In this document: positions 1-64,000 of the stretch, in pieces
Layout: each line of letters starts with the position of its first letter
Numbering within the stretch: the stretch's first letter is position 1
NCBI RefSeq assembly: GCF_004151275.2
Contig: NZ_CP130821.1
Location: forward strand, 2,418,001-2,482,000
Source of the DNA: Flavobacterium dauae
Lineage (GTDB): Bacteria; Bacteroidota; Bacteroidia; Flavobacteriales; Flavobacteriaceae
Direction: 5' to 3'
Length of the DNA: 64,000 bases
Program-made: the position numbers and the translations under genes
Notes under the pieces: generated by a model
What the model saw: only the letters and a program-made list of their open reading frames with translations
Database searches by the model: none
What the model was told of the DNA's origin: nothing

Positions 1-44
1 CCCTACACCAATTAACATAATAATTGTTTAAAGATTGAATAAAT

Positions 45-257
45 ATGATACGGATTTTTAAAACAAACGTTATAAATTCTACAGACGGAAACCATTTGTT
101 AGAAAATGTTTTGCTGTTGAAATACCCTCACTTTAAAATTAATTTTGATTTAGAAGATTGCGACAATATTTTACGAATTGATGGTACCGATTATGAATCG
201 AACGAAATTATTGCCTTAATGGATACCAACGGTTTTTTGTGCGAAGAATTACATTAA
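45..257 (+). CDS. small hypothetical protein, HMA-like fold suspected
   Basis: Codes for 70 residues from an ATG at 45, and the stop lies 15 bp before the cyclase gene, so the two are probably co-transcribed. The residue pattern (strand, acidic helix, strand, helix) recalls the short ferredoxin-like heavy-metal-associated domains found in flavobacteria, but there is no CxxC metal-binding pair. Whether it is a degenerate HMA domain is an inference from the pattern only. It has no signal peptide or membrane segment. I cannot assign a function. The 44 bases before it hold no recognisable gene end. Confidence 0.55.
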   Translation: MIRIFKTNVINSTDGNHLLENVLLLKYPHFKINFDLEDCDNILRIDGTDYESNEIIALMDTNGFLCEELH

Positions 258-272
258 CCTAAAAATACACGC

Positions 273-1400
273 ATGTTTCAAGATTTTGCAGCCTGGTTTA
301 AAAATAAAATCAGCAATAACTTAGCTTACAATTTACGGCAGGTTTGCTACATTGTAGGCATTTGGGTTTTTGTTACCTTGTTTTTTATCTACCTAAAGTT
401 TAACGATATTCCCGAAAGTTTTTTAGTCGAGATTTATCAGTTAAATTACAGCATTTCAAAAAAACAAATGTATCAGGCGGCATTATTCATTGGATTATCT
501 TTTGGTTCAGTATTAGGATTTTTGCATGTGTTTGTATATCCATACATTGAACGAACCCAGAAACTTATATTCAATATTGTGTTTAGAGTTACTGTTTTCT
601 GCCTGCTTTCACACATTGTTTATTATATATTGCTCACTTACTACGGGTACTCTATGAACACCAAATTCGTTGTTTGGGGTTTTAACGATCCGGGAACCAT
701 AAACATTTTATTATACGCTTTTGTAACCGAATTTTTGGTAGGATTAATTATACTTTTAAGACGTAATTTGGGTAGAAAATACTTTATTAACACCATTAAA
801 AATACCTACCGACATCCGAAAGAAGAAAATCGAGTTTTTATGTTTTTAGATTTGGAAAATTCAACGGTTATAGCTAACAAAATGGGACATTTGAATTTTA
901 GCCGATTTATTCAGGATTGTTTTTGGGATTTATCGGACATTACGCTGAAATACGATGCCGAAATTTATCAGTTTGTAGGTGATGAAGCGGTAATAACCTG
1001 GAAGGTTTCAAAAAATTTCGATTATGAAAAATGTATTGCACTTTATTTTGCCTACAAAGAATTGTTAGAAAGTAAAACCGCTTTTTACATGCAGAAATAC
1101 CAGACAACACCTAATTTTCGTTGTGCCGTTCACAGCGGAAAAGTTTCTGCAGCCTTGGTTGGCGATTATAAAAAGGAAATTGCCTATCACGGAAACGTTC
1201 TAAATTTAGGATCGCGTTTACAGAAAACCTGCAAAGAACACAATGCCGATATTTTAATTTCCGAAGATTTTTCAGACAATCTAAAAGATCACTGGTATGG
1301 TTTAACTCCCATTACCTTAAATCATTTAAAAGGCATCAACGATATACAAACCGCTTACAAAGTGTGCGAGGAAAACAAGAAATATTATTTTTATTTGTGA
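273..1400 (+). CDS. membrane-bound class III adenylate/guanylate cyclase
   Basis: Converts ATP or GTP to a cyclic nucleotide, if active. The N-terminal half has about four membrane segments (near residues 24-42, 68-90, 100-122 and 143-163). The C-terminal half is a class III cyclase catalytic domain. The two metal-binding aspartates are visible at D193 (FLDLENST) and D237 (VGDEAV). A later LNLGSRL stretch supplies the transition-state Asn and Arg expected of an active enzyme. Whether the product is cAMP or cGMP cannot be read from the sequence. It follows the 70-residue gene at 45-257 with a short gap. Cyclic nucleotide use is poorly described in this phylum, although two Crp-family regulators lie in this window. 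Confidence 0.85.
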   Translation: MFQDFAAWFKNKISNNLAYNLRQVCYIVGIWVFVTLFFIYLKFNDIPESFLVEIYQLNYSISKKQMYQAALFIGLSFGSVLGFLHVFVYPYIERTQKLIFNIVFRVTVFCLLSHIVYYILLTYYGYSMNTKFVVWGFNDPGTINILLYAFVTEFLVGLIILLRRNLGRKYFINTIKNTYRHPKEENRVFMFLDLENSTVIANKMGHLNFSRFIQDCFWDLSDITLKYDAEIYQFVGDEAVITWKVSKNFDYEKCIALYFAYKELLESKTAFYMQKYQTTPNFRCAVHSGKVSAALVGDYKKEIAYHGNVLNLGSRLQKTCKEHNADILISEDFSDNLKDHWYGLTPITLNHLKGINDIQTAYKVCEENKKYYFYL

Positions 1401-1441
1401 TTGAATATAATAAACTTGCATCATCTTCTTTAATTTTTAGA

Positions 1442-1478
1442 CAAAAAATCCTACAAGGTTCTAAAAACCTTGTAGGAT
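1442..1478 (-). terminator. Rho-independent terminator of mpl
   Basis: A perfect 13-bp stem (1448-1460 with 1466-1478) and a 5-nt loop lie between the convergent cyclase and mpl genes. The T run follows the stem only when read on the minus strand, so it mainly serves mpl. Confidence 0.75.
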
Positions 1479-1506
1479 AAATTACAATTTAAAAAGTCGC
1501 TTTAAA

Positions 1507-2862
1507 TTATTCAATCATGCTTTGAACCTCATCAAAATTCAGTCCGCCGTAATTGCCGGAACTCATCAGCAATAAAACCGAATCGGTAAAATCTTGTACC
1601 AATAAAAACGATTTAAACTCTTCGGGATTGGTGTAAACAATTAAATTTTCGCGGTTAAAAGCAAGTTCAATTTGTTCTTTTGTAACTTCTTCTAACTTTT
1701 TAATAGCAACAGCATCTGGCGAATAAAACACAACCGCAACATCGGCAGCATCTAACGCACCTTGATACTCCGTTAAAAACTCTGCATTTAAACTGCTGTA
1801 CGTATGTAATTCCAAACACGCAATTAATTTTTTATTTGGGTATTGTTTCTTAACCGCCTGCGTTGTTGCCGATACTTTACTTGGTGAATGAGCGAAATCT
1901 TTATAAGCAACTGCAGTTTCAGTAACGGCAATTTTTTCTAATCGTTTACTTGCGCCTTTAAACGACGCAATGGCTTCGTAAAACTCGGCTTCATCAATTC
2001 CCATATTTTGACAAATCCATTTTGCACCTGCCAAATTACTTAAATTATGTGCTCCGAAAACCTCAATAGGCATGGCTCCATCTAATGTTTCCAAATACGT
2101 AATTCCGTTATCAATGGTATATTCTGGTAACGAATACGGCATTTTACGGATTGGTTTTTCGGCTTCTTCGGCAATTTGTTTTACAACAGCATCGTCTTCG
2201 TTATAAACCAAAATGCCGCCGTTAGTAATTTTATCTATAAATATTTTGAACTGATCTACATAGTTTTCAAAGGTTGGAAACACGTTGATATGATCCCACG
2301 CAATACCACTTATCAAGGCAATATTTGGTTGATACAAATGAAATTTCGGGCGTAAATCGGTTGGAGACGATAAATATTCATCGCCTTCAATCACAATAAA
2401 ATCGTTTTCTTGAGTTAAATGCACCATGTTGGTAAAACCCTCTAACTGTGCGCCTACCAAGAAATCGACTGTTACGTTATGATAGTTCATTACGTGCAGA
2501 ATCATTGAGGTAATGGTTGTTTTCCCGTGCGATCCGCCAATAACAACTCGAGTTTTATTTTTAGAATGTTCAAAAATAAATTCAGGATATGAATAAATTT
2601 TCAATCCTAATTCTTGCGCTTTTAGCAATTCCGGATTATCGGCTTTTGCGTGCATTCCTAAAATTACCGCATCAATTTCGTTGGTAATTTTTTCTGCAAA
2701 CCATCCTTCTTCTTCCGGAAACAAACCTTTTGCCTGCAAACGTGATTTCGATGGTTCAAAAATAGCATCGTCGCTACCTGTAACTACATCGCCTTTATCG
2801 TGTAAAGCCAAAGCCAAATTGTGCATGGCACTGCCGCCTATTGCTATAAAATGTACGCGCAT
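1507..2862 (-). CDS. mpl: UDP-N-acetylmuramate:L-alanyl-gamma-D-glutamyl-meso-diaminopimelate ligase
   Basis: Recycles cell-wall tripeptide by joining it to UDP-MurNAc in the cytoplasm. It is a Mur-ligase family protein of 451 residues, the usual size for Mpl. The N-terminal nucleotide-binding domain starts with HFIAIGGSAMHNLA. The ATP-binding loop GSHGKTT is at residues 110-116. The central domain has the EGDEY motif typical of Mpl rather than MurC. It stands alone, with its own -7 box 17 bp upstream and its own terminator. The presence of Mpl implies meso-diaminopimelate peptidoglycan and muropeptide recycling. Confidence 0.92.
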   Translation of the reverse strand: MRVHFIAIGGSAMHNLALALHDKGDVVTGSDDAIFEPSKSRLQAKGLFPEEEGWFAEKITNEIDAVILGMHAKADNPELLKAQELGLKIYSYPEFIFEHSKNKTRVVIGGSHGKTTITSMILHVMNYHNVTVDFLVGAQLEGFTNMVHLTQENDFIVIEGDEYLSSPTDLRPKFHLYQPNIALISGIAWDHINVFPTFENYVDQFKIFIDKITNGGILVYNEDDAVVKQIAEEAEKPIRKMPYSLPEYTIDNGITYLETLDGAMPIEVFGAHNLSNLAGAKWICQNMGIDEAEFYEAIASFKGASKRLEKIAVTETAVAYKDFAHSPSKVSATTQAVKKQYPNKKLIACLELHTYSSLNAEFLTEYQGALDAADVAVVFYSPDAVAIKKLEEVTKEQIELAFNRENLIVYTNPEEFKSFLLVQDFTDSVLLLMSSGNYGGLNFDEVQSMIE

Positions 2863-2878
2863 TGTTTTTATTTTAAAA

Positions 2879-2886
2879 CAAAACTA
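2879..2886 (-). promoter_or_regulatory. -7 box of mpl
   Basis: The minus strand reads TAGTTTTG, matching the Bacteroidota -7 consensus TAnnTTTG, 17 nt before the mpl ATG. No good -33 element is seen. The rest of 2887-3107 shows no gene. Confidence 0.4.
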
Positions 2887-3107
2887 CATTTTTTTAAGGG
2901 AATTGGAAATAGAATTAAGAAGAAAGAATAAAGATAAAGATTTTATTGCTCTACAAAAAAGTCTTCATCTAAATGCTTTACTTCATAAGTTTGTTTAATT
3001 TGTACTCCAATATTAAACTGGCTTTTTGCGAAATAGAAAGCCGATACTTTGTTTATGACTTAGCCCACATTGCACTAGGTAGAAGTGGCTGCCAGAATTA
3101 CGTTTTC

Positions 3108-3407
3108 TTAGTCATTAAAGTGTGATTCAATATCCATTTGTTGATGAAGAATTCTAATTATTTCAACATACTTTTCCTTTAAATTTACTTTGTAAAAAAT
3201 AAAATGAGATTTAACTCGAGAACGAAAATATCCTTTTCTAATCTCATTATAATCTTTTCCAGATCTAGGATTTTGAGAAATATATTCGATTTCATCCATC
3301 ATTAAATCCAGATAATGATCAGCTTGATTAATCGACCATTCTTCAAAAGTATAAAGCCAAATATTTTCTAAATCAATTTCTGCCTGTTTACTAATTTTAT
3401 TATTCAT
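3108..3407 (-). CDS. parE: ParE/RelE-family toxin of a type II toxin-antitoxin module
   Basis: A 99-residue protein of the RelE/ParE fold. The N-terminal ISKQAEIDLENIWLYT and the later NPRSGKDY and YRSRV-like stretches match ParE toxins, which poison DNA gyrase. Its ATG shares one base with the antitoxin stop (TAATG), so translation is coupled to the upstream parD. ParE is more likely than a ribosome-dependent RelE mRNase because the partner is clearly ParD-like. Downstream there is no further gene in the operon. Confidence 0.85.
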   Translation of the reverse strand: MNNKISKQAEIDLENIWLYTFEEWSINQADHYLDLMMDEIEYISQNPRSGKDYNEIRKGYFRSRVKSHFIFYKVNLKEKYVEIIRILHQQMDIESHFND

Positions 3408-3655
3408 TATTTAGCAGCATATTTTTGATGCAGATTTTGTTTGAATTTCTCTCGATTGAAACTAGCAGAAAATTCAGATTTTTCTCCTTTTTTAAGTTCT
3501 TTAATTAATTCAGATTTTTTAGTTTCTTCATGCTCAAACATTCTTAAAGCAGCTCTTACAACTTCACTTGCAGAAGAATATTTACCATCTTTGATTTGCG
3601 AATTGATAAAATTGTCGAAATAATCGCCCAATAAAATCGAAGTATTTTTTGCCAT
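3407..3655 (-). CDS. parD: ParD-family antitoxin
   Basis: An 82-residue antitoxin. The N-terminal half is a ribbon-helix-helix DNA-binding domain with the ParD signature (SSASEVVRAALRMFE). The charged C-terminal part, rich in Lys and Glu, would wrap the toxin. It is first in the operon and overlaps parE by one base. ParD proteins normally repress their own promoter together with ParE, and a perfect inverted repeat lies in the promoter immediately upstream, which fits that scheme. Confidence 0.87.
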   Translation of the reverse strand: MAKNTSILLGDYFDNFINSQIKDGKYSSASEVVRAALRMFEHEETKKSELIKELKKGEKSEFSASFNREKFKQNLHQKYAAK

Positions 3656-3680
3656 AACAATTTGATTTAAAATTCAAAAT

Positions 3681-3712
3681 CAAAAATACCAATTTTTGGT
3701 ATTTAATCCAAA
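3681..3712 (-). promoter_or_regulatory. parDE promoter with embedded operator
   Basis: On the minus strand TTTG (3709-3712), a 20-nt spacer and TATTTTTG (3681-3688) form a full Bacteroidota promoter. Between and overlapping these is a perfect inverted repeat, AAATACCA (3684-3691) and TGGTATTT (3697-3704), with a 5-nt centre. It is well placed as the ParD operator. Confidence 0.7.
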
Positions 3713-3800
3713 TTATTTACGCAATATTGGTCAAATCCGGTTACAGATAACGTTCTCATATATGCATTATACATTTTATTTTGACAAAAATAAACTCTTT

Positions 3801-3825
3801 GAGATTCCTCCTTCGTCGGAATGAC
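3801..3825. repeat. short dispersed-repeat-like segment
   Basis: The stretch beginning GAGATTCCTCCTTCG and ending GGAATGAC resembles a short intergenic repeat I recall as common in flavobacterial genomes. There is one copy here, so the repeat nature is remembered, not shown. Apart from the parDE promoter (3681-3712), the gap 3656-3889 holds nothing else. Confidence 0.3.
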
Positions 3826-3889
3826 AAACTGAAATAAAAAAAGAGCAAAAACATTCTGTCTTTACTCTATTTTCTATTCTCTAAAAAAA

Positions 3890-6223
3890 CTATTGCAACC
3901 CTAAATATTTTCTAAAATAACCACATTCTGCAATTACATCTTGGTAATATTTGGTGTCGCTGTAATTTGTTTTTAAATCTACAAAGCCTTGCCATTTCTG
4001 AATTACAGCTCCATCGGGATAACCCCAATAAGTTGTTGTTGAGAAATATTTGTTATAGTAAAACTCGTTACGCTGCGTTTTAGCCAGCATATACGCCATT
4101 TTTGCTTTTTGTTCGTTATCGGCTGCTGCTTTTTTAGCTATGTTGTAATACTTTTGCACGTTTTCCATGCCATACAACATTTTGCTGTGTTCGTTGCTGA
4201 TGCTGTTTCCGTACTCGTTAATGATGTTATTGTAATAAAAAGCGCGTGCATTTCCAAAATACGATGCGTTGTAAAAAGCGTTTCCAACTAATAAAGCATT
4301 ATTGTAAACATCTTCTCCGGCTGCTATTTTAGCTTTCATTTCCTTAACTTTTTTCAGAAAAGCTAATTGCGAATATTTTACAGATTGTTTTGCTACATGA
4401 TCGCAATCGTTACAATCTTTAATTTTTCCGTTGAATGGATTTCCCGGAAGTTCCTGCGTTTTGTAATCAACCATTCGGGTTTCGTAGGTGTCTTTTTCCC
4501 AATTATAGGTTTTACTTTCAAACGGAGTAATCTTTTCAAACTCGGCAATTGCTTCATCGATTTTATCCTGATAAAACAGGTAAATTCCGCGGCTTTCATA
4601 AATATCTGCCAGTTTGTAAGGATAAATTCCAACAAAAAGATCCTGCCAAGCCGTACGCTGACTACTTAACAACAGTTTTTCCATTGCTACACTTTGTTTT
4701 TGATCTTTATAAAACCCTTTTATAGAATAGGATAATTCTGACATTAAATTATCACCCTTTTTTTTGTAAAGCGAACTAATGTATTTTTTTGTAAACGATT
4801 GTAAATAATCGGTTCTGCCTTCGCTTACATAATCTTTCACTGGAAAAGTTTCTTCGTAAAACAACCAGTTTACATCTTCAATAAGCTTTCCTTCGGCTTT
4901 TAAATCGATCTGATCAACACTTAAAAGGTTGTTCAACAAACGCAAGCTGCGAACCTGATTTTTTTGATTAGCATTTTGTGATAAAGTATGTGCATCTTTC
5001 AATAATTTATCGGCTTTAGAATAATCGCCTGCCAACGAATTAAAATACACTGCAGTTGCTTTCCAGATGTATGGATTATGCACTTTATTATCGTTTACTA
5101 CTTCGTTAATCCATTTTAATTCAGCTGTATTTACCTTGTCTTTCAGTTCTTTCTTCACCTTTTTGGCATCAATATCCAACTTTTCATATTCGTTATAAAT
5201 ATTGATGCTTTGCTCGTTAATATTTACCCAGCGCGACAACAGAAAATCTATGTGCGGTGAGTTTGGATTTAGTTTATACAAATCTTGCATTGCACTGAAT
5301 TCGTTGGTGTAATAGCCTTGCAAAGCATACATAGCTTCTTTTACAGATTGATTTGGTGCCTGACTTAAAGATGCTTTAAAAGCAGCAGCTTCTAAAGGTT
5401 TGTAATCAAAAAGCGCAGACGGCATCATTGGTTTACACTGATTAAAAACCTGTGCAAAAGTGGCATTTGCCTTTTCGTAATTTTTCAGATTTTTATATGC
5501 TCCACCCACATAACTTAACGCCTGATAATACAGACTGTTTTTAGGCTGATCTTTCTGAGTATCATTAAAAAAGGCAATCACAGATCCCCTATCTGATGAA
5601 TAAAATTTAGATCGAACCACCTGAAACCACATACGGTTTTTAAAGAAATCGTCTTTATTTGAAGTCTGTTTTTTGTACAGATTTTCTACCTTACCAGTAA
5701 AATCGGTATCTGCATTTAACTGTACACGATTGTCATAATCCCAATAATTATAGGTTTGGTTAGAATAGGTTTCGATACCGCGTGCCAACATAATAAACAA
5801 CACAAATTTCTGCGTTTTTTCGTCAGAAGTATCCAAAGTGAATTTAAAATTCTGCTTTTTAAACTCCGCTGTCGGATTTTTAGCTTGACTAATTGTTCTT
5901 AAAGGAGCATCTAAATCTTTATTATACAAGTAATATTCTACCGTTTCGGGTGTATATTTTTTCAGGTAGCTTGTCCAGTCTGACACATTTTCGTCTTTAA
6001 ATAAATCGCCAGGCGACTGAATACTGTATCCGTTATAAAAAGTAGTATAATCATCATAAAAAAACGGTTGATATTCTTTATTGTTCACCGTAATTTCGGG
6101 CGAAAACATCGACGTATAGCCCGATCCCCACCAGTCGCTGGCACAACCATAAGCGTAAACTCCGTAGCCTAATATAACAGTTAAACTACCAGCGGCTAAC
6201 AGTTTTAAAATCTTCTTTTTCAT
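3890..6223 (-). CDS. large exported protein of unknown function, repeat-helical
   Basis: A 777-residue protein with an N-terminal signal sequence ending near Cys27 (YAYGC). The lipobox is poor because position -3 is Ala, so it may or may not be lipidated. The body is rich in Tyr, Asn and Lys and in amphipathic helices. Several stretches look like TPR-type helix pairs, for example around QALSYVGGAYKNLKNYEKA. No enzyme motif is seen. A CNDCD sequence lies near residue 600. Its start overlaps the upstream lipoprotein gene by 38 bp, a longer overlap than usual, yet both ends look genuine. It is last in a three-gene operon with 6186-7175 and 7191-7622. Confidence 0.7.
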   Translation of the reverse strand: MKKKILKLLAAGSLTVILGYGVYAYGCASDWWGSGYTSMFSPEITVNNKEYQPFFYDDYTTFYNGYSIQSPGDLFKDENVSDWTSYLKKYTPETVEYYLYNKDLDAPLRTISQAKNPTAEFKKQNFKFTLDTSDEKTQKFVLFIMLARGIETYSNQTYNYWDYDNRVQLNADTDFTGKVENLYKKQTSNKDDFFKNRMWFQVVRSKFYSSDRGSVIAFFNDTQKDQPKNSLYYQALSYVGGAYKNLKNYEKANATFAQVFNQCKPMMPSALFDYKPLEAAAFKASLSQAPNQSVKEAMYALQGYYTNEFSAMQDLYKLNPNSPHIDFLLSRWVNINEQSINIYNEYEKLDIDAKKVKKELKDKVNTAELKWINEVVNDNKVHNPYIWKATAVYFNSLAGDYSKADKLLKDAHTLSQNANQKNQVRSLRLLNNLLSVDQIDLKAEGKLIEDVNWLFYEETFPVKDYVSEGRTDYLQSFTKKYISSLYKKKGDNLMSELSYSIKGFYKDQKQSVAMEKLLLSSQRTAWQDLFVGIYPYKLADIYESRGIYLFYQDKIDEAIAEFEKITPFESKTYNWEKDTYETRMVDYKTQELPGNPFNGKIKDCNDCDHVAKQSVKYSQLAFLKKVKEMKAKIAAGEDVYNNALLVGNAFYNASYFGNARAFYYNNIINEYGNSISNEHSKMLYGMENVQKYYNIAKKAAADNEQKAKMAYMLAKTQRNEFYYNKYFSTTTYWGYPDGAVIQKWQGFVDLKTNYSDTKYYQDVIAECGYFRKYLGLQ

Positions 6224-7175
6224 AAGCTTTTAAATTATTTTCATTTAAATCGTAAAATATAATTTCGTTGGGTTTATGTTTGCTGTTCTTTTTAATATTG
6301 TGCATCATTTCCTTTAACTGATTGGCACTTACAGCTTCAATTTTAATTTCATCGTCTTTTGCCAGATATCTTCCTTTAAAAACAATATCTTCTATAACTT
6401 TAAATCGGTTTTCGCTGATCTTTTCAAATTGATCTCCTGCTAAATCACTCACACGTAAACCACCAATTAAATTAGTAACCTGATTGCCGCGAACATGCAC
6501 GCCCCAACTAAAAACGGGTAAGGCTATATTTAAAGGCAGCTTGTAATTTTGTAACGAATTTATGTAGTTTTTTGCTGTTTTTTGACTGTAGATGGAATTA
6601 TCTTCTCCGGCACTTATAACGCCCATATTGTAATACATTAAAACTCCGTTTGAAACATCGGGAACGCCTGTTTTCTTTGGATATTTAATTTGATGCAAAC
6701 GAATGGTTGCCGATAAATTGGGATGTAGTTTTTTAAATTCTTCTATAAACTGAAAGTAGTTTTGTTTTGATTTTAGACTCCAATCGCAATCAAACTGGAT
6801 TTCGTTTACCGATACATTTGCCGATTTATTGATCTGTTGGATGTAATTGTACACCTTTACCGCCAAACTATCAGCAGAACTGTTTTGCAAGAAAACTTCG
6901 TTCTTAATATACACTATCGGAACAACATTATATCCCGCCGGTTTCTGATTAAAAACTACCGGAGCAACCGGTATTGCTTGATTATTCTGTAAAGCCACAT
7001 CGAAATACCGAATATACAGTTTTTTTACATCCAGATCTTTTAAATACTGCTGTTCGGTTTCGGTTAAACTAAACGTTGTACGCCAAAAGTAAAATGCCGT
7101 GTTTATTTTTTCTGTTTTTGCCGCACAAGCAACCAACAAAGTAACCAGTAGCATTAACAACCAAATCTTTTTCAT
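6186..7175 (-). CDS. lipoprotein with probable TIM-barrel-like domain
   Basis: A 329-residue lipoprotein: a short hydrophobic leader ends in the lipobox VACAAK. The mature part alternates strands and helices in the manner of a (beta/alpha) barrel. An acidic strand end, IQFDCDWS, is placed like the catalytic strand of glycoside-hydrolase-type barrels. I recall a similar layout in DUF3142-type proteins, but this was not tested. It lies 15 bp after the 143-residue exported protein and overlaps the 777-residue gene by 38 bp, so the three form one operon. The function may be glycan-related at the cell surface or periplasm, which is an inference. Confidence 0.65.
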   Translation of the reverse strand: MKKIWLLMLLVTLLVACAAKTEKINTAFYFWRTTFSLTETEQQYLKDLDVKKLYIRYFDVALQNNQAIPVAPVVFNQKPAGYNVVPIVYIKNEVFLQNSSADSLAVKVYNYIQQINKSANVSVNEIQFDCDWSLKSKQNYFQFIEEFKKLHPNLSATIRLHQIKYPKKTGVPDVSNGVLMYYNMGVISAGEDNSIYSQKTAKNYINSLQNYKLPLNIALPVFSWGVHVRGNQVTNLIGGLRVSDLAGDQFEKISENRFKVIEDIVFKGRYLAKDDEIKIEAVSANQLKEMMHNIKKNSKHKPNEIIFYDLNENNLKAYEKEDFKTVSRW

Positions 7176-7190
7176 AGTGCAAAGAAAAAA

Positions 7191-7622
7191 CTATTCCTGC
7201 AATGTAGCGCTATCTTCGGTTAACAATTTAATTTCGTTTGTTTGTAAAGCATCTTCGTATCGAACAAAAACAGGCGTTGCACCCAAACCTTTACAGGTAA
7301 AAAACACCGTATAGCCTTTTTTATCGTCGCCCGAAACATTTATGGCTTTCAGTTTTAATTTTTTGTTCATATTGTCGGCACGCAGGTAGGCATCGTTTTG
7401 AGTAATGTACATGTAACGTTCAAAATTACTTGGATTATTAATCTGTAAACTATCGCCTACTTTAACTGTTGCCCCTGCTCTTGAAACATATTCGGTATAA
7501 GTACCCGCTTTAGTCAACGCATCGTGCGATACTGATTTAACTTTTTTGTTTTGAGTCCAAACCTGCTGACCAACAACAACTAAAAGAAATAGTATGATTT
7601 TTTTTAAATGGATCTTTTTCAT
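7191..7622 (-). CDS. small exported protein of unknown function
   Basis: 143 residues from the ATG at 7622; an in-frame ATG four codons upstream (7634) is also possible. I chose 7622 because it gives a normal signal peptide (KKIHLKKIILFLLVVV, cleavage after WTQ). The mature domain of about 120 residues looks all-beta, with paired strands and no cysteine cluster. No family is recognised. It is first in the operon with the lipoprotein 6186-7175 and the large protein 3890-6223, so it probably works with them in the envelope. Confidence 0.65.
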   Translation of the reverse strand: MKKIHLKKIILFLLVVVGQQVWTQNKKVKSVSHDALTKAGTYTEYVSRAGATVKVGDSLQINNPSNFERYMYITQNDAYLRADNMNKKLKLKAINVSGDDKKGYTVFFTCKGLGATPVFVRYEDALQTNEIKLLTEDSATLQE

Positions 7623-7741
7623 AATTAATAGCATTTAATTTCAATTAAAAGTAATCATTTTAAATGTTAAATGCTTAATTATTTTTCCAATGAGAAATTT
7701 CGGAACTTACGTAAGTTTCTTTTGAAGATATTAATGGTGCG

Positions 7742-7789
7742 AAGCTGACCCGAGCTTGCGAACAGAACGAAGTTAAACAAGTTCAGCTT
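7742..7789. repeat. imperfect inverted repeat in intergenic region
   Basis: AAGCTGA (7742-7748) pairs with TCAGCTT (7783-7789) around a 34-nt centre. The segment is richer in G and C than its surroundings. The role is unknown, possibly a dispersed element. Confidence 0.3.
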
Positions 7790-7805
7790 GACAAAAAAAC
7801 TAAAA

Positions 7806-7842
7806 TAAAAAAATCCAAGAACAAATTGCTCTTGGATTTTTT
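7806..7842. terminator. terminator downstream of the S46 peptidase gene
   Basis: An 11-bp stem (7810-7820 with 7830-7840) has A and T runs on both sides, so it can work in both directions. It lies just after the peptidase stop on the minus strand. Confidence 0.75.
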
Positions 7843-7863
7843 ATTATTTTGAAATTATCAGTA

Positions 7864-10020
7864 TTATTTGATAATCTTCATTTCGTTGATTAAGTTGGTT
7901 GCGCCAGCGTATTTATCGATAATGAACAATACGTAACGGATATCAACATTAATGGTACGTTGTAATTTAGGATCAAAAATAACATCGCCAGCCATAGCTT
8001 CAATGTTACCGTCGAAAGCTAAACCTATCAACTCACCTTTTCCGTTTAAAACCGGTGAACCAGAGTTACCACCTGTAATATCGTGATCTGTTAAAAAGTT
8101 TACGTGTAACGTTCCGTCTTTATCAGCATACTGTCCGTAATCTTTTGCGTTGTACAAATCAATTAAACGTTGTGGGTTTTCAAACTCTTCATCGCCTGCT
8201 TTATGTTTTGCAATAGTACCTTTTAAAGTCGTGTACCAGTTGTCAGTTGCATCGTTTGGACGGTCTGCACGACGAGGTAAATCGATTACTTTTCCGTATG
8301 TTAAACGCAATGTTGAGTTCGCGTCCGGATAGTATTTTGTTTTTGGATTTGCCTTGCGTAAGCCGTCAACCAATTTGCGGAAAGCTACATCGTATTTCTC
8401 TTTTAACGGAGCTAAATTTTCTGGTTGTTCGCGGTATTTTGTTAATAAATCAGTTGAAATTTTGAATAATTCATCGTTTTCGATCATTGATTTTTCAGGA
8501 TTGTTTAAATACTTCAACAATAAATCTTTTGATGAAAACACACTTCCTGCAAATGCTTTATCTACAATTTTAGAATAATCGAAATTATTTTTCTCGCCTA
8601 ATTGTTTTACATACGGAGCCACATCATAACCAACAGATTTAGTTGCATACAGATTTAACTGACGAGCCAACATTTCTGCTTCTAATGGACCATAAAATTC
8701 TTTGTATGTATCGTTGATTGCTTCTTCTAACATTGGGCGCATTTCTGCACGTTTTGCTTCGTTTTCGTTTGCATATTGAATTAACGCACGACCAAAACTA
8801 TACGGCAACGCAGCTAAGTTTGATGTACGTAAAATGGTCATTAAATAATTATCGTGACGTGCTCTTTCGTTCGTTGCCGCGTAATAAGCATTAATGTCGG
8901 CAATTACGTTTCCGTACGTTTCTTTATTTTTCTTTTTGTTAGCCCATTTGTTAAATTTGGCTTCGTTTTTACGTTTGGTATCGGCTGTTTTTTGAGCTGT
9001 TAACGCATCAATCATACCCTGACGGTTTTTCCAATAGTTTGCAACACCTGCGTATTTACTTGCATAAGCTAAACGAACCTCATCGCTTTTATCCATGTAT
9101 TTTTTCATCACGTCTAATCCTAAACGAGATCCTTCAACCCAAGCAGGATAAGCAAATTCAACATTTTGTGCAATTCCTTCCGCAGGCATCCAACGGTTTG
9201 TTCTACCAGGATATCCTAAAATCATAGAAAAATCGCCCTCTTTTAAACCTTGAATATTTACAGGTAAAAAGTGTTTTGGTTTTAACGGAACGTTATTTGG
9301 CGAATATTCTGCCGGATTTCCGTTTGCATCACCATACACACGGAACATTGAGAAATCGCCCGTGTGGCGTGGCCATTCCCAGTTATCTGTATCGCCACCA
9401 AATTTTCCGATAGATGCTGGCGGAGTTCCTACCAAACGAACATCGGTATAATCTTGATAAACGAAATAGTAATATTCGTTTCCTTGAAAAAACGATTTTA
9501 CCGAAACGGTATATTTTCCACCTTCGTTATTTTCTTGATCGATTTTTGCGATTTCCTGATTGATGGCTTTTTCGCGTTCTGCTTCGGTCATATTATCGTT
9601 AACAACGTTTAAAATACGCTTGGTAACATCGTCCATACGTACAAAGAAACGCACCGAAACATCTTTAGGTTTGCGTTCATCGGCCTTTGTTTTTGCCCAA
9701 AAACCGTTGGTTAAAATATCGTCTTGCGGCGTAGATAGTTCTGCAATGGCACTGTATCCGCAGTGGTGGTTGGTTAAAACCAAACCTTGGTCTGAAATAA
9801 TTTCGGCAGTACACCCACCGTCAAACTGCACAATAGCATCTTTTAATGAATGGTTGTTAATGCTGTAAATTTCGTCGGGAGTTAACTGTAATCCCATTTT
9901 TTGCATATCGCGATGGTTTAAACGTTCAATGAACATTAAAAACCACATTCCTTCGTTTGCAAACATACCCAAAGGCATTGCCAGCATAAACAAAGAAAGA
10001 AATAAGCTTAATTTTTTCAT
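7864..10020 (-). CDS. S46-family dipeptidyl-peptidase, DPP7-like
   Basis: Removes dipeptides from peptide N-termini in the periplasm, feeding peptide-dependent growth. It has 718 residues including a signal peptide (cleavage after FANEG region), the normal size for the family. The serine-protease triad is visible: His in TNHHCGY (85/86), Asp222 in GDFSMFR, and Ser653 in GGNSGSPV. Specificity in this family depends on the residue 18 positions after the serine: Gly in DPP7 (hydrophobic P1) and Arg in DPP11 (acidic P1). Here that residue is Gly671 (FDGNIEA), so DPP7-type specificity is expected. The gene stands alone with its own terminator. Confidence 0.93.
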   Translation of the reverse strand: MKKLSLFLSLFMLAMPLGMFANEGMWFLMFIERLNHRDMQKMGLQLTPDEIYSINNHSLKDAIVQFDGGCTAEIISDQGLVLTNHHCGYSAIAELSTPQDDILTNGFWAKTKADERKPKDVSVRFFVRMDDVTKRILNVVNDNMTEAEREKAINQEIAKIDQENNEGGKYTVSVKSFFQGNEYYYFVYQDYTDVRLVGTPPASIGKFGGDTDNWEWPRHTGDFSMFRVYGDANGNPAEYSPNNVPLKPKHFLPVNIQGLKEGDFSMILGYPGRTNRWMPAEGIAQNVEFAYPAWVEGSRLGLDVMKKYMDKSDEVRLAYASKYAGVANYWKNRQGMIDALTAQKTADTKRKNEAKFNKWANKKKNKETYGNVIADINAYYAATNERARHDNYLMTILRTSNLAALPYSFGRALIQYANENEAKRAEMRPMLEEAINDTYKEFYGPLEAEMLARQLNLYATKSVGYDVAPYVKQLGEKNNFDYSKIVDKAFAGSVFSSKDLLLKYLNNPEKSMIENDELFKISTDLLTKYREQPENLAPLKEKYDVAFRKLVDGLRKANPKTKYYPDANSTLRLTYGKVIDLPRRADRPNDATDNWYTTLKGTIAKHKAGDEEFENPQRLIDLYNAKDYGQYADKDGTLHVNFLTDHDITGGNSGSPVLNGKGELIGLAFDGNIEAMAGDVIFDPKLQRTINVDIRYVLFIIDKYAGATNLINEMKIIK

Positions 10021-10098
10021 TATTAATGTTGATTTTTTATCTAAAGGCGAAGATACTTAATTTTTACGACATACATTAAGATTCTATAAAAATGCGTT

Positions 10099-10121
10099 TT
10101 TTGTAGAAATAATCTACAAAA
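10099..10121. repeat. inverted repeat upstream of the S46 peptidase
   Basis: TTTTGTAGA and TCTACAAAA (9-bp perfect arms, 5-nt loop) lie about 80-100 bp upstream of the peptidase start. It could be an operator or a hairpin; no long T run follows. The rest of 10021-10313 shows no gene. Confidence 0.35.
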
Positions 10122-10313
10122 CAAACCACACAAATCAAAAAATATTGGTTCGTTGTTTCTTTCTTAAGACATTATTTTTAAATGTTTCAAAAAATTAAAT
10201 TACTGATTTTCTACACCTTATCATTATTTGATACGTAATATCGGTTTTAAATATTTATTAGCACCAATAAACGGCTTAATTTTAGTAGTTAATCTAATTT
10301 AAATTCAAAAAAC

Positions 10314-10795
10314 ATGAAAAAAAAAAAATATTCAAAAACTTTATTGGCTTATGTTCTTTAACATTAGTAACAAGTACGTTTTTTGTTAATTGTAGCAGCA
10401 GTGATGATTCAAATCCTGTAGTTCCAGGACTTGAGAGTAAAAACATGAAGTTTACCATTACTATAAATGGTGTAATTCCCGATGATTATATTTCTTTTGT
10501 TGTTGCCGGGGGAGCAGTAAACACAAATACCATTTGGAAAGTAAACGGAACTGAAAGACCGAACGAGAACGCTATTTCTTTAAACGACGAAAGTTTTTCG
10601 GGAAGTGTTAAAACATACGTAATTGAAACCACAACACCTATACAGGCAGCAAGTTTAAGTATGCAATTTATTCCTTTTACAAACAACAGTATTACCTACT
10701 CTTACAAAGCTGAAATTAACGGAAATGTGGTAAAGGATGAACAAAATGTTACCGTAGCCAACCCAAATAGTTATTCTGTACAGTACAGTTATTAA
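10314..10795 (+). CDS. small lipoprotein, out of frame at an A12 tract
   Basis: The main reading frame (ending 10795) codes for a lipoprotein leader with lipobox FVNCSSSDD, then about 120 residues rich in Thr, Asn and Ser that look like a beta sandwich. This frame is open well upstream of the first internal ATG at 10445, but it lacks a start. The natural ATG at 10314 is followed by 12 A residues and runs into a stop after 16 codons. Adding one A (13) or removing two (10) joins ATG-Lys-Lys-Lys to the leader and gives about 160 residues. This is therefore a phase-variable gene, a pseudogene or a sequencing error. The function is unknown. A shared terminator follows. Confidence 0.6.
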
Positions 10796-10796
10796 T

Positions 10797-10831
10797 AAAA
10801 AAATCCCTAGAAAATTTCTAGGGATTTTTTT
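10797..10831. terminator. bidirectional terminator between lipoprotein gene and obgE
   Basis: A stem of ATCCCTAGAAA and TTTCTAGGGAT is flanked by an A run and a T run. It overlaps the obgE stop codon and serves both convergent genes. Confidence 0.85.
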
Positions 10832-11828
10832 AATTCAGCATTTGCCACAATTTATCTTTTAGCTCGGTTAAACCTTGTTGTGCAACCGATGAGATAAACA
10901 AATACGGAAGTCCGTCGAAGTCTTTATCCAATTGTTCTTTTAATTCACCTTTTAGTTCATCGTCTAACATATCGCATTTTGATATGGCAATTAAACGATC
11001 TTTATCTAACATTTCCGGATTGTATCTTCTTAATTCATCTAACAAAATATCATATTCTTTTTTAATATCGTCTGCATCGGCAGGAATTAAAAACAACAAG
11101 GTTGAATTTCTTTCGATATGGCGTAAAAAGTAATGACCTAATCCTTTACCTTCGGCAGCACCTTCAATAATTCCAGGAATATCGGCAATTACAAACGATT
11201 TAAAATCGCGGTATTCTACAATTCCCAAGTTTGGTTTTAGGGTTGTAAACGGATAATCGCCAATTTTTGGTTTTGCCGATGTTAAAACCGACAATAAAGT
11301 AGATTTTCCTGCATTTGGAAAGCCAACCAAACCAACATCTGCCAACACTTTTAGTTCTAAAATAACATCAACTTCTTCGGCAGGCATACCTGGCTGTGCA
11401 TAACGCGGCGTTTGATTGGTTGACGAGCGAAAATGCCAGTTACCCAAACCACCTTTACCACCTTTAGCTAAGATTTTTTCTTCGCCGTTTTCGGTAATTT
11501 CAAAAAGCAATTCGCCTGTTTCTTTGTCTTTTACAACCGTTCCAAGCGGTACATCAATGTAACGATCTTCACCATCGCTACCGGTACTGCGCGAACTACC
11601 TCCGTCGCCACCGTGACCTGCTTTTATATGTCGCTGAAAACGTAAATGATGCAGAGTCCACAAACTTTCGTTACCACGGACAATTACGTGACCGCCACGA
11701 CCGCCATCACCACCATCGGGACCACCTTTTTCAATGAATTTTTCGCGGTGTAAATGCGATGATCCTTTACCACCTTTACCAGATGCTACATATATTTTTA
11801 CGTAATCTACAAAATTTCCTTCTGTCAT
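10830..11828 (-). CDS. obgE: Obg-family GTPase
   Basis: An essential GTPase tied to large ribosomal subunit maturation and stress control. It has 332 residues. The glycine-rich Obg fold fills residues 1-160 (many GGxGG turns). The G1 loop GFPNAGKST is at 169-177, followed by the G3 DIPG and a G4-type SKCD. It lacks the extra C-terminal OCT domain of some Gram-positive Obg proteins. It lies downstream of hpt, adk and the CorC-like gene on the same strand. An intergenic repeat and 175 bp separate it from the CorC-like gene, so it may have its own promoter. Confidence 0.95.
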
Positions 11829-11884
11829 TGTTTTAATCTTTGATGATTATCAATAATTTTTATCTTTTTATTATTGAAAAACTT

Positions 11885-11955
11885 CGTCAGTTCGAGCTTG
11901 TCGAGAACTTTTACTTCTCGATACACTTCACTACGTTTCGCTACTCGAAGTGACG
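11885..11955. repeat. dispersed intergenic repeat, copy 1
   Basis: Begins CGTCAGTTCGAGC and ends CTACTCGAAGTGACG. It matches 30562-30640 (opposite orientation) and 33967-34045 over most of its length. It is richer in G and C than its flanks and contains imperfect inverted repeats. Confidence 0.75.
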
Positions 11956-12003
11956 ATAGGTAAATTCAATAAATCAAATATTTGATAGAACTTAGATAAT
12001 CAG

Positions 12004-13278
12004 TTAATCTTTTAATAGAGAAATCCCTATTTTATCAATTTTTACTCCGTTTGAAGCCAATACTTCAAACTCCATTTTATTCCAAATTAATTTTTCGCCT
12101 GTTTTTGGTATGTACGATAATTCTTTCATCACCAAACCACTTATGGTTGTTACATCATAATCGGGCATTAATTCATCTAATTCAAAATACGAAAGCAGAT
12201 CGTGCAACGGATAAAATCCATCAACAATCCATTCGCCTTCGCCTACTTCTTCTAACTTAAATTCTTCTTCGTAAAATTCAGAAGCATCGCCAACCAACGA
12301 TTCTAAAATATCGTTCAATGTTATAACTCCTTGAATTACACCGTATTCATCAGACACCAGCGCATAATGATTTTTCGATGATTTAAAAACTTCTAACGCT
12401 TTATAAGCTGACGTATGTTCGATAAAAAACGTAGGTTCTTTTATGATTGATTTTAAATCTACATTGTCTTTTTCAAACAAAATAAACAGATCTTTTAACG
12501 ATACCACTCCGATTACCTCATCTAATCCGCCTTCGCAAACCGGATAAAACGAGTGTAAATCTTCTATTACCTTGGCTTTTAATTCCTGCAGATTGTCTTC
12601 GCAATCTAAATACATCACCGATTTTCGGTGCGTCATTAAAGCGTTTACCTTTAAATCGCCAATATTAAAAACGCGTTCCACAATATCCTGTTCAATTTCC
12701 TGAACCTCGCCTACTTCGGTACTTTCTTTAATGATTGATCTAATTTCTTCTTCGGTAACTTTTCCGTCGGCAGTTGGTTTTATGTTGAAAATATTCAGCA
12801 GCAAATCAGACGATTTTGTAAGCAACCACACAAACGGCGCAGCAACTTTAGAGATAAACGTCATAGGAATGGCTACCATTTTTGCGATTGTTTCGGGATA
12901 ATTCAAACCTAAACGTTTTGGAACCAACTCGCCTAAAATCAGCGTAAAAAAAGTAAGCAAAACCAACACTACGCCAACACTTAACGATGATGCGTATGGT
13001 TGTAACGATGGAATTTGAGAAATGAACGTTTTTAAATCGGTGGTTATTTTATCGCCCGAATAAATACCTGTTAAAATACCAATTAAGGTAATACCAATTT
13101 GTACGGTTGACAGGAAGTTGTTGGGTTCTTCAACCAGCTTTAAGGCAGCTTTGGCACTGCTGCTGCCTTTTTTTACTGCCATTTCTAAACGGTTCTTCCT
13201 GGAAGATACTAATGCCATTTCGGACATTGAAAAAACGCCGTTTAAAATGATTAAAATAAAGATGATTAAAATTTCCAC
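12004..13278 (-). CDS. CNNM/CorC-family membrane protein (DUF21, CBS pair, CorC_HlyC)
   Basis: A 424-residue membrane protein of the group often labelled hemolysin or magnesium/cobalt efflux. The order of domains is clear: an N-terminal DUF21 membrane domain with 3-4 segments (residues 1-180), two CBS motifs (about 205-330), then a C-terminal CorC_HlyC domain. The start codon is GTG at 13278; the membrane segment begins at once (MEILIIFILIILNG), so no later start is likely. GldE of gliding bacteria has the same architecture, but no gld neighbour is present here, so I leave it unnamed. The transported ion is not known. Confidence 0.88.
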   Translation of the reverse strand: MEILIIFILIILNGVFSMSEMALVSSRKNRLEMAVKKGSSSAKAALKLVEEPNNFLSTVQIGITLIGILTGIYSGDKITTDLKTFISQIPSLQPYASSLSVGVVLVLLTFFTLILGELVPKRLGLNYPETIAKMVAIPMTFISKVAAPFVWLLTKSSDLLLNIFNIKPTADGKVTEEEIRSIIKESTEVGEVQEIEQDIVERVFNIGDLKVNALMTHRKSVMYLDCEDNLQELKAKVIEDLHSFYPVCEGGLDEVIGVVSLKDLFILFEKDNVDLKSIIKEPTFFIEHTSAYKALEVFKSSKNHYALVSDEYGVIQGVITLNDILESLVGDASEFYEEEFKLEEVGEGEWIVDGFYPLHDLLSYFELDELMPDYDVTTISGLVMKELSYIPKTGEKLIWNKMEFEVLASNGVKIDKIGISLLKD

Positions 13279-13298
13279 TATGTTGTTCTATTAAATGC

Positions 13299-13341
13299 AA
13301 ATAATCTTATCCTAAAATTACAAAAAAGGATAAGATTATTT
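13299..13341 (-). terminator. long inverted repeat after adk, probable terminator
   Basis: Perfect 14-bp arms (13299-13312 and 13328-13341) with a 15-nt loop lie between adk and the CorC-like gene. On the minus strand the tail is only moderately T-rich, so termination may be partial. Confidence 0.6.
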
Positions 13342-13360
13342 AAAATTATTTTTTTTTTGA

Positions 13361-13933
13361 TTAAAAACGATCAATCACCGCACTTAATCTTTCGGTAATT
13401 TCTGCAATAGATCCAATACCGTTTACTGCGTGGTATTTGTTTTTATTGGTGTAATATTCAATTAACGGAGCTGTTTTTTCGTTGTATTCTTCGTAACGTG
13501 TACGAATTTTTTCTTCGTCCTGATCATCGGCTCTGCCCGAAGTTTTACCGCGCTCTAAAATACGTGCTACCAAAACATCGTCATCAGCTTCTAAACCAAC
13601 TGTTGCTGTAACTTCTAAATTAATCGACTGTAAAAAAGCATCCAACGCTTCGGCTTGGGCAATTGTTCTTGGAAATCCATCAAACAAAAAACCTGCTTTA
13701 TCCATATTGTTGGCTACTTCGTTCTTTAACATATCAATCGTAATTGCATCGGGAACCAATTCGCCTTTATTAATAAATTCTTGTGCCTTCTTGCCTAACT
13801 CTGTTTCGTTCTTAATGTTAAAACGGAAAACATCGCCTGTAGAAATGTGCGTTAAATTGTATTTTTCTTTTAAAAACTCTGCCTGTGTGCCTTTACCTGC
13901 ACCCGGCTTTCCGAATAAAACTATTGCAATCAT
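13361..13933 (-). CDS. adk: adenylate kinase
   Basis: Interconverts AMP, ADP and ATP. It has 190 residues, the short form without a full lid insertion. The P-loop GKPGAGKGT begins at residue 8. DGFPRT and the GRADD region with catalytic arginines are present. It starts 9 bp after hpt and is co-transcribed with it, linking purine salvage with nucleotide balance. A long hairpin follows. Confidence 0.96.
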   Translation of the reverse strand: MIAIVLFGKPGAGKGTQAEFLKEKYNLTHISTGDVFRFNIKNETELGKKAQEFINKGELVPDAITIDMLKNEVANNMDKAGFLFDGFPRTIAQAEALDAFLQSINLEVTATVGLEADDDVLVARILERGKTSGRADDQDEEKIRTRYEEYNEKTAPLIEYYTNKNKYHAVNGIGSIAEITERLSAVIDRF

Positions 13934-13942
13934 TTTTGTATG

Positions 13943-14473
13943 TTATTTTATTTGATAAACTTCGCCTAAATTTCTGCCTTGTTTGTTGTAATCTAATCCG
14001 TAACCAACAATAAACTTATTTTCGATACTAAAACCGGTGTATTTAATATCAATAGTTTGTTTGTACGCATCTGGTTTAAAAAACAAAGTTGCCGTATTTA
14101 TGCTTTTTACCTTAAATCTGTTTACTAAATTGTATAGGGCTGCAATGGTGTTGCCGGTATCAACAATATCTTCTACAATAACAACGTGCCTGTTAGTAAG
14201 GCCAATATCTACCCCTAAAAGTTCGGTTACGTTGCCTGTAGTTTTGGTACCGTTGTACGATGCCATTTTTACAAATGAAATTTCTGCAGCACTGGTGTAA
14301 TGTTTCATTAAATCGGCAGCAAAAATAAACGCACCGTTTAAAACCACTAAAAATACTGGAACTTCGTTTTTATAATCGTTCAATAAATCTTTTGCTATAC
14401 GCTGTACTTCCGCATCAATTTCTAATGCCGAAAGGTAGGGTACAAAGGTTTTATCTAAAATTTGAATTTCCAT
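13943..14473 (-). CDS. hpt: hypoxanthine phosphoribosyltransferase
   Basis: Makes IMP (and GMP) from the free base and PRPP. It has 176 residues with the type I PRTase motif VVIVEDIVDTGNT, preceded by a VVLNGAFIF strand-turn that holds the pyrophosphate. It is first in the hpt-adk operon and is divergent from the 181-residue helical protein, close to purK and purE, so purine genes cluster here. Confidence 0.95.
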   Translation of the reverse strand: MEIQILDKTFVPYLSALEIDAEVQRIAKDLLNDYKNEVPVFLVVLNGAFIFAADLMKHYTSAAEISFVKMASYNGTKTTGNVTELLGVDIGLTNRHVVIVEDIVDTGNTIAALYNLVNRFKVKSINTATLFFKPDAYKQTIDIKYTGFSIENKFIVGYGLDYNKQGRNLGEVYQIK

Positions 14474-14489
14474 ATTATTTTTAACCGTG

Positions 14490-14497
14490 CAAATATA
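14490..14497 (-). promoter_or_regulatory. -7 box of hpt-adk
   Basis: The minus strand reads TATATTTG (consensus TAnnTTTG), 16 nt before the hpt ATG. No TTTG is seen at the -33 distance. Confidence 0.45.
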
Positions 14498-14586
14498 CGA
14501 ATACGTGTACTTTAATTAAAGTTTATTCGCAGTTTTGCCAAATATATTTTTATTTTTAGCATAAATTTCCTTTTTAATAATTTTAT

Positions 14587-15132
14587 ATGGATGTAATTAC
14601 TTATTTTTCAACGCATCACCACAACTTGAGTACACAAAGCCGGACTTTGGCTATGAATCATATTTTAGATCAGAATATCCCTGCAAATGAATTTATTAAG
14701 GCGATTTATTCGGTTGATAACAATCAGAAAATTGTGCTTTATCACGCATTGGATATGCTGGTAGAACGCCATATTGATTATTTGAACGATTATTTAGACC
14801 TGTATCTTGAAAAAGCGTTGAACGAAACGCACGAATCTACCAAACGCTGTGTATCGCGTACCATTTACCATCAGTTAAAAAACAATAAAAACCTTTATAA
14901 TAAAGAGCAAAAACAGCAGATTGTTCACACCATGTTCGATTGGATTATTTTACCATCGGCAGTGGCAACACGTGTAAACGCTATACATATTCTGTATTTT
15001 TTGGTGGATCAAGAAGATTGGATTAAAGAACAGTTAATTGCCCTTATAGAACAAAATTTGCTGTTGCAGGAACCATCGTTTTTAAGTCGCGGACGAAAAA
15101 TATTGAAACTGTTGCACCAACAAAAATCATAA
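14587..15132 (+). CDS. helical HEAT-like protein of unknown function
   Basis: 181 residues, almost entirely helical, with repeating hydrophobic helices of HEAT or ARM type (for example FDWIILPSAVATRVNAIHIL). The C-terminal half resembles short flavobacterial proteins that automatic pipelines often call adenylosuccinate lyase; I recall this and did not test it. None of the lyase signature (SSxMPxKxN) is present and it is less than half the lyase length, so that name should not be used. There is no signal peptide. It lies between hpt and purK, which may be the source of the purine label. Confidence 0.7.
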   Translation: MDVITYFSTHHHNLSTQSRTLAMNHILDQNIPANEFIKAIYSVDNNQKIVLYHALDMLVERHIDYLNDYLDLYLEKALNETHESTKRCVSRTIYHQLKNNKNLYNKEQKQQIVHTMFDWIILPSAVATRVNAIHILYFLVDQEDWIKEQLIALIEQNLLLQEPSFLSRGRKILKLLHQQKS

Positions 15133-15163
15133 TTTTAGATTTTTATAATGTGGTTTGAAACAG

Positions 15164-15171
15164 TATCTTTG
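15164..15171 (+). promoter_or_regulatory. -7 box of purK
   Basis: TATCTTTG fits TAnnTTTG and lies 43 nt before the purK ATG. TTTT occurs 20 nt upstream where TTTG is expected. Confidence 0.45.
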
Positions 15172-15214
15172 TCCATACAATTAAACAGATAAACAACTCA
15201 ACAATAAAACAACA

Positions 15215-16369
15215 ATGAATTATTTTTCTTCTGATTTTAAATTAGGAATTTTAGGTGGCGGACAATTAGGTAAAATGATGCTGACCGAAACCCGAAAGTT
15301 CGATATTCAAACATATGTAGTGGATCCAAGTGCCGAAGCGCCTTGCCAATTCGGAGCTACAAAGTTTTTTCAGGGTTCACTAAACGATTATCAAACGGTT
15401 ATAGATCTGGGAAATCAAGTCGATGTTTTAACTATTGAAATTGAAAACGTGAATTTGGAAGCTTTGGAAACTTTGGAAAATGAAGGTAAAAAAGTGTATC
15501 CATCGCCAAAAACCTTACGATTAATATCAAACAAAGGAAATCAGAAAGATTTTTATACGCTGAACAATATTCCAACCGCACCTTACAAACGTTTTGCTAC
15601 ATTAGAAGCCTTAAAAGCAGAAGTAAAAAATGGTTTAGTGGAAATCCCTTTTGTTTGGAAAGCAACCGAAGGCGGTTACGACGGAAACGGCGTAAAAGTG
15701 GTTCGCCAGATAATTGATTTAGAAAATTTACCAGAAACCGAATGTATTGCTGAAACCATGATTCCGTTTAAAAACGAATTAGCGGTAATTGTAGCTCGTT
15801 CGGCATCGGGTGAAATTAAAACCTATCCTGTGGTAGAAATGGAATTTCATCCGGAAGCCAATCAGGTAGAATATGTAATTTGTCCTGCACGTATCAGCGA
15901 AACCGTTGCTAATAATGCACGCGAAATTGCTTTAAAAGTTTCCGAAAGTTTTAACCATGTTGGTTTGTTGGCTGTTGAAATGTTTCAAACCGAAGATGAT
16001 GAAATTTTAGTGAACGAAGTAGCTCCGCGTCCGCACAATTCTGGTCATTATTCTATCGAAGCGAGTTATACTTCACAATTTGAACAACACATTCGCGCTA
16101 TCTTAGATTTACCTTTAGGAAATACCGACAGTAAAGTTGCCGGAATTATGGTGAATTTAGTTGGCGAAGAAGGTTATTCTGGTCAGGTTGTTTATGAAAA
16201 CATCGAAAAAATCATGGCGATTGATGGTGTTACTCCGCACATTTACGGAAAACGCGAAACTCGTCCGTTCCGCAAAATGGGACACGTTACCATTGTAAAC
16301 GAAAATATGACCGAAGCACGTAAAGTTGCTCAACAGGTTAAAGAAACCATTAGAGTGATTTCAAAGTAG
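15215..16369 (+). CDS. purK: 5-(carboxyamino)imidazole ribonucleotide synthase
   Basis: Carboxylates AIR to N5-CAIR using ATP and bicarbonate in purine synthesis. It has 384 residues of the ATP-grasp fold. The N-terminal loop GILGGGQLGKMM and the ATP-grasp segments (VWKATEGGYDGNGV and NEVAPRPHNSGHYSIEA) are complete. The product is the substrate of PurE. In this genome purE is not directly next to purK: a toxin-antitoxin module and a small membrane gene lie between, all on the same strand. Confidence 0.96.
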   Translation: MNYFSSDFKLGILGGGQLGKMMLTETRKFDIQTYVVDPSAEAPCQFGATKFFQGSLNDYQTVIDLGNQVDVLTIEIENVNLEALETLENEGKKVYPSPKTLRLISNKGNQKDFYTLNNIPTAPYKRFATLEALKAEVKNGLVEIPFVWKATEGGYDGNGVKVVRQIIDLENLPETECIAETMIPFKNELAVIVARSASGEIKTYPVVEMEFHPEANQVEYVICPARISETVANNAREIALKVSESFNHVGLLAVEMFQTEDDEILVNEVAPRPHNSGHYSIEASYTSQFEQHIRAILDLPLGNTDSKVAGIMVNLVGEEGYSGQVVYENIEKIMAIDGVTPHIYGKRETRPFRKMGHVTIVNENMTEARKVAQQVKETIRVISK

Positions 16370-16397
16370 TATTAAGATCATTGTATTAAGTATTAAG
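16369..16397 (+). promoter_or_regulatory. three direct GTATTAAG repeats before the second TA module
   Basis: GTATTAAG occurs at 16369, 16383 and 16390 in the gap between purK and the antitoxin gene. Short direct repeats at this position could be binding sites for the antitoxin, which is an inference. Confidence 0.4.
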
Positions 16398-16440
16398 ACT
16401 ATATTAGATTTTTTATTAACTTTAATTTAAATTTCTTCTA

Positions 16441-16683
16441 ATGAGCACTTCAGAACTACAACTAAAGCTAGATATAATCAGCAGAATTACCGAATTAAAA
16501 GAAGTTCGGGTAATTAAGGAAATTAAAAAACTTTTAGATTTTGAACTAGAAGAGAATTTGTATGAATTATCTACAGATCAAGAAAATCGAGTTGCAGAAG
16601 CAAGAAAGGAATATAAAAATGGTGACTATATTACTAATGAAGAAGCTGAAAATGAAATTGACCAATGGCTAAAAGAAGAATAG
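16441..16683 (+). CDS. antitoxin of a RelE/ParE-type module
   Basis: 80 residues, acidic and helical, with a charged C-terminal end (EEAENEIDQWLKEE). Its size and its 19-bp overlap with a RelE/ParE-like toxin match the short helical antitoxins common in the Bacteroidota. There is no clear ribbon-helix-helix or HTH motif, so DNA binding is uncertain. It starts 71 bp after purK. Its place inside the purK-purE operon is unusual. Confidence 0.75.
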   Translation: MSTSELQLKLDIISRITELKEVRVIKEIKKLLDFELEENLYELSTDQENRVAEARKEYKNGDYITNEEAENEIDQWLKEE

Positions 16684-16970
16684 TTTGGACAAAATCGGCT
16701 CATTTGGAAAGAATAGAAATACTGAATTATTGGTACAATAAAACTAAGTCAAAAACATATTCAAGAAAGCTTAATAAATTATTTTACGAAACGATAAAAC
16801 TTCTCTGTACACATCCTGAAATCGGAAGGATTTCAAAAGACAATTCCATAAGAATAACCATTGTACGAGATTATTTGATTTTTTACGAATTTAACAAGAC
16901 TGAATTAATAATTTTATCTGTTTGGGATACAAGAAGAGATGAAAAAGATACTAAATTTGATTTTACTTAA
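16665..16970 (+). CDS. RelE/ParE-family toxin
   Basis: 101 residues with the RelE/ParE pattern: an N-terminal IVWTKSAHLERIEILNYW helix, the HPEIGR turn, and the closing strands IRITIVRDYLIFYEF and ILSVWDTRRD. The conserved C-terminal WDTRRDE is typical of the Bacteroidota group. The gene begins inside the antitoxin gene (19-bp overlap), indicating coupled expression. It is not closely alike to the ParE at 3108-3407, so the two modules are separate. The target (gyrase or ribosome) cannot be told from sequence. Confidence 0.82.
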   Translation: MAKRRIVWTKSAHLERIEILNYWYNKTKSKTYSRKLNKLFYETIKLLCTHPEIGRISKDNSIRITIVRDYLIFYEFNKTELIILSVWDTRRDEKDTKFDFT

Positions 16971-17241
16971 GAAATTTCACATTGTAATTTATACTATAAT
17001 TTGTTTTTGTGTAGTATCATTTATATCATTAGCTTTTTCATTTACTCAAAACAAGATCAACAATTCTTTTCCGAATTTTGAAATAGGTTTCCCTTTCACA
17101 TATTACAATCAATTTCTTGTACAAAACTTAAATTGTTCAGATATTCATCACCACATAAATACTAATAATATTATATACAACTTTTTAATTTATTTTATAA
17201 TTGTTGTAGCTTTAAAATTAAAACAACGAAACAAAAAATGA
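16939..17241 (+). CDS. small membrane protein of unknown function
   Basis: 100 residues with two membrane segments (about 14-35 and 78-94) and a middle loop containing IGFPFTYYNQF, a phrase I recall from other short flavobacterial membrane proteins. It starts inside the toxin gene (32-bp overlap) and its stop overlaps the purE start as ATGA. This tight packing makes coupled translation with purE likely and supports it as a real gene. No role is known. Confidence 0.6.
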   Translation: MKKILNLILLKKFHIVIYTIICFCVVSFISLAFSFTQNKINNSFPNFEIGFPFTYYNQFLVQNLNCSDIHHHINTNNIIYNFLIYFIIVVALKLKQRNKK

Positions 17242-17717
17242 AAGTAGCAGTAGTAATGGGCAGCATTTCGGATATGCCGGTAATGCAACAAGCCATAGAT
17301 ATATTAAAAGAATTTGGAGTAGAAACGCATGTTGATATTGTATCGGCACACAGAACTCCGGAAAAATTAGTCGATTTTTCTAACAACGCACACAAAAACG
17401 GCATTAATGTAATTATTGCAGGTGCCGGCGGAGCTGCACATTTACCAGGAATGGTTGCAAGTATGAGTCCGTTGCCGGTGATTGGTGTTCCGGTAAAATC
17501 GAGCAATTCTATTGACGGTTGGGATTCTGTTTTATCAATTCTGCAAATGCCTGGCGGTGTTCCTGTAGCAACGGTTGCGTTAAACGGAGCTAAAAATGCC
17601 GGTTTATTGGCAGTACAAATTTTAGCAAGTCAAAATGCTGAGTTGTTACAAAAAATGATCGATTACAAATTAGGTTTAAAAGAAGCAGTTTTAAAAGCGG
17701 CTGAAGGTTTAAAATAA
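17238..17717 (+). CDS. purE: N5-carboxyaminoimidazole ribonucleotide mutase
   Basis: Class I PurE, which converts N5-CAIR from PurK to CAIR. It has 159 residues. The N-terminal MGSISDMPVM loop, the SAHRTPE motif with the catalytic His, and the GAGGAAHLPGMVAS loop are all present. The ATG is within ATGA at the end of the upstream membrane gene. Read-through from purK across the toxin-antitoxin genes probably supplies much of its expression. Confidence 0.96.
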   Translation: MKVAVVMGSISDMPVMQQAIDILKEFGVETHVDIVSAHRTPEKLVDFSNNAHKNGINVIIAGAGGAAHLPGMVASMSPLPVIGVPVKSSNSIDGWDSVLSILQMPGGVPVATVALNGAKNAGLLAVQILASQNAELLQKMIDYKLGLKEAVLKAAEGLK

Positions 17718-17747
17718 TAAAAGAGCAACAAATTAGTTGCTCTTTTA
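17718..17747. terminator. bidirectional terminator after purE
   Basis: Perfect 12-bp arms TAAAAGAGCAAC and GTTGCTCTTTTA with a 6-nt loop lie between purE and the convergent exported-protein gene. Confidence 0.85.
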
Positions 17748-17749
17748 AT

Positions 17750-18460
17750 TTACCAAGTTGCACAATTACTATAATAGAATTGTTGTGCTTGAGCTAGATA
17801 AAACGAATCGGTAATGTCACTATATACTTTATCTATCAATTCAAAAAGTTCCTCTTTTAAATCACTCTTTCTCTTTTCATCATCAAAATACTCATTATCC
17901 AATTTGTCTGTAACAACTTGTTGTAATGTTTGTTTAAATAAATCTTTCTGTTTAGTAATATCGTATTTGACCGAAAAATCATTCTTTGTTAAATAATATA
18001 AGTAGATTGAATATTCTGTATAACCATAGATGCGAGCATATAAATGTGTAAATCCTGAACCTCCACCTTCCAACAAGCTTGACATTTTATTCAACCTACA
18101 ATATATATACATTAATCTATTCCGTTGCTCTTCAAAATTTTCATCTTTATATAATTGTCTTAAAAAATAGGCATAATAAATATAGTAGTTATCCTGCCCT
18201 ACTTCGCTCGTAAATTGTTCATCTGAATTTTTCACGTAAGTATTATCTGGATCAGTTGGAAATTCCACAAAAAATTCTGGATGATTTCTCACTACATTAT
18301 TAAAATCATCTTTTAAAACATATGCAATATCTTCTTCAAAAGAAGAAAGCTGAACAGAATCTTTGGTTGTGTAGTACTTTTCCAGATTAAATGTAATACT
18401 TTGTCCAAAACTTATTGAGTAAAAGAAAATGACAAAAACCACCAATAGATAACTTTTCAT
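17750..18460 (-). CDS. exported protein of unknown function
   Basis: 236 residues with a clear signal peptide (cleavage after SFGQ). The mature part is helical and rich in Tyr, Asp and Lys (many YYIYYAYF-like aromatic runs). There is no lipobox and no recognised motif. It is a single gene, convergent with purE and divergent from the M3 peptidase, and probably periplasmic. Confidence 0.7.
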   Translation of the reverse strand: MKSYLLVVFVIFFYSISFGQSITFNLEKYYTTKDSVQLSSFEEDIAYVLKDDFNNVVRNHPEFFVEFPTDPDNTYVKNSDEQFTSEVGQDNYYIYYAYFLRQLYKDENFEEQRNRLMYIYCRLNKMSSLLEGGGSGFTHLYARIYGYTEYSIYLYYLTKNDFSVKYDITKQKDLFKQTLQQVVTDKLDNEYFDDEKRKSDLKEELFELIDKVYSDITDSFYLAQAQQFYYSNCATW

Positions 18461-18560
18461 AAGCGAAATTTTTAAATCGAATATAAGGAATTTTCATTTA
18501 GCTTTAATACTTCGTTAACGATATAATCCTTAATTTTAGGCTTTAACTTTTAAGCAAATT

Positions 18561-20579
18561 ATGGAAAATATATTATTGTCGGCTTTTGATACGGCTCCGT
18601 TTTCACAAATAAAAACCACCGATTACGAACCGGCATTCAATGAAGCAATCACTCAGGCAAAAGCAGAAATTCAGCAGATTATCACCAATACAGATGCTCC
18701 TACTTTTAAAAACACGATTGAAGCTATGTCGTTTTCAGGCATGCAGTTAGATCGAATTTCAAACATCTTTTTTAATTTGAATTCGGCAGAAACCAACGAA
18801 GAATTACAGAAAATTGCTCAGATTGTTGCACCAAAACTATCAGCTTTTGGCAACGATATTTCGCTAAATCCTGAATTGTTCAAACGCGTAAAACAAGTGT
18901 TCGATACCGTTGATAAATCTAATTTAACCACCGAACAAATTACATTGTTAGACAAAACTTACAAAGGACTTGTGCGTAACGGTGCCTTGTTAAACGACGA
19001 TCAAAAGGCAGAATTACGTGAGATTGACGCACAATTATCGGTGCTTTCATTACAATTCAACGAGAATGTTTTGGCTGAAACCAATGCGTATCAACTACAC
19101 ATTACCAGTGAAGAAGATTTAGCCGGATTGCCCGATGGTGTGATTGAAGCTGCTAAAAATCTTGCGGAACAACAAGAAAAACAAGGTTGGATTTTCACCT
19201 TAGATTACCCGAGTTACCTGCCGTTTGTAACCTATGCCAAAAACCGAGAATTACGTAAAGAAATTGCTATTGCAAACGGTAAAAAAGGCTTTCAAAAGAA
19301 CGATTACAACAACGAAGAAATTGTTCTTAAAATTGTAAAATTGCGTAACCAGCGTGCACAATTATTGGGATATAAAAATCATGCTGCGTTTGTGTTAGAA
19401 GAACGTATGGCGCAAAATCCTGAAAAGGTACTATCTTTTTTGAACGATTTATTGGTAAAAGCAAAACCCGCTGCCGACAAAGAATTTGATGAATTGACGA
19501 CTTACGCTAAAAAATTAGATGGAATTGATCGATTAGAAAAATGGGACGGAAGTTATTACAGCGAAAAATTGAAACAGGAACGTTTTAATTTAGACGATGA
19601 AGTGTTGAAACCTTACTTTAAATTGGAAAATGTTTTAAATGGAGCTTTTGAAGTTGCTCATAAACTATATGGATTAACATTTACCGAAGTTTTTACGGTT
19701 GATAAATACCAAAAAGATATTCAAACCTTTGAAGTAACAGATGAGAAAGAAACATTAGTTGCCATTCTCTATACCGATTTTTTCCCCAGAAAAGGCAAAC
19801 GCAACGGTGCCTGGATGACTTCGTTTAAATCTCAATGGATTAAAAACGATGTTAACGAGCGTCCGCATATTTCCATTGTTTGTAACTTCACTCCTCCTAC
19901 CCCATCAAAACCATCGTTGCTAACTTTTAACGAAGTTACTACTTTGTTTCACGAGTTTGGTCATGCGTTACACGGAATGTTAGCGAACACAACGTATCCG
20001 TCGTTATCAGGAACATCGGTTTATTGGGATTTTGTGGAATTACCGAGTCAGATTATGGAAAACTGGGTGTATCAACCTGAAACATTGGCGTTGTTTGCAA
20101 AACATTACCAAACCGGCGAAACCATTCCGCAACAATACATCGATAAAATTAAAGAAAGTGCCAACTTTTTAGAAGGAATGGCAACGTTGCGTCAGTTGAG
20201 TTTTGGATTGTTGGATATGGCTTGGCATTCTGAAAATCCTTCAGAAATTAATGATTTAAAATCGTTTGAAAACAAACAGTTTGAATCGACAAAATTGTAT
20301 CCCGATGTTGCCGAAAATGTTATGAGCACCGCTTTTTCGCACATTTTTGCAGGTGGATACGCCGCAGGATATTACTCGTACAAATGGGCTGAAGTATTAG
20401 ATGCCGATGCGTTTGATTATTTTGAACAAAACGGAATTTTTAATAAAGAAATTGCTACCAAGTTTAAAGATTATGTTTTATCGCAAGGCGGAACCGATCA
20501 TCCAATGACGCTTTATAAAAAATTCCGCGGACAAGAACCATCGCCCAATGCACTACTAAAACGTGCCGGATTAATATAA
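18561..20579 (+). CDS. M3-family zinc oligopeptidase (Dcp/OpdA type)
   Basis: A cytoplasmic zinc metallopeptidase that degrades short peptides. It has 672 residues, normal for M3A, with no signal peptide. The zinc-binding helix HEFGHALHG begins at His464, with Glu465 catalytic and His468 the second ligand. The third ligand glutamate lies in the following helix (FVELPSQIMENW). It could be oligopeptidase A or peptidyl-dipeptidase Dcp; the sequence alone does not separate them. It is a single-gene unit. Confidence 0.92.
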   Translation: MENILLSAFDTAPFSQIKTTDYEPAFNEAITQAKAEIQQIITNTDAPTFKNTIEAMSFSGMQLDRISNIFFNLNSAETNEELQKIAQIVAPKLSAFGNDISLNPELFKRVKQVFDTVDKSNLTTEQITLLDKTYKGLVRNGALLNDDQKAELREIDAQLSVLSLQFNENVLAETNAYQLHITSEEDLAGLPDGVIEAAKNLAEQQEKQGWIFTLDYPSYLPFVTYAKNRELRKEIAIANGKKGFQKNDYNNEEIVLKIVKLRNQRAQLLGYKNHAAFVLEERMAQNPEKVLSFLNDLLVKAKPAADKEFDELTTYAKKLDGIDRLEKWDGSYYSEKLKQERFNLDDEVLKPYFKLENVLNGAFEVAHKLYGLTFTEVFTVDKYQKDIQTFEVTDEKETLVAILYTDFFPRKGKRNGAWMTSFKSQWIKNDVNERPHISIVCNFTPPTPSKPSLLTFNEVTTLFHEFGHALHGMLANTTYPSLSGTSVYWDFVELPSQIMENWVYQPETLALFAKHYQTGETIPQQYIDKIKESANFLEGMATLRQLSFGLLDMAWHSENPSEINDLKSFENKQFESTKLYPDVAENVMSTAFSHIFAGGYAAGYYSYKWAEVLDADAFDYFEQNGIFNKEIATKFKDYVLSQGGTDHPMTLYKKFRGQEPSPNALLKRAGLI

Positions 20580-20680
20580 AAAATTGTGGTTCTTAAGAAA
20601 ATAGGCAAACAGATATTTAATTTAGGTCTATATTTTTTCGCACTATCAAAAAACAGACTTTTACATTTAAAAACAATTTT

Positions 20681-20977
20681 ATGGAAAAAAAAGCAAATAG
20701 ATACTTATTAACATTACAACAGTTGGCATCGATTAGAGAGGAAAACAAAACAGATGACATTTTAGAATTAGAATTTACAAATCACGACGAGCTTTTTGTG
20801 ATTATTAGTGCTATAAAAAACAAACAACTATTTAACACCGAAAACGAAAGCATTGAATTTGCTTTAGGTTTAAAATTGTTTAGTGAGGTACTGCTTAAAA
20901 ACAGAAAACATCCGTTGTTTGAAGAATTAGGTTCACAATTTGGTGAGTTTATGAAGAAATTAAAAGCTAAACCTTAA
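20681..20977 (+). CDS. DUF3861 domain protein
   Basis: 98 residues. The N-terminal RYLLTLQQLA, the central NHDELFVII and the C-terminal ALGLKLFSEVLLKNRKHPLFEE and FGEFMKKLK match the DUF3861 family as I remember it. The family has no assigned function. There is no signal peptide or membrane segment. It is followed by a strong terminator and stands alone. Confidence 0.82.
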   Translation: MEKKANRYLLTLQQLASIREENKTDDILELEFTNHDELFVIISAIKNKQLFNTENESIEFALGLKLFSEVLLKNRKHPLFEELGSQFGEFMKKLKAKP

Positions 20978-21018
20978 CCAAAAGGCTGTCTTAATTTACA
21001 AAGACAGCCTTTTTGGTT
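20976..21018 (+). terminator. terminator after the DUF3861 gene
   Basis: A long stem pairs the segment 20976-20992 with 21001-21018 (one extra T), with core GGCTGTCTT and AAGACAGCC. It has A and T flanks and may act in both directions. Confidence 0.8.
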
Positions 21019-21046
21019 ATAAAGATATTTTAGAAAAAAAATCATC

Positions 21047-21084
21047 AAACAAAACAGCAACCAATTACGGTTGCTGTTTTGTTT
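21047..21084 (-). terminator. terminator of the antiporter gene
   Basis: Arms of 16 bp (21047-21062 and 21069-21084) around a 6-nt loop lie directly after the antiporter stop, and the minus strand runs into a long T tract. Confidence 0.8.
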
Positions 21085-22362
21085 TTATGCTGCTTCTTTT
21101 ATATTGGTAGGTTCATCATTTTTTAAAACTTTTTTGGCTACTTTACCAACGGTTAATCCTTGTACAACAATTGAAAAAAGAACTACAATATAGGTAACTT
21201 CTAGTAAAACATCTTTAATATCGCCTACCGAATTAGGTATGCTCATAACCAGTGCAATAGAAACTCCGCCCCGAATTCCACCCCAAACCATTGTTGTTAA
21301 TGATCCTTTAGAATAGGTATTTTTTCGTAGTATGGTGCTTGCCGGAATAAATATCGCTAACGTTCGTGCCGATAAACAAATGAAGATTGCAATAACGCCT
21401 AACAGTAATTGTTCTTGTAAATCGGGTAGCATCAATAATTCAAAACCTATAAAAAGGAAAAGAATGGCGTTTAAAATTTCATCAATCAATTCCCAAAACT
21501 TGCTTAAATAATCGCGTGTGGTTTCGCTCATAGCTACTTTTTTACCATAGTTTCCAATAATTAAACCGGCAATAACCATGGCAAGTGGCGATGAAAAATG
21601 TAATTGTTTAGCTATTAAAAATCCGCCCATTACAATTGATAATGTTATAAGCACCGACACTTTATAATCGTCGATTTTCTTCATTACATTACTGGCTGTA
21701 TACCCTAACAAAGCTCCCAACAAAATTCCGCCTCCGGCTTCTAACAAAAACAATTTTGAAACAGATGCAAATGTTGCGTCAAAACTTGTATCAGTCGCCA
21801 TTTTTAACACTACGGCAAACATTACAACGGCTACCCCATCGTTAAAAAGCGATTCGCCCGTAATTTTTGTTTCGATCATTTTTGGAACTTTCGCTTCCTT
21901 TAAAATTCCTAAAACAACAATAGGATCGGTAGGCGAAATAAGGGTTCCAAACAACAAACAGTATATAAACGGTATTTGTAAGCCCAGCATTGGGGCTACG
22001 GTATAGAACAATCCGGCAATAATAAATGCAGACAAAACCACACTTACAGAGGCATACGTTAAAATAGGCCATTTATGTTCGCGGAGATCAAAAATATTGA
22101 TATGAAGTGCACCCGCAAACAGTAAAAAGTTCAGCATTGCCCCCATAAGGATCTCGGTAAAATCAAACTCACGGATCAACTGAAAAAATTCTTGCGTTGT
22201 TTCAGGAAAATATTGATCGCCCACCAAACGTATGGCTACTGATACCAACATAGCAATAATCATAATACCTATGGTACCGGGTAATTTTAAAAAACGTAAA
22301 TTTAAATAGGCAAAAAACGAGGCAAGTACAATTAAAACTGAAAACGTGTAGTATAATTCCAT
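21085..22362 (-). CDS. CPA1-type sodium/proton antiporter
   Basis: An integral membrane protein of 425 residues with about 12 segments. The LISPTDPIVV stretch and the following GESLFNDGVAVV stretch (the ND pair of electroneutral CPA1 antiporters) mark it as NhaP-like. WGGIRGGVSIAL near residue 370 supplies the conserved Arg. The ion may be Na+ or K+. There is no cytoplasmic regulatory domain. It is divergent from the Crp-like regulator and has its own terminator. Confidence 0.9.
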   Translation of the reverse strand: MELYYTFSVLIVLASFFAYLNLRFLKLPGTIGIMIIAMLVSVAIRLVGDQYFPETTQEFFQLIREFDFTEILMGAMLNFLLFAGALHINIFDLREHKWPILTYASVSVVLSAFIIAGLFYTVAPMLGLQIPFIYCLLFGTLISPTDPIVVLGILKEAKVPKMIETKITGESLFNDGVAVVMFAVVLKMATDTSFDATFASVSKLFLLEAGGGILLGALLGYTASNVMKKIDDYKVSVLITLSIVMGGFLIAKQLHFSSPLAMVIAGLIIGNYGKKVAMSETTRDYLSKFWELIDEILNAILFLFIGFELLMLPDLQEQLLLGVIAIFICLSARTLAIFIPASTILRKNTYSKGSLTTMVWGGIRGGVSIALVMSIPNSVGDIKDVLLEVTYIVVLFSIVVQGLTVGKVAKKVLKNDEPTNIKEAA

Positions 22363-22494
22363 AAAATATTTGATTTTCGCTAATTTACGTCTTTTTCTCT
22401 CTTTTTTATTCCTTAAAAGGAATTAAATTTCTATTTTTAACACAGAAATTTGTTTTTTCATCTTACATAAAAATCTTTCTAAAAAAACCAAAAT

Positions 22495-23067
22495 ATGTTG
22501 CTATCCGTTATAAAAAAGTGTTACCGAAACGATCATTTAACAGAACAAGATTTTGAAACTATTTTGAGCAAACACCAAGTGATACCGAACGAAAAAGGCG
22601 ATTTTTTGCTTCAACAATCTCAATTTTTAAACTGTTACTATATTTTATTAGAAGGAACGGTACACGGTTTTGTAAATGATTCTAACGGAAACCAAATTAC
22701 CATAAATTTATACACCGATCCTGAAGTGGTTATTGATGTGAACGCATTATTTCAAAGAAAAAAAACGGTTGAAAACTGGCAATGTTTAACCAATTGTACA
22801 TTACTACACATTTCGTTTGACGATTTTCAGGAATTGTTCCACAACATTTACGGCTTTAGAGAATGGGGACGCACTTGGATGGCAAACGCTCTTTTTGAAT
22901 TAAAAGAACGCAGTATTGAAATGCTAACCCTATCGGCTACTGAACGCTACGAAAAACTTTTGGAACAGAAACCTTATATTTTTCAAACCGTTCCTTTAAA
23001 ATATATCGCTTCGTACTTAGGAATCACAGACACATCTTTGAGCAGAATTAGAAAAGATTTAAAATAA
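22495..23067 (+). CDS. Crp/Fnr-family transcriptional regulator
   Basis: 190 residues: an N-terminal cyclic-nucleotide-binding-type beta roll (about 20-120), a long dimer helix, then a short HTH (VPLKYIASYLGITDTSLSRIRKDL). The key cAMP-contact residues of Crp are not all apparent, so the ligand is unknown. The next genes on the same strand (VOC protein, SRPBCC-DinB protein) could be its targets, since a single regulator followed by small stress or detoxification genes is a common layout, but this is inference. Confidence 0.85.
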   Translation: MLLSVIKKCYRNDHLTEQDFETILSKHQVIPNEKGDFLLQQSQFLNCYYILLEGTVHGFVNDSNGNQITINLYTDPEVVIDVNALFQRKKTVENWQCLTNCTLLHISFDDFQELFHNIYGFREWGRTWMANALFELKERSIEMLTLSATERYEKLLEQKPYIFQTVPLKYIASYLGITDTSLSRIRKDLK

Positions 23068-23141
23068 AACTTGTCTTATGGCAAGATATTTTTTCTTTGT
23101 TGTTTTTAATTTTGAATTTAATTCTTAAAAAAACAGAAATT

Positions 23142-23585
23142 ATGGCTAAAATTCACGCATATTTAAATTTTAACGGAAATTGCGAACAAGCTTTTACCTT
23201 TTATGAAAAAGTATTTAACAAGCAAAACATTGGAACACATCGTTTTGGCGATATGCCCGCAGATCCAAACTTTCAACTAAAAGAAGAAGACAAACAAAAG
23301 GTTGCTCACACGGCAATTATGATTAACGAAAGTACGATGTTGATGGGATCGGACTGTATTGAAGGATTCGGACAGAAAATTATTAACGGCACGTCAACAT
23401 ACATTATGCTTGATACCGAAACAGCTCAGGAAGCAAAGAATTTGTATGCTGCATTATCTGAAAACGCCCTAATTATAGAAATGCCTTTAGGCGAGCAGTT
23501 TTGGGCAGAATTGTATGCATCATTTCAAGATCAGTTTGGTATTTGCTGGATGATTCACTTTGAAGGAAATAAAAAAATGCAATAA
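23142..23585 (+). CDS. VOC-superfamily protein (PhnB-like)
   Basis: 147 residues from the ATG at 23142. A longer frame opens at 23097 but adds a hydrophobic stretch not typical of the family, so the internal start is preferred. The sequence (HAYLNFNGNCEQAFTFYEKVF) opens like PhnB or glyoxalase-fold proteins, with paired beta-alpha-beta units and a C-terminal DQFGICWMIHF. Related proteins include dioxygenases and resistance proteins; the substrate here is unknown. It is 12 bp from the SRPBCC-DinB gene and likely in one operon with it. Confidence 0.83.
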   Translation: MAKIHAYLNFNGNCEQAFTFYEKVFNKQNIGTHRFGDMPADPNFQLKEEDKQKVAHTAIMINESTMLMGSDCIEGFGQKIINGTSTYIMLDTETAQEAKNLYAALSENALIIEMPLGEQFWAELYASFQDQFGICWMIHFEGNKKMQ

Positions 23586-23597
23586 AATTATAAATCT

Positions 23598-24650
23598 ATG
23601 AAATTTTTAAAATACACCCTTTTTACCATTTTAGGTATTATCGTTTTGTTATTAATTGTTGCTTTGTTTGTTCCAAAAACATTCCATGCAGAAGGAACCA
23701 CTATAATCAACAAACCCAATGCAGAAGTTTTTAATTATGTAAAACACATAAAAAATCAAGAAAATTTTGGTGTTTGGTTTAAAATGGATCCAAACATTAA
23801 AGTAACCGAAGAAGGAACAGACGGAACCGAAGGTTTTAAATACAGCTGGAAAAGCGATGAAGTAGGCAACGGTTCGCAGGTTATTACCGGAATTGAGGAA
23901 AACCAACGTGTAACGATTGATTTGTTTTTAATGGACAGTGCCGAACCTGCAAAATCGTATTTTACAACCGAAGCTGTTGATAATAATCAAACCAAAGTAA
24001 GCTGGGTGGTTAACGGTAAAACACCTTACCCATTTAATTTAATCAGCCTTTGTTACGATATGAACAAAGATTTTGAACAAGGTGTTCAAAATCTAAAAGA
24101 AGTTTTAGAAGCTCAGGAAAGTCCATCTACATTTGCCTTAGATTATTACGACAAAACTTTTGATACTCTTAAAGAAAGCATTGCAGGCTTAACCAATGAA
24201 CAACTACATTTTAAACCATCTAAAGAAGCGTGGAGTATTAGTCAATGTCTAGAGCATATCATCCTTACAGAAAATATGATTTTCAAAATGATAAAAGAAA
24301 ATATGGAAAAACCTGTAAACCCAGAACGCAGAAAAGAGATTAAATTTTCTGACAACGAAGTCATAGCAATGGCTACCGATAGGAGTAAAAAATACAAAGC
24401 ACCCGAAATATTAATTGCTAAAGGTAAATACGACACTTCTGAAACCGCAATGAACGACTTAAAAGCACAAAGAGAAGAAATTTATTCTTTTATTAAAAAT
24501 ACTTCGATAGACGATTTACGAAACCGGGTAAACGATTCACCGGCGGGTGCAACAGATGCCTACCAATCATTACTTTTTCTTGCAGCACATACAGCAAGAC
24601 ACACCTTGCAGATTGAGGAAATAAAAACAAATACCGATTTTCCTAAATAA
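23598..24650 (+). CDS. SRPBCC-DinB two-domain protein with N-terminal anchor
   Basis: 350 residues. An N-terminal hydrophobic segment (5-27) could anchor it in the inner membrane. Residues about 28-170 look like an SRPBCC (START-type) ligand-binding domain, beginning FHAEGTTIINKPNAEVFNYV. Residues about 180-350 are a DinB-like four-helix bundle with a likely metal triad: His in CLEHII and the AAHTARH pair. Both domains normally occur as separate small proteins, so this is a fusion. The role is unknown; DinB proteins often handle thiol-linked or toxic small molecules. It follows the VOC gene by 12 bp. Confidence 0.78.
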   Translation: MKFLKYTLFTILGIIVLLLIVALFVPKTFHAEGTTIINKPNAEVFNYVKHIKNQENFGVWFKMDPNIKVTEEGTDGTEGFKYSWKSDEVGNGSQVITGIEENQRVTIDLFLMDSAEPAKSYFTTEAVDNNQTKVSWVVNGKTPYPFNLISLCYDMNKDFEQGVQNLKEVLEAQESPSTFALDYYDKTFDTLKESIAGLTNEQLHFKPSKEAWSISQCLEHIILTENMIFKMIKENMEKPVNPERRKEIKFSDNEVIAMATDRSKKYKAPEILIAKGKYDTSETAMNDLKAQREEIYSFIKNTSIDDLRNRVNDSPAGATDAYQSLLFLAAHTARHTLQIEEIKTNTDFPK

Positions 24651-24662
24651 TCTTCATATATA

Positions 24663-24693
24663 GCAATATCTTACTATTTTTGTAAGGTATTGC
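24663..24693 (+). promoter_or_regulatory. promoter -7 box inside an inverted repeat
   Basis: GCAATATCTTAC (24663-24674) and GTAAGGTATTGC (24682-24693) pair with a single G-T position. TATTTTTG (24675-24682, consensus TAnnTTTG) fills the centre, 17 nt before the ATG of the next gene. It may be an operator overlapping the -7 box. Confidence 0.5.
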
Positions 24694-24699
24694 GTTATT

Positions 24700-26292
24700 A
24701 TGAAAAAATTGATTAATAAATACCTGACAGCTTTAGCAATTGCTTCCCTGTCTCTAATTTCGTGTGCTGCTCAGCAACAGCAACAGCCTACAAAAGTTAC
24801 TGTTGTAAAAAGTTCTGAAACGGAACCAGTTACAAAAACTCCGCAGCCTGTTGAACAGCCAATCATTACTAACGATTTAAAGATTAATCTACCCGAAGTA
24901 AAACGCGAATTTCGTGCTGCCTGGGTGGCTACCGTGGCTAATATCAACTGGCCAAGCAGTAAAAATCTTTCTACGCAGGAACAGAAAAACGAAGCCATTA
25001 AACTGTTAGATTTATTACAAAACGCGAATTTTAATGCGGTAATTTTTCAGGTTCGTCCGGCTGCCGATGCCTTATACAAAAGCAATTACGAACCTTGGTC
25101 GTACTATTTAACCGGCGAAACAGGCAAAGTACCTTCACCTTATTACGATCCGTTAGAATTTTGGATCGAAGAAGCCCACAATCGCGGAATGGAGTTGCAT
25201 GTTTGGTTAAATCCTTATCGGGCACACCACTTAAGCGGTGGTTCGGTAAGCAGTGAATCTATGGTTAAAAAATCGCCAAGCAATATCGTAAAACTCAAAA
25301 ACGGTATGTATTGGTTTGATCCGGCAAGTATAAAAACACAAGACCACGTTTCAAATGTGGTAAAAGACATTGTATCGCGTTACGATATTGATGCCATTCA
25401 TTTCGACGATTATTTTTATCCGTATGCTTCATACAACGGTGGAGCAGATTTTCCTGACAACGCTTCGTGGAACACGTATAAAAACAATGGTGGAAATCTT
25501 TTAAAAGCCGATTGGCGAAGAGATAATGTGAATAAATTTATTGAACGCATCAACAAAGAAATCAAACAAGAAAAACCGTATGTAAAATTTGGAATCAGTC
25601 CGTTTGGCATCTGGAAATCGGGCTATCCTTCGGGCGTTGTTGGATCTTCTCAATACGATGAACTGTATGCCGACGCCAAATTATGGCTGAACAAAGGCTG
25701 GGTTGATTATTTCTCCCCTCAATTGTATTGGCCGATTAACTCACAACGTCAAAATTTTCAGGATTTATTGGAATGGTGGCAAGATGAAAACACTATGAAC
25801 CGCCATCTTTGGCCGGGCTTGAATACTGTAGAAGTAAAAGCTCCCAATCGTGCTACCGAAATCGTCAACCAAATTAAAGTTACTGAAAAGGTTTTAAGTA
25901 AAAACAGTATTGGTGCAATTCATTACAGTATAGCGGGTTTAACGAATAATCCCGAAATGGTGCAGGCATTAAAAAACGGTCCCTACAAAGACAAAGCATT
26001 AATTCCGCGCAGCCCTTGGATTACTGCTAACAAACTAACCAAACCCGATTTACAGATTTCCGATATCCCTTCGCAACTTTCTATAAAATGGAGCAATAGT
26101 TCTGAAAAAGATGTGTTTCAATGGGTTTTATATACAAAGTATGAAAATGAATGGCAAATTGAAATTTTACCTAAAAACGAACGTAGTAAACGGTTAAATC
26201 GTACACAAAACGGCAAAAAATGCAACACTATTGCCTTAAAAGCTGTTGACCGTTTAGGCAACGAAAGTGATTACACGGTTAAAAAAATATAA
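24700..26292 (+). CDS. GH10-like (GHL10/YngK-type) lipoprotein
   Basis: 530 residues. The lipobox LISCAAQ is followed by a Gln-rich spacer. The main domain (about 55-400) is the glycoside-hydrolase-like GHL10 TIM barrel, with REFRAAWVATVANINWPS at its start and AIHFDDYFYPY as the acidic strand end. A C-terminal fibronectin-like stretch follows. Family members are thought to act on peptidoglycan-related glycans, but the substrate here is not known. It is likely attached to the outer membrane. It shares a transcript with the DUF1697 gene 4 bp downstream. Confidence 0.87.
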   Translation: MKKLINKYLTALAIASLSLISCAAQQQQQPTKVTVVKSSETEPVTKTPQPVEQPIITNDLKINLPEVKREFRAAWVATVANINWPSSKNLSTQEQKNEAIKLLDLLQNANFNAVIFQVRPAADALYKSNYEPWSYYLTGETGKVPSPYYDPLEFWIEEAHNRGMELHVWLNPYRAHHLSGGSVSSESMVKKSPSNIVKLKNGMYWFDPASIKTQDHVSNVVKDIVSRYDIDAIHFDDYFYPYASYNGGADFPDNASWNTYKNNGGNLLKADWRRDNVNKFIERINKEIKQEKPYVKFGISPFGIWKSGYPSGVVGSSQYDELYADAKLWLNKGWVDYFSPQLYWPINSQRQNFQDLLEWWQDENTMNRHLWPGLNTVEVKAPNRATEIVNQIKVTEKVLSKNSIGAIHYSIAGLTNNPEMVQALKNGPYKDKALIPRSPWITANKLTKPDLQISDIPSQLSIKWSNSSEKDVFQWVLYTKYENEWQIEILPKNERSKRLNRTQNGKKCNTIALKAVDRLGNESDYTVKKI

Positions 26293-26296
26293 TACA

Positions 26297-26830
26297 ATGA
26301 AAACATATATTGTTCTTTTAAGAGGCGTAAATGTTTCGGGTAAAAACCTCATTAAAATGTCAAAATTAAAAGAAATTTTGGCAAATGCAGGTTTTTCAAA
26401 CGTACGTACCTATATCCAAAGTGGGAACATCATTTTAGAAAGTGCATTAGAAAAAACAGCCATCGAAGAAATGATACACCAGTTGATTTTTAAACATTTT
26501 AACTGTAGCGTTCCCGTTTTTTGTTTAGCCTTTTCAGAAATTGAAAATGCCTTAAAAAACAATCCTTTCCCCAATGATGCCGAACCAAACAAGGTATTTG
26601 TAACATTTTTAAACCAGCAACCTCAGCCTGATTTAATCGAAAAATTAACCTTGATTGATTTTGGTACAGAACAATTTAAAATAACCAATAAACTGCTCTA
26701 TTTTTATGTTCCCGATGGTATGGGAAAATCTAAAATGAACAACAATTTCTTTGAAAACAAACTAAAAGTAACCGCCACTGGACGCAATCTAAATACTATT
26801 TACAAACTGATTGATTTAGCAAAAAAATAA
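26297..26830 (+). CDS. DUF1697 family protein
   Basis: 177 residues from ATG 26297. The frame is open further upstream into the preceding gene, but MKTYIVLLRGVNVSGKN is the family start. The N-terminal LLRGVNV, the FSNVRTYIQSGNIILES stretch and the C-terminal TGRNLNTIYKL match DUF1697. No biochemical role is established. It begins 4 bp after the GHL10 gene. Confidence 0.88.
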   Translation: MKTYIVLLRGVNVSGKNLIKMSKLKEILANAGFSNVRTYIQSGNIILESALEKTAIEEMIHQLIFKHFNCSVPVFCLAFSEIENALKNNPFPNDAEPNKVFVTFLNQQPQPDLIEKLTLIDFGTEQFKITNKLLYFYVPDGMGKSKMNNNFFENKLKVTATGRNLNTIYKLIDLAKK

Positions 26831-26935
26831 GTCCTTCTACATAGAAGATCGATTTCTTTGGCCAATTTATTTTATTAAAAATGAATAATTTGGCATTTTT
26901 ATTGTACCATTCAACAAAATATTAAATTAAAAAAT

Positions 26936-27412
26936 ATGAAAAAGATCATTTTTACATCTTTTGCTTTAGGAATGATGCTAATTTCCTGCAAAAAAGAGGC
27001 ACAAACAACTACGGATACCCTTATTAATGATACCATTGAACAAGGTGTTTCAACAGAAACAGATACTCTAAATGAAATGAACGATGGGCACAATGCACAA
27101 AATTCGTTAGATTGGGCAGGAACCTACGAAGCTGTCTTACCTTGTGCCGATTGTCCGGGAATTAAAACAACCATTGTTTTAAATAACGATGGTACATACC
27201 AATATACCGCCGAATATCAAGAAAGAAATTTAACAGTGAACAGTACCGGAGAAATTATGTGGCACGATAACGGATCAATTGTGCATTTAAAAGACAAAGA
27301 TACCGACGTTAAACTTAAAGTTGTAGAAAACGGTTTGGTGGGATTAGACACCAACGGAAATGAAATAGAAGGACCGTTAAAAGAACATTACAATTACAAG
27401 AAAACAAAGTAA
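26936..27412 (+). CDS. NlpE-like copper-resistance/envelope-stress lipoprotein
   Basis: 158 residues. The lipobox LISC places the lipidated Cys at 18, followed by a Thr- and Asp-rich spacer. The NlpE N-terminal domain follows, with the CADC motif (Cys70, Cys73) in YEAVLPCADCPGI. In enterobacteria NlpE signals surface contact and lipoprotein defects through Cpx; no Cpx genes are seen here, so only the domain identity is claimed. It lacks the second, C-terminal OB domain of E. coli NlpE. A terminator follows. Confidence 0.85.
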   Translation: MKKIIFTSFALGMMLISCKKEAQTTTDTLINDTIEQGVSTETDTLNEMNDGHNAQNSLDWAGTYEAVLPCADCPGIKTTIVLNNDGTYQYTAEYQERNLTVNSTGEIMWHDNGSIVHLKDKDTDVKLKVVENGLVGLDTNGNEIEGPLKEHYNYKKTK

Positions 27413-27423
27413 TGTAATTAAAG

Positions 27424-27456
27424 AAACCAGAAGCTTTTTAGTTTCTGGTTTTGTTT
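27424..27456 (+). terminator. terminator after the NlpE-like gene
   Basis: AAACCAGAA and TTCTGGTTT arms are followed by a T-rich tail on the plus strand. It touches the end of the convergent XRE regulator gene. Confidence 0.75.
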
Positions 27457-27657
27457 TTAATCATCATCTTCCAATTCAAAAAGGGCATCTAACGTCATAT
27501 TAAAAACCTTTGCGATTTTCAATGCCAAAACGGTAGAGGGAATGTATTTTTTTGTTTCGATAGAATTAATTGTCTGACGTGAAACTCCAACCTTCTCTGC
27601 CAAATCGCCTTGGGTTAAATTGTGTCGGGCACGTTCTATTTTAATACTATTTTTCAT
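27457..27657 (-). CDS. XRE-family (Cro/CI-type) HTH regulator
   Basis: 66 residues, almost all helix-turn-helix: LTQGDLAEKVGVSRQTINSIE is the HTH, ending in the family tail TLDALFELEDDD. It is the short YozG-like group that commonly sits behind genes for small membrane proteins. Its start overlaps the upstream membrane gene by 11 bp. It probably represses its own operon; direct repeats near the operon promoter are candidate sites. Confidence 0.9.
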   Translation of the reverse strand: MKNSIKIERARHNLTQGDLAEKVGVSRQTINSIETKKYIPSTVLALKIAKVFNMTLDALFELEDDD

Positions 27658-28054
27658 CTTCTAAAACTTCTTTTAATTTACTTCTTTCTCTAAAGAAAAA
27701 CAATGTATTAAAAAATAAAACGGTCATAATAATACCACCGGCAGATTCGTAAGTATATTCTTGATTCCACAAAATATAATTCCATAAAGGAGTTCCAATA
27801 AGCAAAAACACGCCAACTAACAAGCTATAAACTGTTGTTTTTAAACGAATGCTGTACAACATTTCGTCGTCATCTTTGTATCTTGAAAATACAATCAGAA
27901 AAAAAGCACACGACACCAAAAATTCAAACAATGTTTTTTCGACAAGATCGTTGTTAAGCAAAACAATATCAAATAAATGACAAAATACTGGAATCAAAAA
28001 AAGAATGATTGCCAGATATTTAAATTTTGATGGAAATAGAAAATTTGAATTCAT
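27647..28054 (-). CDS. small membrane protein, paralogue of the next gene
   Basis: 135 residues with about four membrane segments. It shares with the 141-residue neighbour the N-terminal FLFPxKF motif and the KYKDDDEM(L/M) segment with following IRLK, so the two arose by duplication. The function is unknown. It overlaps the XRE regulator gene and lies 2 bp after the paralogue, making a three-gene operon. Confidence 0.75.
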   Translation of the reverse strand: MNSNFLFPSKFKYLAIILFLIPVFCHLFDIVLLNNDLVEKTLFEFLVSCAFFLIVFSRYKDDDEMLYSIRLKTTVYSLLVGVFLLIGTPLWNYILWNQEYTYESAGGIIMTVLFFNTLFFFRERSKLKEVLEDEK

Positions 28055-28056
28055 AG

Positions 28057-28482
28057 TTAATCGTTTTTATTTAGTTCTTTTTTCAATGAATATCTTTTCA
28101 TTTGAAACATAAATATTTGATAAAACATTAAGACCATAATTATTTGTCCGGCTCCTATTTCTTCTATATCATCTTTAAAAATGAAGTAATTCATAATAGG
28201 CGAAATAATTAAATAAAGTGTACCAAACAATAACGCGTTCATTACTAATTTTAAACGTATTTCTAACATCATTTCATCATCATCCTTGTACTTTGAGAAT
28301 TGTATAATGAATAAAGACAAAGTTATTACAGCCATTAAAATACTTTTAACGAGTATTTTTGTTTGTGGTTCACTGCTCAATAGGTTTAGTTGCCCTGCTG
28401 TAATAATAAAAGCAAATATAAGTACTAAAATAGCATAAGCAAGTTTTCTAAATTTTGCTGGAAATAAAACATTTGTGTTCAT
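28057..28482 (-). CDS. small membrane protein, first gene of the XRE operon
   Basis: 141 residues with four membrane segments. It carries the same FPAKFR start and SKYKDDDEMMLEIRLK segment as its paralogue downstream. The shared charged loop is probably cytoplasmic. No family name can be given with confidence. It is first in a three-gene operon ending in the XRE regulator. Confidence 0.75.
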   Translation of the reverse strand: MNTNVLFPAKFRKLAYAILVLIFAFIITAGQLNLLSSEPQTKILVKSILMAVITLSLFIIQFSKYKDDDEMMLEIRLKLVMNALLFGTLYLIISPIMNYFIFKDDIEEIGAGQIIMVLMFYQIFMFQMKRYSLKKELNKND

Positions 28483-28496
28483 AATTTATATCATTT

Positions 28497-28549
28497 AGTT
28501 AAGTTTATTTGCTACAAATATAAACAAACTTTTCAAATAGTTAAGTTTA
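28497..28549 (-). promoter_or_regulatory. promoter of the XRE operon with paired direct repeats
   Basis: The minus strand has TATATTTG (28515-28522), a TAnnTTTG -7 box. A 12-bp sequence (plus strand TAGTTAAGTTTA) occurs twice, at 28497-28508 and 28538-28549, on either side of it. The spacing is 41 bp, about four helical turns, so both copies face the same side of the DNA. They are candidate operators for the XRE protein. Confidence 0.5.
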
Positions 28550-28572
28550 CTTTACAAGTATAAAAAAAAAGC

Positions 28573-28606
28573 GAAAAAAAAACAGCACATTAAAAAACGT
28601 GCTGCT
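28573..28606 (-). terminator. terminator of the GT2 gene
   Basis: CAGCAC (28583-28588) pairs with GTGCTG (28599-28604), and the minus strand continues into a run of nine T residues. Confidence 0.75.
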
Positions 28607-28633
28607 TTACAAATATATAGTTGGTTAATTAAT

Positions 28634-30106
28634 TTAAGCTGTTGCGGGCAAATCGCGGGTTAACCACCCTCTGCGGCTTGCGGTTGCAATGGCATACGGT
28701 GTAATCCAAAATAAGGTAAATAAATAAAACACACTGTAGGTATAAGCTAAAAATGCTTCTGCCAAATTGTATTTTTTAGCGTAGAAAAACATTTGAATGC
28801 TTGAGAACACAAAAATGCCTACCAAACTGCTACATACAAACAATATAGGATGCGTTGCCAGAAAGAATACTAATAATAGTAATAACGGATATGCCATTAA
28901 CACTTTAATCCATTGCATACTTAACAATATACGTGAACCTGTGGTAGATTCTTCGCGGAACTTTTTAAAGGCAAACTTGCTCATCATAATGTTTTCACGT
29001 ACATTACTTCGTTCCCAGCGAATAAACATCTTATAAAGACTTTTGTATTTTTCTGGGATATTGGTATATACATAAGCGTTTTTTTGAAACAGTACGTGCA
29101 AGCCTTGTTTTAAAATCATATTGGTCATAGCCCGGTCTTCGCCAATATCACTTGGCTGTCCGTTAAATGTCTGATTAATCCAATCTTCTATACAATTCAT
29201 TACCGCATCTCTTCTGTAAGCCGCCAATGCTCCCGGTGTACATAAAACCGAACCTAACGTACTTTGTGCCGAACGAACAAATTCAAAACTGAACACGAAA
29301 CTTACGTTAAGCATTTTAGGAATCAATCCTTTTTCTTTGTTCAGTACACGTACGTTTCCTGCCACGGCTCCGCATTTTTCATTTACAACAAACGGACTTA
29401 CCAAATTGCGTAATGTATCTTCTTTTACAATAGAATCACTGTCAACGGTTACAAAAACAGCACCTGTTCCTTCTTTAAAACCGCGATACAAAGCGTGGCG
29501 TTTACCCATATTTTTCGGTTGCTGATAAATCGTCAATCGATCGCCTAAAATTTGTTTTGCTTTTAACATCCATTGCCAGGTATCGTCTTTACTACCGTCA
29601 TCTATCGATAAAATCTGTAATTTATTTTGCGGATAATCGCTTTCTGCCAAACTCAAAAGGGTTTCGTACACCAATTTACCTTCGTTATATGCCGGTACAA
29701 TAACGGTACACGTTGGTAAAAAATCATCTGAAACCGATTTTACCACTCTATATTTAATGTATAAAACGATAAGGTACGTTAGAAAAAACAATTGTATTGC
29801 CAATAATCCCACAGCTATATAATTGATTGATGCACCCCACCAGGTGTTCATTCGCTCAAAATGCAACTTTTCTAATTCGGGCTGGAATTTGATGAAGAAA
29901 CCAATCGACAGGATCATTAACACAAAAGTCGCTGCAATGACTAAATAATCATTTTTTTGCAAAGAATTAAATGAAAGTGCATTTAGGTACATTGACCGTT
30001 CTGCCTTTTGCGTTTCTAAATCGTTACGGACCACTTTGAGTGTTGGAACGATATTTTTTTGTTCTGATACTTTTTCTTTTTTCAGAGGTGTTGAGGTTGT
30101 GGACAT
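28634..30106 (-). CDS. GT2-family processive glycosyltransferase (hyaluronan/chitin synthase-like)
   Basis: 490 residues. Two membrane segments (about 50-72 and 90-113), a cytoplasmic GT-A domain, then three or four C-terminal segments. The catalytic motifs are complete: VPAYNEG, DDGS, TVDSDS (DxD), GEDRAMT (acid/base) and RWERS (the Q/RxxRW-type motif of processive synthases). This predicts a membrane synthase that polymerises and may extrude a beta-linked glycan. The product is unknown, and no export or modification genes are adjacent. It is a single-gene unit. Confidence 0.88.
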   Translation of the reverse strand: MSTTSTPLKKEKVSEQKNIVPTLKVVRNDLETQKAERSMYLNALSFNSLQKNDYLVIAATFVLMILSIGFFIKFQPELEKLHFERMNTWWGASINYIAVGLLAIQLFFLTYLIVLYIKYRVVKSVSDDFLPTCTVIVPAYNEGKLVYETLLSLAESDYPQNKLQILSIDDGSKDDTWQWMLKAKQILGDRLTIYQQPKNMGKRHALYRGFKEGTGAVFVTVDSDSIVKEDTLRNLVSPFVVNEKCGAVAGNVRVLNKEKGLIPKMLNVSFVFSFEFVRSAQSTLGSVLCTPGALAAYRRDAVMNCIEDWINQTFNGQPSDIGEDRAMTNMILKQGLHVLFQKNAYVYTNIPEKYKSLYKMFIRWERSNVRENIMMSKFAFKKFREESTTGSRILLSMQWIKVLMAYPLLLLLVFFLATHPILFVCSSLVGIFVFSSIQMFFYAKKYNLAEAFLAYTYSVFYLFTLFWITPYAIATASRRGWLTRDLPATA

Positions 30107-30671
30107 ATAATTGAATATTATTAATCGGGTTATTTTTACTTTTAATTAACATTTAAAAGTTTATCTACCTAACTAAGGTCAATATTTATACCACCGCTTA
30201 TTTTAACAAAAAAGGGCTATTATTTAAGAAAACAAGTATAACATTACGTAGAACAGACTCTCAAAGTGTAGCGGTTATACCATGCCACAAAAACAGTTAT
30301 TAGAAATATTTAACAAAACTTTAATTATCTTATATATTACGAATTTTGATTGGTTTCAGAGTTTACACCTTCGGTCAATTTGATTTAAGCTTCAGGTTCA
30401 GCAGTATTTTTTTATTTGCAGAACAAAAGATTTAGTGAAAAACCAAACATTTACACAACACCCGAATACAAAAAAAACCGTTACCAAACGATAACGGATT
30501 TTGAAATTACTTTTTAATTCTACTTTAGAATATATGATCTAATTAATTGTCTTTAGAAAATCGTCACTTCGAGTAGCATAACGGAGTGAAGCGTATCGAG
30601 AAGTTTTGTGTTGAAAGTTCTCGACAGGCTCGAACTGACAAATTCAATGCGCTAAATTTGCTAATAATCTT
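30107..30671. other. 565-bp intergenic region without a gene
   Basis: No credible reading frame on either strand. It holds copy 2 of the dispersed repeat (30562-30640) near the end of the aminopeptidase gene, and otherwise AT-rich sequence upstream of the GT2 gene. I see no clear promoter. Confidence 0.6.
30562..30640. repeat. dispersed intergenic repeat, copy 2 (inverted)
   Basis: The reverse complement of this segment begins TGTCAGTTCGAGCCTGTCG and ends CTACTCGAAGTGACG, matching copies at 11885-11955 and 33967-34045. The middle 15-20 nt vary. Confidence 0.75.
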
Positions 30672-32063
30672 CTACTTTTTATAATTCACAAAAAATTCGT
30701 GCAGCGTACGGATTCCTGTTCCTGTTCCACCCAAACCTTTATAATTTTCTGGAGCTTCGGTAAAAGCCGGTCCGGCAATATCAATATGCACAAACGGAGC
30801 TTTCGCAAAATGTTCTAAGAATTTCCCGGCAGTAATGGTTCCAGCCATGCGTCCGCCAATATTTTTTAAATCGGCACAAGTAGATTTTAATTGTTCTTTA
30901 TAATCGTCCCACAACGGTAAGTGTACCATACGTTCGTAAACTTTTTCGCCAGCATTTAAAATATCGTTTGTTACTTGGCTATTTGCATTACTCATTAAAC
31001 ATGCGGCACGTGAACCCGCAGCGATTAAAGCGGCTCCGGTTAAAGTTGCTGAGTTAATGATTAATTCCGGATTGTATTTTGTTGCATAACTAATAGCATC
31101 AGCTAAAATCATACGTCCTTCGGCATCGGTATTCAAAACCTCAACCGTAGTTCCGTCCATCATAGTAACAATATCGCCCGGAGCATACGCATCGCCACCT
31201 GGGCGGTTGTCTGTAGCAGGAATCAATCCAATAATATGAATATTCAGTTTGTTTAATGCGGCGGCGTAAACCGTTCCTGCCATCATTGCGGCACCACCCA
31301 TATCCGATTTCATTAAATCCATTGAGTTTGGCGTTGGTTTTAACGACAATCCGCCGGTATCATAAACCACACCTTTACCAACCAAAACAATTGGTTTTTC
31401 GTTGATTGGGTTTGCCGGTTTGTATTCCATTACCGTAAAGGTTGGCGGTTGAATGGATCCTTTATTTACGGCTAATAATCCGCCCATTTTTAAGGCTTCG
31501 ATTTCCTGTTTACGGAAAACTTCTACGTGAAACTGAGCTTCATCGCCAATTTCCTGAATTTCTTTAGATAATTGTGTTGCCGTTAAGAACGAATTTGGTT
31601 CGTTTACCATATCACGTGCCCAGAAAACGGCTTTTATTACGTTGTTGATTCGGTTTATTTCTTCGGCTGAAATATCGCCCAACATAAAAATATGCTCTAA
31701 AGTGTATTCACGCTCGTCGGCATCTTTAAAGTATTTTAAAAACTGATAGTTCGATAATGCCAAACCTTCTGCCAACGCCAAAGTAGTTTCGCCCGAACCT
31801 ATGATGGTAATATCGGTTGCTTTTTTATCTAATTTTTGTCGGATATTAAAACCGGCAACACGCATTTTTTCCAAATCGCTGTTTTCTTTTACAAAAAAGT
31901 AAAACTGACTGCCTATTTTTATAAAATCTTCTTTAGTTTCTGCGGTTTGAAAGGTTTTAAAAGCCTCGCTAACATAATCAGGTGTTTGATTATTTAAAGT
32001 AGTTTGTCCGTTTACCACGTAAACAAAAGCGTTTCCTTTAATTTTTTGGGTTAATTGTAACAT
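30672..32063 (-). CDS. M17 leucyl aminopeptidase
   Basis: A cytoplasmic dinuclear-metal aminopeptidase of 463 residues. The C-terminal catalytic domain is typical: VGKGVVYDTGGLSLK, MKSDMGGAA, and the signature NTDAEGRMILADA, carrying the Lys, Asp and Glu metal ligands and the catalytic Arg. It releases N-terminal amino acids from peptides and complements the M3 and S46 peptidases of this window. It has its own -7 box. Confidence 0.94.
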   Translation of the reverse strand: MLQLTQKIKGNAFVYVVNGQTTLNNQTPDYVSEAFKTFQTAETKEDFIKIGSQFYFFVKENSDLEKMRVAGFNIRQKLDKKATDITIIGSGETTLALAEGLALSNYQFLKYFKDADEREYTLEHIFMLGDISAEEINRINNVIKAVFWARDMVNEPNSFLTATQLSKEIQEIGDEAQFHVEVFRKQEIEALKMGGLLAVNKGSIQPPTFTVMEYKPANPINEKPIVLVGKGVVYDTGGLSLKPTPNSMDLMKSDMGGAAMMAGTVYAAALNKLNIHIIGLIPATDNRPGGDAYAPGDIVTMMDGTTVEVLNTDAEGRMILADAISYATKYNPELIINSATLTGAALIAAGSRAACLMSNANSQVTNDILNAGEKVYERMVHLPLWDDYKEQLKSTCADLKNIGGRMAGTITAGKFLEHFAKAPFVHIDIAGPAFTEAPENYKGLGGTGTGIRTLHEFFVNYKK

Positions 32064-32086
32064 TGTTTGATTTTATTTTTGATTTT

Positions 32087-32094
32087 CAAAAGTA
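32087..32094 (-). promoter_or_regulatory. -7 box of the leucyl aminopeptidase gene
   Basis: The minus strand reads TACTTTTG (TAnnTTTG), 23 nt before the ATG. No -33 match. Confidence 0.4.
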
Positions 32095-32116
32095 CGAAAA
32101 AGGAATAAAAACTTTA

Positions 32117-32812
32117 TTAATTACCTGCAAACAATAAAAATGGTAAAAGAAACCCTAAAAGTATTGCTAACAATATGGCAAAAATTATTGGTAAAATAAT
32201 ATCTTTTGATCTATATTTAGTTTCTCCAATATAATTCTTCCATAAATAATCTACTGTAAATTTTACTATAAAATAGATAGAAACAATCCGAATAATTGAT
32301 TTCAAAATATCAAACCCAAAAACAGAACCTAAATCAATAAGACTAACCAACACAAGATAAACTAATACTAAAATTATCTGATCAAAAATTAAAAGCAATA
32401 AAAAAGCACCTACAAGAACTAATACTATTTTTGTAAGTGCTCCCTTTTCTAACTTAATTCCTGTTCTTAAATTTTCAAAAAGCATATAAAAACAAACCAA
32501 AGGACTTAAAAGGACACCTATAAATATAATATTGGTTTTTGAATAGAGTCTTACAACATCTTTATTTTCTTCAGTATCAATTACAATATTATCATCTAAA
32601 TTATTATCTTTTAAAAAGGCAGAGGTTTTTTTGTGAGTTATCATTTGTTCTATCCTAACTAACTCTGCTTCAGAAAAGTTATGATTACGTTCTTTTGATA
32701 AGATACCGAACGCACATTCGATTGCATCTCCAACAAATTTATTATCTTGCTTTAAATAGTTTAAAAGTTCTTTGTCTGATAATTTTCTAAGTTTATTTAT
32801 ATCTACACTCAT
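32117..32812 (-). CDS. membrane protein of unknown function
   Basis: 231 residues. A soluble helical N-terminal part of about 80 residues (KLRKLSDKELLNYLKQDNKF) is followed by three or four membrane segments, including a final hydrophobic hairpin. No signal peptide and no known motif. It is divergent from the glutaminase gene, 61 bp away. Confidence 0.65.
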   Translation of the reverse strand: MSVDINKLRKLSDKELLNYLKQDNKFVGDAIECAFGILSKERNHNFSEAELVRIEQMITHKKTSAFLKDNNLDDNIVIDTEENKDVVRLYSKTNIIFIGVLLSPLVCFYMLFENLRTGIKLEKGALTKIVLVLVGAFLLLLIFDQIILVLVYLVLVSLIDLGSVFGFDILKSIIRIVSIYFIVKFTVDYLWKNYIGETKYRSKDIILPIIFAILLAILLGFLLPFLLFAGN

Positions 32813-32820
32813 ATTGTTTT

Positions 32821-32853
32821 TTTGTGTTTAGCAAAAATAATCTTTTATCTTTG
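32821..32853 (+). promoter_or_regulatory. full promoter of the glutaminase gene
   Basis: TTTG (32821-32824), a 21-nt spacer and TATCTTTG (32846-32853) give both Bacteroidota promoter elements, with the -7 box 20 nt before the ATG. Confidence 0.65.
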
Positions 32854-32873
32854 ATTCTATTTAAATTTCCATC

Positions 32874-33896
32874 ATGCAAAAATTACTTTTCTCAAAACTG
32901 TTTGTGCTATTTGTTATAGTAAATATGAGTTGCTTTTCTTTAAATGCTCAGAAAAAATCAACAATAGCAACCGATAATAAAATTACCGAAAAAGTTTTAC
33001 AGGATATTTTAGATAAAAACAAACATTTTGCAACACAAGAAAAAGTTGCCGATTATATTCCCGAATTAGGAAAAATGAGTGCCGATGCCATTGCTTTTTC
33101 TGTGGTTGATGCGAATGGGAAAGTTATAAGCGTTGGCGATGTTTCTAAAAAATTTACCATTCAAAGTATTTCTAAAATTATTGCGTTGATGGTAGCTGTT
33201 CAGGAAAATGGCGAAGAAACTGTTTTTAAAAATATGGGCTATTTTGGATCAGACAAACCTTTTAATCATTTTGGAAGTTTGGAAATATCGGGCAAACCAT
33301 TAAACCCAATGATGAATGCCGGAGCCATTTTAACAACTTCTATGATTAAAGGCGATGGCGAAATTGCTTTCCAGAAAGTTTTAAAAACGGTTCGATTTAT
33401 TACTAAAAACGAAAGCATAAATTACAATACAGCAGTGTATCAATCTGAAAAAGAAACCGGACACCGCAACCGTGGAATGTTTTATATTATGAAAAACAGC
33501 GGATTGATCACCGGAACCGAAGATCAATTAGACAATTATTTTAAACAATGTTCTATTGAAGTTACAGCAGAAGATTTGGCTAAAATTGGTTACTTTTTTG
33601 CCAATGAATGTGTACGTTTTGATGGTGATTCCACTTACAAAAATACCGATTTATCTAACCTGATTCAATCGCAAATGTTAACAGCCGGTATGTACGAATT
33701 TAGTGGCGAATATGCCCGCAGAATTGGTTTACCAAGTAAATCGGGCGTTGGTGGCGGAATTACCGTAAGTGTTCCCGGTAAAATGGGCATTGGCGTTTTT
33801 AGTGCACCTTTAGACAGTCACGGAAATTCGGTTGCGGGTTACCAAATGATTTTAGATTTTTCGAAAAAATTCCATTTGAATATTTTTCGACCTTAA
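32874..33896 (+). CDS. glsA: glutaminase A, exported form
   Basis: Hydrolyses glutamine to glutamate and ammonia. It is a serine-dependent beta-lactamase-like enzyme; the SxxK motif is in FTIQSISKI. NPMMNAGAI and the later SGVGGGI stretch are typical of glutaminase A. Unlike the usual cytoplasmic enzyme, it has an N-terminal signal peptide ending NAQ, so it should act in the periplasm. It has 340 residues, of which about 310 form the catalytic domain. It would let the cell use external glutamine as nitrogen and carbon source. Confidence 0.92.
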   Translation: MQKLLFSKLFVLFVIVNMSCFSLNAQKKSTIATDNKITEKVLQDILDKNKHFATQEKVADYIPELGKMSADAIAFSVVDANGKVISVGDVSKKFTIQSISKIIALMVAVQENGEETVFKNMGYFGSDKPFNHFGSLEISGKPLNPMMNAGAILTTSMIKGDGEIAFQKVLKTVRFITKNESINYNTAVYQSEKETGHRNRGMFYIMKNSGLITGTEDQLDNYFKQCSIEVTAEDLAKIGYFFANECVRFDGDSTYKNTDLSNLIQSQMLTAGMYEFSGEYARRIGLPSKSGVGGGITVSVPGKMGIGVFSAPLDSHGNSVAGYQMILDFSKKFHLNIFRP

Positions 33897-33966
33897 ATTT
33901 GATTTGCCACAGATAATTTTTTTATAAACCACACAGAAACATAGTTTTATAAGTCTTGTTACACCT

Positions 33967-34045
33967 CGTCAGTTCGGGCTTGTAGAGAACTTTCCATATA
34001 AAACTTCTCGATACGCTTCACTACGTTACGCTACTCGAAGTGACG
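33967..34045. repeat. dispersed intergenic repeat, copy 3
   Basis: Begins CGTCAGTTCGGGCTTG and ends CTACTCGAAGTGACG, matching the copies at 11885-11955 and 30562-30640. It lies between the convergent glsA and AlkB-like genes. Confidence 0.75.
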
Positions 34046-34098
34046 AAAATTCGTACACTTACAAACACTCCACATCAAGCATCTAGCCCCAGCAAAAA

Positions 34099-34701
34099 TC
34101 ACTTCATCTGTCTAAAAGTTAAACTAATTCTTGGTTCGGTTACTTTTTTTGTGGGAGCAATTCTGTGTAGCCAATATTTCTGGGTTTCGCCTTTCATTTC
34201 AATTAACGAACCATTTGCTAATTCAAAACCTCTTTTTTCTCCAGATTGTTTGTGTTTAAAATCAAAACGACGTTGTGCACCTAAACTTAAACAGGCAATA
34301 GATCCGTTATCAACCAAATCTTTTTCGCCATCGCTGTGCCACGCCATACCTTCTTCGCCACTGTGGTACAAATTCAGCAAACACGAATTGTACATACTGT
34401 CGGTATATAATTCAACCAGTTGTTTTAATGCCAGCAATTCTTCAATCCAAGGTGTTGCAACACGCGTAAAACCAGAATAGGTGTACGAAAAATCTTTAGA
34501 TCCATACCAGGCAACTTTACGTTTTGTAATAATTTCTTTTCCGTAAATAACCGATTTATCGTTATACCAATTAATCTTTTCCATTAAAACATTAAAAAAA
34601 TGATTGGCTTCATTGGTATCCAACAAAATTCCGTGATAGATTACTTCGCCATTAAAAGGTAAAAGATTTTGATCTGATTGCGGGCTCATGAATAAATCCA
34701 T
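34099..34701 (-). CDS. AlkB-like Fe(II)/2-oxoglutarate dioxygenase
   Basis: 200 residues of the AlkB family, which removes alkyl groups from nucleic-acid bases. The iron ligands HxD (WHSDGE) and the distal His (WLHRIAP) are present, as is the 2-oxoglutarate-binding RISLTFR at the C-terminus. The overall form is closest to the short ALKBH2/3-like bacterial type. It is a single gene, convergent with glsA. A DNA repair role is the family expectation. Confidence 0.9.
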   Translation of the reverse strand: MDLFMSPQSDQNLLPFNGEVIYHGILLDTNEANHFFNVLMEKINWYNDKSVIYGKEIITKRKVAWYGSKDFSYTYSGFTRVATPWIEELLALKQLVELYTDSMYNSCLLNLYHSGEEGMAWHSDGEKDLVDNGSIACLSLGAQRRFDFKHKQSGEKRGFELANGSLIEMKGETQKYWLHRIAPTKKVTEPRISLTFRQMK

Positions 34702-34884
34702 AGTTATTACAGTAAATTAATAAGCCTTAAAGTTAAGAGAAATACTGCTAAAAACAGTACCTAATTTTGTTGCGTTTGGGCAAACACCAAATAGCATTAT
34801 AAAATGAAACAGTGTTATTTCATTATTTTTTTTTAGATTTGTTTTTAATGTTTCGCCCAAAAGCGTGCACTAGATAACATTTAC

Positions 34885-34962
34885 GTGTCAACATTAAAAA
34901 AATCTTTACTTGTCGGTAAGGTAGCTATTCGTAATGCGTGAGTCAAAATCTTTTGTTGACAC
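34885..34962. repeat. 78-bp segment with perfect terminal inverted repeats
   Basis: GTGTCAACA (34885-34893) and TGTTGACAC (34954-34962) are perfect complements at the two ends. The segment may be a small mobile-element remnant (MITE-like) or a structured RNA. No target-site duplication is obvious. Confidence 0.45.
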
Positions 34963-34966
34963 AATT

Positions 34967-35009
34967 AAGGTTTTTTGATCCCTTTTTCAAGGTTTTTTGA
35001 TCCCTTTTC
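34967..35009. repeat. two-copy 21-22 bp tandem repeat
   Basis: AAGGTTTTTTGATCCC followed by T residues and C occurs twice in tandem (34967-34988 and 34989-35009), differing by one T. It sits 5 bp after the inverted-repeat segment. Confidence 0.7.
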
Positions 35010-35060
35010 ATACGAGAGATAAATTACGGAGAGACTGAATGCCCGGAAAGACGGACTTTT

Positions 35061-35876
35061 TTAAAATCTAAAAAACATTATAAGCAATAACCAAAAAACT
35101 GGTACACTTTCAACCCAGAACAAGGTATAATATTTTGATTGTTTTGGTGAAGCAAAATAAGTAAACAAACTAATTGTTATCACTAAAATTAAGTTGATTA
35201 TCCATTGATTTTGATAATAATTTACTTTTAAAAATTCAAGAAAAAAGAACGGAACAAGCAAGCTGTAAATAAAAAGTTTGGTTTTGGATACCCCAATGGT
35301 TTGTGGAACGGTTTTTAAACGAATATCGTCATACTTTAAATCGTTAATTTCAAAAATAAGGATAAGAATTAATGTTAGCAGAAACCGTTGCAGAAATTTA
35401 TATACGATATCAATTTCGATTGGAAAATTGGCATTTACAATGGGGATTAATGTGGTAACACCTGCCCAGCAAAGCGATACAATATAAATTTTAATTCCGG
35501 CTAAATTGCGTAAATTGGTTTTTGATTTTGCTAAGGGAATTACATATAAAACACATAAAACACCAAATAAACCGCTCACTAATTGTGTTTTTAACTGCAA
35601 CTTAAAAAAGCAATAAACGGTGATTATTAAACTTAAAACACTTAAAGCTATGATGGCTTTTAACGAAGGATTTATTATTTTTTGTTTTGCTATAAACGAA
35701 GCATATTTTATAAAATTGTAACTAAACACTGTACCAAAGAACACAAATGCTGTTACGGGTGCATCAAAAGAAAGTCTGCAAAAATAAAATGTCATCTGTA
35801 CCAACGCTGTTGTTGCCACCGCAACGTGGATGCTTGCGTTTAGGTAAAAATCGAATATTTTTTTCAGTAATAACAT
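35061..35876 (-). CDS. UbiA-like prenyltransferase-family membrane protein
   Basis: 271 residues with 8-9 membrane segments. The second acidic motif of UbiA enzymes is recognisable (FEINDLKYDDIRLKTVPQ, with NDxxxDD spacing and the TxPxxxG follow-up). The first Asp-rich motif (NDxxDxxxD) is missing or reduced to SYNFIKY. Activity as a prenyltransferase is therefore doubtful; it may be a divergent family member. It is a single gene. Confidence 0.65.
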   Translation of the reverse strand: MLLLKKIFDFYLNASIHVAVATTALVQMTFYFCRLSFDAPVTAFVFFGTVFSYNFIKYASFIAKQKIINPSLKAIIALSVLSLIITVYCFFKLQLKTQLVSGLFGVLCVLYVIPLAKSKTNLRNLAGIKIYIVSLCWAGVTTLIPIVNANFPIEIDIVYKFLQRFLLTLILILIFEINDLKYDDIRLKTVPQTIGVSKTKLFIYSLLVPFFFLEFLKVNYYQNQWIINLILVITISLFTYFASPKQSKYYTLFWVESVPVFWLLLIMFFRF

Positions 35877-35990
35877 ATAGGCTTTTTTTGAATATTAAGA
35901 ACTTTAAAGTTTTTATCTATGGAAAACCAACTTAAAAGTACTACAAATTTAACAGAATATATTCAAATCATTTTAAGATATTCTTTCAAT

Positions 35991-36020
35991 TAAAAAAGCG
36001 GTCTTTTAAAAAAACCGCTT
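35991..36020 (-). terminator. terminator of the susCD operon
   Basis: AAGCGGT and ACCGCTT arms (35996-36002 and 36014-36020) are followed on the minus strand by a T run. It lies 25 bp after the SusD stop. Confidence 0.75.
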
Positions 36021-36044
36021 CACAAATTTTAAAATTAGCATTCG

Positions 36045-37499
36045 TTATTTTATATCCCACCAAACACGTGTGTTTATATCATCAGGACCGCCCATATTGT
36101 TCACGGCATCAAGGTAATTCTCGGTATTCTGGCGTTTAACATCTTGTGGATACGGATAACGCACCGGCATTTTTCCATCGTTAAAAAGATCAGGATGTTT
36201 TGGCAAATCGGGATAGCCTGTTCTTCTGTATTCTAACCATTGTTGATTATCGGTGAAATACAAAGCAAAATACTTTTGTAACATAATTTGCTCTAACGTA
36301 TTGTTATATGCTGTTTTTTCATTGCCAAAATAGTCTGTTGGCATATCAATATTCCAAATAGCCATAGCAGCTTCGGTACCCTTTTTAAAATGGGTTTCAG
36401 CATCTCCGGCAATCAATCCTTTAAAAGCCAGTTCCGCTTTTATAAATTCAATTTCCGCATACGTCATAATGATATTTTTCATTGGAGCCTTGGCTGTATT
36501 ATCATTCGGAGCGGATGGAGTATAATCAATATTACTTTCAAACGAGTAACCTGAATCAATCCCCTTATAACCAATTGGTTCCTTCTTTAAATTGGTTGCC
36601 TGTGTTGCCCAAAACGGTAAACGCGGATCGTTCCATTCTAACAACTGATCTACAAAAAACGTTGAAAGTCTTTTATCACCCGCAGCATAATCTTGAATAC
36701 GTGGCCAAGGTGTGGTGTTTGGTGCTATTCCGGTATTGATTAAAATAGCATCATCTGCAGATGATTCAAAAACAGGATAAGTTGCCGGATTGTTTAAAAT
36801 GGTGTTTATTTTTGCTATTGCCTCTGCCGATTGTACATCGCTTAAACGCAACAACATACGCAAATGCAATGAATTGGTAAGTTTTTGCCAATTTGCAACA
36901 GCTGTAGTTCGTTCTCCGTATAATAAATCGGGTGCATAAATCAAGGTTTTAGATGTATCGTACAAACTATTTGCTTGTTCCAGATATTCTAAAACAGCTT
37001 TGTAAATTACCTGTTGGCGTTGGAATTTTGGCTTTACAATACCTTCATCACCTTTTAAAGCTTCTTCAAACGGAATGTCGCCAAAAACATCGGTAAGGTT
37101 CGCAAAACTCCACGCTTTTAAGGTAAGAGCAATTGCCTGATAATTTACATCGCCTGCTGCAATAGAAGCTTTTTCCATTTCATCAATATTTTTTAACCAG
37201 CGGTAATGGTTGTTCCACATGGTTTGCCCAATAGCATCGGTAACCCAGTAACGGTGATACCCCAACGCATCGTTAGAAGGATAAGGCACAATGTCCTGCA
37301 TAAAATGTGCAGTGCGGTGATGCCACGCCGAATAAGAGTTATGATTAGTTAACCCATATAAAACAGGATTTAACAACGATGCCGGACTAATGGTTTCTAA
37401 TCGGTTAGGATCGGTGTTGATTTCTTCAAATTCTGCAGTACAGTTGTATAATGTTGTAGCTGCAATTAATGTTAATATGCTGTATTTTATTTTTCTCAT
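36045..37499 (-). CDS. SusD/RagB-like outer-membrane lipoprotein
   Basis: 484 residues. A short leader with a Cys at about 20 (LYNCTAEF) makes it a lipoprotein. The helical TPR-like scaffold of SusD proteins is seen, with DPNR near the N-terminus and LTNSLHLRMLLRLSD in the middle, as in the SusD-like-2 group. It forms the lid over the SusC barrel and binds the nutrient at the cell surface. It starts 4 bp after the SusC gene. No glycoside hydrolase is adjacent, so the ligand may not be a polysaccharide. Confidence 0.92.
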   Translation of the reverse strand: MRKIKYSILTLIAATTLYNCTAEFEEINTDPNRLETISPASLLNPVLYGLTNHNSYSAWHHRTAHFMQDIVPYPSNDALGYHRYWVTDAIGQTMWNNHYRWLKNIDEMEKASIAAGDVNYQAIALTLKAWSFANLTDVFGDIPFEEALKGDEGIVKPKFQRQQVIYKAVLEYLEQANSLYDTSKTLIYAPDLLYGERTTAVANWQKLTNSLHLRMLLRLSDVQSAEAIAKINTILNNPATYPVFESSADDAILINTGIAPNTTPWPRIQDYAAGDKRLSTFFVDQLLEWNDPRLPFWATQATNLKKEPIGYKGIDSGYSFESNIDYTPSAPNDNTAKAPMKNIIMTYAEIEFIKAELAFKGLIAGDAETHFKKGTEAAMAIWNIDMPTDYFGNEKTAYNNTLEQIMLQKYFALYFTDNQQWLEYRRTGYPDLPKHPDLFNDGKMPVRYPYPQDVKRQNTENYLDAVNNMGGPDDINTRVWWDIK

Positions 37500-37503
37500 G
37501 ATA

Positions 37504-40500
37504 TTATAAACTTACTTTTAAATTAAAGCCATAAGTTGCCGGCGAAGGCAACTGTCCCATTTCTACACCAGGAACCATATTTGCACCGTTTAAGGCAGCT
37601 GTTTCAGGATCGTAAATTGGAAAATCGCTCCAGGTATAAAGGTTTCTGCCAAATGCACTTACTGTTAATCCTTTTAATTTATGGCGTTCTAAAAACGATT
37701 TCGGGAAGCTGTAAGCAATACTAATTTCACGAAGTTTTACCCAGGTGGCATCAAACGTATTGGCTTCTACATTGGCACGGCGGTAATATTCTTTATAATA
37801 ATCGGGTACTGCTACTTTTTTTGTATTTGGCGAGTACGAACCATCGGCATTTTGTACCACGCCATCACCAATAATGTAACCGTCTTCACGGCCAGGTAAT
37901 GATCCGTTTAAATGTCCGTGTTCCATCATTTTGTGGTATGATTGCGAATACAATTTTCCGCCAAAAGATCCATCTAAAGTAACACCTAAGCTCCAGCCTT
38001 TATAAGTAAAACTGTTCATCCATCCGCCTTTCCAATCGGCATAAGCGTTTCCTTGATAGGTTTCTTCTGTTGGGCGAACAGGTAAACCGGTATTGGCATC
38101 GTAAATAATTTTGCCTTCTTCGTTACGTACAAATCCATAACCGTACATATCTCCGGTAGATCCCCCTACTTTACCAATAATAGTTACGGTGCCCGATGAT
38201 GCTAAATCTTGTTGTTCCCCACCTTCAATACCGGCTGCCAACTCTAAGATTTCGTTTTTGTTTTTAGCATACGTAAAAGTTGTTCTCCATTGAAAATTAT
38301 TTGTTTTAATTGGCGAAAAATATAACATTGCTTCGATACCACGGTTTTGAACTTTACCGGCATTGATGTACTGGCTTGAATATCCTGTGGCATAATCTAA
38401 CGGTACACTTAAAATTTGGTTATCAGACACGGTGTTGTAATAAGCGACATCAAAACCTAAACGATCGCCAAATAAACGGGCATCGATACCAAATTCTGTC
38501 GAAGTGGTTTCTTCTGGTTTTAAATCGGCATTAAACAATTGGTTATCAGTAATTGCTGATCCCACAAACGGACTGTTATCGTAATATTTACTAATGATAT
38601 ATGGTTGTGAATCGTTACCTACTTGTGCTACAGACGCTCTTAATTTTGTAAAATCGATCCAAAGAGGCATTGCTACGGCATCGCTTAAAATAAAACTCAA
38701 ATTAGCCGAAGGATAAAAATAAGAATTGTTTTCTTGTGGTAATGTTGACGACCAGTCGTTACGGGCTGTTAAGTCAAGAAATAATAAATTACGATAAGAG
38801 AATGATCCTAAAGCGTACAAGCTATTAACTTTTTTGTTGGCATCTGCCGATTCTGTATAAACATTGCTACTGGCGTTTGATAATTTATATACATCAGGCA
38901 CTGCCAAACCGTTTGCAGAAGCATCCATTCGGCGGTATTTATTACTCATTATGTTTCCTCCGGCAGATAAACTGTAATTAAAATGATCGGTTTCGTTGCC
39001 TTTATAAGTCAATAAGAAATCGGTATTAATTTCCTGCGAATTAATCATTTGGCGTTCATAGTATCCGGTAGCAAACTTCACCAAATCGTACGGCCGTTTT
39101 AATTCTCTGAATTCGTTTTGAGAGTTGATTCCCGAACGCATCATTAATTTTAAATTCTTAGAAAAATCTATATCTAAGCTTAAATTACCTGTAAACGTAT
39201 TACTGTTGGTACTGTTAATTACCTCGTTTACCAAAGCAAAAGGGTTATCTAAATACGTACTAAAGGGGCTGTTTAGCTTTGTTTTTCCTTCATCTAACCA
39301 CATTTTTCTGTACCAATCTATATTGTTATTGGCATTGGTAAGTATCATAAAGTATGATATGGTATGGTTGTTATACCCTGTTGAGGGCAAATTCCCACTG
39401 CTGCGGTTGTAATAATTTAATGTAGAATTTAGTTTAACACCTTTAGCAATCTCGTAATTTCCTTTGGTTGATATGGCTACGCGTTCAAATCCTGTATTTG
39501 GCATAATCCATTCGTTATCAGAATAAGTGACCGATGCCCGCATAGCACCTTTATCGTTACCGGCAGCAAAAGACAAACTATTGGTTAATGTGGTTCCGGT
39601 TCTCCAGAAACCTTTGCGGGCATTGTCGTAATTTTGCCAAAGCGTACGCTCTGTTCCCATTGTTCCTGTTGCGGGATCGTACTGATAATAATACTGTCCG
39701 TTAAAACGCGGACCAAAACCTAAATTACTCTGTGTTGCCGCACCGTCTTCACTTGGTTGATACGAATAATATAACTCTCCGTTGCTATTAAATACCTTAC
39801 CTGTACCTGAGCCGTATTGCGTTTGCCAATCGGGCCAGCGTTGAATAACATCAACACTTAGGTTTGAATTAAAGGTAATACCCAATCCTTGGTTATTTTT
39901 ACCCGATTTTGTGGTAATCATAATAGCTCCGTTAGCAGCACGCGATCCGTACAAAGCCGTTGCCCCTGCACCTTTTAACACTGTTACCGATTCGATATCT
40001 TCTGGGTTGATGTCAGACATACCGTTACCAAAATCTACCGGAGAATCAGTTGATAAATAACCATTTCCTGTACCCGAAGAAGACATTCCGGAATTAATAG
40101 GGATACCATCTACTACAATTAAGGCTCCGTTTTTATTAGAATCAACCGAACGATTTCCACGTAAAACCACTTGTGTAGATCCCATTGGACCGGAACTTGC
40201 CGAGGTAAAACTCATTCCCGGAACTTTTCCTTTCATATTATCTACCCAGTTGTTAGAACGGGCATCGGTAAAGGTTTCATTTGAAAGTTTTTGTTGCGAA
40301 TAACCCAATTGCTTTTCTTCACGGGCTATTCCAAGTGCTGTAATTACAATTTCATCTAATTGTCCTTCTGTATCTTCATAAAGAACAATATTTAAAAAAT
40401 TAGCATCGGTAATAATCTGTGTTACATCGGCATATCCTAAATAAGAAAAAACCAAAGTGGTATTTTCAGGAACTTCCAATTCAAACACTCCCAATGCGTT

Positions 40501-40725
40501 TGTTTCTGTACCGTAATCTGCTCCTTCTACATAAACTGCTACTCCTTCTAATGGTTGGTTATTTTTATCTACAACCTTTCCCTTAATCATTTTACCTGTT
40601 TGTTGTAACGCAATAACATTTTGTGAATGGGTGGGCAATGACCAAATGTACGATGTACTTAATGTTGCCGAGGCGAATAACATCATTTTTAGAAAATGAG
40701 CTGCCGTACGCGGAATTTTTTTCAT
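37504..40725 (-). CDS. SusC/RagA-family TonB-dependent transporter
   Basis: 1073 residues. Signal peptide, then a carboxypeptidase-regulatory-like domain (about 47-120, IKGKVVDKNNQPLEGVAV), a TonB-box region (EIVITALG), the plug with the family motif VLKGAGATALYGSRAANGAI, and a 22-strand barrel to the C-terminus. It imports a ligand delivered by the SusD partner. The order is SusC then SusD on the minus strand, divergent from a periplasmic phosphoesterase gene. That pairing suggests a phosphorus-containing substrate, which is inference. Confidence 0.95.
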   Translation of the reverse strand: MKKIPRTAAHFLKMMLFASATLSTSYIWSLPTHSQNVIALQQTGKMIKGKVVDKNNQPLEGVAVYVEGADYGTETNALGVFELEVPENTTLVFSYLGYADVTQIITDANFLNIVLYEDTEGQLDEIVITALGIAREEKQLGYSQQKLSNETFTDARSNNWVDNMKGKVPGMSFTSASSGPMGSTQVVLRGNRSVDSNKNGALIVVDGIPINSGMSSSGTGNGYLSTDSPVDFGNGMSDINPEDIESVTVLKGAGATALYGSRAANGAIMITTKSGKNNQGLGITFNSNLSVDVIQRWPDWQTQYGSGTGKVFNSNGELYYSYQPSEDGAATQSNLGFGPRFNGQYYYQYDPATGTMGTERTLWQNYDNARKGFWRTGTTLTNSLSFAAGNDKGAMRASVTYSDNEWIMPNTGFERVAISTKGNYEIAKGVKLNSTLNYYNRSSGNLPSTGYNNHTISYFMILTNANNNIDWYRKMWLDEGKTKLNSPFSTYLDNPFALVNEVINSTNSNTFTGNLSLDIDFSKNLKLMMRSGINSQNEFRELKRPYDLVKFATGYYERQMINSQEINTDFLLTYKGNETDHFNYSLSAGGNIMSNKYRRMDASANGLAVPDVYKLSNASSNVYTESADANKKVNSLYALGSFSYRNLLFLDLTARNDWSSTLPQENNSYFYPSANLSFILSDAVAMPLWIDFTKLRASVAQVGNDSQPYIISKYYDNSPFVGSAITDNQLFNADLKPEETTSTEFGIDARLFGDRLGFDVAYYNTVSDNQILSVPLDYATGYSSQYINAGKVQNRGIEAMLYFSPIKTNNFQWRTTFTYAKNKNEILELAAGIEGGEQQDLASSGTVTIIGKVGGSTGDMYGYGFVRNEEGKIIYDANTGLPVRPTEETYQGNAYADWKGGWMNSFTYKGWSLGVTLDGSFGGKLYSQSYHKMMEHGHLNGSLPGREDGYIIGDGVVQNADGSYSPNTKKVAVPDYYKEYYRRANVEANTFDATWVKLREISIAYSFPKSFLERHKLKGLTVSAFGRNLYTWSDFPIYDPETAALNGANMVPGVEMGQLPSPATYGFNLKVSL

Positions 40726-40926
40726 TTCTTCTTTTACTAAAGATTAGTTAAATTTTGTTCATTAAAATGGTTAATGTGTTTGTTTTTTAAGCACCACAAA
40801 GTACGTGTGATTTTTTTAAAGCCCCGTATTTGCTACGGTTAACAAAGTTTTATTTAAATGTATGCCAAGTGTTACGAAAAACACAGCACGGCTAATTTTT
40901 ATTAATAATTTCTTAAATGCAGAAAA

Positions 40927-40957
40927 TTTGAAAAGTTAACCGTGTGCAGTTCTTTTG
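40927..40957 (+). promoter_or_regulatory. possible promoter of the phosphoesterase gene
   Basis: TTTG (40927-40930), a 19-nt spacer and TTCTTTTG (40950-40957; one mismatch to TAnnTTTG) lie 25-55 nt before the ATG at 40982. Confidence 0.4.
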
Positions 40958-40981
40958 CAAACAACAAATTTTTATACAACT

Positions 40982-42547
40982 ATGAAAAAATTATTTTGTG
41001 CCTCATTTGCTCTCTTTACCTTAGCAGGTGTTGCACACGCACAAGAAAAAGTAAAAGGAATTGTTTATGAAGACATAAATAATAACGGCAAAAAAGATAA
41101 AAAAGAAAAAGGACTTGCAAATGTTTTGGTAAGTAACGGAATAAATGTGGTACCAACCGATAAAAACGGAAATTACGAATTAAATGTTGCCAACAATTCT
41201 TCAATATTTGTGGTTAAACCATCAGGTTATCAGTTTCATTTAGATCATTACAACCTGCCAAAATTTTACTATCTGTATAAACCACAAGGCTCGCCACAAA
41301 GTAAATATCCAGGCGTGCAACCCACAGGTAAATTACCTAAATCATTAGATTTTGCTTTGATTCCGGCTAAAGAATCTTCTCAGTTTACAGCATTTACTTT
41401 TGGTGATCCGCAAGCTTATACCAAAGAAGAAGTTCAGTATTTTATTGAGGGGGTAGTTAACGAAATTGATAAAAGCAAAGCTGTTTTTGGTATCAGTTTA
41501 GGTGATTTGGTGGGCGACGATTTATCATTGCATCCGGATTATAAAAATGCCATAAAGCAAATTGGCTTGCCATGGTACAATGTAATGGGAAATCACGATA
41601 TGAATTACGACGCAAAAACAGACGAACTTTCTGACGAAACGTATGAATCAAATTTTGGTCCGAATAATTTTTCGTTCAATTACGGAAAAGTACACTTTAT
41701 TATTTTAGATAACATACTGTATCCCGATCCGCGTGATGGCAAAAGTTATTGGGGTGGTCTGCGCGAAAATCAGTTAAAATTTGTTGAAAACGATTTAAAG
41801 TTTGTACCTAAAGATCATTTAGTGGTACTTTCTTTCCACATTCCGTTAGAAGATAATAACAACGAATGGTTTAGAACTACTGACCGCGAACGCTTGTTTG
41901 ATCTGTTAAAAGAGTTTCCAAATACTTTATCTCTTTCTGCACATACACACATTCAGCAACAAATTTTTTACGGAAAAGACAAAGGTTGGAAACAAGAAAA
42001 ACCGCATCACGAATACAATGTAGGAACCACATCGGGCGATTGGTATTCTGGCGAGATGAACGAACAAGGTGTACCTGTTTCAACCATGCGCGACGGTACA
42101 CCAAAAGGCTATGCACTGATACACTTTAACGGCAACAAATACGAAGTAGATTACAAAGTAGCAGGAAAACCGGCAACATATCAAATCAATGTATTTGCAC
42201 CAAAAGAAGTTTTTAAAGCAGAAAAAAGTCGTCATTCATTTTACGCCAACGTATTTATGGGATCACCTGAAAACGAAGTGTTATACAGCGTAAATGGTAG
42301 TGAATGGAAAAAGATGAAATTTGCCAATGAAGGTGACCCCGCATACGAGAGCACTTTTTATAAATGGGATGTTTCTGAAACAGCCGTAAAAGGCCGCCGA
42401 CCATCAAAATCTATGTCATCAACACATTTATGGTCTGCAAAATTACCAACCAATCTTAATAAAGGCGAACATACCATTAAAGTAAAAGCTACTGATATGT
42501 ATGGAAAAGTACATTTTGGCGAAACAATATTTAAAATAACCGAATAG
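40982..42547 (+). CDS. periplasmic calcineurin-like phosphoesterase
   Basis: 521 residues from ATG 40982, chosen because it starts a clean signal peptide (cleavage after AHAQ); a frame start at 40955 is upstream of it. Residues about 24-110 form an N-terminal beta domain with an NNNGKKDKKEKG loop of SdrD type. The metallophosphatase core follows: FGDPQ, GDLVGDD, MGNHDMNYD, SFHIP and SAHTHIQ supply the two-metal site. A C-terminal beta domain closes the protein. It is divergent from the SusCD pair and may remove phosphate from what SusCD imports. Confidence 0.88.
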   Translation: MKKLFCASFALFTLAGVAHAQEKVKGIVYEDINNNGKKDKKEKGLANVLVSNGINVVPTDKNGNYELNVANNSSIFVVKPSGYQFHLDHYNLPKFYYLYKPQGSPQSKYPGVQPTGKLPKSLDFALIPAKESSQFTAFTFGDPQAYTKEEVQYFIEGVVNEIDKSKAVFGISLGDLVGDDLSLHPDYKNAIKQIGLPWYNVMGNHDMNYDAKTDELSDETYESNFGPNNFSFNYGKVHFIILDNILYPDPRDGKSYWGGLRENQLKFVENDLKFVPKDHLVVLSFHIPLEDNNNEWFRTTDRERLFDLLKEFPNTLSLSAHTHIQQQIFYGKDKGWKQEKPHHEYNVGTTSGDWYSGEMNEQGVPVSTMRDGTPKGYALIHFNGNKYEVDYKVAGKPATYQINVFAPKEVFKAEKSRHSFYANVFMGSPENEVLYSVNGSEWKKMKFANEGDPAYESTFYKWDVSETAVKGRRPSKSMSSTHLWSAKLPTNLNKGEHTIKVKATDMYGKVHFGETIFKITE

Positions 42548-42570
42548 GTTTTATTCATTTTTACGTGTGT

Positions 42571-42604
42571 TAAAGCCGGTCTTTAGGGATCGGCTTTATT
42601 TTTT
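42571..42604 (+). terminator. terminator after the phosphoesterase gene
   Basis: TAAAGCCG (42571-42578) and CGGCTTTA (42591-42598) are followed by a T run on the plus strand. Confidence 0.75.
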
Positions 42605-42692
42605 ACAATATACCGTGAAGACTTGGGCTTCGTTTATAAAACTTATGTACCTTTAAAAAAGCAAAACTAAACACACTAATAAGCTGCAATCA

Positions 42693-43190
42693 ATGATAAA
42701 TGAACTACAAAAAATAGAAGCCTTACTTTTTAATCAAATTCCTTTAAAGATTTCTAATATCATTGAAGATAAAGAAGCGAAAGAATATTATGGTTTTGAT
42801 TTTCAATTAGATCAACTAAACATAAAGTTCAGAAAAGCGAAAATCACACCTAAAAAGATCGGACAATTTGTAACTTTATGGAAAAGAAATGCTCAAAACA
42901 TAACAGAACCTTTTCAAGAATCTGATGCATTCAGTTTTTGTATCATTGCAGTTGAAGAAAATGAAAAATATGGCTTTTTCCTGTTCCCTAAAACCGAATT
43001 GATCAAAAGAAATATCTTAACAACAACTTCAAAAACAGGCAAACGGGGTTTTAGAGTTTATCCGTCTTGGATCAAAACTGAAAATAAGCAAGCCGAAAAA
43101 ACACAAGCTTGGCAAACCAAGTATTTTATTGACTGTACAACGAATGATCCTAAAAATACGTATAAAATAAACACAATAATTAATCAATAA
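42693..43190 (+). CDS. MepB family protein
   Basis: 165 residues. The order YGFFLFP, TTTSKTGKRGFRVYPSW, and KTQAWQTKYFID matches the MepB family as I remember it. MepB was named from a staphylococcal efflux operon but has no proven activity. There is no signal peptide or membrane segment. It is a single gene between the phosphoesterase and gcvP. Confidence 0.82.
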   Translation: MINELQKIEALLFNQIPLKISNIIEDKEAKEYYGFDFQLDQLNIKFRKAKITPKKIGQFVTLWKRNAQNITEPFQESDAFSFCIIAVEENEKYGFFLFPKTELIKRNILTTTSKTGKRGFRVYPSWIKTENKQAEKTQAWQTKYFIDCTTNDPKNTYKINTIINQ

Positions 43191-43310
43191 ATTAATCTGT
43201 TTACCATTAAATAATCACTTTAATATTATGCTTACTTCATTGCTGCATAACTTGTTGCTGTTCACAAACTTTATTTTTAATTACCCGTAAAATTAATCAA
43301 ATATTAGTTG

Positions 43311-43318
43311 TATTTTTG
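43311..43318 (+). promoter_or_regulatory. -7 box of gcvP
   Basis: TATTTTTG (TAnnTTTG) lies 37 nt before the gcvP ATG. I looked for a glycine riboswitch in this leader and see none. Confidence 0.45.
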
Positions 43319-43355
43319 CTTTCTTTAAACACAACTATAATTTTATTAATAGCAG

Positions 43356-46205
43356 ATGAAGACAAATGCTTTTGCTTTAAGACACATTGGTCCTAGAGCA
43401 ACCGACTTACAACACATGTTTGACACGGTAGGTGTGAAAGATATGGATCAATTGTTATACGAAACTTTTCCAGACAAAATCCGTTTAGAGAAAGATATCG
43501 TTTTAGACGAAGCACTTACAGAATACGAATATTTGGCACACGCTACGGCATTAGGTGCACAAAACAAAGTATTCAAATCAATGATTGGTTTAGGATATAA
43601 CGAAGCGATTGTTCCGGCTGTTATCCAACGTAATATTTTCGAAAATCCGGGTTGGTACACTGCATACACGCCTTATCAGGCAGAAATTGCACAAGGACGT
43701 TTAGAGGCTTTATTGAATTTCCAAACAACGGTTATTGAATTAACAGGAATGGAAATTGCAAATGCTTCTTTGTTAGACGAATCTACCGCAGCTGCCGAAG
43801 CTATGGCATTGTTGTTTGATGTTCGTACAAGAGATCAAAAGAAAAACAACGCAAACAAATTATTTGTTTCAGAAGAAATTTTACCTCAAACATTATCGGT
43901 TTTACAAACGCGTTCTACTCCAATTGAAATTGAAGTTGTTGTTGGAAACCACGAAACATTTGAGTTTACAGAAGATTTCTTCGCTGCAATTTTACAATAT
44001 CCTGGTAAATACGGTCAGGTTCACGATTATCAAGATTTCATAAACAAAGCACATTCTAAAGATATTAAAGTAGCGGTTGCTGCCGATATTTTATCATTAG
44101 CTCGTTTAAAATCGCCAGGCGAAATGGGTGCCGATGCAGTTGTTGGTACCACTCAGCGTTTTGGTATTCCGTTAGGTTTTGGCGGTCCACACGCTGGTTT
44201 CTTTGCTACAAAAGAAGAATATAAACGATCAATGCCGGGTAGAATCATTGGTGTTTCGCAAGATACCAACGGAAACCGTGCATTGCGTATGGCGTTACAA
44301 ACACGTGAGCAACATATTAAACGCGAAAAAGCAACATCAAACATTTGTACTGCACAGGTTTTATTGGCTGTTATGGCGGGTATGTATGCGGTTTATCACG
44401 GACCAAAAGGTTTACGCCGTATTGCAAACGAAGCACACGCAAAAGCAGTTACTATTGAAACCGAATTAACTAAATTAGGTTTTGAGCAATTGAACGATGC
44501 GTATTTCGATACTATTTTAATAAAAGCCGATGCTGCAAAAGTAAAAGCAGTTGCCGAAGCTAAGGAATTCAATTTCTATTATGCTGATGCTAATACAGTT
44601 TCAATTTCTGTAAACGAAACTATTTCTATAAACGATATTAATACGGTGATTGGTATTTTTGCAGAAGTTGCCGGAAAATCATTCACAGCAGTTACTGAGC
44701 TTTCTCAAGAAGCTTTGGTTCCTGTAAAATTAGAAAGAACATCTACATTCTTAGAGCATGATGTTTTCAACACGTATCATTCAGAATCTCAATTGATGCG
44801 TTACATTAAAAAGTTAGAGCGTAAAGATTTGGCATTAAACCATTCTATGATTTCATTAGGATCTTGTACAATGAAGTTGAATGCAGCAGCAGAAATGTTG
44901 CCTTTAAGCAATCCTAACTGGAACAATATCCACCCATTTGCTCCGGCAGATCAAACCAAAGGATATTTAACCATGTTACACAAACTAGAGCAGCAGTTAA
45001 ACGTAATTACCGGTTTTGCTGGTACTACGCTACAACCAAACTCTGGTGCACAAGGTGAATATGCTGGTTTAATGGTTATTCGTGCGTATCACGAAGCTCG
45101 TGGCGAAGGTCACCGTAACATTGCGTTAATTCCTGCATCGGCTCACGGAACAAACCCTGCATCGGCTGCAATGGCTGGTATGAAAGTGGTTGTTACCAAA
45201 ACGACGGAAGAAGGAAATATCGACGTAGAAGATTTAAGAGCGAAAGCAGAATTACACAAAGACAATTTATCTTGTGTAATGATTACCTACCCTTCTACAC
45301 ACGGAGTTTACGAATCATCGATCATTGAAATTACAGATTTAATCCACGCTAACGGCGGACAGGTTTATATGGACGGTGCAAATATGAACGCACAAGTAGG
45401 TTTGACAAATCCTGCACGTATTGGTGCCGATGTTTGTCACTTAAACTTACACAAAACCTTCGCAATTCCTCACGGTGGTGGTGGTCCTGGTGTTGGCCCA
45501 ATCTGTGTGGCACAGCATTTAGTAGAATTTTTACCAACAAACCCTGTTATTAAAGTAGGTGGCGATAACGCAATCACGGCAATTTCAGCAGCTCCTTATG
45601 GTTCAGCTTTAGTTTGTTTGATTTCTTACGGATATATTTCGATGTTAGGTGCCGATGGTTTAAAACAATCTACCATGACAGCGATCTTAAATGCAAACTA
45701 TATGAAAGCGCGTTTAAGCGAAGGATACGAAGTATTGTATTCTGGAGAACGCGGACGTGCAGCTCACGAAATGATCATTGACTGCCGTATGTTTAAAGCA
45801 AAAGGTATTGAAGTTACTGATATCGCTAAACGTTTAATGGACTACGGTTTCCACGCACCAACGGTTTCTTTCCCTGTGGCTGGAACGTTGATGATTGAAC
45901 CGACTGAATCAGAAGATTTAGCAGAATTAGATCGTTTTTGTGATGCCATGCTTTCAATTCGCAAAGAAATTGAAGCTGCAACTGCAGAAGATACCAACAA
46001 CGTATTGAAAAATGCTCCACATACTTTAGCTATGTTGACTGCCGAAACTTGGGAACAACCTTATTCTCGTGAAAAAGCAGCGTATCCGTTAGAGTATGTA
46101 GCAGAAAACAAATTCTGGCCAAGCGTACGCCGTGTTGATGATGCTTATGGAGACAGAAACCTTGTTTGTTCTTGTGCACCTATTGAAGCTTATATGGAAG
46201 CGTAA
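43356..46205 (+). CDS. gcvP: glycine dehydrogenase (decarboxylating), P protein of the glycine cleavage system
   Basis: Decarboxylates glycine and passes the aminomethyl group to the H protein. It has 949 residues, the long single-chain form in which the two homologous halves are fused. The PLP lysine is K700 in NLHKTFAIPHGGGGPG. The N-terminal RHIGP motif and SLGSCTMKLN are also present. The codon choice is more uniform than that of neighbours, as expected for a strongly expressed gene. The gcvT and gcvH genes are not in this window. Confidence 0.96.
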   Translation: MKTNAFALRHIGPRATDLQHMFDTVGVKDMDQLLYETFPDKIRLEKDIVLDEALTEYEYLAHATALGAQNKVFKSMIGLGYNEAIVPAVIQRNIFENPGWYTAYTPYQAEIAQGRLEALLNFQTTVIELTGMEIANASLLDESTAAAEAMALLFDVRTRDQKKNNANKLFVSEEILPQTLSVLQTRSTPIEIEVVVGNHETFEFTEDFFAAILQYPGKYGQVHDYQDFINKAHSKDIKVAVAADILSLARLKSPGEMGADAVVGTTQRFGIPLGFGGPHAGFFATKEEYKRSMPGRIIGVSQDTNGNRALRMALQTREQHIKREKATSNICTAQVLLAVMAGMYAVYHGPKGLRRIANEAHAKAVTIETELTKLGFEQLNDAYFDTILIKADAAKVKAVAEAKEFNFYYADANTVSISVNETISINDINTVIGIFAEVAGKSFTAVTELSQEALVPVKLERTSTFLEHDVFNTYHSESQLMRYIKKLERKDLALNHSMISLGSCTMKLNAAAEMLPLSNPNWNNIHPFAPADQTKGYLTMLHKLEQQLNVITGFAGTTLQPNSGAQGEYAGLMVIRAYHEARGEGHRNIALIPASAHGTNPASAAMAGMKVVVTKTTEEGNIDVEDLRAKAELHKDNLSCVMITYPSTHGVYESSIIEITDLIHANGGQVYMDGANMNAQVGLTNPARIGADVCHLNLHKTFAIPHGGGGPGVGPICVAQHLVEFLPTNPVIKVGGDNAITAISAAPYGSALVCLISYGYISMLGADGLKQSTMTAILNANYMKARLSEGYEVLYSGERGRAAHEMIIDCRMFKAKGIEVTDIAKRLMDYGFHAPTVSFPVAGTLMIEPTESEDLAELDRFCDAMLSIRKEIEAATAEDTNNVLKNAPHTLAMLTAETWEQPYSREKAAYPLEYVAENKFWPSVRRVDDAYGDRNLVCSCAPIEAYMEA

Positions 46206-46292
46206 TATTTGTATAATGTATATTGTATAAATGTATAATAACGTAAAAACAGAATTTTGTTAATTGATATTCTGTTTTTATCGAATATTTAT

Positions 46293-46324
46293 AAAAACTC
46301 CCGAATTTCTTCGGGAGTTTTTGG
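46293..46324. terminator. bidirectional terminator between gcvP and the usher-like gene
   Basis: ACTCCCGAA (46298-46306) and TTCGGGAGT (46311-46319), a 4-nt loop, an A run before and a T run after. It serves both convergent transcripts. Confidence 0.85.
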
Positions 46325-46382
46325 TTTATGGTTATTTTTCTGATATTCTTAAAATCACTTTTTATTCCGCTTTCTAAATATT

Positions 46383-49178
46383 CTATGAACCGAATTTTTT
46401 AACATTAATCGTTTTTTCTTTAACCTTTATCTCAAATGTAGGAAGCTGTGTTATTTTTCCGGCTACAATATTGAAATCATAAGAGGTTTGTTCGCAATAA
46501 GTATTATCGGGCAATGAATTTTGATTAATAAAAATCTGATAATTTCCGGTAGGAAGAAAACCTACAAAAACACCGTCTTCGTTTGAAGGAATCCGTTGTA
46601 TGAATTTTCCATCTTGAAAGATATTAAAGATAATTCCACCCGATTTTAGCTCAAAATTCAATACTTTATTTGGATCATAATCATAATGGATTTTTCCTGA
46701 AATCGTTCCGTTTTGCTGTAAAGGAATTAAAACATAGCTTTGGTAACCATCAATTACGCATTCTGTTCCTTCACTAAACCAACCTTTTTGTACAACAGGT
46801 TGTGTTTTATAATTTCCGAAGGGCAATGAGCGGTATTCAAACCTACCTTCGTTGTTTGTTTTAAATGTTGTTTTGTTAATAGTAACAAAATAATCAGGTG
46901 CTGGCTCATCGCCTTCATCAAAGATATTATTACTGTTTTTGTCGTAAAAAACCTTTGCAAACAAAGCTCCTTTTCTGCCTAAAGAAGGTTTAGTTCCTTT
47001 AAAATTATAGGTCAATCCTGCTTCTATTATGAACATTTTTCCTTGCGAAAAAATAGCGTTATGGCTATCGTAACGATACCACGATGAATTAAGAAAAATT
47101 TGATATTGCGTATTGGGTACATATTTTACATTTAGGAACGCAGACGGAGTTTGTCCCAAATAAAAATCATCAACATAAGAAGCCCCTGTTTTTACAGATA
47201 ATTTATTGTTTATAAAATTTTTATCGGCAGCTACCACAAATGTTAACCGTTCAAAGGTTGATTCTTTGTCTGCTACCCTAAGTACAGAGGCATATTCTGA
47301 CAAGTAAAAACTTCCGTATTGATACATTGCACTCGCACTTAACCATTTAAAGCTATATATGGCATTTAATTTTAACTGAGGTTTTAGTTGAAGGCTTTCT
47401 GAAAGTTGTGTTAGTCCTTCTTCTATCCCCAAAGTTACAGAATGTGTTTGATTGTTACTTATCCAGTTAAAATTTTCTAACAATCGATGGCTTTTCATTT
47501 GTAAAACTCCGTTAGGCGTTAATCCCATAAAGCTGTTGCTTTTTTCGGTAACATACTGATATTCAAATGTTGTTCCCAAGAATTTTATCCTTGGCAAGGT
47601 AATACCCGTATTAAAACGAAAATTATCTGACCGCACAAACATATTGTACATATACGATTGAGGTGAGAAATCGGAAAACAATATGTTGGCATAAAGGGTA
47701 CGGTTTTTAGAAATAGTTTTTAGAAAACTTTGTTGAATTTGTGTCGTTCCTCTGCGATTTCCGGGAAAATAATCCGAGCTAATAAAATAATTCCCCGATA
47801 ATCTTAATGTATTAATAGTTCCGCTATATTGGGTTTCAACCGAAAAAACCGGCTTGCTTTTATCGTTTATTTCATAGTTGCTTATTCCACCATAAGTTTT
47901 TAAATTTCCTTGCCAATTTTTCCCAAATCTCTGTGTTTTGTCTATACCTATTAAATGATGTTGTGCCAATTCGGTAACATCGTTTTTATAAATATAACTT
48001 CCGGTAATATAATCAGACGAATTTGAACCTCCTAAGATTCCTGTGGCATACATACCATAATTATTTTTTAGAAACGCATTTTTCTCTGTCAGATTAAAAT
48101 TCTCATCTATAAATCCAACTTCCAGCTTACGGTTGTTTTCTTTATCTGCCAATTTAACTTGCACGCCTCGTCCAAAAAGAGGCATATCTGACGACAAATT
48201 AACATTACCCACTTTAATACTGCTGTTGTCTAAATGATACTCTAAATAGGTATTGGTTACTAAAGTCTGTTGCTGATTATTTTTATAAAAGTTACCGTTT
48301 AACGAAACGTATCCTGCCGGAAGATCTACATCGGCAGAACCCATTAATTGATAAGAATCTGCATTTTTACCAATGGTCCGGTAGCTTGCTGTTACGCTGT
48401 TTTTTTGATACATTTGTGCATATCCGGCATTTTCTACATTTTGATAACGTTTTACCGAAGAAACATTTTGCACCGTAACAGCCGTATTTCCAAAAAGTAT
48501 CTTTTCAGAACTACGCATTCCTGTTACATTAACTGTAAATTGTGATTGGTTTAGCAACGAATTGGGCAGTAAAAGCTTAAAATCAAAAACTGTATCTTTC
48601 TGAACATCAACGCTGCCTTTTAGTTCAAAAAAATTGCTTTCGCCTACAAGAACAGGAATACTGAAAATAACAAAAACGTCCTGCTTACGGTTCCCGAGAT
48701 TGGTAACCGCAACTTTTACCGACAAAGAGTCGTTCACGTTCGTTAAAAAAATACTAGAAAGCTCTGCAGATAATCTCAAATTGTTGTTTTCTTCTGTATG
48801 TTGATCAACGTTTTGCAATGCAACTATAGTTCCGTCTTTATTTAAAACTACCATTTCAATGGTTGAAATCCCTGCTTTTACCGTTGTTTCGCGAAGTACT
48901 TTTATCGGAACAAACATTTGTTCGCCTGCATCTATAAGCAATGGAATAGTTTCGTTTGAAATATTCTTAAATCCCTTTGGCGTACTAATTTTTAAAGTAC
49001 CTTCAAAAGACGTATCGGTTGTATTGTGTACCGCAACAACCATATCAACAAGGTTCTTCTTTTGAATAGATGGCTGTTCTGTTTGTACATCAAGTGTTAT
49101 CCCGTTTTGAGCATAAGAGATAAAACAAAACAACATCAAAAAAGAAAATAACAGTTTACGTATCAATAAATTAAGCAT
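46383..49178 (-). CDS. usher-like outer-membrane barrel protein of a chaperone-usher-type locus
   Basis: 931 residues. Signal peptide (cleavage after SYAQ). Two Ig-like beta domains fill about 25-135 and 136-245. A long barrel-like stretch with alternating aromatic strands spans about 255-730. At 321-343 the sequence IKVGNVNLSSDMPLFGRGVQ has the spacing of the usher barrel-entry motif (LGDxxxxxDxFDxxxFRGxQL). Two C-terminal beta domains follow: 737-800, starting with an acidic DKNSNNIFDEGDE loop, and about 820-931. This order resembles ushers, but the identity is inferred, not shown by alignment. It is last in the operon, 17 bp after the adhesin-like gene. The alternative is an unrelated outer-membrane assembly factor. 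Confidence 0.6.
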   Translation of the reverse strand: MLNLLIRKLLFSFLMLFCFISYAQNGITLDVQTEQPSIQKKNLVDMVVAVHNTTDTSFEGTLKISTPKGFKNISNETIPLLIDAGEQMFVPIKVLRETTVKAGISTIEMVVLNKDGTIVALQNVDQHTEENNNLRLSAELSSIFLTNVNDSLSVKVAVTNLGNRKQDVFVIFSIPVLVGESNFFELKGSVDVQKDTVFDFKLLLPNSLLNQSQFTVNVTGMRSSEKILFGNTAVTVQNVSSVKRYQNVENAGYAQMYQKNSVTASYRTIGKNADSYQLMGSADVDLPAGYVSLNGNFYKNNQQQTLVTNTYLEYHLDNSSIKVGNVNLSSDMPLFGRGVQVKLADKENNRKLEVGFIDENFNLTEKNAFLKNNYGMYATGILGGSNSSDYITGSYIYKNDVTELAQHHLIGIDKTQRFGKNWQGNLKTYGGISNYEINDKSKPVFSVETQYSGTINTLRLSGNYFISSDYFPGNRRGTTQIQQSFLKTISKNRTLYANILFSDFSPQSYMYNMFVRSDNFRFNTGITLPRIKFLGTTFEYQYVTEKSNSFMGLTPNGVLQMKSHRLLENFNWISNNQTHSVTLGIEEGLTQLSESLQLKPQLKLNAIYSFKWLSASAMYQYGSFYLSEYASVLRVADKESTFERLTFVVAADKNFINNKLSVKTGASYVDDFYLGQTPSAFLNVKYVPNTQYQIFLNSSWYRYDSHNAIFSQGKMFIIEAGLTYNFKGTKPSLGRKGALFAKVFYDKNSNNIFDEGDEPAPDYFVTINKTTFKTNNEGRFEYRSLPFGNYKTQPVVQKGWFSEGTECVIDGYQSYVLIPLQQNGTISGKIHYDYDPNKVLNFELKSGGIIFNIFQDGKFIQRIPSNEDGVFVGFLPTGNYQIFINQNSLPDNTYCEQTSYDFNIVAGKITQLPTFEIKVKEKTINVKKFGS

Positions 49179-49195
49179 TTTTTGATGAGGTATTT

Positions 49196-50230
49196 TTACT
49201 TTGGCAAAATTTCGTATTGTAACGTAGTAGAATACTGTTCCATTTTTCCTGTAATCAAATTCATATCATTGGGTTGGGTAGCATAGGTAATACTGTAAGA
49301 AACCTGCCCATTGGTATTAGCACCCGATGCAATTTTTTGCGAAGTGTTGCTTAATGTTATAGGAAAAACAGCTCCCTGATTTCCTGCCTCGGGCATTAAA
49401 TTAAGTCGCACTGTGCCTAAAGGCAGCGTGCTACCGGTTACCGAAGTAAAAACAGGCTGCAACGAGGTAACTTTTACCTGATAATCAGTATTGGCACTTA
49501 CAATTATTCCGCCCGGATAGGTAACACTTGCCCCTTGTAAATAGTCTTGTTTTGTTTTCAATTCTAACAAACCATTTACCGCATTTGACGCTATTTTTAT
49601 TGAAAATTGTGGGGTTACAGGTGGAGTTCCGCTTAAAGCACCTATTTGTAGGCGATACATTTTATTTATACTTCCTTTAAGCTGACCTTTTTCGTCATAA
49701 TATTTAAACTCTAAAGGCACTGAAAATTCCGAATAAGTTTTAAAAGCAGCCAAATAAGCACCTCCTTCAATTTTTAAATCAAACCGGATATGGAATTGAT
49801 AATAGGGATTTCCTCCACCCGCTACATTATATAACCCTGCTTGTGATTGTGGAACTAAAAACACCTCTTGCCCTTGTTGTAAAAAGGTTTGTAGAGGCAT
49901 TCCTATTTGTGGAATAGTAGGAACAGTACTTTGGTTAAGCATACCAGATGTTGCTACGGGTAACAAGCTAATCTTATTTGCCGGAAAAACCTGATTGCCA
50001 TTTTGATTGCTATTAACAATAGGGCTTGTAACACGTACAGATATACGCCACGTAGGTAAGTTTAAAGTTCCGTTTCCGTCTAACCAAATATCATAAGCAT
50101 TAGCTTTAACAATACCACTGTAAGAATCAATAGTTGCATAATCGTTACTATCAACGTGTAAAGAAGTATTTTGTGCATTACTGCACCACGAAATTAAAAC
50201 TAAAAATATATATATTAACTTATTATTCAT
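49196..50230 (-). CDS. tip-adhesin-like protein with C-terminal pilin-like domain
   Basis: 344 residues from the ATG at 50230. A longer frame opens at 50281 inside the chaperone gene, but this ATG begins a clean signal peptide (cleavage after SNAQ) and overlaps the chaperone stop by only 8 bp. Residues 21-198 form one beta-rich domain. A Pro-rich linker (GTPPVTPQ) follows. Residues 208-344 resemble the two small subunits: DYLQGA near 229, ANTDYQVKVTS near 247, and a closing TTLQYEI strand. The N-terminal domain lacks the VTLNVNL strand of the subunits, as expected of a tip protein that caps a fibre. The role is inferred. Confidence 0.6.
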   Translation of the reverse strand: MNNKLIYIFLVLISWCSNAQNTSLHVDSNDYATIDSYSGIVKANAYDIWLDGNGTLNLPTWRISVRVTSPIVNSNQNGNQVFPANKISLLPVATSGMLNQSTVPTIPQIGMPLQTFLQQGQEVFLVPQSQAGLYNVAGGGNPYYQFHIRFDLKIEGGAYLAAFKTYSEFSVPLEFKYYDEKGQLKGSINKMYRLQIGALSGTPPVTPQFSIKIASNAVNGLLELKTKQDYLQGASVTYPGGIIVSANTDYQVKVTSLQPVFTSVTGSTLPLGTVRLNLMPEAGNQGAVFPITLSNTSQKIASGANTNGQVSYSITYATQPNDMNLITGKMEQYSTTLQYEILPK

Positions 50231-51020
50231 AAGTAAAGGATAGTTCTGCCATTTCAATGGTGTTATCGTCGCCATAATCAATAAGAATGGTTGCGGTGTA
50301 CTTGCCGGGCGTTGTATTTTCCGGCAATTTAATGGTCATTTCGCGGTTATCTCCAGGCATACTGTAAAAAATAATGTGATCTATTTTTACTTTTTTGCCA
50401 TTTTGCGTGTTAAATAATTCAGGGTAAATGATACCGTCTGCCCAGATGTTTCCTTTGTTTTTAAAATAAAGCTCTATTAATTTGGTTTCTTTATTAAACA
50501 AAAGATTTTCTATTTCCAGCTTTTTGTTTTTTGATTCATTGGTACGGTGGAACAGCTTAATTCCCGAACGTACGCTTACTTTTATGTTTGCCCCCTGACT
50601 ATCTACATCGTTTACCGGATTCATTTGTGTTACATACAGCATTGCCGTGTGTACAGGTCTTTCGTCGGTAAGCGTGTTAGGCGTTGTAATGCTTACCTCT
50701 ATTTCTTTATTTTGTCCAGGTTGTAATGAAAAATAGGTATCTTCTTTTTTAATGGTTACCCAGCTTGCACAAGATGTTGGCAGGCTATCGGCAGGAAACA
50801 TTAAATTTTCACCTTTATCATCGTATTTCCAATCACCTAAACTTACCGCTAAATCCATTGTATGCGATGTACTTACATTAGAAACCATAACTTTTTGTAC
50901 TCCGCTTTGCCCCGGATCTGCTTCGTAATACAAACGCGGTGGAGATACAGAAATACCTGTTTGCGAAAAAACAGACAAAAAAGGAAATAAGAAACAAAAA
51001 ATCGACAGAAATACTCGCAT
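50223..51020 (-). CDS. PapD-like periplasmic pilus chaperone
   Basis: 265 residues. Signal peptide (cleavage after SVFSQ), then two Ig-like domains. The first begins ISVSPPRLYYEADPG, close to the start of PapD-type chaperones. The edge strand VSVRSGIKLFHR matches the G1-strand region of such chaperones, which end in KLFYRP, and carries the alternating hydrophobic residues that complete subunits. The second domain follows (about 165-265). In known systems such a chaperone caps pilins by donor-strand complementation and delivers them to the usher. Its stop overlaps the adhesin start by 8 bp. Confidence 0.75.
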   Translation of the reverse strand: MRVFLSIFCFLFPFLSVFSQTGISVSPPRLYYEADPGQSGVQKVMVSNVSTSHTMDLAVSLGDWKYDDKGENLMFPADSLPTSCASWVTIKKEDTYFSLQPGQNKEIEVSITTPNTLTDERPVHTAMLYVTQMNPVNDVDSQGANIKVSVRSGIKLFHRTNESKNKKLEIENLLFNKETKLIELYFKNKGNIWADGIIYPELFNTQNGKKVKIDHIIFYSMPGDNREMTIKLPENTTPGKYTATILIDYGDDNTIEMAELSFTYE

Positions 51021-51104
51021 ATAACATATTTTATGACATAAATTTACAAAAAAAGTGTTACAAAAGCTTGTAACACCTTATTCTAAATTATAACAGACCA
51101 CAAA

Positions 51105-51650
51105 TTATTGTGCTACAATAGTGTATGTTACCGTTGTTGTAAATACTGTAGCTGTTTGCCCTGCTACGTATTTATCAATATAAGCATTTGCACCTGCCGC
51201 CGCATAGTTAATGTTAATGTTTTTGTCAACAGCTCCTAATGTAGAAGTTACAATATTTTGATCACCCGTAGATAATGCAACTCCATTCGCTGTATAGCTC
51301 GCACTGGCTAAAGCGTCGTTTGTACCTGCTGATGCCGTAATCCTTACTGATGCCGCATCAATATTTCCGTTACCGCCCGAAACCGATTTTGTTAAATCAC
51401 CGCTTGCTTTTACCGATACCGCAAAACCACCTGTGCTGAATATTTTTAAATGGTTTTGTTGCATAGCGCTTACTCCGCTCGCATAGTCATTTTCAGTAAC
51501 ATAATCTAAATCAACCGTTGTTTGTGATGGTAGTACCACTAAAGTTTGGATAGGATTTAAGTTTACATTTAATGTTACATCACCTGATGTTTGTGCTTGT
51601 GATGCTGCTGCGAATAATATTGTAAAAGAAGCTAAAAGTACTTTTCTCAT
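51105..51650 (-). CDS. pilin-like subunit 1
   Basis: 181 residues; signal peptide cleaved after ASQAQ. The mature N-terminus carries VTLNVNLNPIQTLVV, an alternating hydrophobic strand like a donor-strand extension. The body has ENDYASG, STGGFAVSVKASG, and a closing strand TTTVTYTI at the C-terminus. No cysteines occur in the mature part. It is about 40 percent alike by eye to subunit 2 (52173-52685) and shares motifs with the C-terminal half of the adhesin-like protein. It is rich in Ala, Thr and Gly, as major pilins often are, so I think it the main subunit. A duplicated promoter lies upstream. Confidence 0.68.
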   Translation of the reverse strand: MRKVLLASFTILFAAASQAQTSGDVTLNVNLNPIQTLVVLPSQTTVDLDYVTENDYASGVSAMQQNHLKIFSTGGFAVSVKASGDLTKSVSGGNGNIDAASVRITASAGTNDALASASYTANGVALSTGDQNIVTSTLGAVDKNININYAAAGANAYIDKYVAGQTATVFTTTVTYTIVAQ

Positions 51651-51739
51651 TTTTTTAAATTATTTTTTTAAAAAATTTATATTTTTTTATTATATTTGAT
51701 GGTTAGGTTCTTCAAAAGAACCTCTTTATTAATTCGGTG

Positions 51740-51773
51740 CAAATGTATTTCGGTTTTTTATACATTCACTTAT
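51740..51773 (-). promoter_or_regulatory. promoter module A of pilin-like subunit 1
   Basis: The minus strand reads ATAAGT (51768-51773), a 20-nt spacer and TACATTTG (51740-51747, TAnnTTTG). ATAAGT replaces the usual TTTG, which suggests that an activator is needed. Confidence 0.55.
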
Positions 51774-51845
51774 AAAAAACCGCTAAAAACTTGTTGTTTT
51801 TTACCTGTGCTTTTTAAAAAGAACTAAATCTCTGTTAATACAGCT

Positions 51846-51879
51846 CAAATATATTTTGGAGCTTTGGATGTGCACTTAT
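51846..51879 (-). promoter_or_regulatory. promoter module B of pilin-like subunit 1
   Basis: The minus strand reads ATAAGT (51874-51879), a 20-nt spacer and TATATTTG (51846-51853). It has the same spacing and same upstream element as module A, 106 bp further from the gene. Confidence 0.55.
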
Positions 51880-52172
51880 TAAAAACGTAGAAAAATTTGT
51901 TATTTCTTACCTCTGTGTTTGTTATAATCAAGCTACATTAAGCATAGTTGCTTTTTTAGCAACGCCTTTAAATTATTATCACATTGGTTAATCTGTATTG
52001 TCGAAGTATTTTGTTTAGCCACAGGTTTGCAGATAAACACCGGGCTAAGTCTCAAAATTTGAGCAGTATGAAGCTTTGTTTTTATTTTAACTAATTACAT
52101 CCAAAACAAAGCTAAGCAGAACAAAGTTGAATTTGAACGTTTAGACTCACCTAATTTAAACGTTGCTTAAAA

Positions 52173-52685
52173 CTACTGAGAAACAATAGTATAAAGAATA
52201 TTATAATGATAATTTGCAGTGGCAGCAGGCTTGCTGTAATTAATATATACATTTTCACCGGCACCTTTATAAGCAATATTAAATTTTTGATTAATACAAC
52301 CTTTATTGCTTGCTATAATTACCTGTTCCTTCTCAGATACGTTTCTTTCCGAATAAATTACATTAGGCTGGTGGATATTAGAAGATGCACTTATTTTGAT
52401 GCTATTCAGCGGAATAATTTCTGACGACACCTCTTTGATACCGCTAACTTTTACCTGATAGCCCGAAGTACTGTATATTGCTAAGTGATCTGTTTGTTCA
52501 GAGACCACACCGTTTTTATAATCGTCTTTCGTTATGTAGTTAAGATTTACTTCTTGCTGCGAAGGGTTTACCATTAAGGTTTGTATGGGATACAGGTTCA
52601 CGTTAAGCGTTACACTGTTTTGTGCCTGTAGATTTAAGCTTAATAAGCCAACAAAAAAAACTGCTATTGCACAACGTATATACAT
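52173..52685 (-). CDS. pilin-like subunit 2
   Basis: 170 residues; signal peptide cleaved after LQAQ. The mature start VTLNVNLYPIQTLMV is nearly the same as in subunit 1, followed by KDDYKNG, YSTSGYQVKVSG and the closing strand YNILYTI. The single mature Cys is unpaired. It is the first gene downstream of the AraC regulator on the same strand. It is more charged and less Ala-rich than subunit 1, so a minor or adaptor subunit is plausible. A 487-bp-plus gap separates it from subunit 1, which has its own promoters. Confidence 0.66.
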   Translation of the reverse strand: MYIRCAIAVFFVGLLSLNLQAQNSVTLNVNLYPIQTLMVNPSQQEVNLNYITKDDYKNGVVSEQTDHLAIYSTSGYQVKVSGIKEVSSEIIPLNSIKISASSNIHQPNVIYSERNVSEKEQVIIASNKGCINQKFNIAYKGAGENVYINYSKPAATANYHYNILYTIVSQ

Positions 52686-52725
52686 AAATCGTTTATTTCA
52701 CACAACTAAAGTTAATTTTTTTTAT

Positions 52726-52739
52726 GTAAAAAACAACAA
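52726..52739 (-). promoter_or_regulatory. 14-mer shared with promoter module A
   Basis: The minus strand reads TTGTTGTTTTTTAC, the same 14 bases found on the plus strand at 51791-51804 in module A. It lies 41 nt upstream of the subunit 2 ATG. It is a candidate AraC-regulator site, but the AT-rich sequence makes chance possible. Confidence 0.35.
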
Positions 52740-52793
52740 TTTTTATTAATTTTAACAAAATATCTTTTTGTATTTCATAAATATCCTATTCAT

Positions 52794-53669
52794 TTAAAAA
52801 TGAACCCTATTCAATCCAAACGATTTTAATTCTCTTGGGCTTTTATTTGTATATTTTTTCATAAATGTGCTAAAATTAGCTTCGTCTTTAAATCCTAATT
52901 CATAGGCAGTTTCTGAAATTGTTAAAGTTGAATTTCTTAAAAGCCTAACACTTTCACTCACCACTTTATCAATTATAAATTCTTTTGCCGTTTTTCCAAC
53001 AGTAGCCTCTGTCATTTCTGTAAGGCGGCGCGGTGTAATATGCAACTGATCGGCATAAAAAGCCACCTGACGTTCTTTTTTATAATACTTTTGTAGCAAA
53101 ACTCTGAGTTTATTGGTAATATCAAAGGCAGTAAATTTTTTCATTTCTTTTTTCTCTCCTACTTTTTCATCTACATAAAACAAACCGTCTAACAAAAGAG
53201 CTTCTACGCAATTATGCGCAACAGAAATGTACAACCCTTCATTTTCTTTAGTTTTGTACAGTGCCAACCTATTTATAATAAGTTTTTGTACTTCTTCTAT
53301 AGGAATAGAAGCTTGCGTTATCGTTACTTCTGAATTGTCATTAAAAAACAAGTCTGAATTCAATAAAAAACTGTCATTAGTGGCCTTTTCATAAAAAGAC
53401 GATGAAAAAGCAACCACATATACGGCATCTTCTACTTTAGGCTGTGTACAAAATGTTATATCTTTTGAAGGAGCTACATAAACCAGACGCCCTCTTTTAA
53501 TTTCATACTTCTTTCCTTCTATAATAAATTCAACGTCTGTCAATGCAATATAAATACAAAAATAATCTGTTGTGTTTAAAGATCTGCTTCCTTTATTTCT
53601 TTCTATTATTTTAGACAAGGGATTAATACTAAACCCATTTATACTTAACTCTTTTGTAACCTGATACAT
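52794..53669 (-). CDS. AraC-family transcriptional regulator
   Basis: 291 residues. The N-terminal half is a beta-rich ligand or dimer domain. The C-terminal half (about 190-291) has the two AraC HTH motifs: YADQLHITPRRLTEMTEATVG and ISETAYELGFKDEANFSTFMKKYTNKSPREL. It lies 108 bp upstream of the pilin-like operon on the same strand and is the likely activator of it. The signal it senses is unknown. Confidence 0.9.
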   Translation of the reverse strand: MYQVTKELSINGFSINPLSKIIERNKGSRSLNTTDYFCIYIALTDVEFIIEGKKYEIKRGRLVYVAPSKDITFCTQPKVEDAVYVVAFSSSFYEKATNDSFLLNSDLFFNDNSEVTITQASIPIEEVQKLIINRLALYKTKENEGLYISVAHNCVEALLLDGLFYVDEKVGEKKEMKKFTAFDITNKLRVLLQKYYKKERQVAFYADQLHITPRRLTEMTEATVGKTAKEFIIDKVVSESVRLLRNSTLTISETAYELGFKDEANFSTFMKKYTNKSPRELKSFGLNRVHF

Positions 53670-53806
53670 AAAACTATATCTTTTTGATATTTTTTCAACA
53701 ATTCTTCTGGTTCTAAAGGTATGTAGTATTTTTTATAAAAAAAACTACTATTCAGCCTATTACATATAATTTAACAACAAAAAAAGCTATAAACAAAACT
53801 TCCTTT

Positions 53807-54433
53807 CTAATACCAATCTGCGTGATGGTTTCTATTTCCTAAATAAAATACAAAACCTGCATTTGCTGTTAGAAAAAATCCGGTTTGAACCTTGTAATCA
53901 GCATCAAGAAGGTCGCCTCCGTAAGAATAATGCTGCATTAAATTTAAAACAGGTGTTACATCTAAATAAAAAGCAACCTGATCGCTTATTTTTACCAAAG
54001 GAGTAACTCCAAGTTGTAAATTACCAATTTTCTCATAAACATCGCGGTCTTTGGGTTCTAATAACGAAATTCCTGCTCCACCATGCATCAATAATGTAAA
54101 ACGCTCTTGTAAATTAAAATTCAGTGCTTCGCCTAAATTATAAACAGCTTCCAAAGTAATTTTGTGCATTGTTGACTTGTTCAAATGATTTTCTTTATCC
54201 TGAAAATAAAAGTAGCCATACTGTCCCTTCAGTCCAATTTTTTCATTGAACATATACCGCCCCGAAACCTGAAACTGTTTCATAGAAATATAATTGGAAA
54301 GGCTTGTCTGATCTTTTGGATTGAAAGGAAAATGAGCTCCCCCTCCTAATTCCAACGAAAAATTATTAAACTGCTGTGCCTGTGCAGCATTGAATGATAA
54401 GAAAAACAGAGATAAAACAATGATAAAACGCAT
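53807..54433 (-). CDS. outer-membrane beta-barrel protein
   Basis: 208 residues with a signal peptide (cleavage after AAQAQ). The mature part alternates amphipathic strands (FQVSGRYMF, IGLKGQYGYFYF) and ends in the aromatic strand GFVFYLG before a short tail, as in small 8-stranded barrels. No specific family is recognised. It lies upstream of the AraC gene on the same strand and could be part of the same regulon, which is not shown. The 300-bp stretch 54434-54733 holds no credible gene. Confidence 0.7.
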   Translation of the reverse strand: MRFIIVLSLFFLSFNAAQAQQFNNFSLELGGGAHFPFNPKDQTSLSNYISMKQFQVSGRYMFNEKIGLKGQYGYFYFQDKENHLNKSTMHKITLEAVYNLGEALNFNLQERFTLLMHGGAGISLLEPKDRDVYEKIGNLQLGVTPLVKISDQVAFYLDVTPVLNLMQHYSYGGDLLDADYKVQTGFFLTANAGFVFYLGNRNHHADWY

Positions 54434-54693
54434 ATAATTATTCTTTTATAAATATTTGTAAGTTGTAAAAGAATTACAAGAACCAGCCCAAACAATATTA
54501 AATAAGGCACCTTTTCTTTATAAAGAAGACCCCAAAAATAGTCGATCCTACGTCTATAAAAGATTAGCGTATTATTACACAGGTTGTTAAAAAGAAATTT
54601 ACATCTATAGTTGTTGTATTGATTGTTTTGTATGCGTGTAGAAAAATTACTCAAAAAAGGGATTCTTAAGAAAAAGTAGTTTTTGTAATAAAA

Positions 54694-54719
54694 AATCTCT
54701 CCTATTTACGGGAGAGATT
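54694..54719 (-). terminator. terminator of the small membrane protein gene
   Basis: AATCTCTCC and GGAGAGATT with an 8-nt loop; the minus strand continues into a T run. It lies 15 bp after the gene at 54734-54934. Confidence 0.75.
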
Positions 54720-54733
54720 CGGTAGAATTTCAT

Positions 54734-54934
54734 CTATACTATTTTCTTATTTCGTAACAAATACTTAATCGGGAAATAGAATAATACCACAATCAAACTA
54801 ATAATTCCCCACATTAAAAGAAACTCCGAAAAACGGACAAGCATTGTTGTTTTTACAACGTCGCCGTCCATTACAATACCAATGGTAGTCAGTACGAAAG
54901 CCACGGATAAAATGTTTAAAAATGATTTTTTCAT
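54734..54934 (-). CDS. small two-helix membrane protein
   Basis: 66 residues with two membrane segments (about 5-23 and 35-57) and a basic C-terminus (KYLLRNKKIV). No family is recognised. Supported by its position with a proper terminator, a sensible start and a positive-inside pattern. Confidence 0.6.
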   Translation of the reverse strand: MKKSFLNILSVAFVLTTIGIVMDGDVVKTTMLVRFSEFLLMWGIISLIVVLFYFPIKYLLRNKKIV

Positions 54935-54981
54935 AATTATATCATTTGCGATTTATTTAATTAACGAGGTAAAATCTTTTT

Positions 54982-55313
54982 TTAGTATGCAGCTAAGTTA
55001 AACTTTGTCCAAATAGCATTGCTTTTGAAAAACTTAATAGCTTTATTGTAAATAACAGAACTAAACCGTTTAGACATTAGTTTTGAAATCCAAGGTTTAT
55101 CAATCTGTCCTAAAAATATTAACTCTTTAGTTTCAAAAAAATTCAATAACTCATCTATTAAAAGGGTATTATTTTCATCTTTTAACTTTATCCAATAAGA
55201 ACCTAAGTATTCAGGACAATAAGAAAAGTAATCATCTAAATCTTCCTCAAATGCTAATAAAGGAAAGTTTCTATATTTTACTAAAGCTAAATCTCTGCTT
55301 ATTATTTAATCAT
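54982..55313 (-). pseudogene. hypothetical gene broken by one base after the start
   Basis: The frame from 55305 to the stop at 54982 is open for about 107 codons with no start codon. The ATG at 55313 runs ATG ATT AAA TAA. Adding one A to the AAA run gives an intact 110-residue protein beginning MIKIISRDLALVKYRNF. It is acidic and aromatic, with no signal peptide, and I recognise no family. It lies 10 bp after the next broken gene, so the two form an operon behind lpxD. Confidence 0.55.
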
Positions 55314-55323
55314 TTAAAATTTT

Positions 55324-55859
55324 TCAAATATTTTTTAAAAATGACAATATTTTTTCTGGGTTTGGATAATGTGTTACATAGTCATCATTGCCTTTCTGAT
55401 GTTCAAAATAAGAAAGACAATCATTAATATTACACAAAGAATTTAAATCTATTATAATCTTATCTAATTCATTTTCAGAAAAGCGTTTAAGCGTTTTTTT
55501 AAAGAAAAATTCGTTCCAAAGCGAAATAGTACTATTCTCAAAATATACACTTGAGTACTCAAAAATATGGAATTTAAATCTGCTTAATAATTCCTTTCCA
55601 AAGATTTATCCTTACAAATTGCATCAAAATTTAATCCAAAAACAACGTTTCCTTTTACACCTCTATGTATAAACTGTATAATTTTTCTAATACCGCTTTC
55701 ATTGTAATCTGATATCCAAATATTATCTGCTTTTTTTATATAATTTTCATCTAAAAGCTTATTACACAAGTATTCATTTAAAAACTCACTAATAACCTGT
55801 TTATTAGGAATATTAAAATTTGAAGAGTGCTTTATATTGAGAAAGTTATAAAAATTCAT
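55324..55859 (-). pseudogene. hypothetical gene with one internal frameshift
   Basis: The first 91 codons from the ATG at 55859 end in a stop at 55584. A second frame, shifted by one base, continues to the stop at 55324 with the same character (LLSRFKFHIFEYSSVYF and on). Adding one T in the TTT run near 55598 joins them as DKSFGKELL into a 178-residue protein. It has no signal peptide and no known motif. It starts 9 bp after lpxD. It may be a true pseudogene or a read error; see findings. Confidence 0.6.
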
Positions 55860-55868
55860 TTGCTGAAA

Positions 55869-56867
55869 CTACTTCTTACTCTCGTTTAATAAACGTTTCA
55901 TAATTGCCCATTGTTTTAGGGTATCTCGGGCTTCTAACGCTGGGTAACCCAACATGGTTTTACCGGCAGCTACATCACCTGTTACACCGGAACCTGCACC
56001 AATAACGGCACGGTCGCCAATGGTTGTATGGTCTTTAATTGATGCACTGCCGCCAATAATTACACCGTTACCTAATTTAACCGATCCTGCCAAACCGCTG
56101 TTACCAGCCATAATACAAAACATACCTAATTCGCTGTTGTGACCAATTTGTACTAAGTTGTCTATTTTACAGCCATCGCCAATAATGGTTGAGCTGAATT
56201 TACCGCGATCTACACAAGCATTTGCTCCTATTTCGACCTGATTGCCAATAACTACATCACCGATTTGCGGGATTTTTACCAATCCACGTTCGGCACACGG
56301 ACGAAATCCAAAACCATCGGCACCAATAGTTGCGTTTGGATGGATGATGCACTGATGGCCAATTTTACTGCGTTCGCGCACTACGGTTCCCGACCAAATG
56401 GTGGTTTGCTTGCCAATAATACAATCGTCCAAAATGGTTACGTTTGGGTACAGAATAGTTCCGTCGCCAATTTCGGTACGTGGACCAACATAACAACCAG
56501 CTCCTATTTTTACTCCATTCCCAATTTTTGCAGAATCATCAATTACCGAAGTTGGGTGAATATCAACAGAAAATTCGGGCATTGGCGAAGCAAATAATTC
56601 TAAAACCTGACTCATAGCCAAATCGGCATTATCAACTTGAATGAACGCTCGGTTTTCGCCCGGTTCAATAGAAATATCTTTATTTACAACAGCTACACTT
56701 GCTGCCGACGTTTCCCACAGTTTTTCGTATTTCTTGTTTCCTATAAAAGAAATGTGTGACTGTTTTGCTCGGGTAAGTTCTTCGGTTGCTGTGATATTTT
56801 GAGAAGTTGTTCCAATAATAATTCCCTTCAAAATGTCGTTAATTTCAAAAATAGAATACGATTTCAT
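55869..56867 (-). CDS. lpxD: UDP-3-O-acylglucosamine N-acyltransferase
   Basis: Adds the N-linked acyl chain in lipid A synthesis. It has 332 residues: an N-terminal substrate-binding domain (about 1-100), then a long left-handed parallel beta helix of hexapeptide repeats (IGNGVKIGAG and so on) to about 300, and a helical C-terminal end. The catalytic His is H243 in QIGHNSEL. It is not in the usual lpxD-lpxC-fabZ cluster, so the genome may hold a second copy with the standard context; this one may be a paralogue of related function. Confidence 0.88.
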   Translation of the reverse strand: MKSYSIFEINDILKGIIIGTTSQNITATEELTRAKQSHISFIGNKKYEKLWETSAASVAVVNKDISIEPGENRAFIQVDNADLAMSQVLELFASPMPEFSVDIHPTSVIDDSAKIGNGVKIGAGCYVGPRTEIGDGTILYPNVTILDDCIIGKQTTIWSGTVVRERSKIGHQCIIHPNATIGADGFGFRPCAERGLVKIPQIGDVVIGNQVEIGANACVDRGKFSSTIIGDGCKIDNLVQIGHNSELGMFCIMAGNSGLAGSVKLGNGVIIGGSASIKDHTTIGDRAVIGAGSGVTGDVAAGKTMLGYPALEARDTLKQWAIMKRLLNESKK

Positions 56868-57022
56868 TGATAGTAAAGTTTAATTTGGGTTCAAATAAAC
56901 TATAATAACTTTAAAATTCCTATTTTATTTTAAAAATATTGTAAAAAAAATAACATTTCGTTTGTAAAAAAGATGGTTAAAACTAGTTATCAAGAATTTA
57001 ATTTATTATCAGAAAAATCTAT

Positions 57023-57619
57023 TTATTGTTTTAAGAAAATCTTCCCTTCAACAATTTTTAGGCTTCCTTGTTTTTCAAGCTGTTTTATGGTTCTTATAAC
57101 GGTTTCTACCCGCAAGCCGGTTAAATCTGCTAATTGCTGGCGCGATAATTCTACCATAAATTCTTTGTTATTATTGATTTGTTGTTCTTTTAAATAATAC
57201 AACAATTTAAGTAACCGTTTTTCAGGACTTTGCGAAGAAAGTTCGGGTGCCATAATTGCTTTATAAAATAAACGCCGTGCCAAACTACGATTAATTTCTA
57301 TAGAAATTTCGGGGTCTTTTCGCAACATTTCATAAAAAAGGGTTTTAGTAATTTGTACTACCGTACCTTTAGTTATAGCAATGGCATTTGCCGGATAAGG
57401 TTCGTCTATAAATAAAGGCGGCTCACCAAAACTACGCCCGGCAGTAAAAATATCCTGTATAAACTCTTTACCATCTTCACTGTAATTATTCATTTTTACT
57501 TTTCCTTCAACCACCTGATAGTAATACGATGGAAATTGTCCGGCTTCAAAAATAACTTCGTTTTTTTCTACGTTTCGTAACGTGGCACCACAACTTAATA
57601 ACAAATCTATTTTAATCAT
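57023..57619 (-). CDS. Crp/Fnr-family regulator
   Basis: 198 residues: cNMP-type beta roll (about 15-115), dimer helix, then a winged HTH with recognition helix LRVETVIRTIKQL. The Glu and Arg of the VETxxR pattern are those that contact TGA/TCA half-sites in FNR and CRP. The N-terminal cysteines of FNR are missing, so it is not an iron-sulphur oxygen sensor. Two genes upstream on the same strand is the flavohaemoglobin gene, whose promoter has a palindrome with a TGAT-N4-ATCA core. A role in nitric-oxide or nitrosative response is inferred. Confidence 0.88.
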   Translation of the reverse strand: MIKIDLLLSCGATLRNVEKNEVIFEAGQFPSYYYQVVEGKVKMNNYSEDGKEFIQDIFTAGRSFGEPPLFIDEPYPANAIAITKGTVVQITKTLFYEMLRKDPEISIEINRSLARRLFYKAIMAPELSSQSPEKRLLKLLYYLKEQQINNNKEFMVELSRQQLADLTGLRVETVIRTIKQLEKQGSLKIVEGKIFLKQ

Positions 57620-57638
57620 AGCTTTTACATAAGAGCTA

Positions 57639-57646
57639 CAAATATA
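57639..57646 (-). promoter_or_regulatory. -7 box of the Crp/Fnr regulator gene
   Basis: The minus strand reads TATATTTG (TAnnTTTG), 19 nt before the ATG. The regulator gene therefore has its own promoter, apart from the ClC gene upstream. Confidence 0.45.
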
Positions 57647-57761
57647 AAGATGATTTAATAAACTATTATGAACTAAAAACCCATTTTCAGTCCCAGATCA
57701 AATGTTTGTTTTAATATTGTACATTGGATTGCATTTTTCTTATTGAAAAAGAAAATACAAA

Positions 57762-59033
57762 TTAATTCTTTTTTAAAGCTAAGGTATAAACAGTGTACGG
57801 AAATATTCTTTTTGAAATAAAAAAGCTTAAGAATATTAGAATGACCAATGGCAGCCATAATTCGTAAGAATTAAACATACCAAAGGTTAAAAACAATGCC
57901 GTAAAGGGTGCGTGCAACGTTGCCGCAACAGTTAACCCAACCCCCAACATTATAAAATTAATTATTTGTGCATCGGCAAAAAAATAAGTTTGTACAATAA
58001 AACCAATCAATGCCCCCATTATTGCCCCACCAAAAATACTGGGAGCAAAAACGCCGCCATCGCCACCTAATTTTAAAGAAAAACCTGTTGCAAATGGTTT
58101 AAAAACCAACGCACCTAACAAAAACCAAAAACCAACAGACACAAAACGATTGTTGTGAATAATATTTTCTATGGCGTGGTAGCCATCGCCATAAAGCTGT
58201 GGCAGCACAAATAACAAGCCACCCAATAGCAAACCGCCGATTAAAATTTGTAAATACGGATTAAAATCAAGGAAATTTTTACTTTTTATCCAGGTAACCA
58301 TTTTGGTCATATATACGCCATATAACGCAGCCAACAGGCTTAATATCACAAAAAACGGTATTGCCTGATAATGAATTACTGTATCGTGATTACCTAAATT
58401 AAACACTGGGTTAACATTCATTAACAATAGAATCAAAGTTGCAAAACTAACACTAACCAAATGTGTAATCCAGAAAACTTTTGTTCGCTGTTTACCAATG
58501 GTTTCGTATGAAAAAAACAGTCCTGCCAATGGACTACAAAACAGCAGTGTAACTCCGCAGGCAATAGCCGAACCGATAAATTCTTTACGGTATTTTTTAA
58601 AAATAGGGTCTTTACGCGATGCCATATCTCCCAATGCCGAAGTAGCTACCACAGTTGAAACCTCGATACCCGTACTACCACCAAAAACCACAGTTAAAAA
58701 TCCGTTGAAGAAATGCGAAGGTACTTTATATGCCGGTAGTTTTTTATCGTTACGTACTGCTTCTAACACTTCGGATATTCCTTTGTTTTTCTTTTTGTTA
58801 AAAACGTACATTCTAAGAAAATGAATAATCATTAATCCGATTACCGGAAAAATAAAGAAAAACAACTTAAAATTTATTGCTTTATTATACAACAAATGTT
58901 CGTATTCTTCGACCAAATTTTTAAACATCAGGGTAATTAATCCAACCGTAATTCCTACTAAAGCCGCGCAATATACCACACGACTCCATTTTACCCATAA
59001 AAAATTTTTCTTTGTTACTACACTATTGTTCAT
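57762..59033 (-). CDS. ClC-family chloride channel or transporter
   Basis: 423 residues from ATG 59033; a GTG at 59039 is in frame but less likely. It has the multi-helix ClC fold with FGGSTGIEVS in place of the GREGP selectivity motif and GGDGGVFAPSIFGG as the GxFxP motif. The position of the gating glutamate holds Thr, with a Glu two residues later. The first selectivity motif (GSGIP) reads NKGISE. The protein may thus be a channel or transport another anion. It lies between hmp and the Crp/Fnr gene on the same strand, separated from hmp by a hairpin. Confidence 0.85.
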   Translation of the reverse strand: MNNSVVTKKNFLWVKWSRVVYCAALVGITVGLITLMFKNLVEEYEHLLYNKAINFKLFFFIFPVIGLMIIHFLRMYVFNKKKNKGISEVLEAVRNDKKLPAYKVPSHFFNGFLTVVFGGSTGIEVSTVVATSALGDMASRKDPIFKKYRKEFIGSAIACGVTLLFCSPLAGLFFSYETIGKQRTKVFWITHLVSVSFATLILLLMNVNPVFNLGNHDTVIHYQAIPFFVILSLLAALYGVYMTKMVTWIKSKNFLDFNPYLQILIGGLLLGGLLFVLPQLYGDGYHAIENIIHNNRFVSVGFWFLLGALVFKPFATGFSLKLGGDGGVFAPSIFGGAIMGALIGFIVQTYFFADAQIINFIMLGVGLTVAATLHAPFTALFLTFGMFNSYELWLPLVILIFLSFFISKRIFPYTVYTLALKKN

Positions 59034-59043
59034 ATGCACAAAA

Positions 59044-59062
59044 AGAGAAGCGGTGCTTCTCT
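59044..59062 (-). terminator. hairpin between hmp and the ClC gene
   Basis: AGAGAAGC and GCTTCTCT with a 3-nt loop, followed on the minus strand by TTTTTG. It can end the hmp transcript, and lies so close to the ClC start that it may also limit ClC translation. Confidence 0.65.
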
Positions 59063-59087
59063 GATTTTTATTAATTATTTTTTTTTA

Positions 59088-60290
59088 TTAAATTGACTTT
59101 GGTCCGAATTCTTCATAAAAAATATGTTCTTCGCTTACTTTATTATCAGTGAGTTCTTTTACTGCTTTTTCTATAAAAGGTTTTGGTCCGCAAATATAAT
59201 ACTCTGCATTGGATTCAAACTGCCATTTATCAATTTTAGAAAAATCTAACATACCTTTATATACTCCTTTTTCTGCCAATGTTTCATCAACCACATCATA
59301 AAACTGATGCTGTTTTACCTGGGTATTTGTTTCTGCGATGGAATCAATACAATCTGCAAAGGCACGAACTTCGGCATTTCTACAGGCGTGGATCCAAACC
59401 AATTCATTTTTATCTGATGTATCTTCTAAATATTCTAACATAGAAAGCAATGGTGTTTGACCAATACCGCCGCTTATAAATACTTTTTTAGAAAATAGAT
59501 TCTGCAACGTAAAATTTCCTGCTGGTGCACTTAATGACAACACACTTCCTTCGTGAATTTCATCGTGTAAAAAATTACTGATCATTCCGTTTACATCTAA
59601 CTTTTCGTTGCGTTCGCGTTTTACCGATATTCTTAAATAATTCTTGTTTGGTGCACACGAGATACTGTACTGTCTAATTTGTGTTAAATTGATACTGGGA
59701 AGAAAAACCTTTACACTTACAAACTGACCGGGAATAAAATTAGGAGCTTCGGAACCGTCTTCTGTTACCAAATAGAAAGATGTAATTTCTGCGGATTCTT
59801 TTTCTTTACGTTCTACCACAAAATTTTTCCATCCCACCCACTGTCCGTTGGTTTGTTCTTTATCTTGATACATTTTGGTTTCGTGACCAATCATTAACTG
59901 TGCCAATTGACCATAAGCTACTTTCCACGCATCTAAAACCTCATCGGTAGCCAAATCCTGAAGCACTTCTTTGATAGAAGCCAATAAATGTGTACCAACA
60001 ATATTGTACTGTTCCGGCTGAATGTTTAAACTGGTGTGTTTGTGTCCAATTAAATCAACGGCTGGCATTAAAACTGCCGGATTTGAAATATTTTCAGCAT
60101 AGGCTAAAACGGCCAAAGCCAAAGCTGTTTGTTGCTTTCCCGATTGCTGATTGCCCATATTGAACAAATTTTTTAATTCGGGGTGATGTGAAAACATTCT
60201 ATTGTAAAAATGTGTAGTTAACGCTACGCCGCCTTCGCGTAATAAAGGCACAGTGCTTAAAATAATTTCTTTTTGTTTATCTGACAACAT
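59088..60290 (-). CDS. hmp: flavohaemoglobin, nitric oxide dioxygenase
   Basis: Turns nitric oxide into nitrate using O2 and NAD(P)H. It has 400 residues, the full length for the family. The globin domain (1-140) has Tyr29 and Gln53 in the distal pocket and the proximal His85 (GHKHTSL). The FAD-binding domain follows, with RQYSIS as the flavin motif. The NAD-binding domain ends the protein (GGIGQTPLLSMLEYL and CGPKPFIEKA). It is the first gene of the hmp-ClC-Crp/Fnr group and is preceded by a promoter with a strong palindrome. Confidence 0.95.
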   Translation of the reverse strand: MLSDKQKEIILSTVPLLREGGVALTTHFYNRMFSHHPELKNLFNMGNQQSGKQQTALALAVLAYAENISNPAVLMPAVDLIGHKHTSLNIQPEQYNIVGTHLLASIKEVLQDLATDEVLDAWKVAYGQLAQLMIGHETKMYQDKEQTNGQWVGWKNFVVERKEKESAEITSFYLVTEDGSEAPNFIPGQFVSVKVFLPSINLTQIRQYSISCAPNKNYLRISVKRERNEKLDVNGMISNFLHDEIHEGSVLSLSAPAGNFTLQNLFSKKVFISGGIGQTPLLSMLEYLEDTSDKNELVWIHACRNAEVRAFADCIDSIAETNTQVKQHQFYDVVDETLAEKGVYKGMLDFSKIDKWQFESNAEYYICGPKPFIEKAVKELTDNKVSEEHIFYEEFGPKSI

Positions 60291-60312
60291 TTGATCTTAA
60301 TTTTATTTTTAG

Positions 60313-60363
60313 CAAAAATACCCCCTTATTACAACCTGTTTTTATGATTACAATCATAAAAAC
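60313..60363 (-). promoter_or_regulatory. hmp promoter with Crp/Fnr-type palindrome
   Basis: The minus strand has TATTTTTG (60313-60320; TAnnTTTG) 22 nt before the ATG. Upstream is a 26-bp palindrome (60338-60363) with perfect 12-bp arms GTTTTTATGATT and AATCATAAAAAC and a 2-nt centre. Its core is TGAT-N4-ATCA, the half-site spacing of FNR/DNR boxes. Its centre is about 42-45 bp before the expected start site, where class II activators bind. Confidence 0.65.
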
Positions 60364-60448
60364 CATTTTTATTTAATAAATTGATAAAAAAATACACCAA
60401 CCAATTACAGTTAGTGGATGTTATTTTAAAACGTTAGTACGTTACTGG

Positions 60449-60934
60449 TTATTTTGCAGGTTTCAACACCAAATTATCAATGTAAACCGCCTGATGAATA
60501 CCGTTTAAAAGTACTTTAAACCCTAAATGTGCATCGTTTTTTAAGTTGATTGTGTACGCTTTTTTGGTACCGGATATTGCCGATGGTTTTGAAATTGACA
60601 CATACGATTTTAAATCAGACGTATTGCCAATTGAAAACAACTCTAACGAAGCATCGCCAGATTTTTTAGAAATATCAAGCGTTAATTTATAAGTTCCAGC
60701 CTTCATTTTCGGAGTTGACAATATCATTCTCTCGCCAGAATTCATCATAGAATAGAACGTAATTTTTCCTTCGCTGCTGTAAAGCATTGATTTTCCTGAT
60801 TCGGCATTCCAACATTTATCAATATCCTTCCACGAATCAAAGTTTTCGTTAAGCTCGGTAACCGTTTTACACTGTGCTCTTGAAGACAAAGAAATACCTA
60901 AGGCAACTAATGTTACCAATGTTATTTTATTCAT
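60449..60934 (-). CDS. exported beta-sandwich protein of unknown function
   Basis: 161 residues with a signal peptide (cleavage after SSRAQ). The mature domain begins ENFDSWKDIDKCWN and ends AVYIDNLVLKPAK, the frame of a jelly-roll carbohydrate- or ligand-binding module (MAM/choice-of-anchor type). There is no catalytic motif and no T9SS sorting domain. It is a single gene near hmp on the same strand. Confidence 0.65.
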   Translation of the reverse strand: MNKITLVTLVALGISLSSRAQCKTVTELNENFDSWKDIDKCWNAESGKSMLYSSEGKITFYSMMNSGERMILSTPKMKAGTYKLTLDISKKSGDASLELFSIGNTSDLKSYVSISKPSAISGTKKAYTINLKNDAHLGFKVLLNGIHQAVYIDNLVLKPAK

Positions 60935-61107
60935 ATTCTTAATTTAGATTTAATCTGTTTTAGCGGTAAAAATACCTAAAAAATTCTTTTAAATAAAGTT
61001 TTTTTGTTCAGAATCGATTTTTAAGTTAACGTACTATAATTGAAGTATTTTATTTTTAAACACAAGACTTTCTTTTATAAAAAATTACAGTAATTTTGTT
61101 TAAAAAA

Positions 61108-61611
61108 ATGAAATATCTGGTTTTTCTTTTGGTTTTAATAAGCTGTAAAACCGTTAAAAACAATTTGAATGATCCTTCTGCTTATTCAGATTTTGATGCA
61201 GAGCAATATGCCGATTACTATCTTGTAATTCCTCACAAAAGCTTTGTTTATAGCGATTTACAAAATACTATACAAACAATACATAAACAATACAACCTTG
61301 AAATTGATACCATTGGCAGATTTTTTGATAAAGCTAAACAACAAATTATTGTACCCGAAGATGATGAAGATGAATTGTACCGTGGCGAATATTTTCCGCG
61401 TAGATTTGAATCGGAAACTTTAAGTATTGAAAATGTTTATTTTTACACTAAAAACGCTGTGGAACCTAAGCAATTTCCTACAGAAATGATGGTTGTTGCG
61501 AGTATGTTTTCTAACAAATCAAGAGCAGACAGTTTAAAAACCGTTTTAAAAAGATTATATCCAAAAACACGTGTTTTAAAATCAAAAATTTACATTGGTT
61601 GTATGCATTAA
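61108..61611 (+). CDS. small lipoprotein of unknown function
   Basis: 167 residues from ATG 61108; a TTG in the same frame at 61096 is less likely. The leader ends in the lipobox LISCKTVK. The mature part has an acidic loop (PEDDEDELYRGEYF) and a C-terminal half with a compact alpha-beta pattern (FPTEMMVVASMFSNKSRADSL). No family is recognised. Confidence 0.65.
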   Translation: MKYLVFLLVLISCKTVKNNLNDPSAYSDFDAEQYADYYLVIPHKSFVYSDLQNTIQTIHKQYNLEIDTIGRFFDKAKQQIIVPEDDEDELYRGEYFPRRFESETLSIENVYFYTKNAVEPKQFPTEMMVVASMFSNKSRADSLKTVLKRLYPKTRVLKSKIYIGCMH

Positions 61612-61619
61612 GATTAATT

Positions 61620-61651
61620 AAAAAAGCTGTCTATTTTAGACAGCTTTTTTT
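61620..61651. terminator. bidirectional terminator
   Basis: Arms AAAAAGCTGTCT and AGACAGCTTTTT around a 5-nt loop lie between the convergent lipoprotein and DUF4870-like genes. Confidence 0.85.
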
Positions 61652-61653
61652 AA

Positions 61654-61977
61654 TTATCCTATAAAAGAAAATTTATCTTCAAAATAGTTTCCTATTACCG
61701 GTAGTGGTTTCATTTGCATATTATTTGCATTAATAATACCTAAAATCATTAAGATAAGAAATGCAATGTTAATGATACCCAACATTCCTAAAAATGGCGA
61801 AATAGCCACTAAGATATTGATTACTATACCAAAAATAAAAGCTACAATTGCTAAACCTAATGATTGGCGCAAATGATATTTAGACAAAGCATCTAACTTG
61901 TCTTTACCTACTAAATAGGCAATTAACCACCCAATAATAGTGATGTAAGAAACGATTGAAACGGTTTTGTTATCCAT
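61654..61977 (-). CDS. DUF4870-like small membrane protein
   Basis: 107 residues from the ATG at 61977 (MDNKTVSIVSYITIIGW); the frame is open upstream but that stretch looks non-coding. Three membrane segments and the KYHLRQSLGLAI motif match the DUF4870/Tic20-like small membrane proteins. The function is unknown. Confidence 0.78.
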   Translation of the reverse strand: MDNKTVSIVSYITIIGWLIAYLVGKDKLDALSKYHLRQSLGLAIVAFIFGIVINILVAISPFLGMLGIINIAFLILMILGIINANNMQMKPLPVIGNYFEDKFSFIG

Positions 61978-62169
61978 AATAATTTTTTTTAAAAACAAAT
62001 TTAAAAAATACTTACAAATCTGCAAGTATTTCTTTGATGATGCTATGGTTATTAAAACCTTACAAAGGTTAAAAGTTATGCAAGTAAGTTAAAGCTAACA
62101 GCATCAAAACACTGCTAGTTTTATAGATTTAAAATTCGTACAGCATAATGAAAATGATGTAAAAACACA

Positions 62170-63639
62170 CTACTTTTTAAACACGCGATTTTTAATTTTA
62201 CTAATATTTTGGTTTAATTCGGGAACCCAACCAGTGAGATAAACAAGCAATGTAAATGCTGTTACAAAAAAAGTGCAACGAACAATAAAATCAAATCTTT
62301 TAAAAACATCTAAAGGCAAGCTATATGCAACAGCAATTAACAAAACACTACTTGCTATTGTTTTTAAGTACTTGGTATTTATGGGCAGCAAACCAAACTT
62401 TTTGTAAATAAACCACATTTTACTAGCATTAAAAACAAGTAATGCAAAAAACGATGCGTATGCTACACCAATGATTCCGAAACTGGTTTGAGTTAAAATG
62501 TAATAATTCAGTCCAATATTTACAACTGCCAACAATAAAATGGCTACTAAATTAAAACGGTAAAATTTTGAGTAGGCAATAATTTCGGTATTAAAACCAG
62601 TTGCCATATTTAGTACTACATTTCCGCCTAAAATATATAATATTGGTAAAACAGGCAGTAATTTATCAGCTGTTGGCAAGATCTCGAAAAAATCTTTCAT
62701 TCCTAAAATTACGCAGCCATATAGCAAGATCCCTATAAAAAACAGGTTTTTGGCAACATCGGCATACTTAATCTTTAAAACCGATAAATCATTTTTCTTT
62801 AATGATTCGGATATCAAAGGACTGTATAACGCAAAAACTCCTGCCGCAGGAATCATTAAGGCATTTGCCAGATTTACTCCAATATTAAAATCTCCGTTAG
62901 CTGCATTCGATAAGAATTCCGGAATCATAACCGAATCAATCCTAAAGGCAAAAAAAGATCCTAAACTTGCCGAAAAAGCATACAAACTATATTGGTAATA
63001 CTGCTTTTTGGGTATTTCTTGAAACAGATCTTTATAGTTTAAAGTATAAACAGGTTTAAAATATTTAAAAAGATAAAGCCCTGTTGCCAGCAACATAATT
63101 GCAAAAGAAAGGGCATAAAAAATCAATCCTTGTGTTTCTGCAAAACCGTAATATAAGATCAATACAAAAGCTAACGGCAAAGTGATTTTAGGAATGATTT
63201 TTTCGTAAAAAGTAGGTACCGCAAGCTTTTGCAAATTGGTTGCCTGTCGTTTAAACAAATCAACATACGCCAGACAAATCGCTATAAAAAAGCCGTAAAT
63301 AAAGTACTGTTTATTTTCCAGCCAATCAAACCAATAAACAATGCTTACACCAATAGCACAGAAAAAAATCATCCAAACAATAGAAATCATGCTGTACGAA
63401 AATAATTTCCGCTGTAATAAATCGTTCAGTTTGGGTTGAAAGTTCAATAAAGCCGTAGATGCTCCCAAAACCATAATGGGGTACAGTATCTGTGCAAAAC
63501 CATCGATAAAACGAATAATTCCAAGTAAATCTTTATCGTACGGATAAATAAAAAGTGTGGACACCGTGCCAATGAGCACGCCGAAATAATTAATCAGCGT
63601 AAACCACAAAGCCTGTTTGCCAGAAAACTTGGTATCCAT
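62170..63639 (-). CDS. oligosaccharide flippase (Wzx/MVF-type)
   Basis: 489 residues from ATG 63639 (MDTKFSGKQALWFTLINYFG); upstream in-frame ATGs add a basic stretch not seen in the family. It has about 14 membrane segments and fits polysaccharide-biosynthesis (MATE-like) exporters, which move lipid-linked sugars across the inner membrane. It is divergent from the methyltransferase gene at the window end, so a glycan locus may begin here. Confidence 0.85.
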   Translation of the reverse strand: MDTKFSGKQALWFTLINYFGVLIGTVSTLFIYPYDKDLLGIIRFIDGFAQILYPIMVLGASTALLNFQPKLNDLLQRKLFSYSMISIVWMIFFCAIGVSIVYWFDWLENKQYFIYGFFIAICLAYVDLFKRQATNLQKLAVPTFYEKIIPKITLPLAFVLILYYGFAETQGLIFYALSFAIMLLATGLYLFKYFKPVYTLNYKDLFQEIPKKQYYQYSLYAFSASLGSFFAFRIDSVMIPEFLSNAANGDFNIGVNLANALMIPAAGVFALYSPLISESLKKNDLSVLKIKYADVAKNLFFIGILLYGCVILGMKDFFEILPTADKLLPVLPILYILGGNVVLNMATGFNTEIIAYSKFYRFNLVAILLLAVVNIGLNYYILTQTSFGIIGVAYASFFALLVFNASKMWFIYKKFGLLPINTKYLKTIASSVLLIAVAYSLPLDVFKRFDFIVRCTFFVTAFTLLVYLTGWVPELNQNISKIKNRVFKK

Positions 63640-63714
63640 TTTACATTTTTTACAAATATAAACGTTAATCTTTAAATTGATTTTAATTACTTTTACCAAT
63701 CACAATTTTCTATT

Positions 63715-64000
63715 ATGTACGAAAAAACCTATCCCAAACAACGCTTTAAAATTACTATGGATTTTTTATTAGAACACATTTCTAAAGATGCAAAAATTTT
63801 AGATTTAGGTGTAGAAAATCCGCTTTCTAAGTTGATGAAGGAAGACGGTTTTAATGTGCAGAATACTACCGGAGAAGATTTAGACGAAAATCAGGAAGCG
63901 TTAAAACAAACAGATTATGACGTATTAACTGCTTTTGAAATTTTTGAACATTTGTTGAATCCGTACACTGTTTTAAAAAATTGTAAGGCACAAAAAATTG
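63715..64000 (+). CDS. SAM-dependent methyltransferase, cut by the window end
   Basis: 95 codons from the ATG at 63715 to the edge. KILDLGVENPLS is the motif I region of class I methyltransferases, and DYDVLTAFEIFEHLLNP resembles the motif after strand 4 (AFEVFEH) of methyltransferases that act with glycan or quinone genes. The start is 75 bp from the divergent flippase start. The substrate is unknown. Confidence 0.78.
   Translation, partial: MYEKTYPKQRFKITMDFLLEHISKDAKILDLGVENPLSKLMKEDGFNVQNTTGEDLDENQEALKQTDYDVLTAFEIFEHLLNPYTVLKNCKAQKI

Follow-up and report, generated by a model that had tools for sequence, protein, structure and literature searches.

The window (the whole 64,000-nucleotide stretch of Flavobacterium dauae DNA analysed here) contains five minus-strand genes in the order originally predicted; a check of its sequence found the open reading frames at exactly the positions given, and the motifs quoted for the five proteins are present in them. 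Read in the direction of transcription, these genes encode two small subunits (S2 and S1), a chaperone, a two-domain tip protein and a large usher-like outer-membrane protein (Table 1). The tip gene was first called as an open reading frame of 361 aa with a TTG start (49196–50281), but an ATG at 50230, overlapping the stop codon of the chaperone gene, is the more likely start because it fits the relatives better. An AraC relative is encoded upstream in the same orientation in 57 of 80 loci, and the regulator of the window probably controls expression of the locus.

Table 1. Genes, protein segments and cis-elements of the locus (positions in the window)
Feature	Position	Strand	Basis
AraC-type regulator	52794..53669	-	HTH_18, E=1.7e-15
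S2, minor subunit, 170 aa	52173..52685	-	subunit-profile match; N-terminal pattern as in S1
Promoter box TACATTTGCA of S1	51738..51747	-	TAnnTTTGCA recurrent across loci
S1, major subunit, 181 aa	51105..51650	-	subunit gene nearest the chaperone; profile against classical pilins
Candidate donor strand of S1, residues 25-31, VTLNVNL	51558..51578	-	hydrophobic alternation
Hairpin followed by T residues, 3' of S1	51052..51079	-	covariation across loci
PapD-type chaperone, 265 aa	50223..51020	-	profile and key residues
Putative G1 donor strand of the chaperone, residues 146-150, then GIK with K155	50571..50585	-	hydrophobic alternation
Two-domain tip protein, ATG start at 50230	49196..50230	-	both halves match S1
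Usher-like outer-membrane protein, 931 aa	46383..49178	-	downstream of the chaperone in 78/80 loci
Ig-like N-terminal region of usher-like protein, residues 22-240	48459..49115	-	boundaries set by eye
Predicted beta-barrel of usher-like protein, residues 241-738	46965..48458	-	rough amphipathic-strand count
RG motif of barrel, residues 321-340	48159..48218	-	invariant residues
Two C-terminal prealbumin-like domains, residues 739-931	46386..46964	-	SpaA/SdrD_B matches

Conservation of this cassette across Bacteroidota is supported by its recurrence. Among 80 loci fetched by the chaperone alone the tip and barrel genes are both present in 77, and the same gene order is seen in five other genomes. 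A match to the usher-like protein of at least 73 bits was obtained in 12 of 395 genomes, the window's own included, and these are the same 12 in which the chaperone is matched at 123 bits or more. Because this gene order is shared by other loci, the quoted motifs exceed what chance would give.

The two-domain, PapD-type nature proposed for the chaperone is borne out by homology over both domains, and the assignment as a PapD relative with a basic pair of the classical type is supported. The family profile aligns with that of 18 known chaperones over 216 columns (profile-comparison probability 97.7%, E=2.5e-12), against 0.8% for the reversed control and at most 1.7% for 20 shuffles, and a narrower alignment (A6) taken alone gives 96.2%. 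With the alternative (ecp-type) chaperones the wide profile reaches 88.4%, A6 alone only 1.6%. Matches to Pfam PapD_N stay below the cut-off (E=0.0099 for the window chaperone; 13 of 40 members reach E≤1, the lowest value being 0.0012), the NCBIfam fimbrial-chaperone models are matched weakly by single A6 members (best E=0.0018), and PDB sequence searches with the chaperone or the usher-like protein returned nothing relevant, a NOMO2 match being to a prealbumin-like domain. Residue 29 is Arg in 81 and Lys in 5 of the 86 sequences, while Lys155 and Gly153 are invariant in all 86. Arg29 and Lys155 align with an arginine and a lysine of FimC, and we take them to be Arg8 and Lys112 of the classical chaperones. 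In the G1 strand, residues 146, 148 and 150 are hydrophobic in every one of the 86 sequences and residues 147, 149 and 151 in none. Pro101, present in 85 of 86, falls on the consensus proline of known chaperones, a position at which FimC itself differs; the available part of PMC4654587 describes one proline kept throughout the superfamily, and on our own reading Pro101 may be this residue.

S1 is the last subunit gene before the chaperone, and one such gene is found in 85 of 86 loci. The major subunits align with 18 classical pilins over 129 columns with a probability of 67.9% (controls: 0.4% when reversed, no more than 0.3% in 15 shuffles); a smaller subunit alignment gives 25.3%, and the sole archaic pilin compared gives 2.1%. 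Signal peptides are visible by eye on the subunits. The nearly identical mature starts noted originally (VTLNVNL in S1) agree with an N-terminal pattern that is the same in S2 as in S1, and residues 27, 29 and 31 of S1 are hydrophobic in 84 of 84 sequences. The C-terminus of pilins is marked by a glycine at −14, a tyrosine at −2 and alternating hydrophobic residues. In the subunits the hydrophobic positions are kept (−4 and −8 in 154 of 154, −6 in 153 of 154), whereas Gly −14 is found in 29 of 154 against 18 of 18 K-12-type pilins, and Tyr −2, present in 16 of 18 of the latter, is outside the six commonest residues. The reading of S1 and S2 as pilin-like proteins with a candidate N-terminal donor strand is supported, although their link to known pilins goes no higher than 67.9%. 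A match of S1 to a selenate transporter (E=0.0013) was taken as chance.

The likeness claimed between the second half of the tip protein and the small subunits is confirmed, with a probability of 99.4% against S1 over 138 columns; its N-terminal half matches S1 as well (90.6%). This comparison covers 80 of 85 tips, those longer than 364 aa being left out. The homology of the pilin domain to S1 runs from residue 32 of S1 onward, so that the N-terminal strand is lacking, and its direct comparison with classical pilins gives 0.5%. A strand present in the major subunits and missing from the pilin domain of the tip is a requirement of donor-strand exchange, and a two-domain tip lacking its own N-terminal strand is the architecture of FimH. 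The reading of this protein as a tip of two domains, the pilin domain being devoid of a donor strand, is supported.

The same features bear on two explanations that dispense with a chaperone-usher fibre. The barrel could export the small proteins as complete Ig domains that form a surface layer or matrix and do not polymerise by strand exchange; the mostly missing C-terminal pilin marks would fit, and the folds proposed here are putative. We regard this as very unlikely given the G1-type strand of the chaperone, the subunit strand that is absent in the tip and the link to classical pilins, although weak, seen in profile comparison, all of which would be expected of strand exchange and not of such a layer. 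Slightly less room still is left for cargo of type IX secretion or a type V pilus of the FimA/Mfa type, surface-protein routes known in Bacteroidota. FimA and Mfa1 pili likewise polymerise by strand exchange; we know of no chaperone or usher that serves them, whereas the genes here share an operon with a dedicated chaperone and an outer-membrane protein. Among the matches listed for S1, S2, the tip or their alignments there is no sorting-domain or FimA-family model.

Two cis-elements frame S1, a promoter box and a 3' hairpin, neither of which was part of the original prediction. Of 83 loci, 45 have the sequence TAnnTTTGCA upstream of the major-subunit gene, where shuffled sequences give 1.1 on average and never more than 4; its TAnnTTTG core is presumably the −7 box of Bacteroidota. 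In the hairpin, 7 of 11 pairs show changes on both sides and 97.3% of cells are paired (43 chosen sequences); a terminator-like hairpin follows S1 in 65 of 85 loci, against 22–28 of 84–86 after other genes. A scan of the window for promoters and terminators gave sites no more numerous than in shuffles, and both elements were accepted only once the loci had been compared with one another. S2 is flanked by a 19-base inverted repeat (51786–51804 and 52726–52744), which was not accepted as an invertible switch: with up to 3 mismatches allowed its pattern occurs 4 times in the window, a number equalled or exceeded in 7 of 100 shuffles. An Rfam match to the rimP leader was below the gathering score.

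The outer-membrane protein is where the predicted complete, divergent chaperone-usher system stood only in part: chaperone, subunits, tip and cassette were recovered, whereas the usher model, the usher N-terminal domain and the plug were not. The usher profile search proposed for the 931-residue protein matched no usher model, PF00577 being absent from the protein and, at E≤1, from its genome. Region 22–240 gives 0.3% in profile comparison with the usher N-terminal domain, although a replaced or very divergent form of it may be present, and no plug model is among the 25 families listed out of 47. The whole-protein profile reaches 0.3–11% with 13 canonical ushers, and a tblastn search against plasmids gave no match. 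The barrel part alone gives 0.1–2.5% with canonical barrels and 0.2% with those of a bridging usher family from the same phylum; even a known usher pair, alternative versus archaic, goes unrecognised in this comparison (1.0%), so its negative result says little and it was dropped as a test.

Other properties tie the protein to ushers indirectly, namely its position, its co-occurrence with the chaperone, its C-terminal domains, a weakly aligned RG motif and the bridging family. A rough count gives 23–27 amphipathic strands, compared with 25–28 for FimD, where plug strands are counted too, and 24–27 for EcpC. Gly324, Gly336, Arg337 and Gly338 are invariant in 46 of 46 members, and the RG motif is collinear with the RGAQ motif of FimD in an alignment that is itself insignificant. 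The two C-terminal domains, recognised by SpaA matches in 44 and SdrD_B matches in 30 of 46 members, give 98.7% with the same part of the bridging ushers and 21.0% with canonical C-terminal domains, the latter being matched at 68.8% by seven divergent paralogues alone; the bridging family in turn gives 95.7–96.7% with canonical ushers.

These results weigh on a further alternative, in which a donor-strand fibre is built by chaperone and subunits in the chaperone-usher manner and the barrel is an unrelated outer-membrane pore recruited for export. It would retain the well-supported logic of chaperone and tip and account for a barrel that matches no usher model, has no usher N-terminal domain and resembles neither canonical nor bridging ushers in its barrel part. 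The chain of C-terminal domains through the bridging family, the collinear RG motif, the FimD-like strand count and the insensitivity of the barrel-only comparison argue against it, and we hold it to be improbable, although less so than the two explanations above. We favour a system of the chaperone-usher type whose usher has been recast or has diverged very far, and that the locus encodes a pilus of this type seems probable.

The Ig-like character of the N-terminal region rests on matches to NPCBM_assoc (NEW3) in 18 and FixG_C in 9 of 46 members, their placement in this region being that of the window protein. Its comparison as a fused chaperone gives 51.2% with the wide profile and 56.7% for the divergent paralogues. 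The values fall to 1.7% and 1.9% when the usher profile is narrower, the paralogues compared with their own chaperones give 12.1%, and known chaperones give 8.5%; descent from a chaperone is no more than a lead.

Compared with classical pili (E. coli type 1, fimACDFGH), the locus shares a related two-domain chaperone with basic pair and hydrophobic G1 strand, a two-domain tip lacking its own N-terminal strand, and one operon for subunit, chaperone, tip and outer-membrane protein. It differs in the missing usher signatures, in the C-terminal Gly and Tyr marks, mostly absent from its subunits, and in a tip gene that precedes the pore gene, the classical one being last. The alternative pili (E. 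coli common pilus, ecp) have a similar small cluster of subunit, chaperone, usher and adhesin and a chaperone resembling the wide but not the narrower profile, whereas EcpC reaches 2–11% at most with the barrel protein. Archaic pili (Csu, CupE) have the widest published distribution, again with no listing from Bacteroidota, in the available parts of PMC4654587 and PMC10104325, and their chaperones are described in that of PMC4654587 as lacking the classical basic pair; the window chaperone has the pair, and the barrel protein gives 0.3% with the sole archaic-type usher compared. The bridging clusters (family f38; L138, L139, L142–L145) agree in their C-terminal usher domains and in their chaperones (98–99%) and differ in a barrel that matches canonical ushers, with sub-threshold PF00577 matches, and not detectably the barrel part of the window protein.

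The most likely reading, drawn from sequence comparison, is that the cassette makes adhesive fibres on the cell surface in much the way that E. coli makes its type 1 pili, through a pore hardly like the known ones. Subunits would reach the periplasm by their signal peptides, where the two-domain chaperone would cap each of them, lending its G1 strand (Ile146, Val148 and Val150), while Arg29 and Lys155 would hold the subunit C-terminus, as contacts in classical chaperones suggest. The tip protein, with no donor strand in its pilin domain, would for that reason be assembled first, and the VTLNVNL strand of S1 may then enter the groove of its neighbour, displacing the chaperone. Position, co-occurrence, architecture and indirect homology point to the 931-residue protein as the assembly pore. 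With its own promoter box and 3' hairpin, S1 would be made in excess over chaperone, tip and pore.

Chaperone-usher systems are listed from Proteobacteria, Cyanobacteria and Deinococcus-Thermus, and not from Bacteroidota, in the available parts of PMC4654587 and PMC10104325, and no report of one in Bacteroidota was found in the open-licence literature, among the matches listed. Pfam and NCBIfam give weak, mostly Ig-type matches (the best 25 of 50 families for the chaperone set and 25 of 47 for the barrel set); with no model for these proteins, such loci probably go unnamed. Tentatively, and with less than even confidence, the pore may represent a new class of pilus assembly platform: a predicted usher-like barrel with no canonical plug, in which a two-Ig module, perhaps itself derived from a PapD-type chaperone, takes the place of the chaperone-binding N-terminal domain. 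This pore would work with a chaperone of the classical type in a phylum for which such pili are not listed. If the interpretation is true, a major adhesion pathway would extend to a phylum whose members live in soil and water and in association with plants and animals, and recruitment, gating and hand-over by the usher could be compared with a natural variant built of different parts. The origin of the classical chaperones would also need a new look, since their basic pair would occur outside the Beta- and Gammaproteobacteria, to which classical systems are confined according to the available part of PMC4654587.

The five minus-strand genes originally predicted at 46383-52685 were all located as open reading frames in the window sequence, in a source genome of 2.94 Mb that consists of one contig, and are preceded by an AraC-type regulator gene (model match). 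The tip gene probably starts at ATG 50230, overlapping the chaperone stop, and the intergenic gaps measure 17 bases between the tip and usher-like genes, 84 between the major subunit (S1) and the chaperone and 522 between the minor (S2) and major subunits. A 19-base inverted repeat, 95% complementary, encloses S2 together with its upstream stretch and might represent a site for a regulator or an invertible segment; matches to its pattern in the window were not clearly more numerous than in shuffled sequences.

Coordinates of the cassette, of its protein regions and of related loci (L handles) in the phylum
Feature	Location	Coordinates	Remark
S2, minor subunit	window, minus strand	52173..52685	170 aa
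S1, major subunit	window, minus strand	51105..51650	181 aa
Chaperone	window, minus strand	50223..51020	265 aa
Tip	window, minus strand	49196..50230	two-domain
Usher-like protein	window, minus strand	46383..49178	931 aa
Ig-like region	usher-like protein	residues 22-240	boundary by eye
Predicted barrel	usher-like protein	residues 241-738	boundary by eye
Two prealbumin-like domains	usher-like protein	residues 739-931	boundary by eye
19-base inverted repeat	window	51786-51804 / 52726-52744	
Second, divergent cassette	L136	5545-12080	
Second, divergent cassette	L137	2808-10657	
Second, divergent cassette	L146	3834-11537	
Second, divergent cassette	L182	3664-9349	order usher, subunit, chaperone, tip
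Subunit-chaperone cluster	L185	5836-12332	
Subunit-chaperone cluster	L183	4195-7752	
Chaperone, usher and pilin-like cluster	L138	2790-14080	family f38

The window-family chaperone profile (47 sequences, 40 plus 7 divergent) was compared with 18 known chaperones from E. coli K-12 and plasmid records (11 classical, 7 alternative) and matched them at 97.7% (E=2.5e-12, 216 columns; percentages in profile comparisons are match probabilities), with controls at 0.8% for the reversed profile, at most 1.7% for 20 column shuffles and 8.5% for the Ig-like region of the usher-like protein. The 40-sequence profile gave 96.2% with the whole reference set, 93.8% with the classical chaperones but only 1.6% with the alternative ones, against which the 47-sequence profile reached 88.4%; as a yardstick, classical and alternative chaperones match each other at 93.8%. 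In the alignment to FimC, R29 falls on the N-terminal arginine, K155 on the lysine of the IKL motif and the final YG on DYG, while P101 aligns with the proline of the chaperone consensus, a column at which FimC itself deviates. Among 86 chaperones, which include two same-genome locus pairs (L011/L041 and L012/L081), position 29 is Arg in 81 and Lys in 5, position 101 is Pro in 85 and position 155 is Lys in all 86; in the strand preceding K155, residues 146, 148 and 150 are hydrophobic in 86/86 and residues 147, 149 and 151 in 0/86. According to the available part of PMC4654587, two basic residues grip the subunit C-terminus in classical chaperones, and archaic ones are described as lacking them. 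Judged by the presence of the pair R29/K155, the window's chaperone would count as classical.

Compared with 18 classical pilins, the alignment of major subunits (85 sequences, one from each locus) reached 67.9% in 129 columns, its reversed profile 0.4% and none of 15 shuffles more than 0.3%. A smaller alignment of 13 sequences reached 25.3%, and a single archaic pilin was matched at 2.1%. A relationship with classical pilins is suggested, not conclusively. Near the mature N-terminus, residues 27, 29 and 31 are hydrophobic in 84/84 with polar neighbours. Subunits and known pilins have in common hydrophobic residues at -4 and -8 (154/154 distinct subunits) and -6 (153/154). Against the pilin reading, however, Gly at -14 appears in 29/154 subunits and in 18/18 known pilins, and Tyr at -2, found in 16/18 known pilins, is outside the six commonest residues in the subunits. 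The C-terminal half of the tip (80 of 85 tips compared, those above 364 residues omitted) aligns at 99.4% with the stretch of the subunit that runs from residue 32 to its C-terminus, and the candidate donor strand is therefore exactly the missing part; directly against classical pilins this half gives 0.5%. The N-terminal half matches the subunit at 90.6% and has the lowest mean identity to the window over loci L014-L073 (41.6%; the C-terminal half has 48.0%, the major subunit 51.8% and the chaperone 56.4%), as one would expect of an adhesin domain.

The usher-like protein matched no usher model, and neither the N-terminal domain nor the plug of canonical ushers was detected in it. Direct comparison with 13 canonical ushers gave 0.3-11%; the exception was 68.8%, reached over the C-terminal domains by the 7 divergent paralogues taken by themselves. 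Barrel against barrel the values were 0.1-2.5%, a negative that is uninformative because the same method also misses the alternative-archaic usher pair (1.0%). The barrel motif of the original prediction falls on FimD LTLGDGYTQGDIFDGINFRGAQ at a similar barrel depth in the best alignment, which is insignificant (1.4-2.0%); G324, G336, R337 and G338 are invariant in 46/46 members, and a similar RG motif occurs in 7/13 canonical ushers, all classical, and in 0/9 bridging ushers. The latter, a second usher family from loci of the Bacteroidota family f38 (L138, L139, L142-L145), show a match of 95.7-96.7% to the canonical ushers taken together (503-507 columns; reversed 0.2%) and weak ones to the alternative or archaic set alone; members also match PF00577, at E down to 1.9e-5, under the cut-off. 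Their two C-terminal domains and those of the window's family match each other at 98.7%; at full length the alignment covers 404 columns and is driven by these domains, as the barrel alone gives 0.2%. Through domains of common type, the window's usher-like family is likely related to ushers by a transitive link. Of the complete divergent chaperone-usher system originally predicted, the chaperone came out as PapD-type in the sequence-based membership tests. Since the pore failed both the PF00577 and the N-terminal domain tests, it is not classed as an usher but as its likely functional equivalent.

In the L138 cluster, whose usher belongs to the family with sub-threshold PF00577 matches, several pilin-like proteins are encoded, and it adjoins a gene with three FliG-domain matches, another with OmpA, SPOR and MotB-plug domains and, by eye, a MotA-like gene; this placement of a pilus-type locus beside flagellar-motor-like genes was also seen by eye at L139, L142 and L144. 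The second, divergent cassette, with a tip of 457-478 residues, is carried by two Chryseobacterium-like genomes alongside the first one, and by two further genomes. Additional subunit-chaperone clusters lie in different families among the phylum genomes, and that of L185 includes an usher-like protein of 1340 residues, which scores 63 bits with the usher profile and 98.2% over 824 columns by profile comparison.

The usher-like protein is present in 6/60 nearest-relative genomes, its own counted. Retrieval with the chaperone alignment alone (best of 100 relatives) gave 80 loci, from genomes labelled Chryseobacterium, Flavobacterium, Myroides, Paenimyroides, Mesonia, Niabella, Dysgonomonas, Arcticibacter, Daejeonella, Taibaiella and Algoriella, together with some unplaced metagenome bins. 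Tip and usher-like genes follow the chaperone on the same strand in 77 loci, one to four subunit genes precede it in 79 and a regulator gene lies upstream in 57; the contig stops before the usher gene at L038 and L047, and the protein of 372 residues in the tip position at L091 was recognised with the subunit model but not with the tip model. Across 395 genomes drawn evenly from the phylum, own included, the usher alignment matched 21 and the chaperone alignment 20 (1e-5), with no canonical usher above the PF00577 cut-off. The 12 genomes whose usher match reaches 73 bits or more are identical with the 12 whose chaperone match reaches 123 bits or more, and the remaining 9 usher matches (none above 40 bits) are restricted to the C-terminal domains. 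Three of the 12 (G329, G376 and G427) have a partial usher match spanned by a full-length usher-like ORF near the chaperone gene; in G329 and G427 this ORF is on the opposite strand. Over 82 loci the distances between chaperones correlate with those between ushers (r=0.976), as expected from inheritance together. Chaperones from other orders (Dysgonomonas L062, Niabella L025 and L048) are 54-63% identical to the window's and those of Flavobacterium L081-L083, L085, L086, L088, L089 and L092 36-39%, a hint of either horizontal transfer or an old paralogy.

In front of the major subunit gene, TAnnTTTGCA was found in 45/83 loci (1.1 on average and no more than 4 after shuffling) and, farther upstream, TTTTTnACAA in 33/83 (shuffled mean 1.8, maximum 5). 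A terminator-like hairpin lies 3' of this gene in 65/85 loci, and after the chaperone, tip and usher genes in 22/86, 27/85 and 28/84. In 43 sequences chosen from 82 distinct stretches, omitting near duplicates and those with no visible hairpin, 97.3% of cells pair, against 34-59% with the strands slid, and 7/11 pairs show changes on both sides (shuffled mean 2.8). The likely role of these elements would be to provide the major subunit in excess over the downstream products.

No report of a chaperone-usher system in Bacteroidota was found in the open-licence literature covered, and the distributions published in the available parts of PMC4654587 and PMC10104325 are without this phylum. The pore differs from the usher of known systems in having no PF00577 match and no detected usher N-terminal domain, whereas in chaperone and tip logic the cassette, as read from sequence, works like a classical chaperone-usher system.
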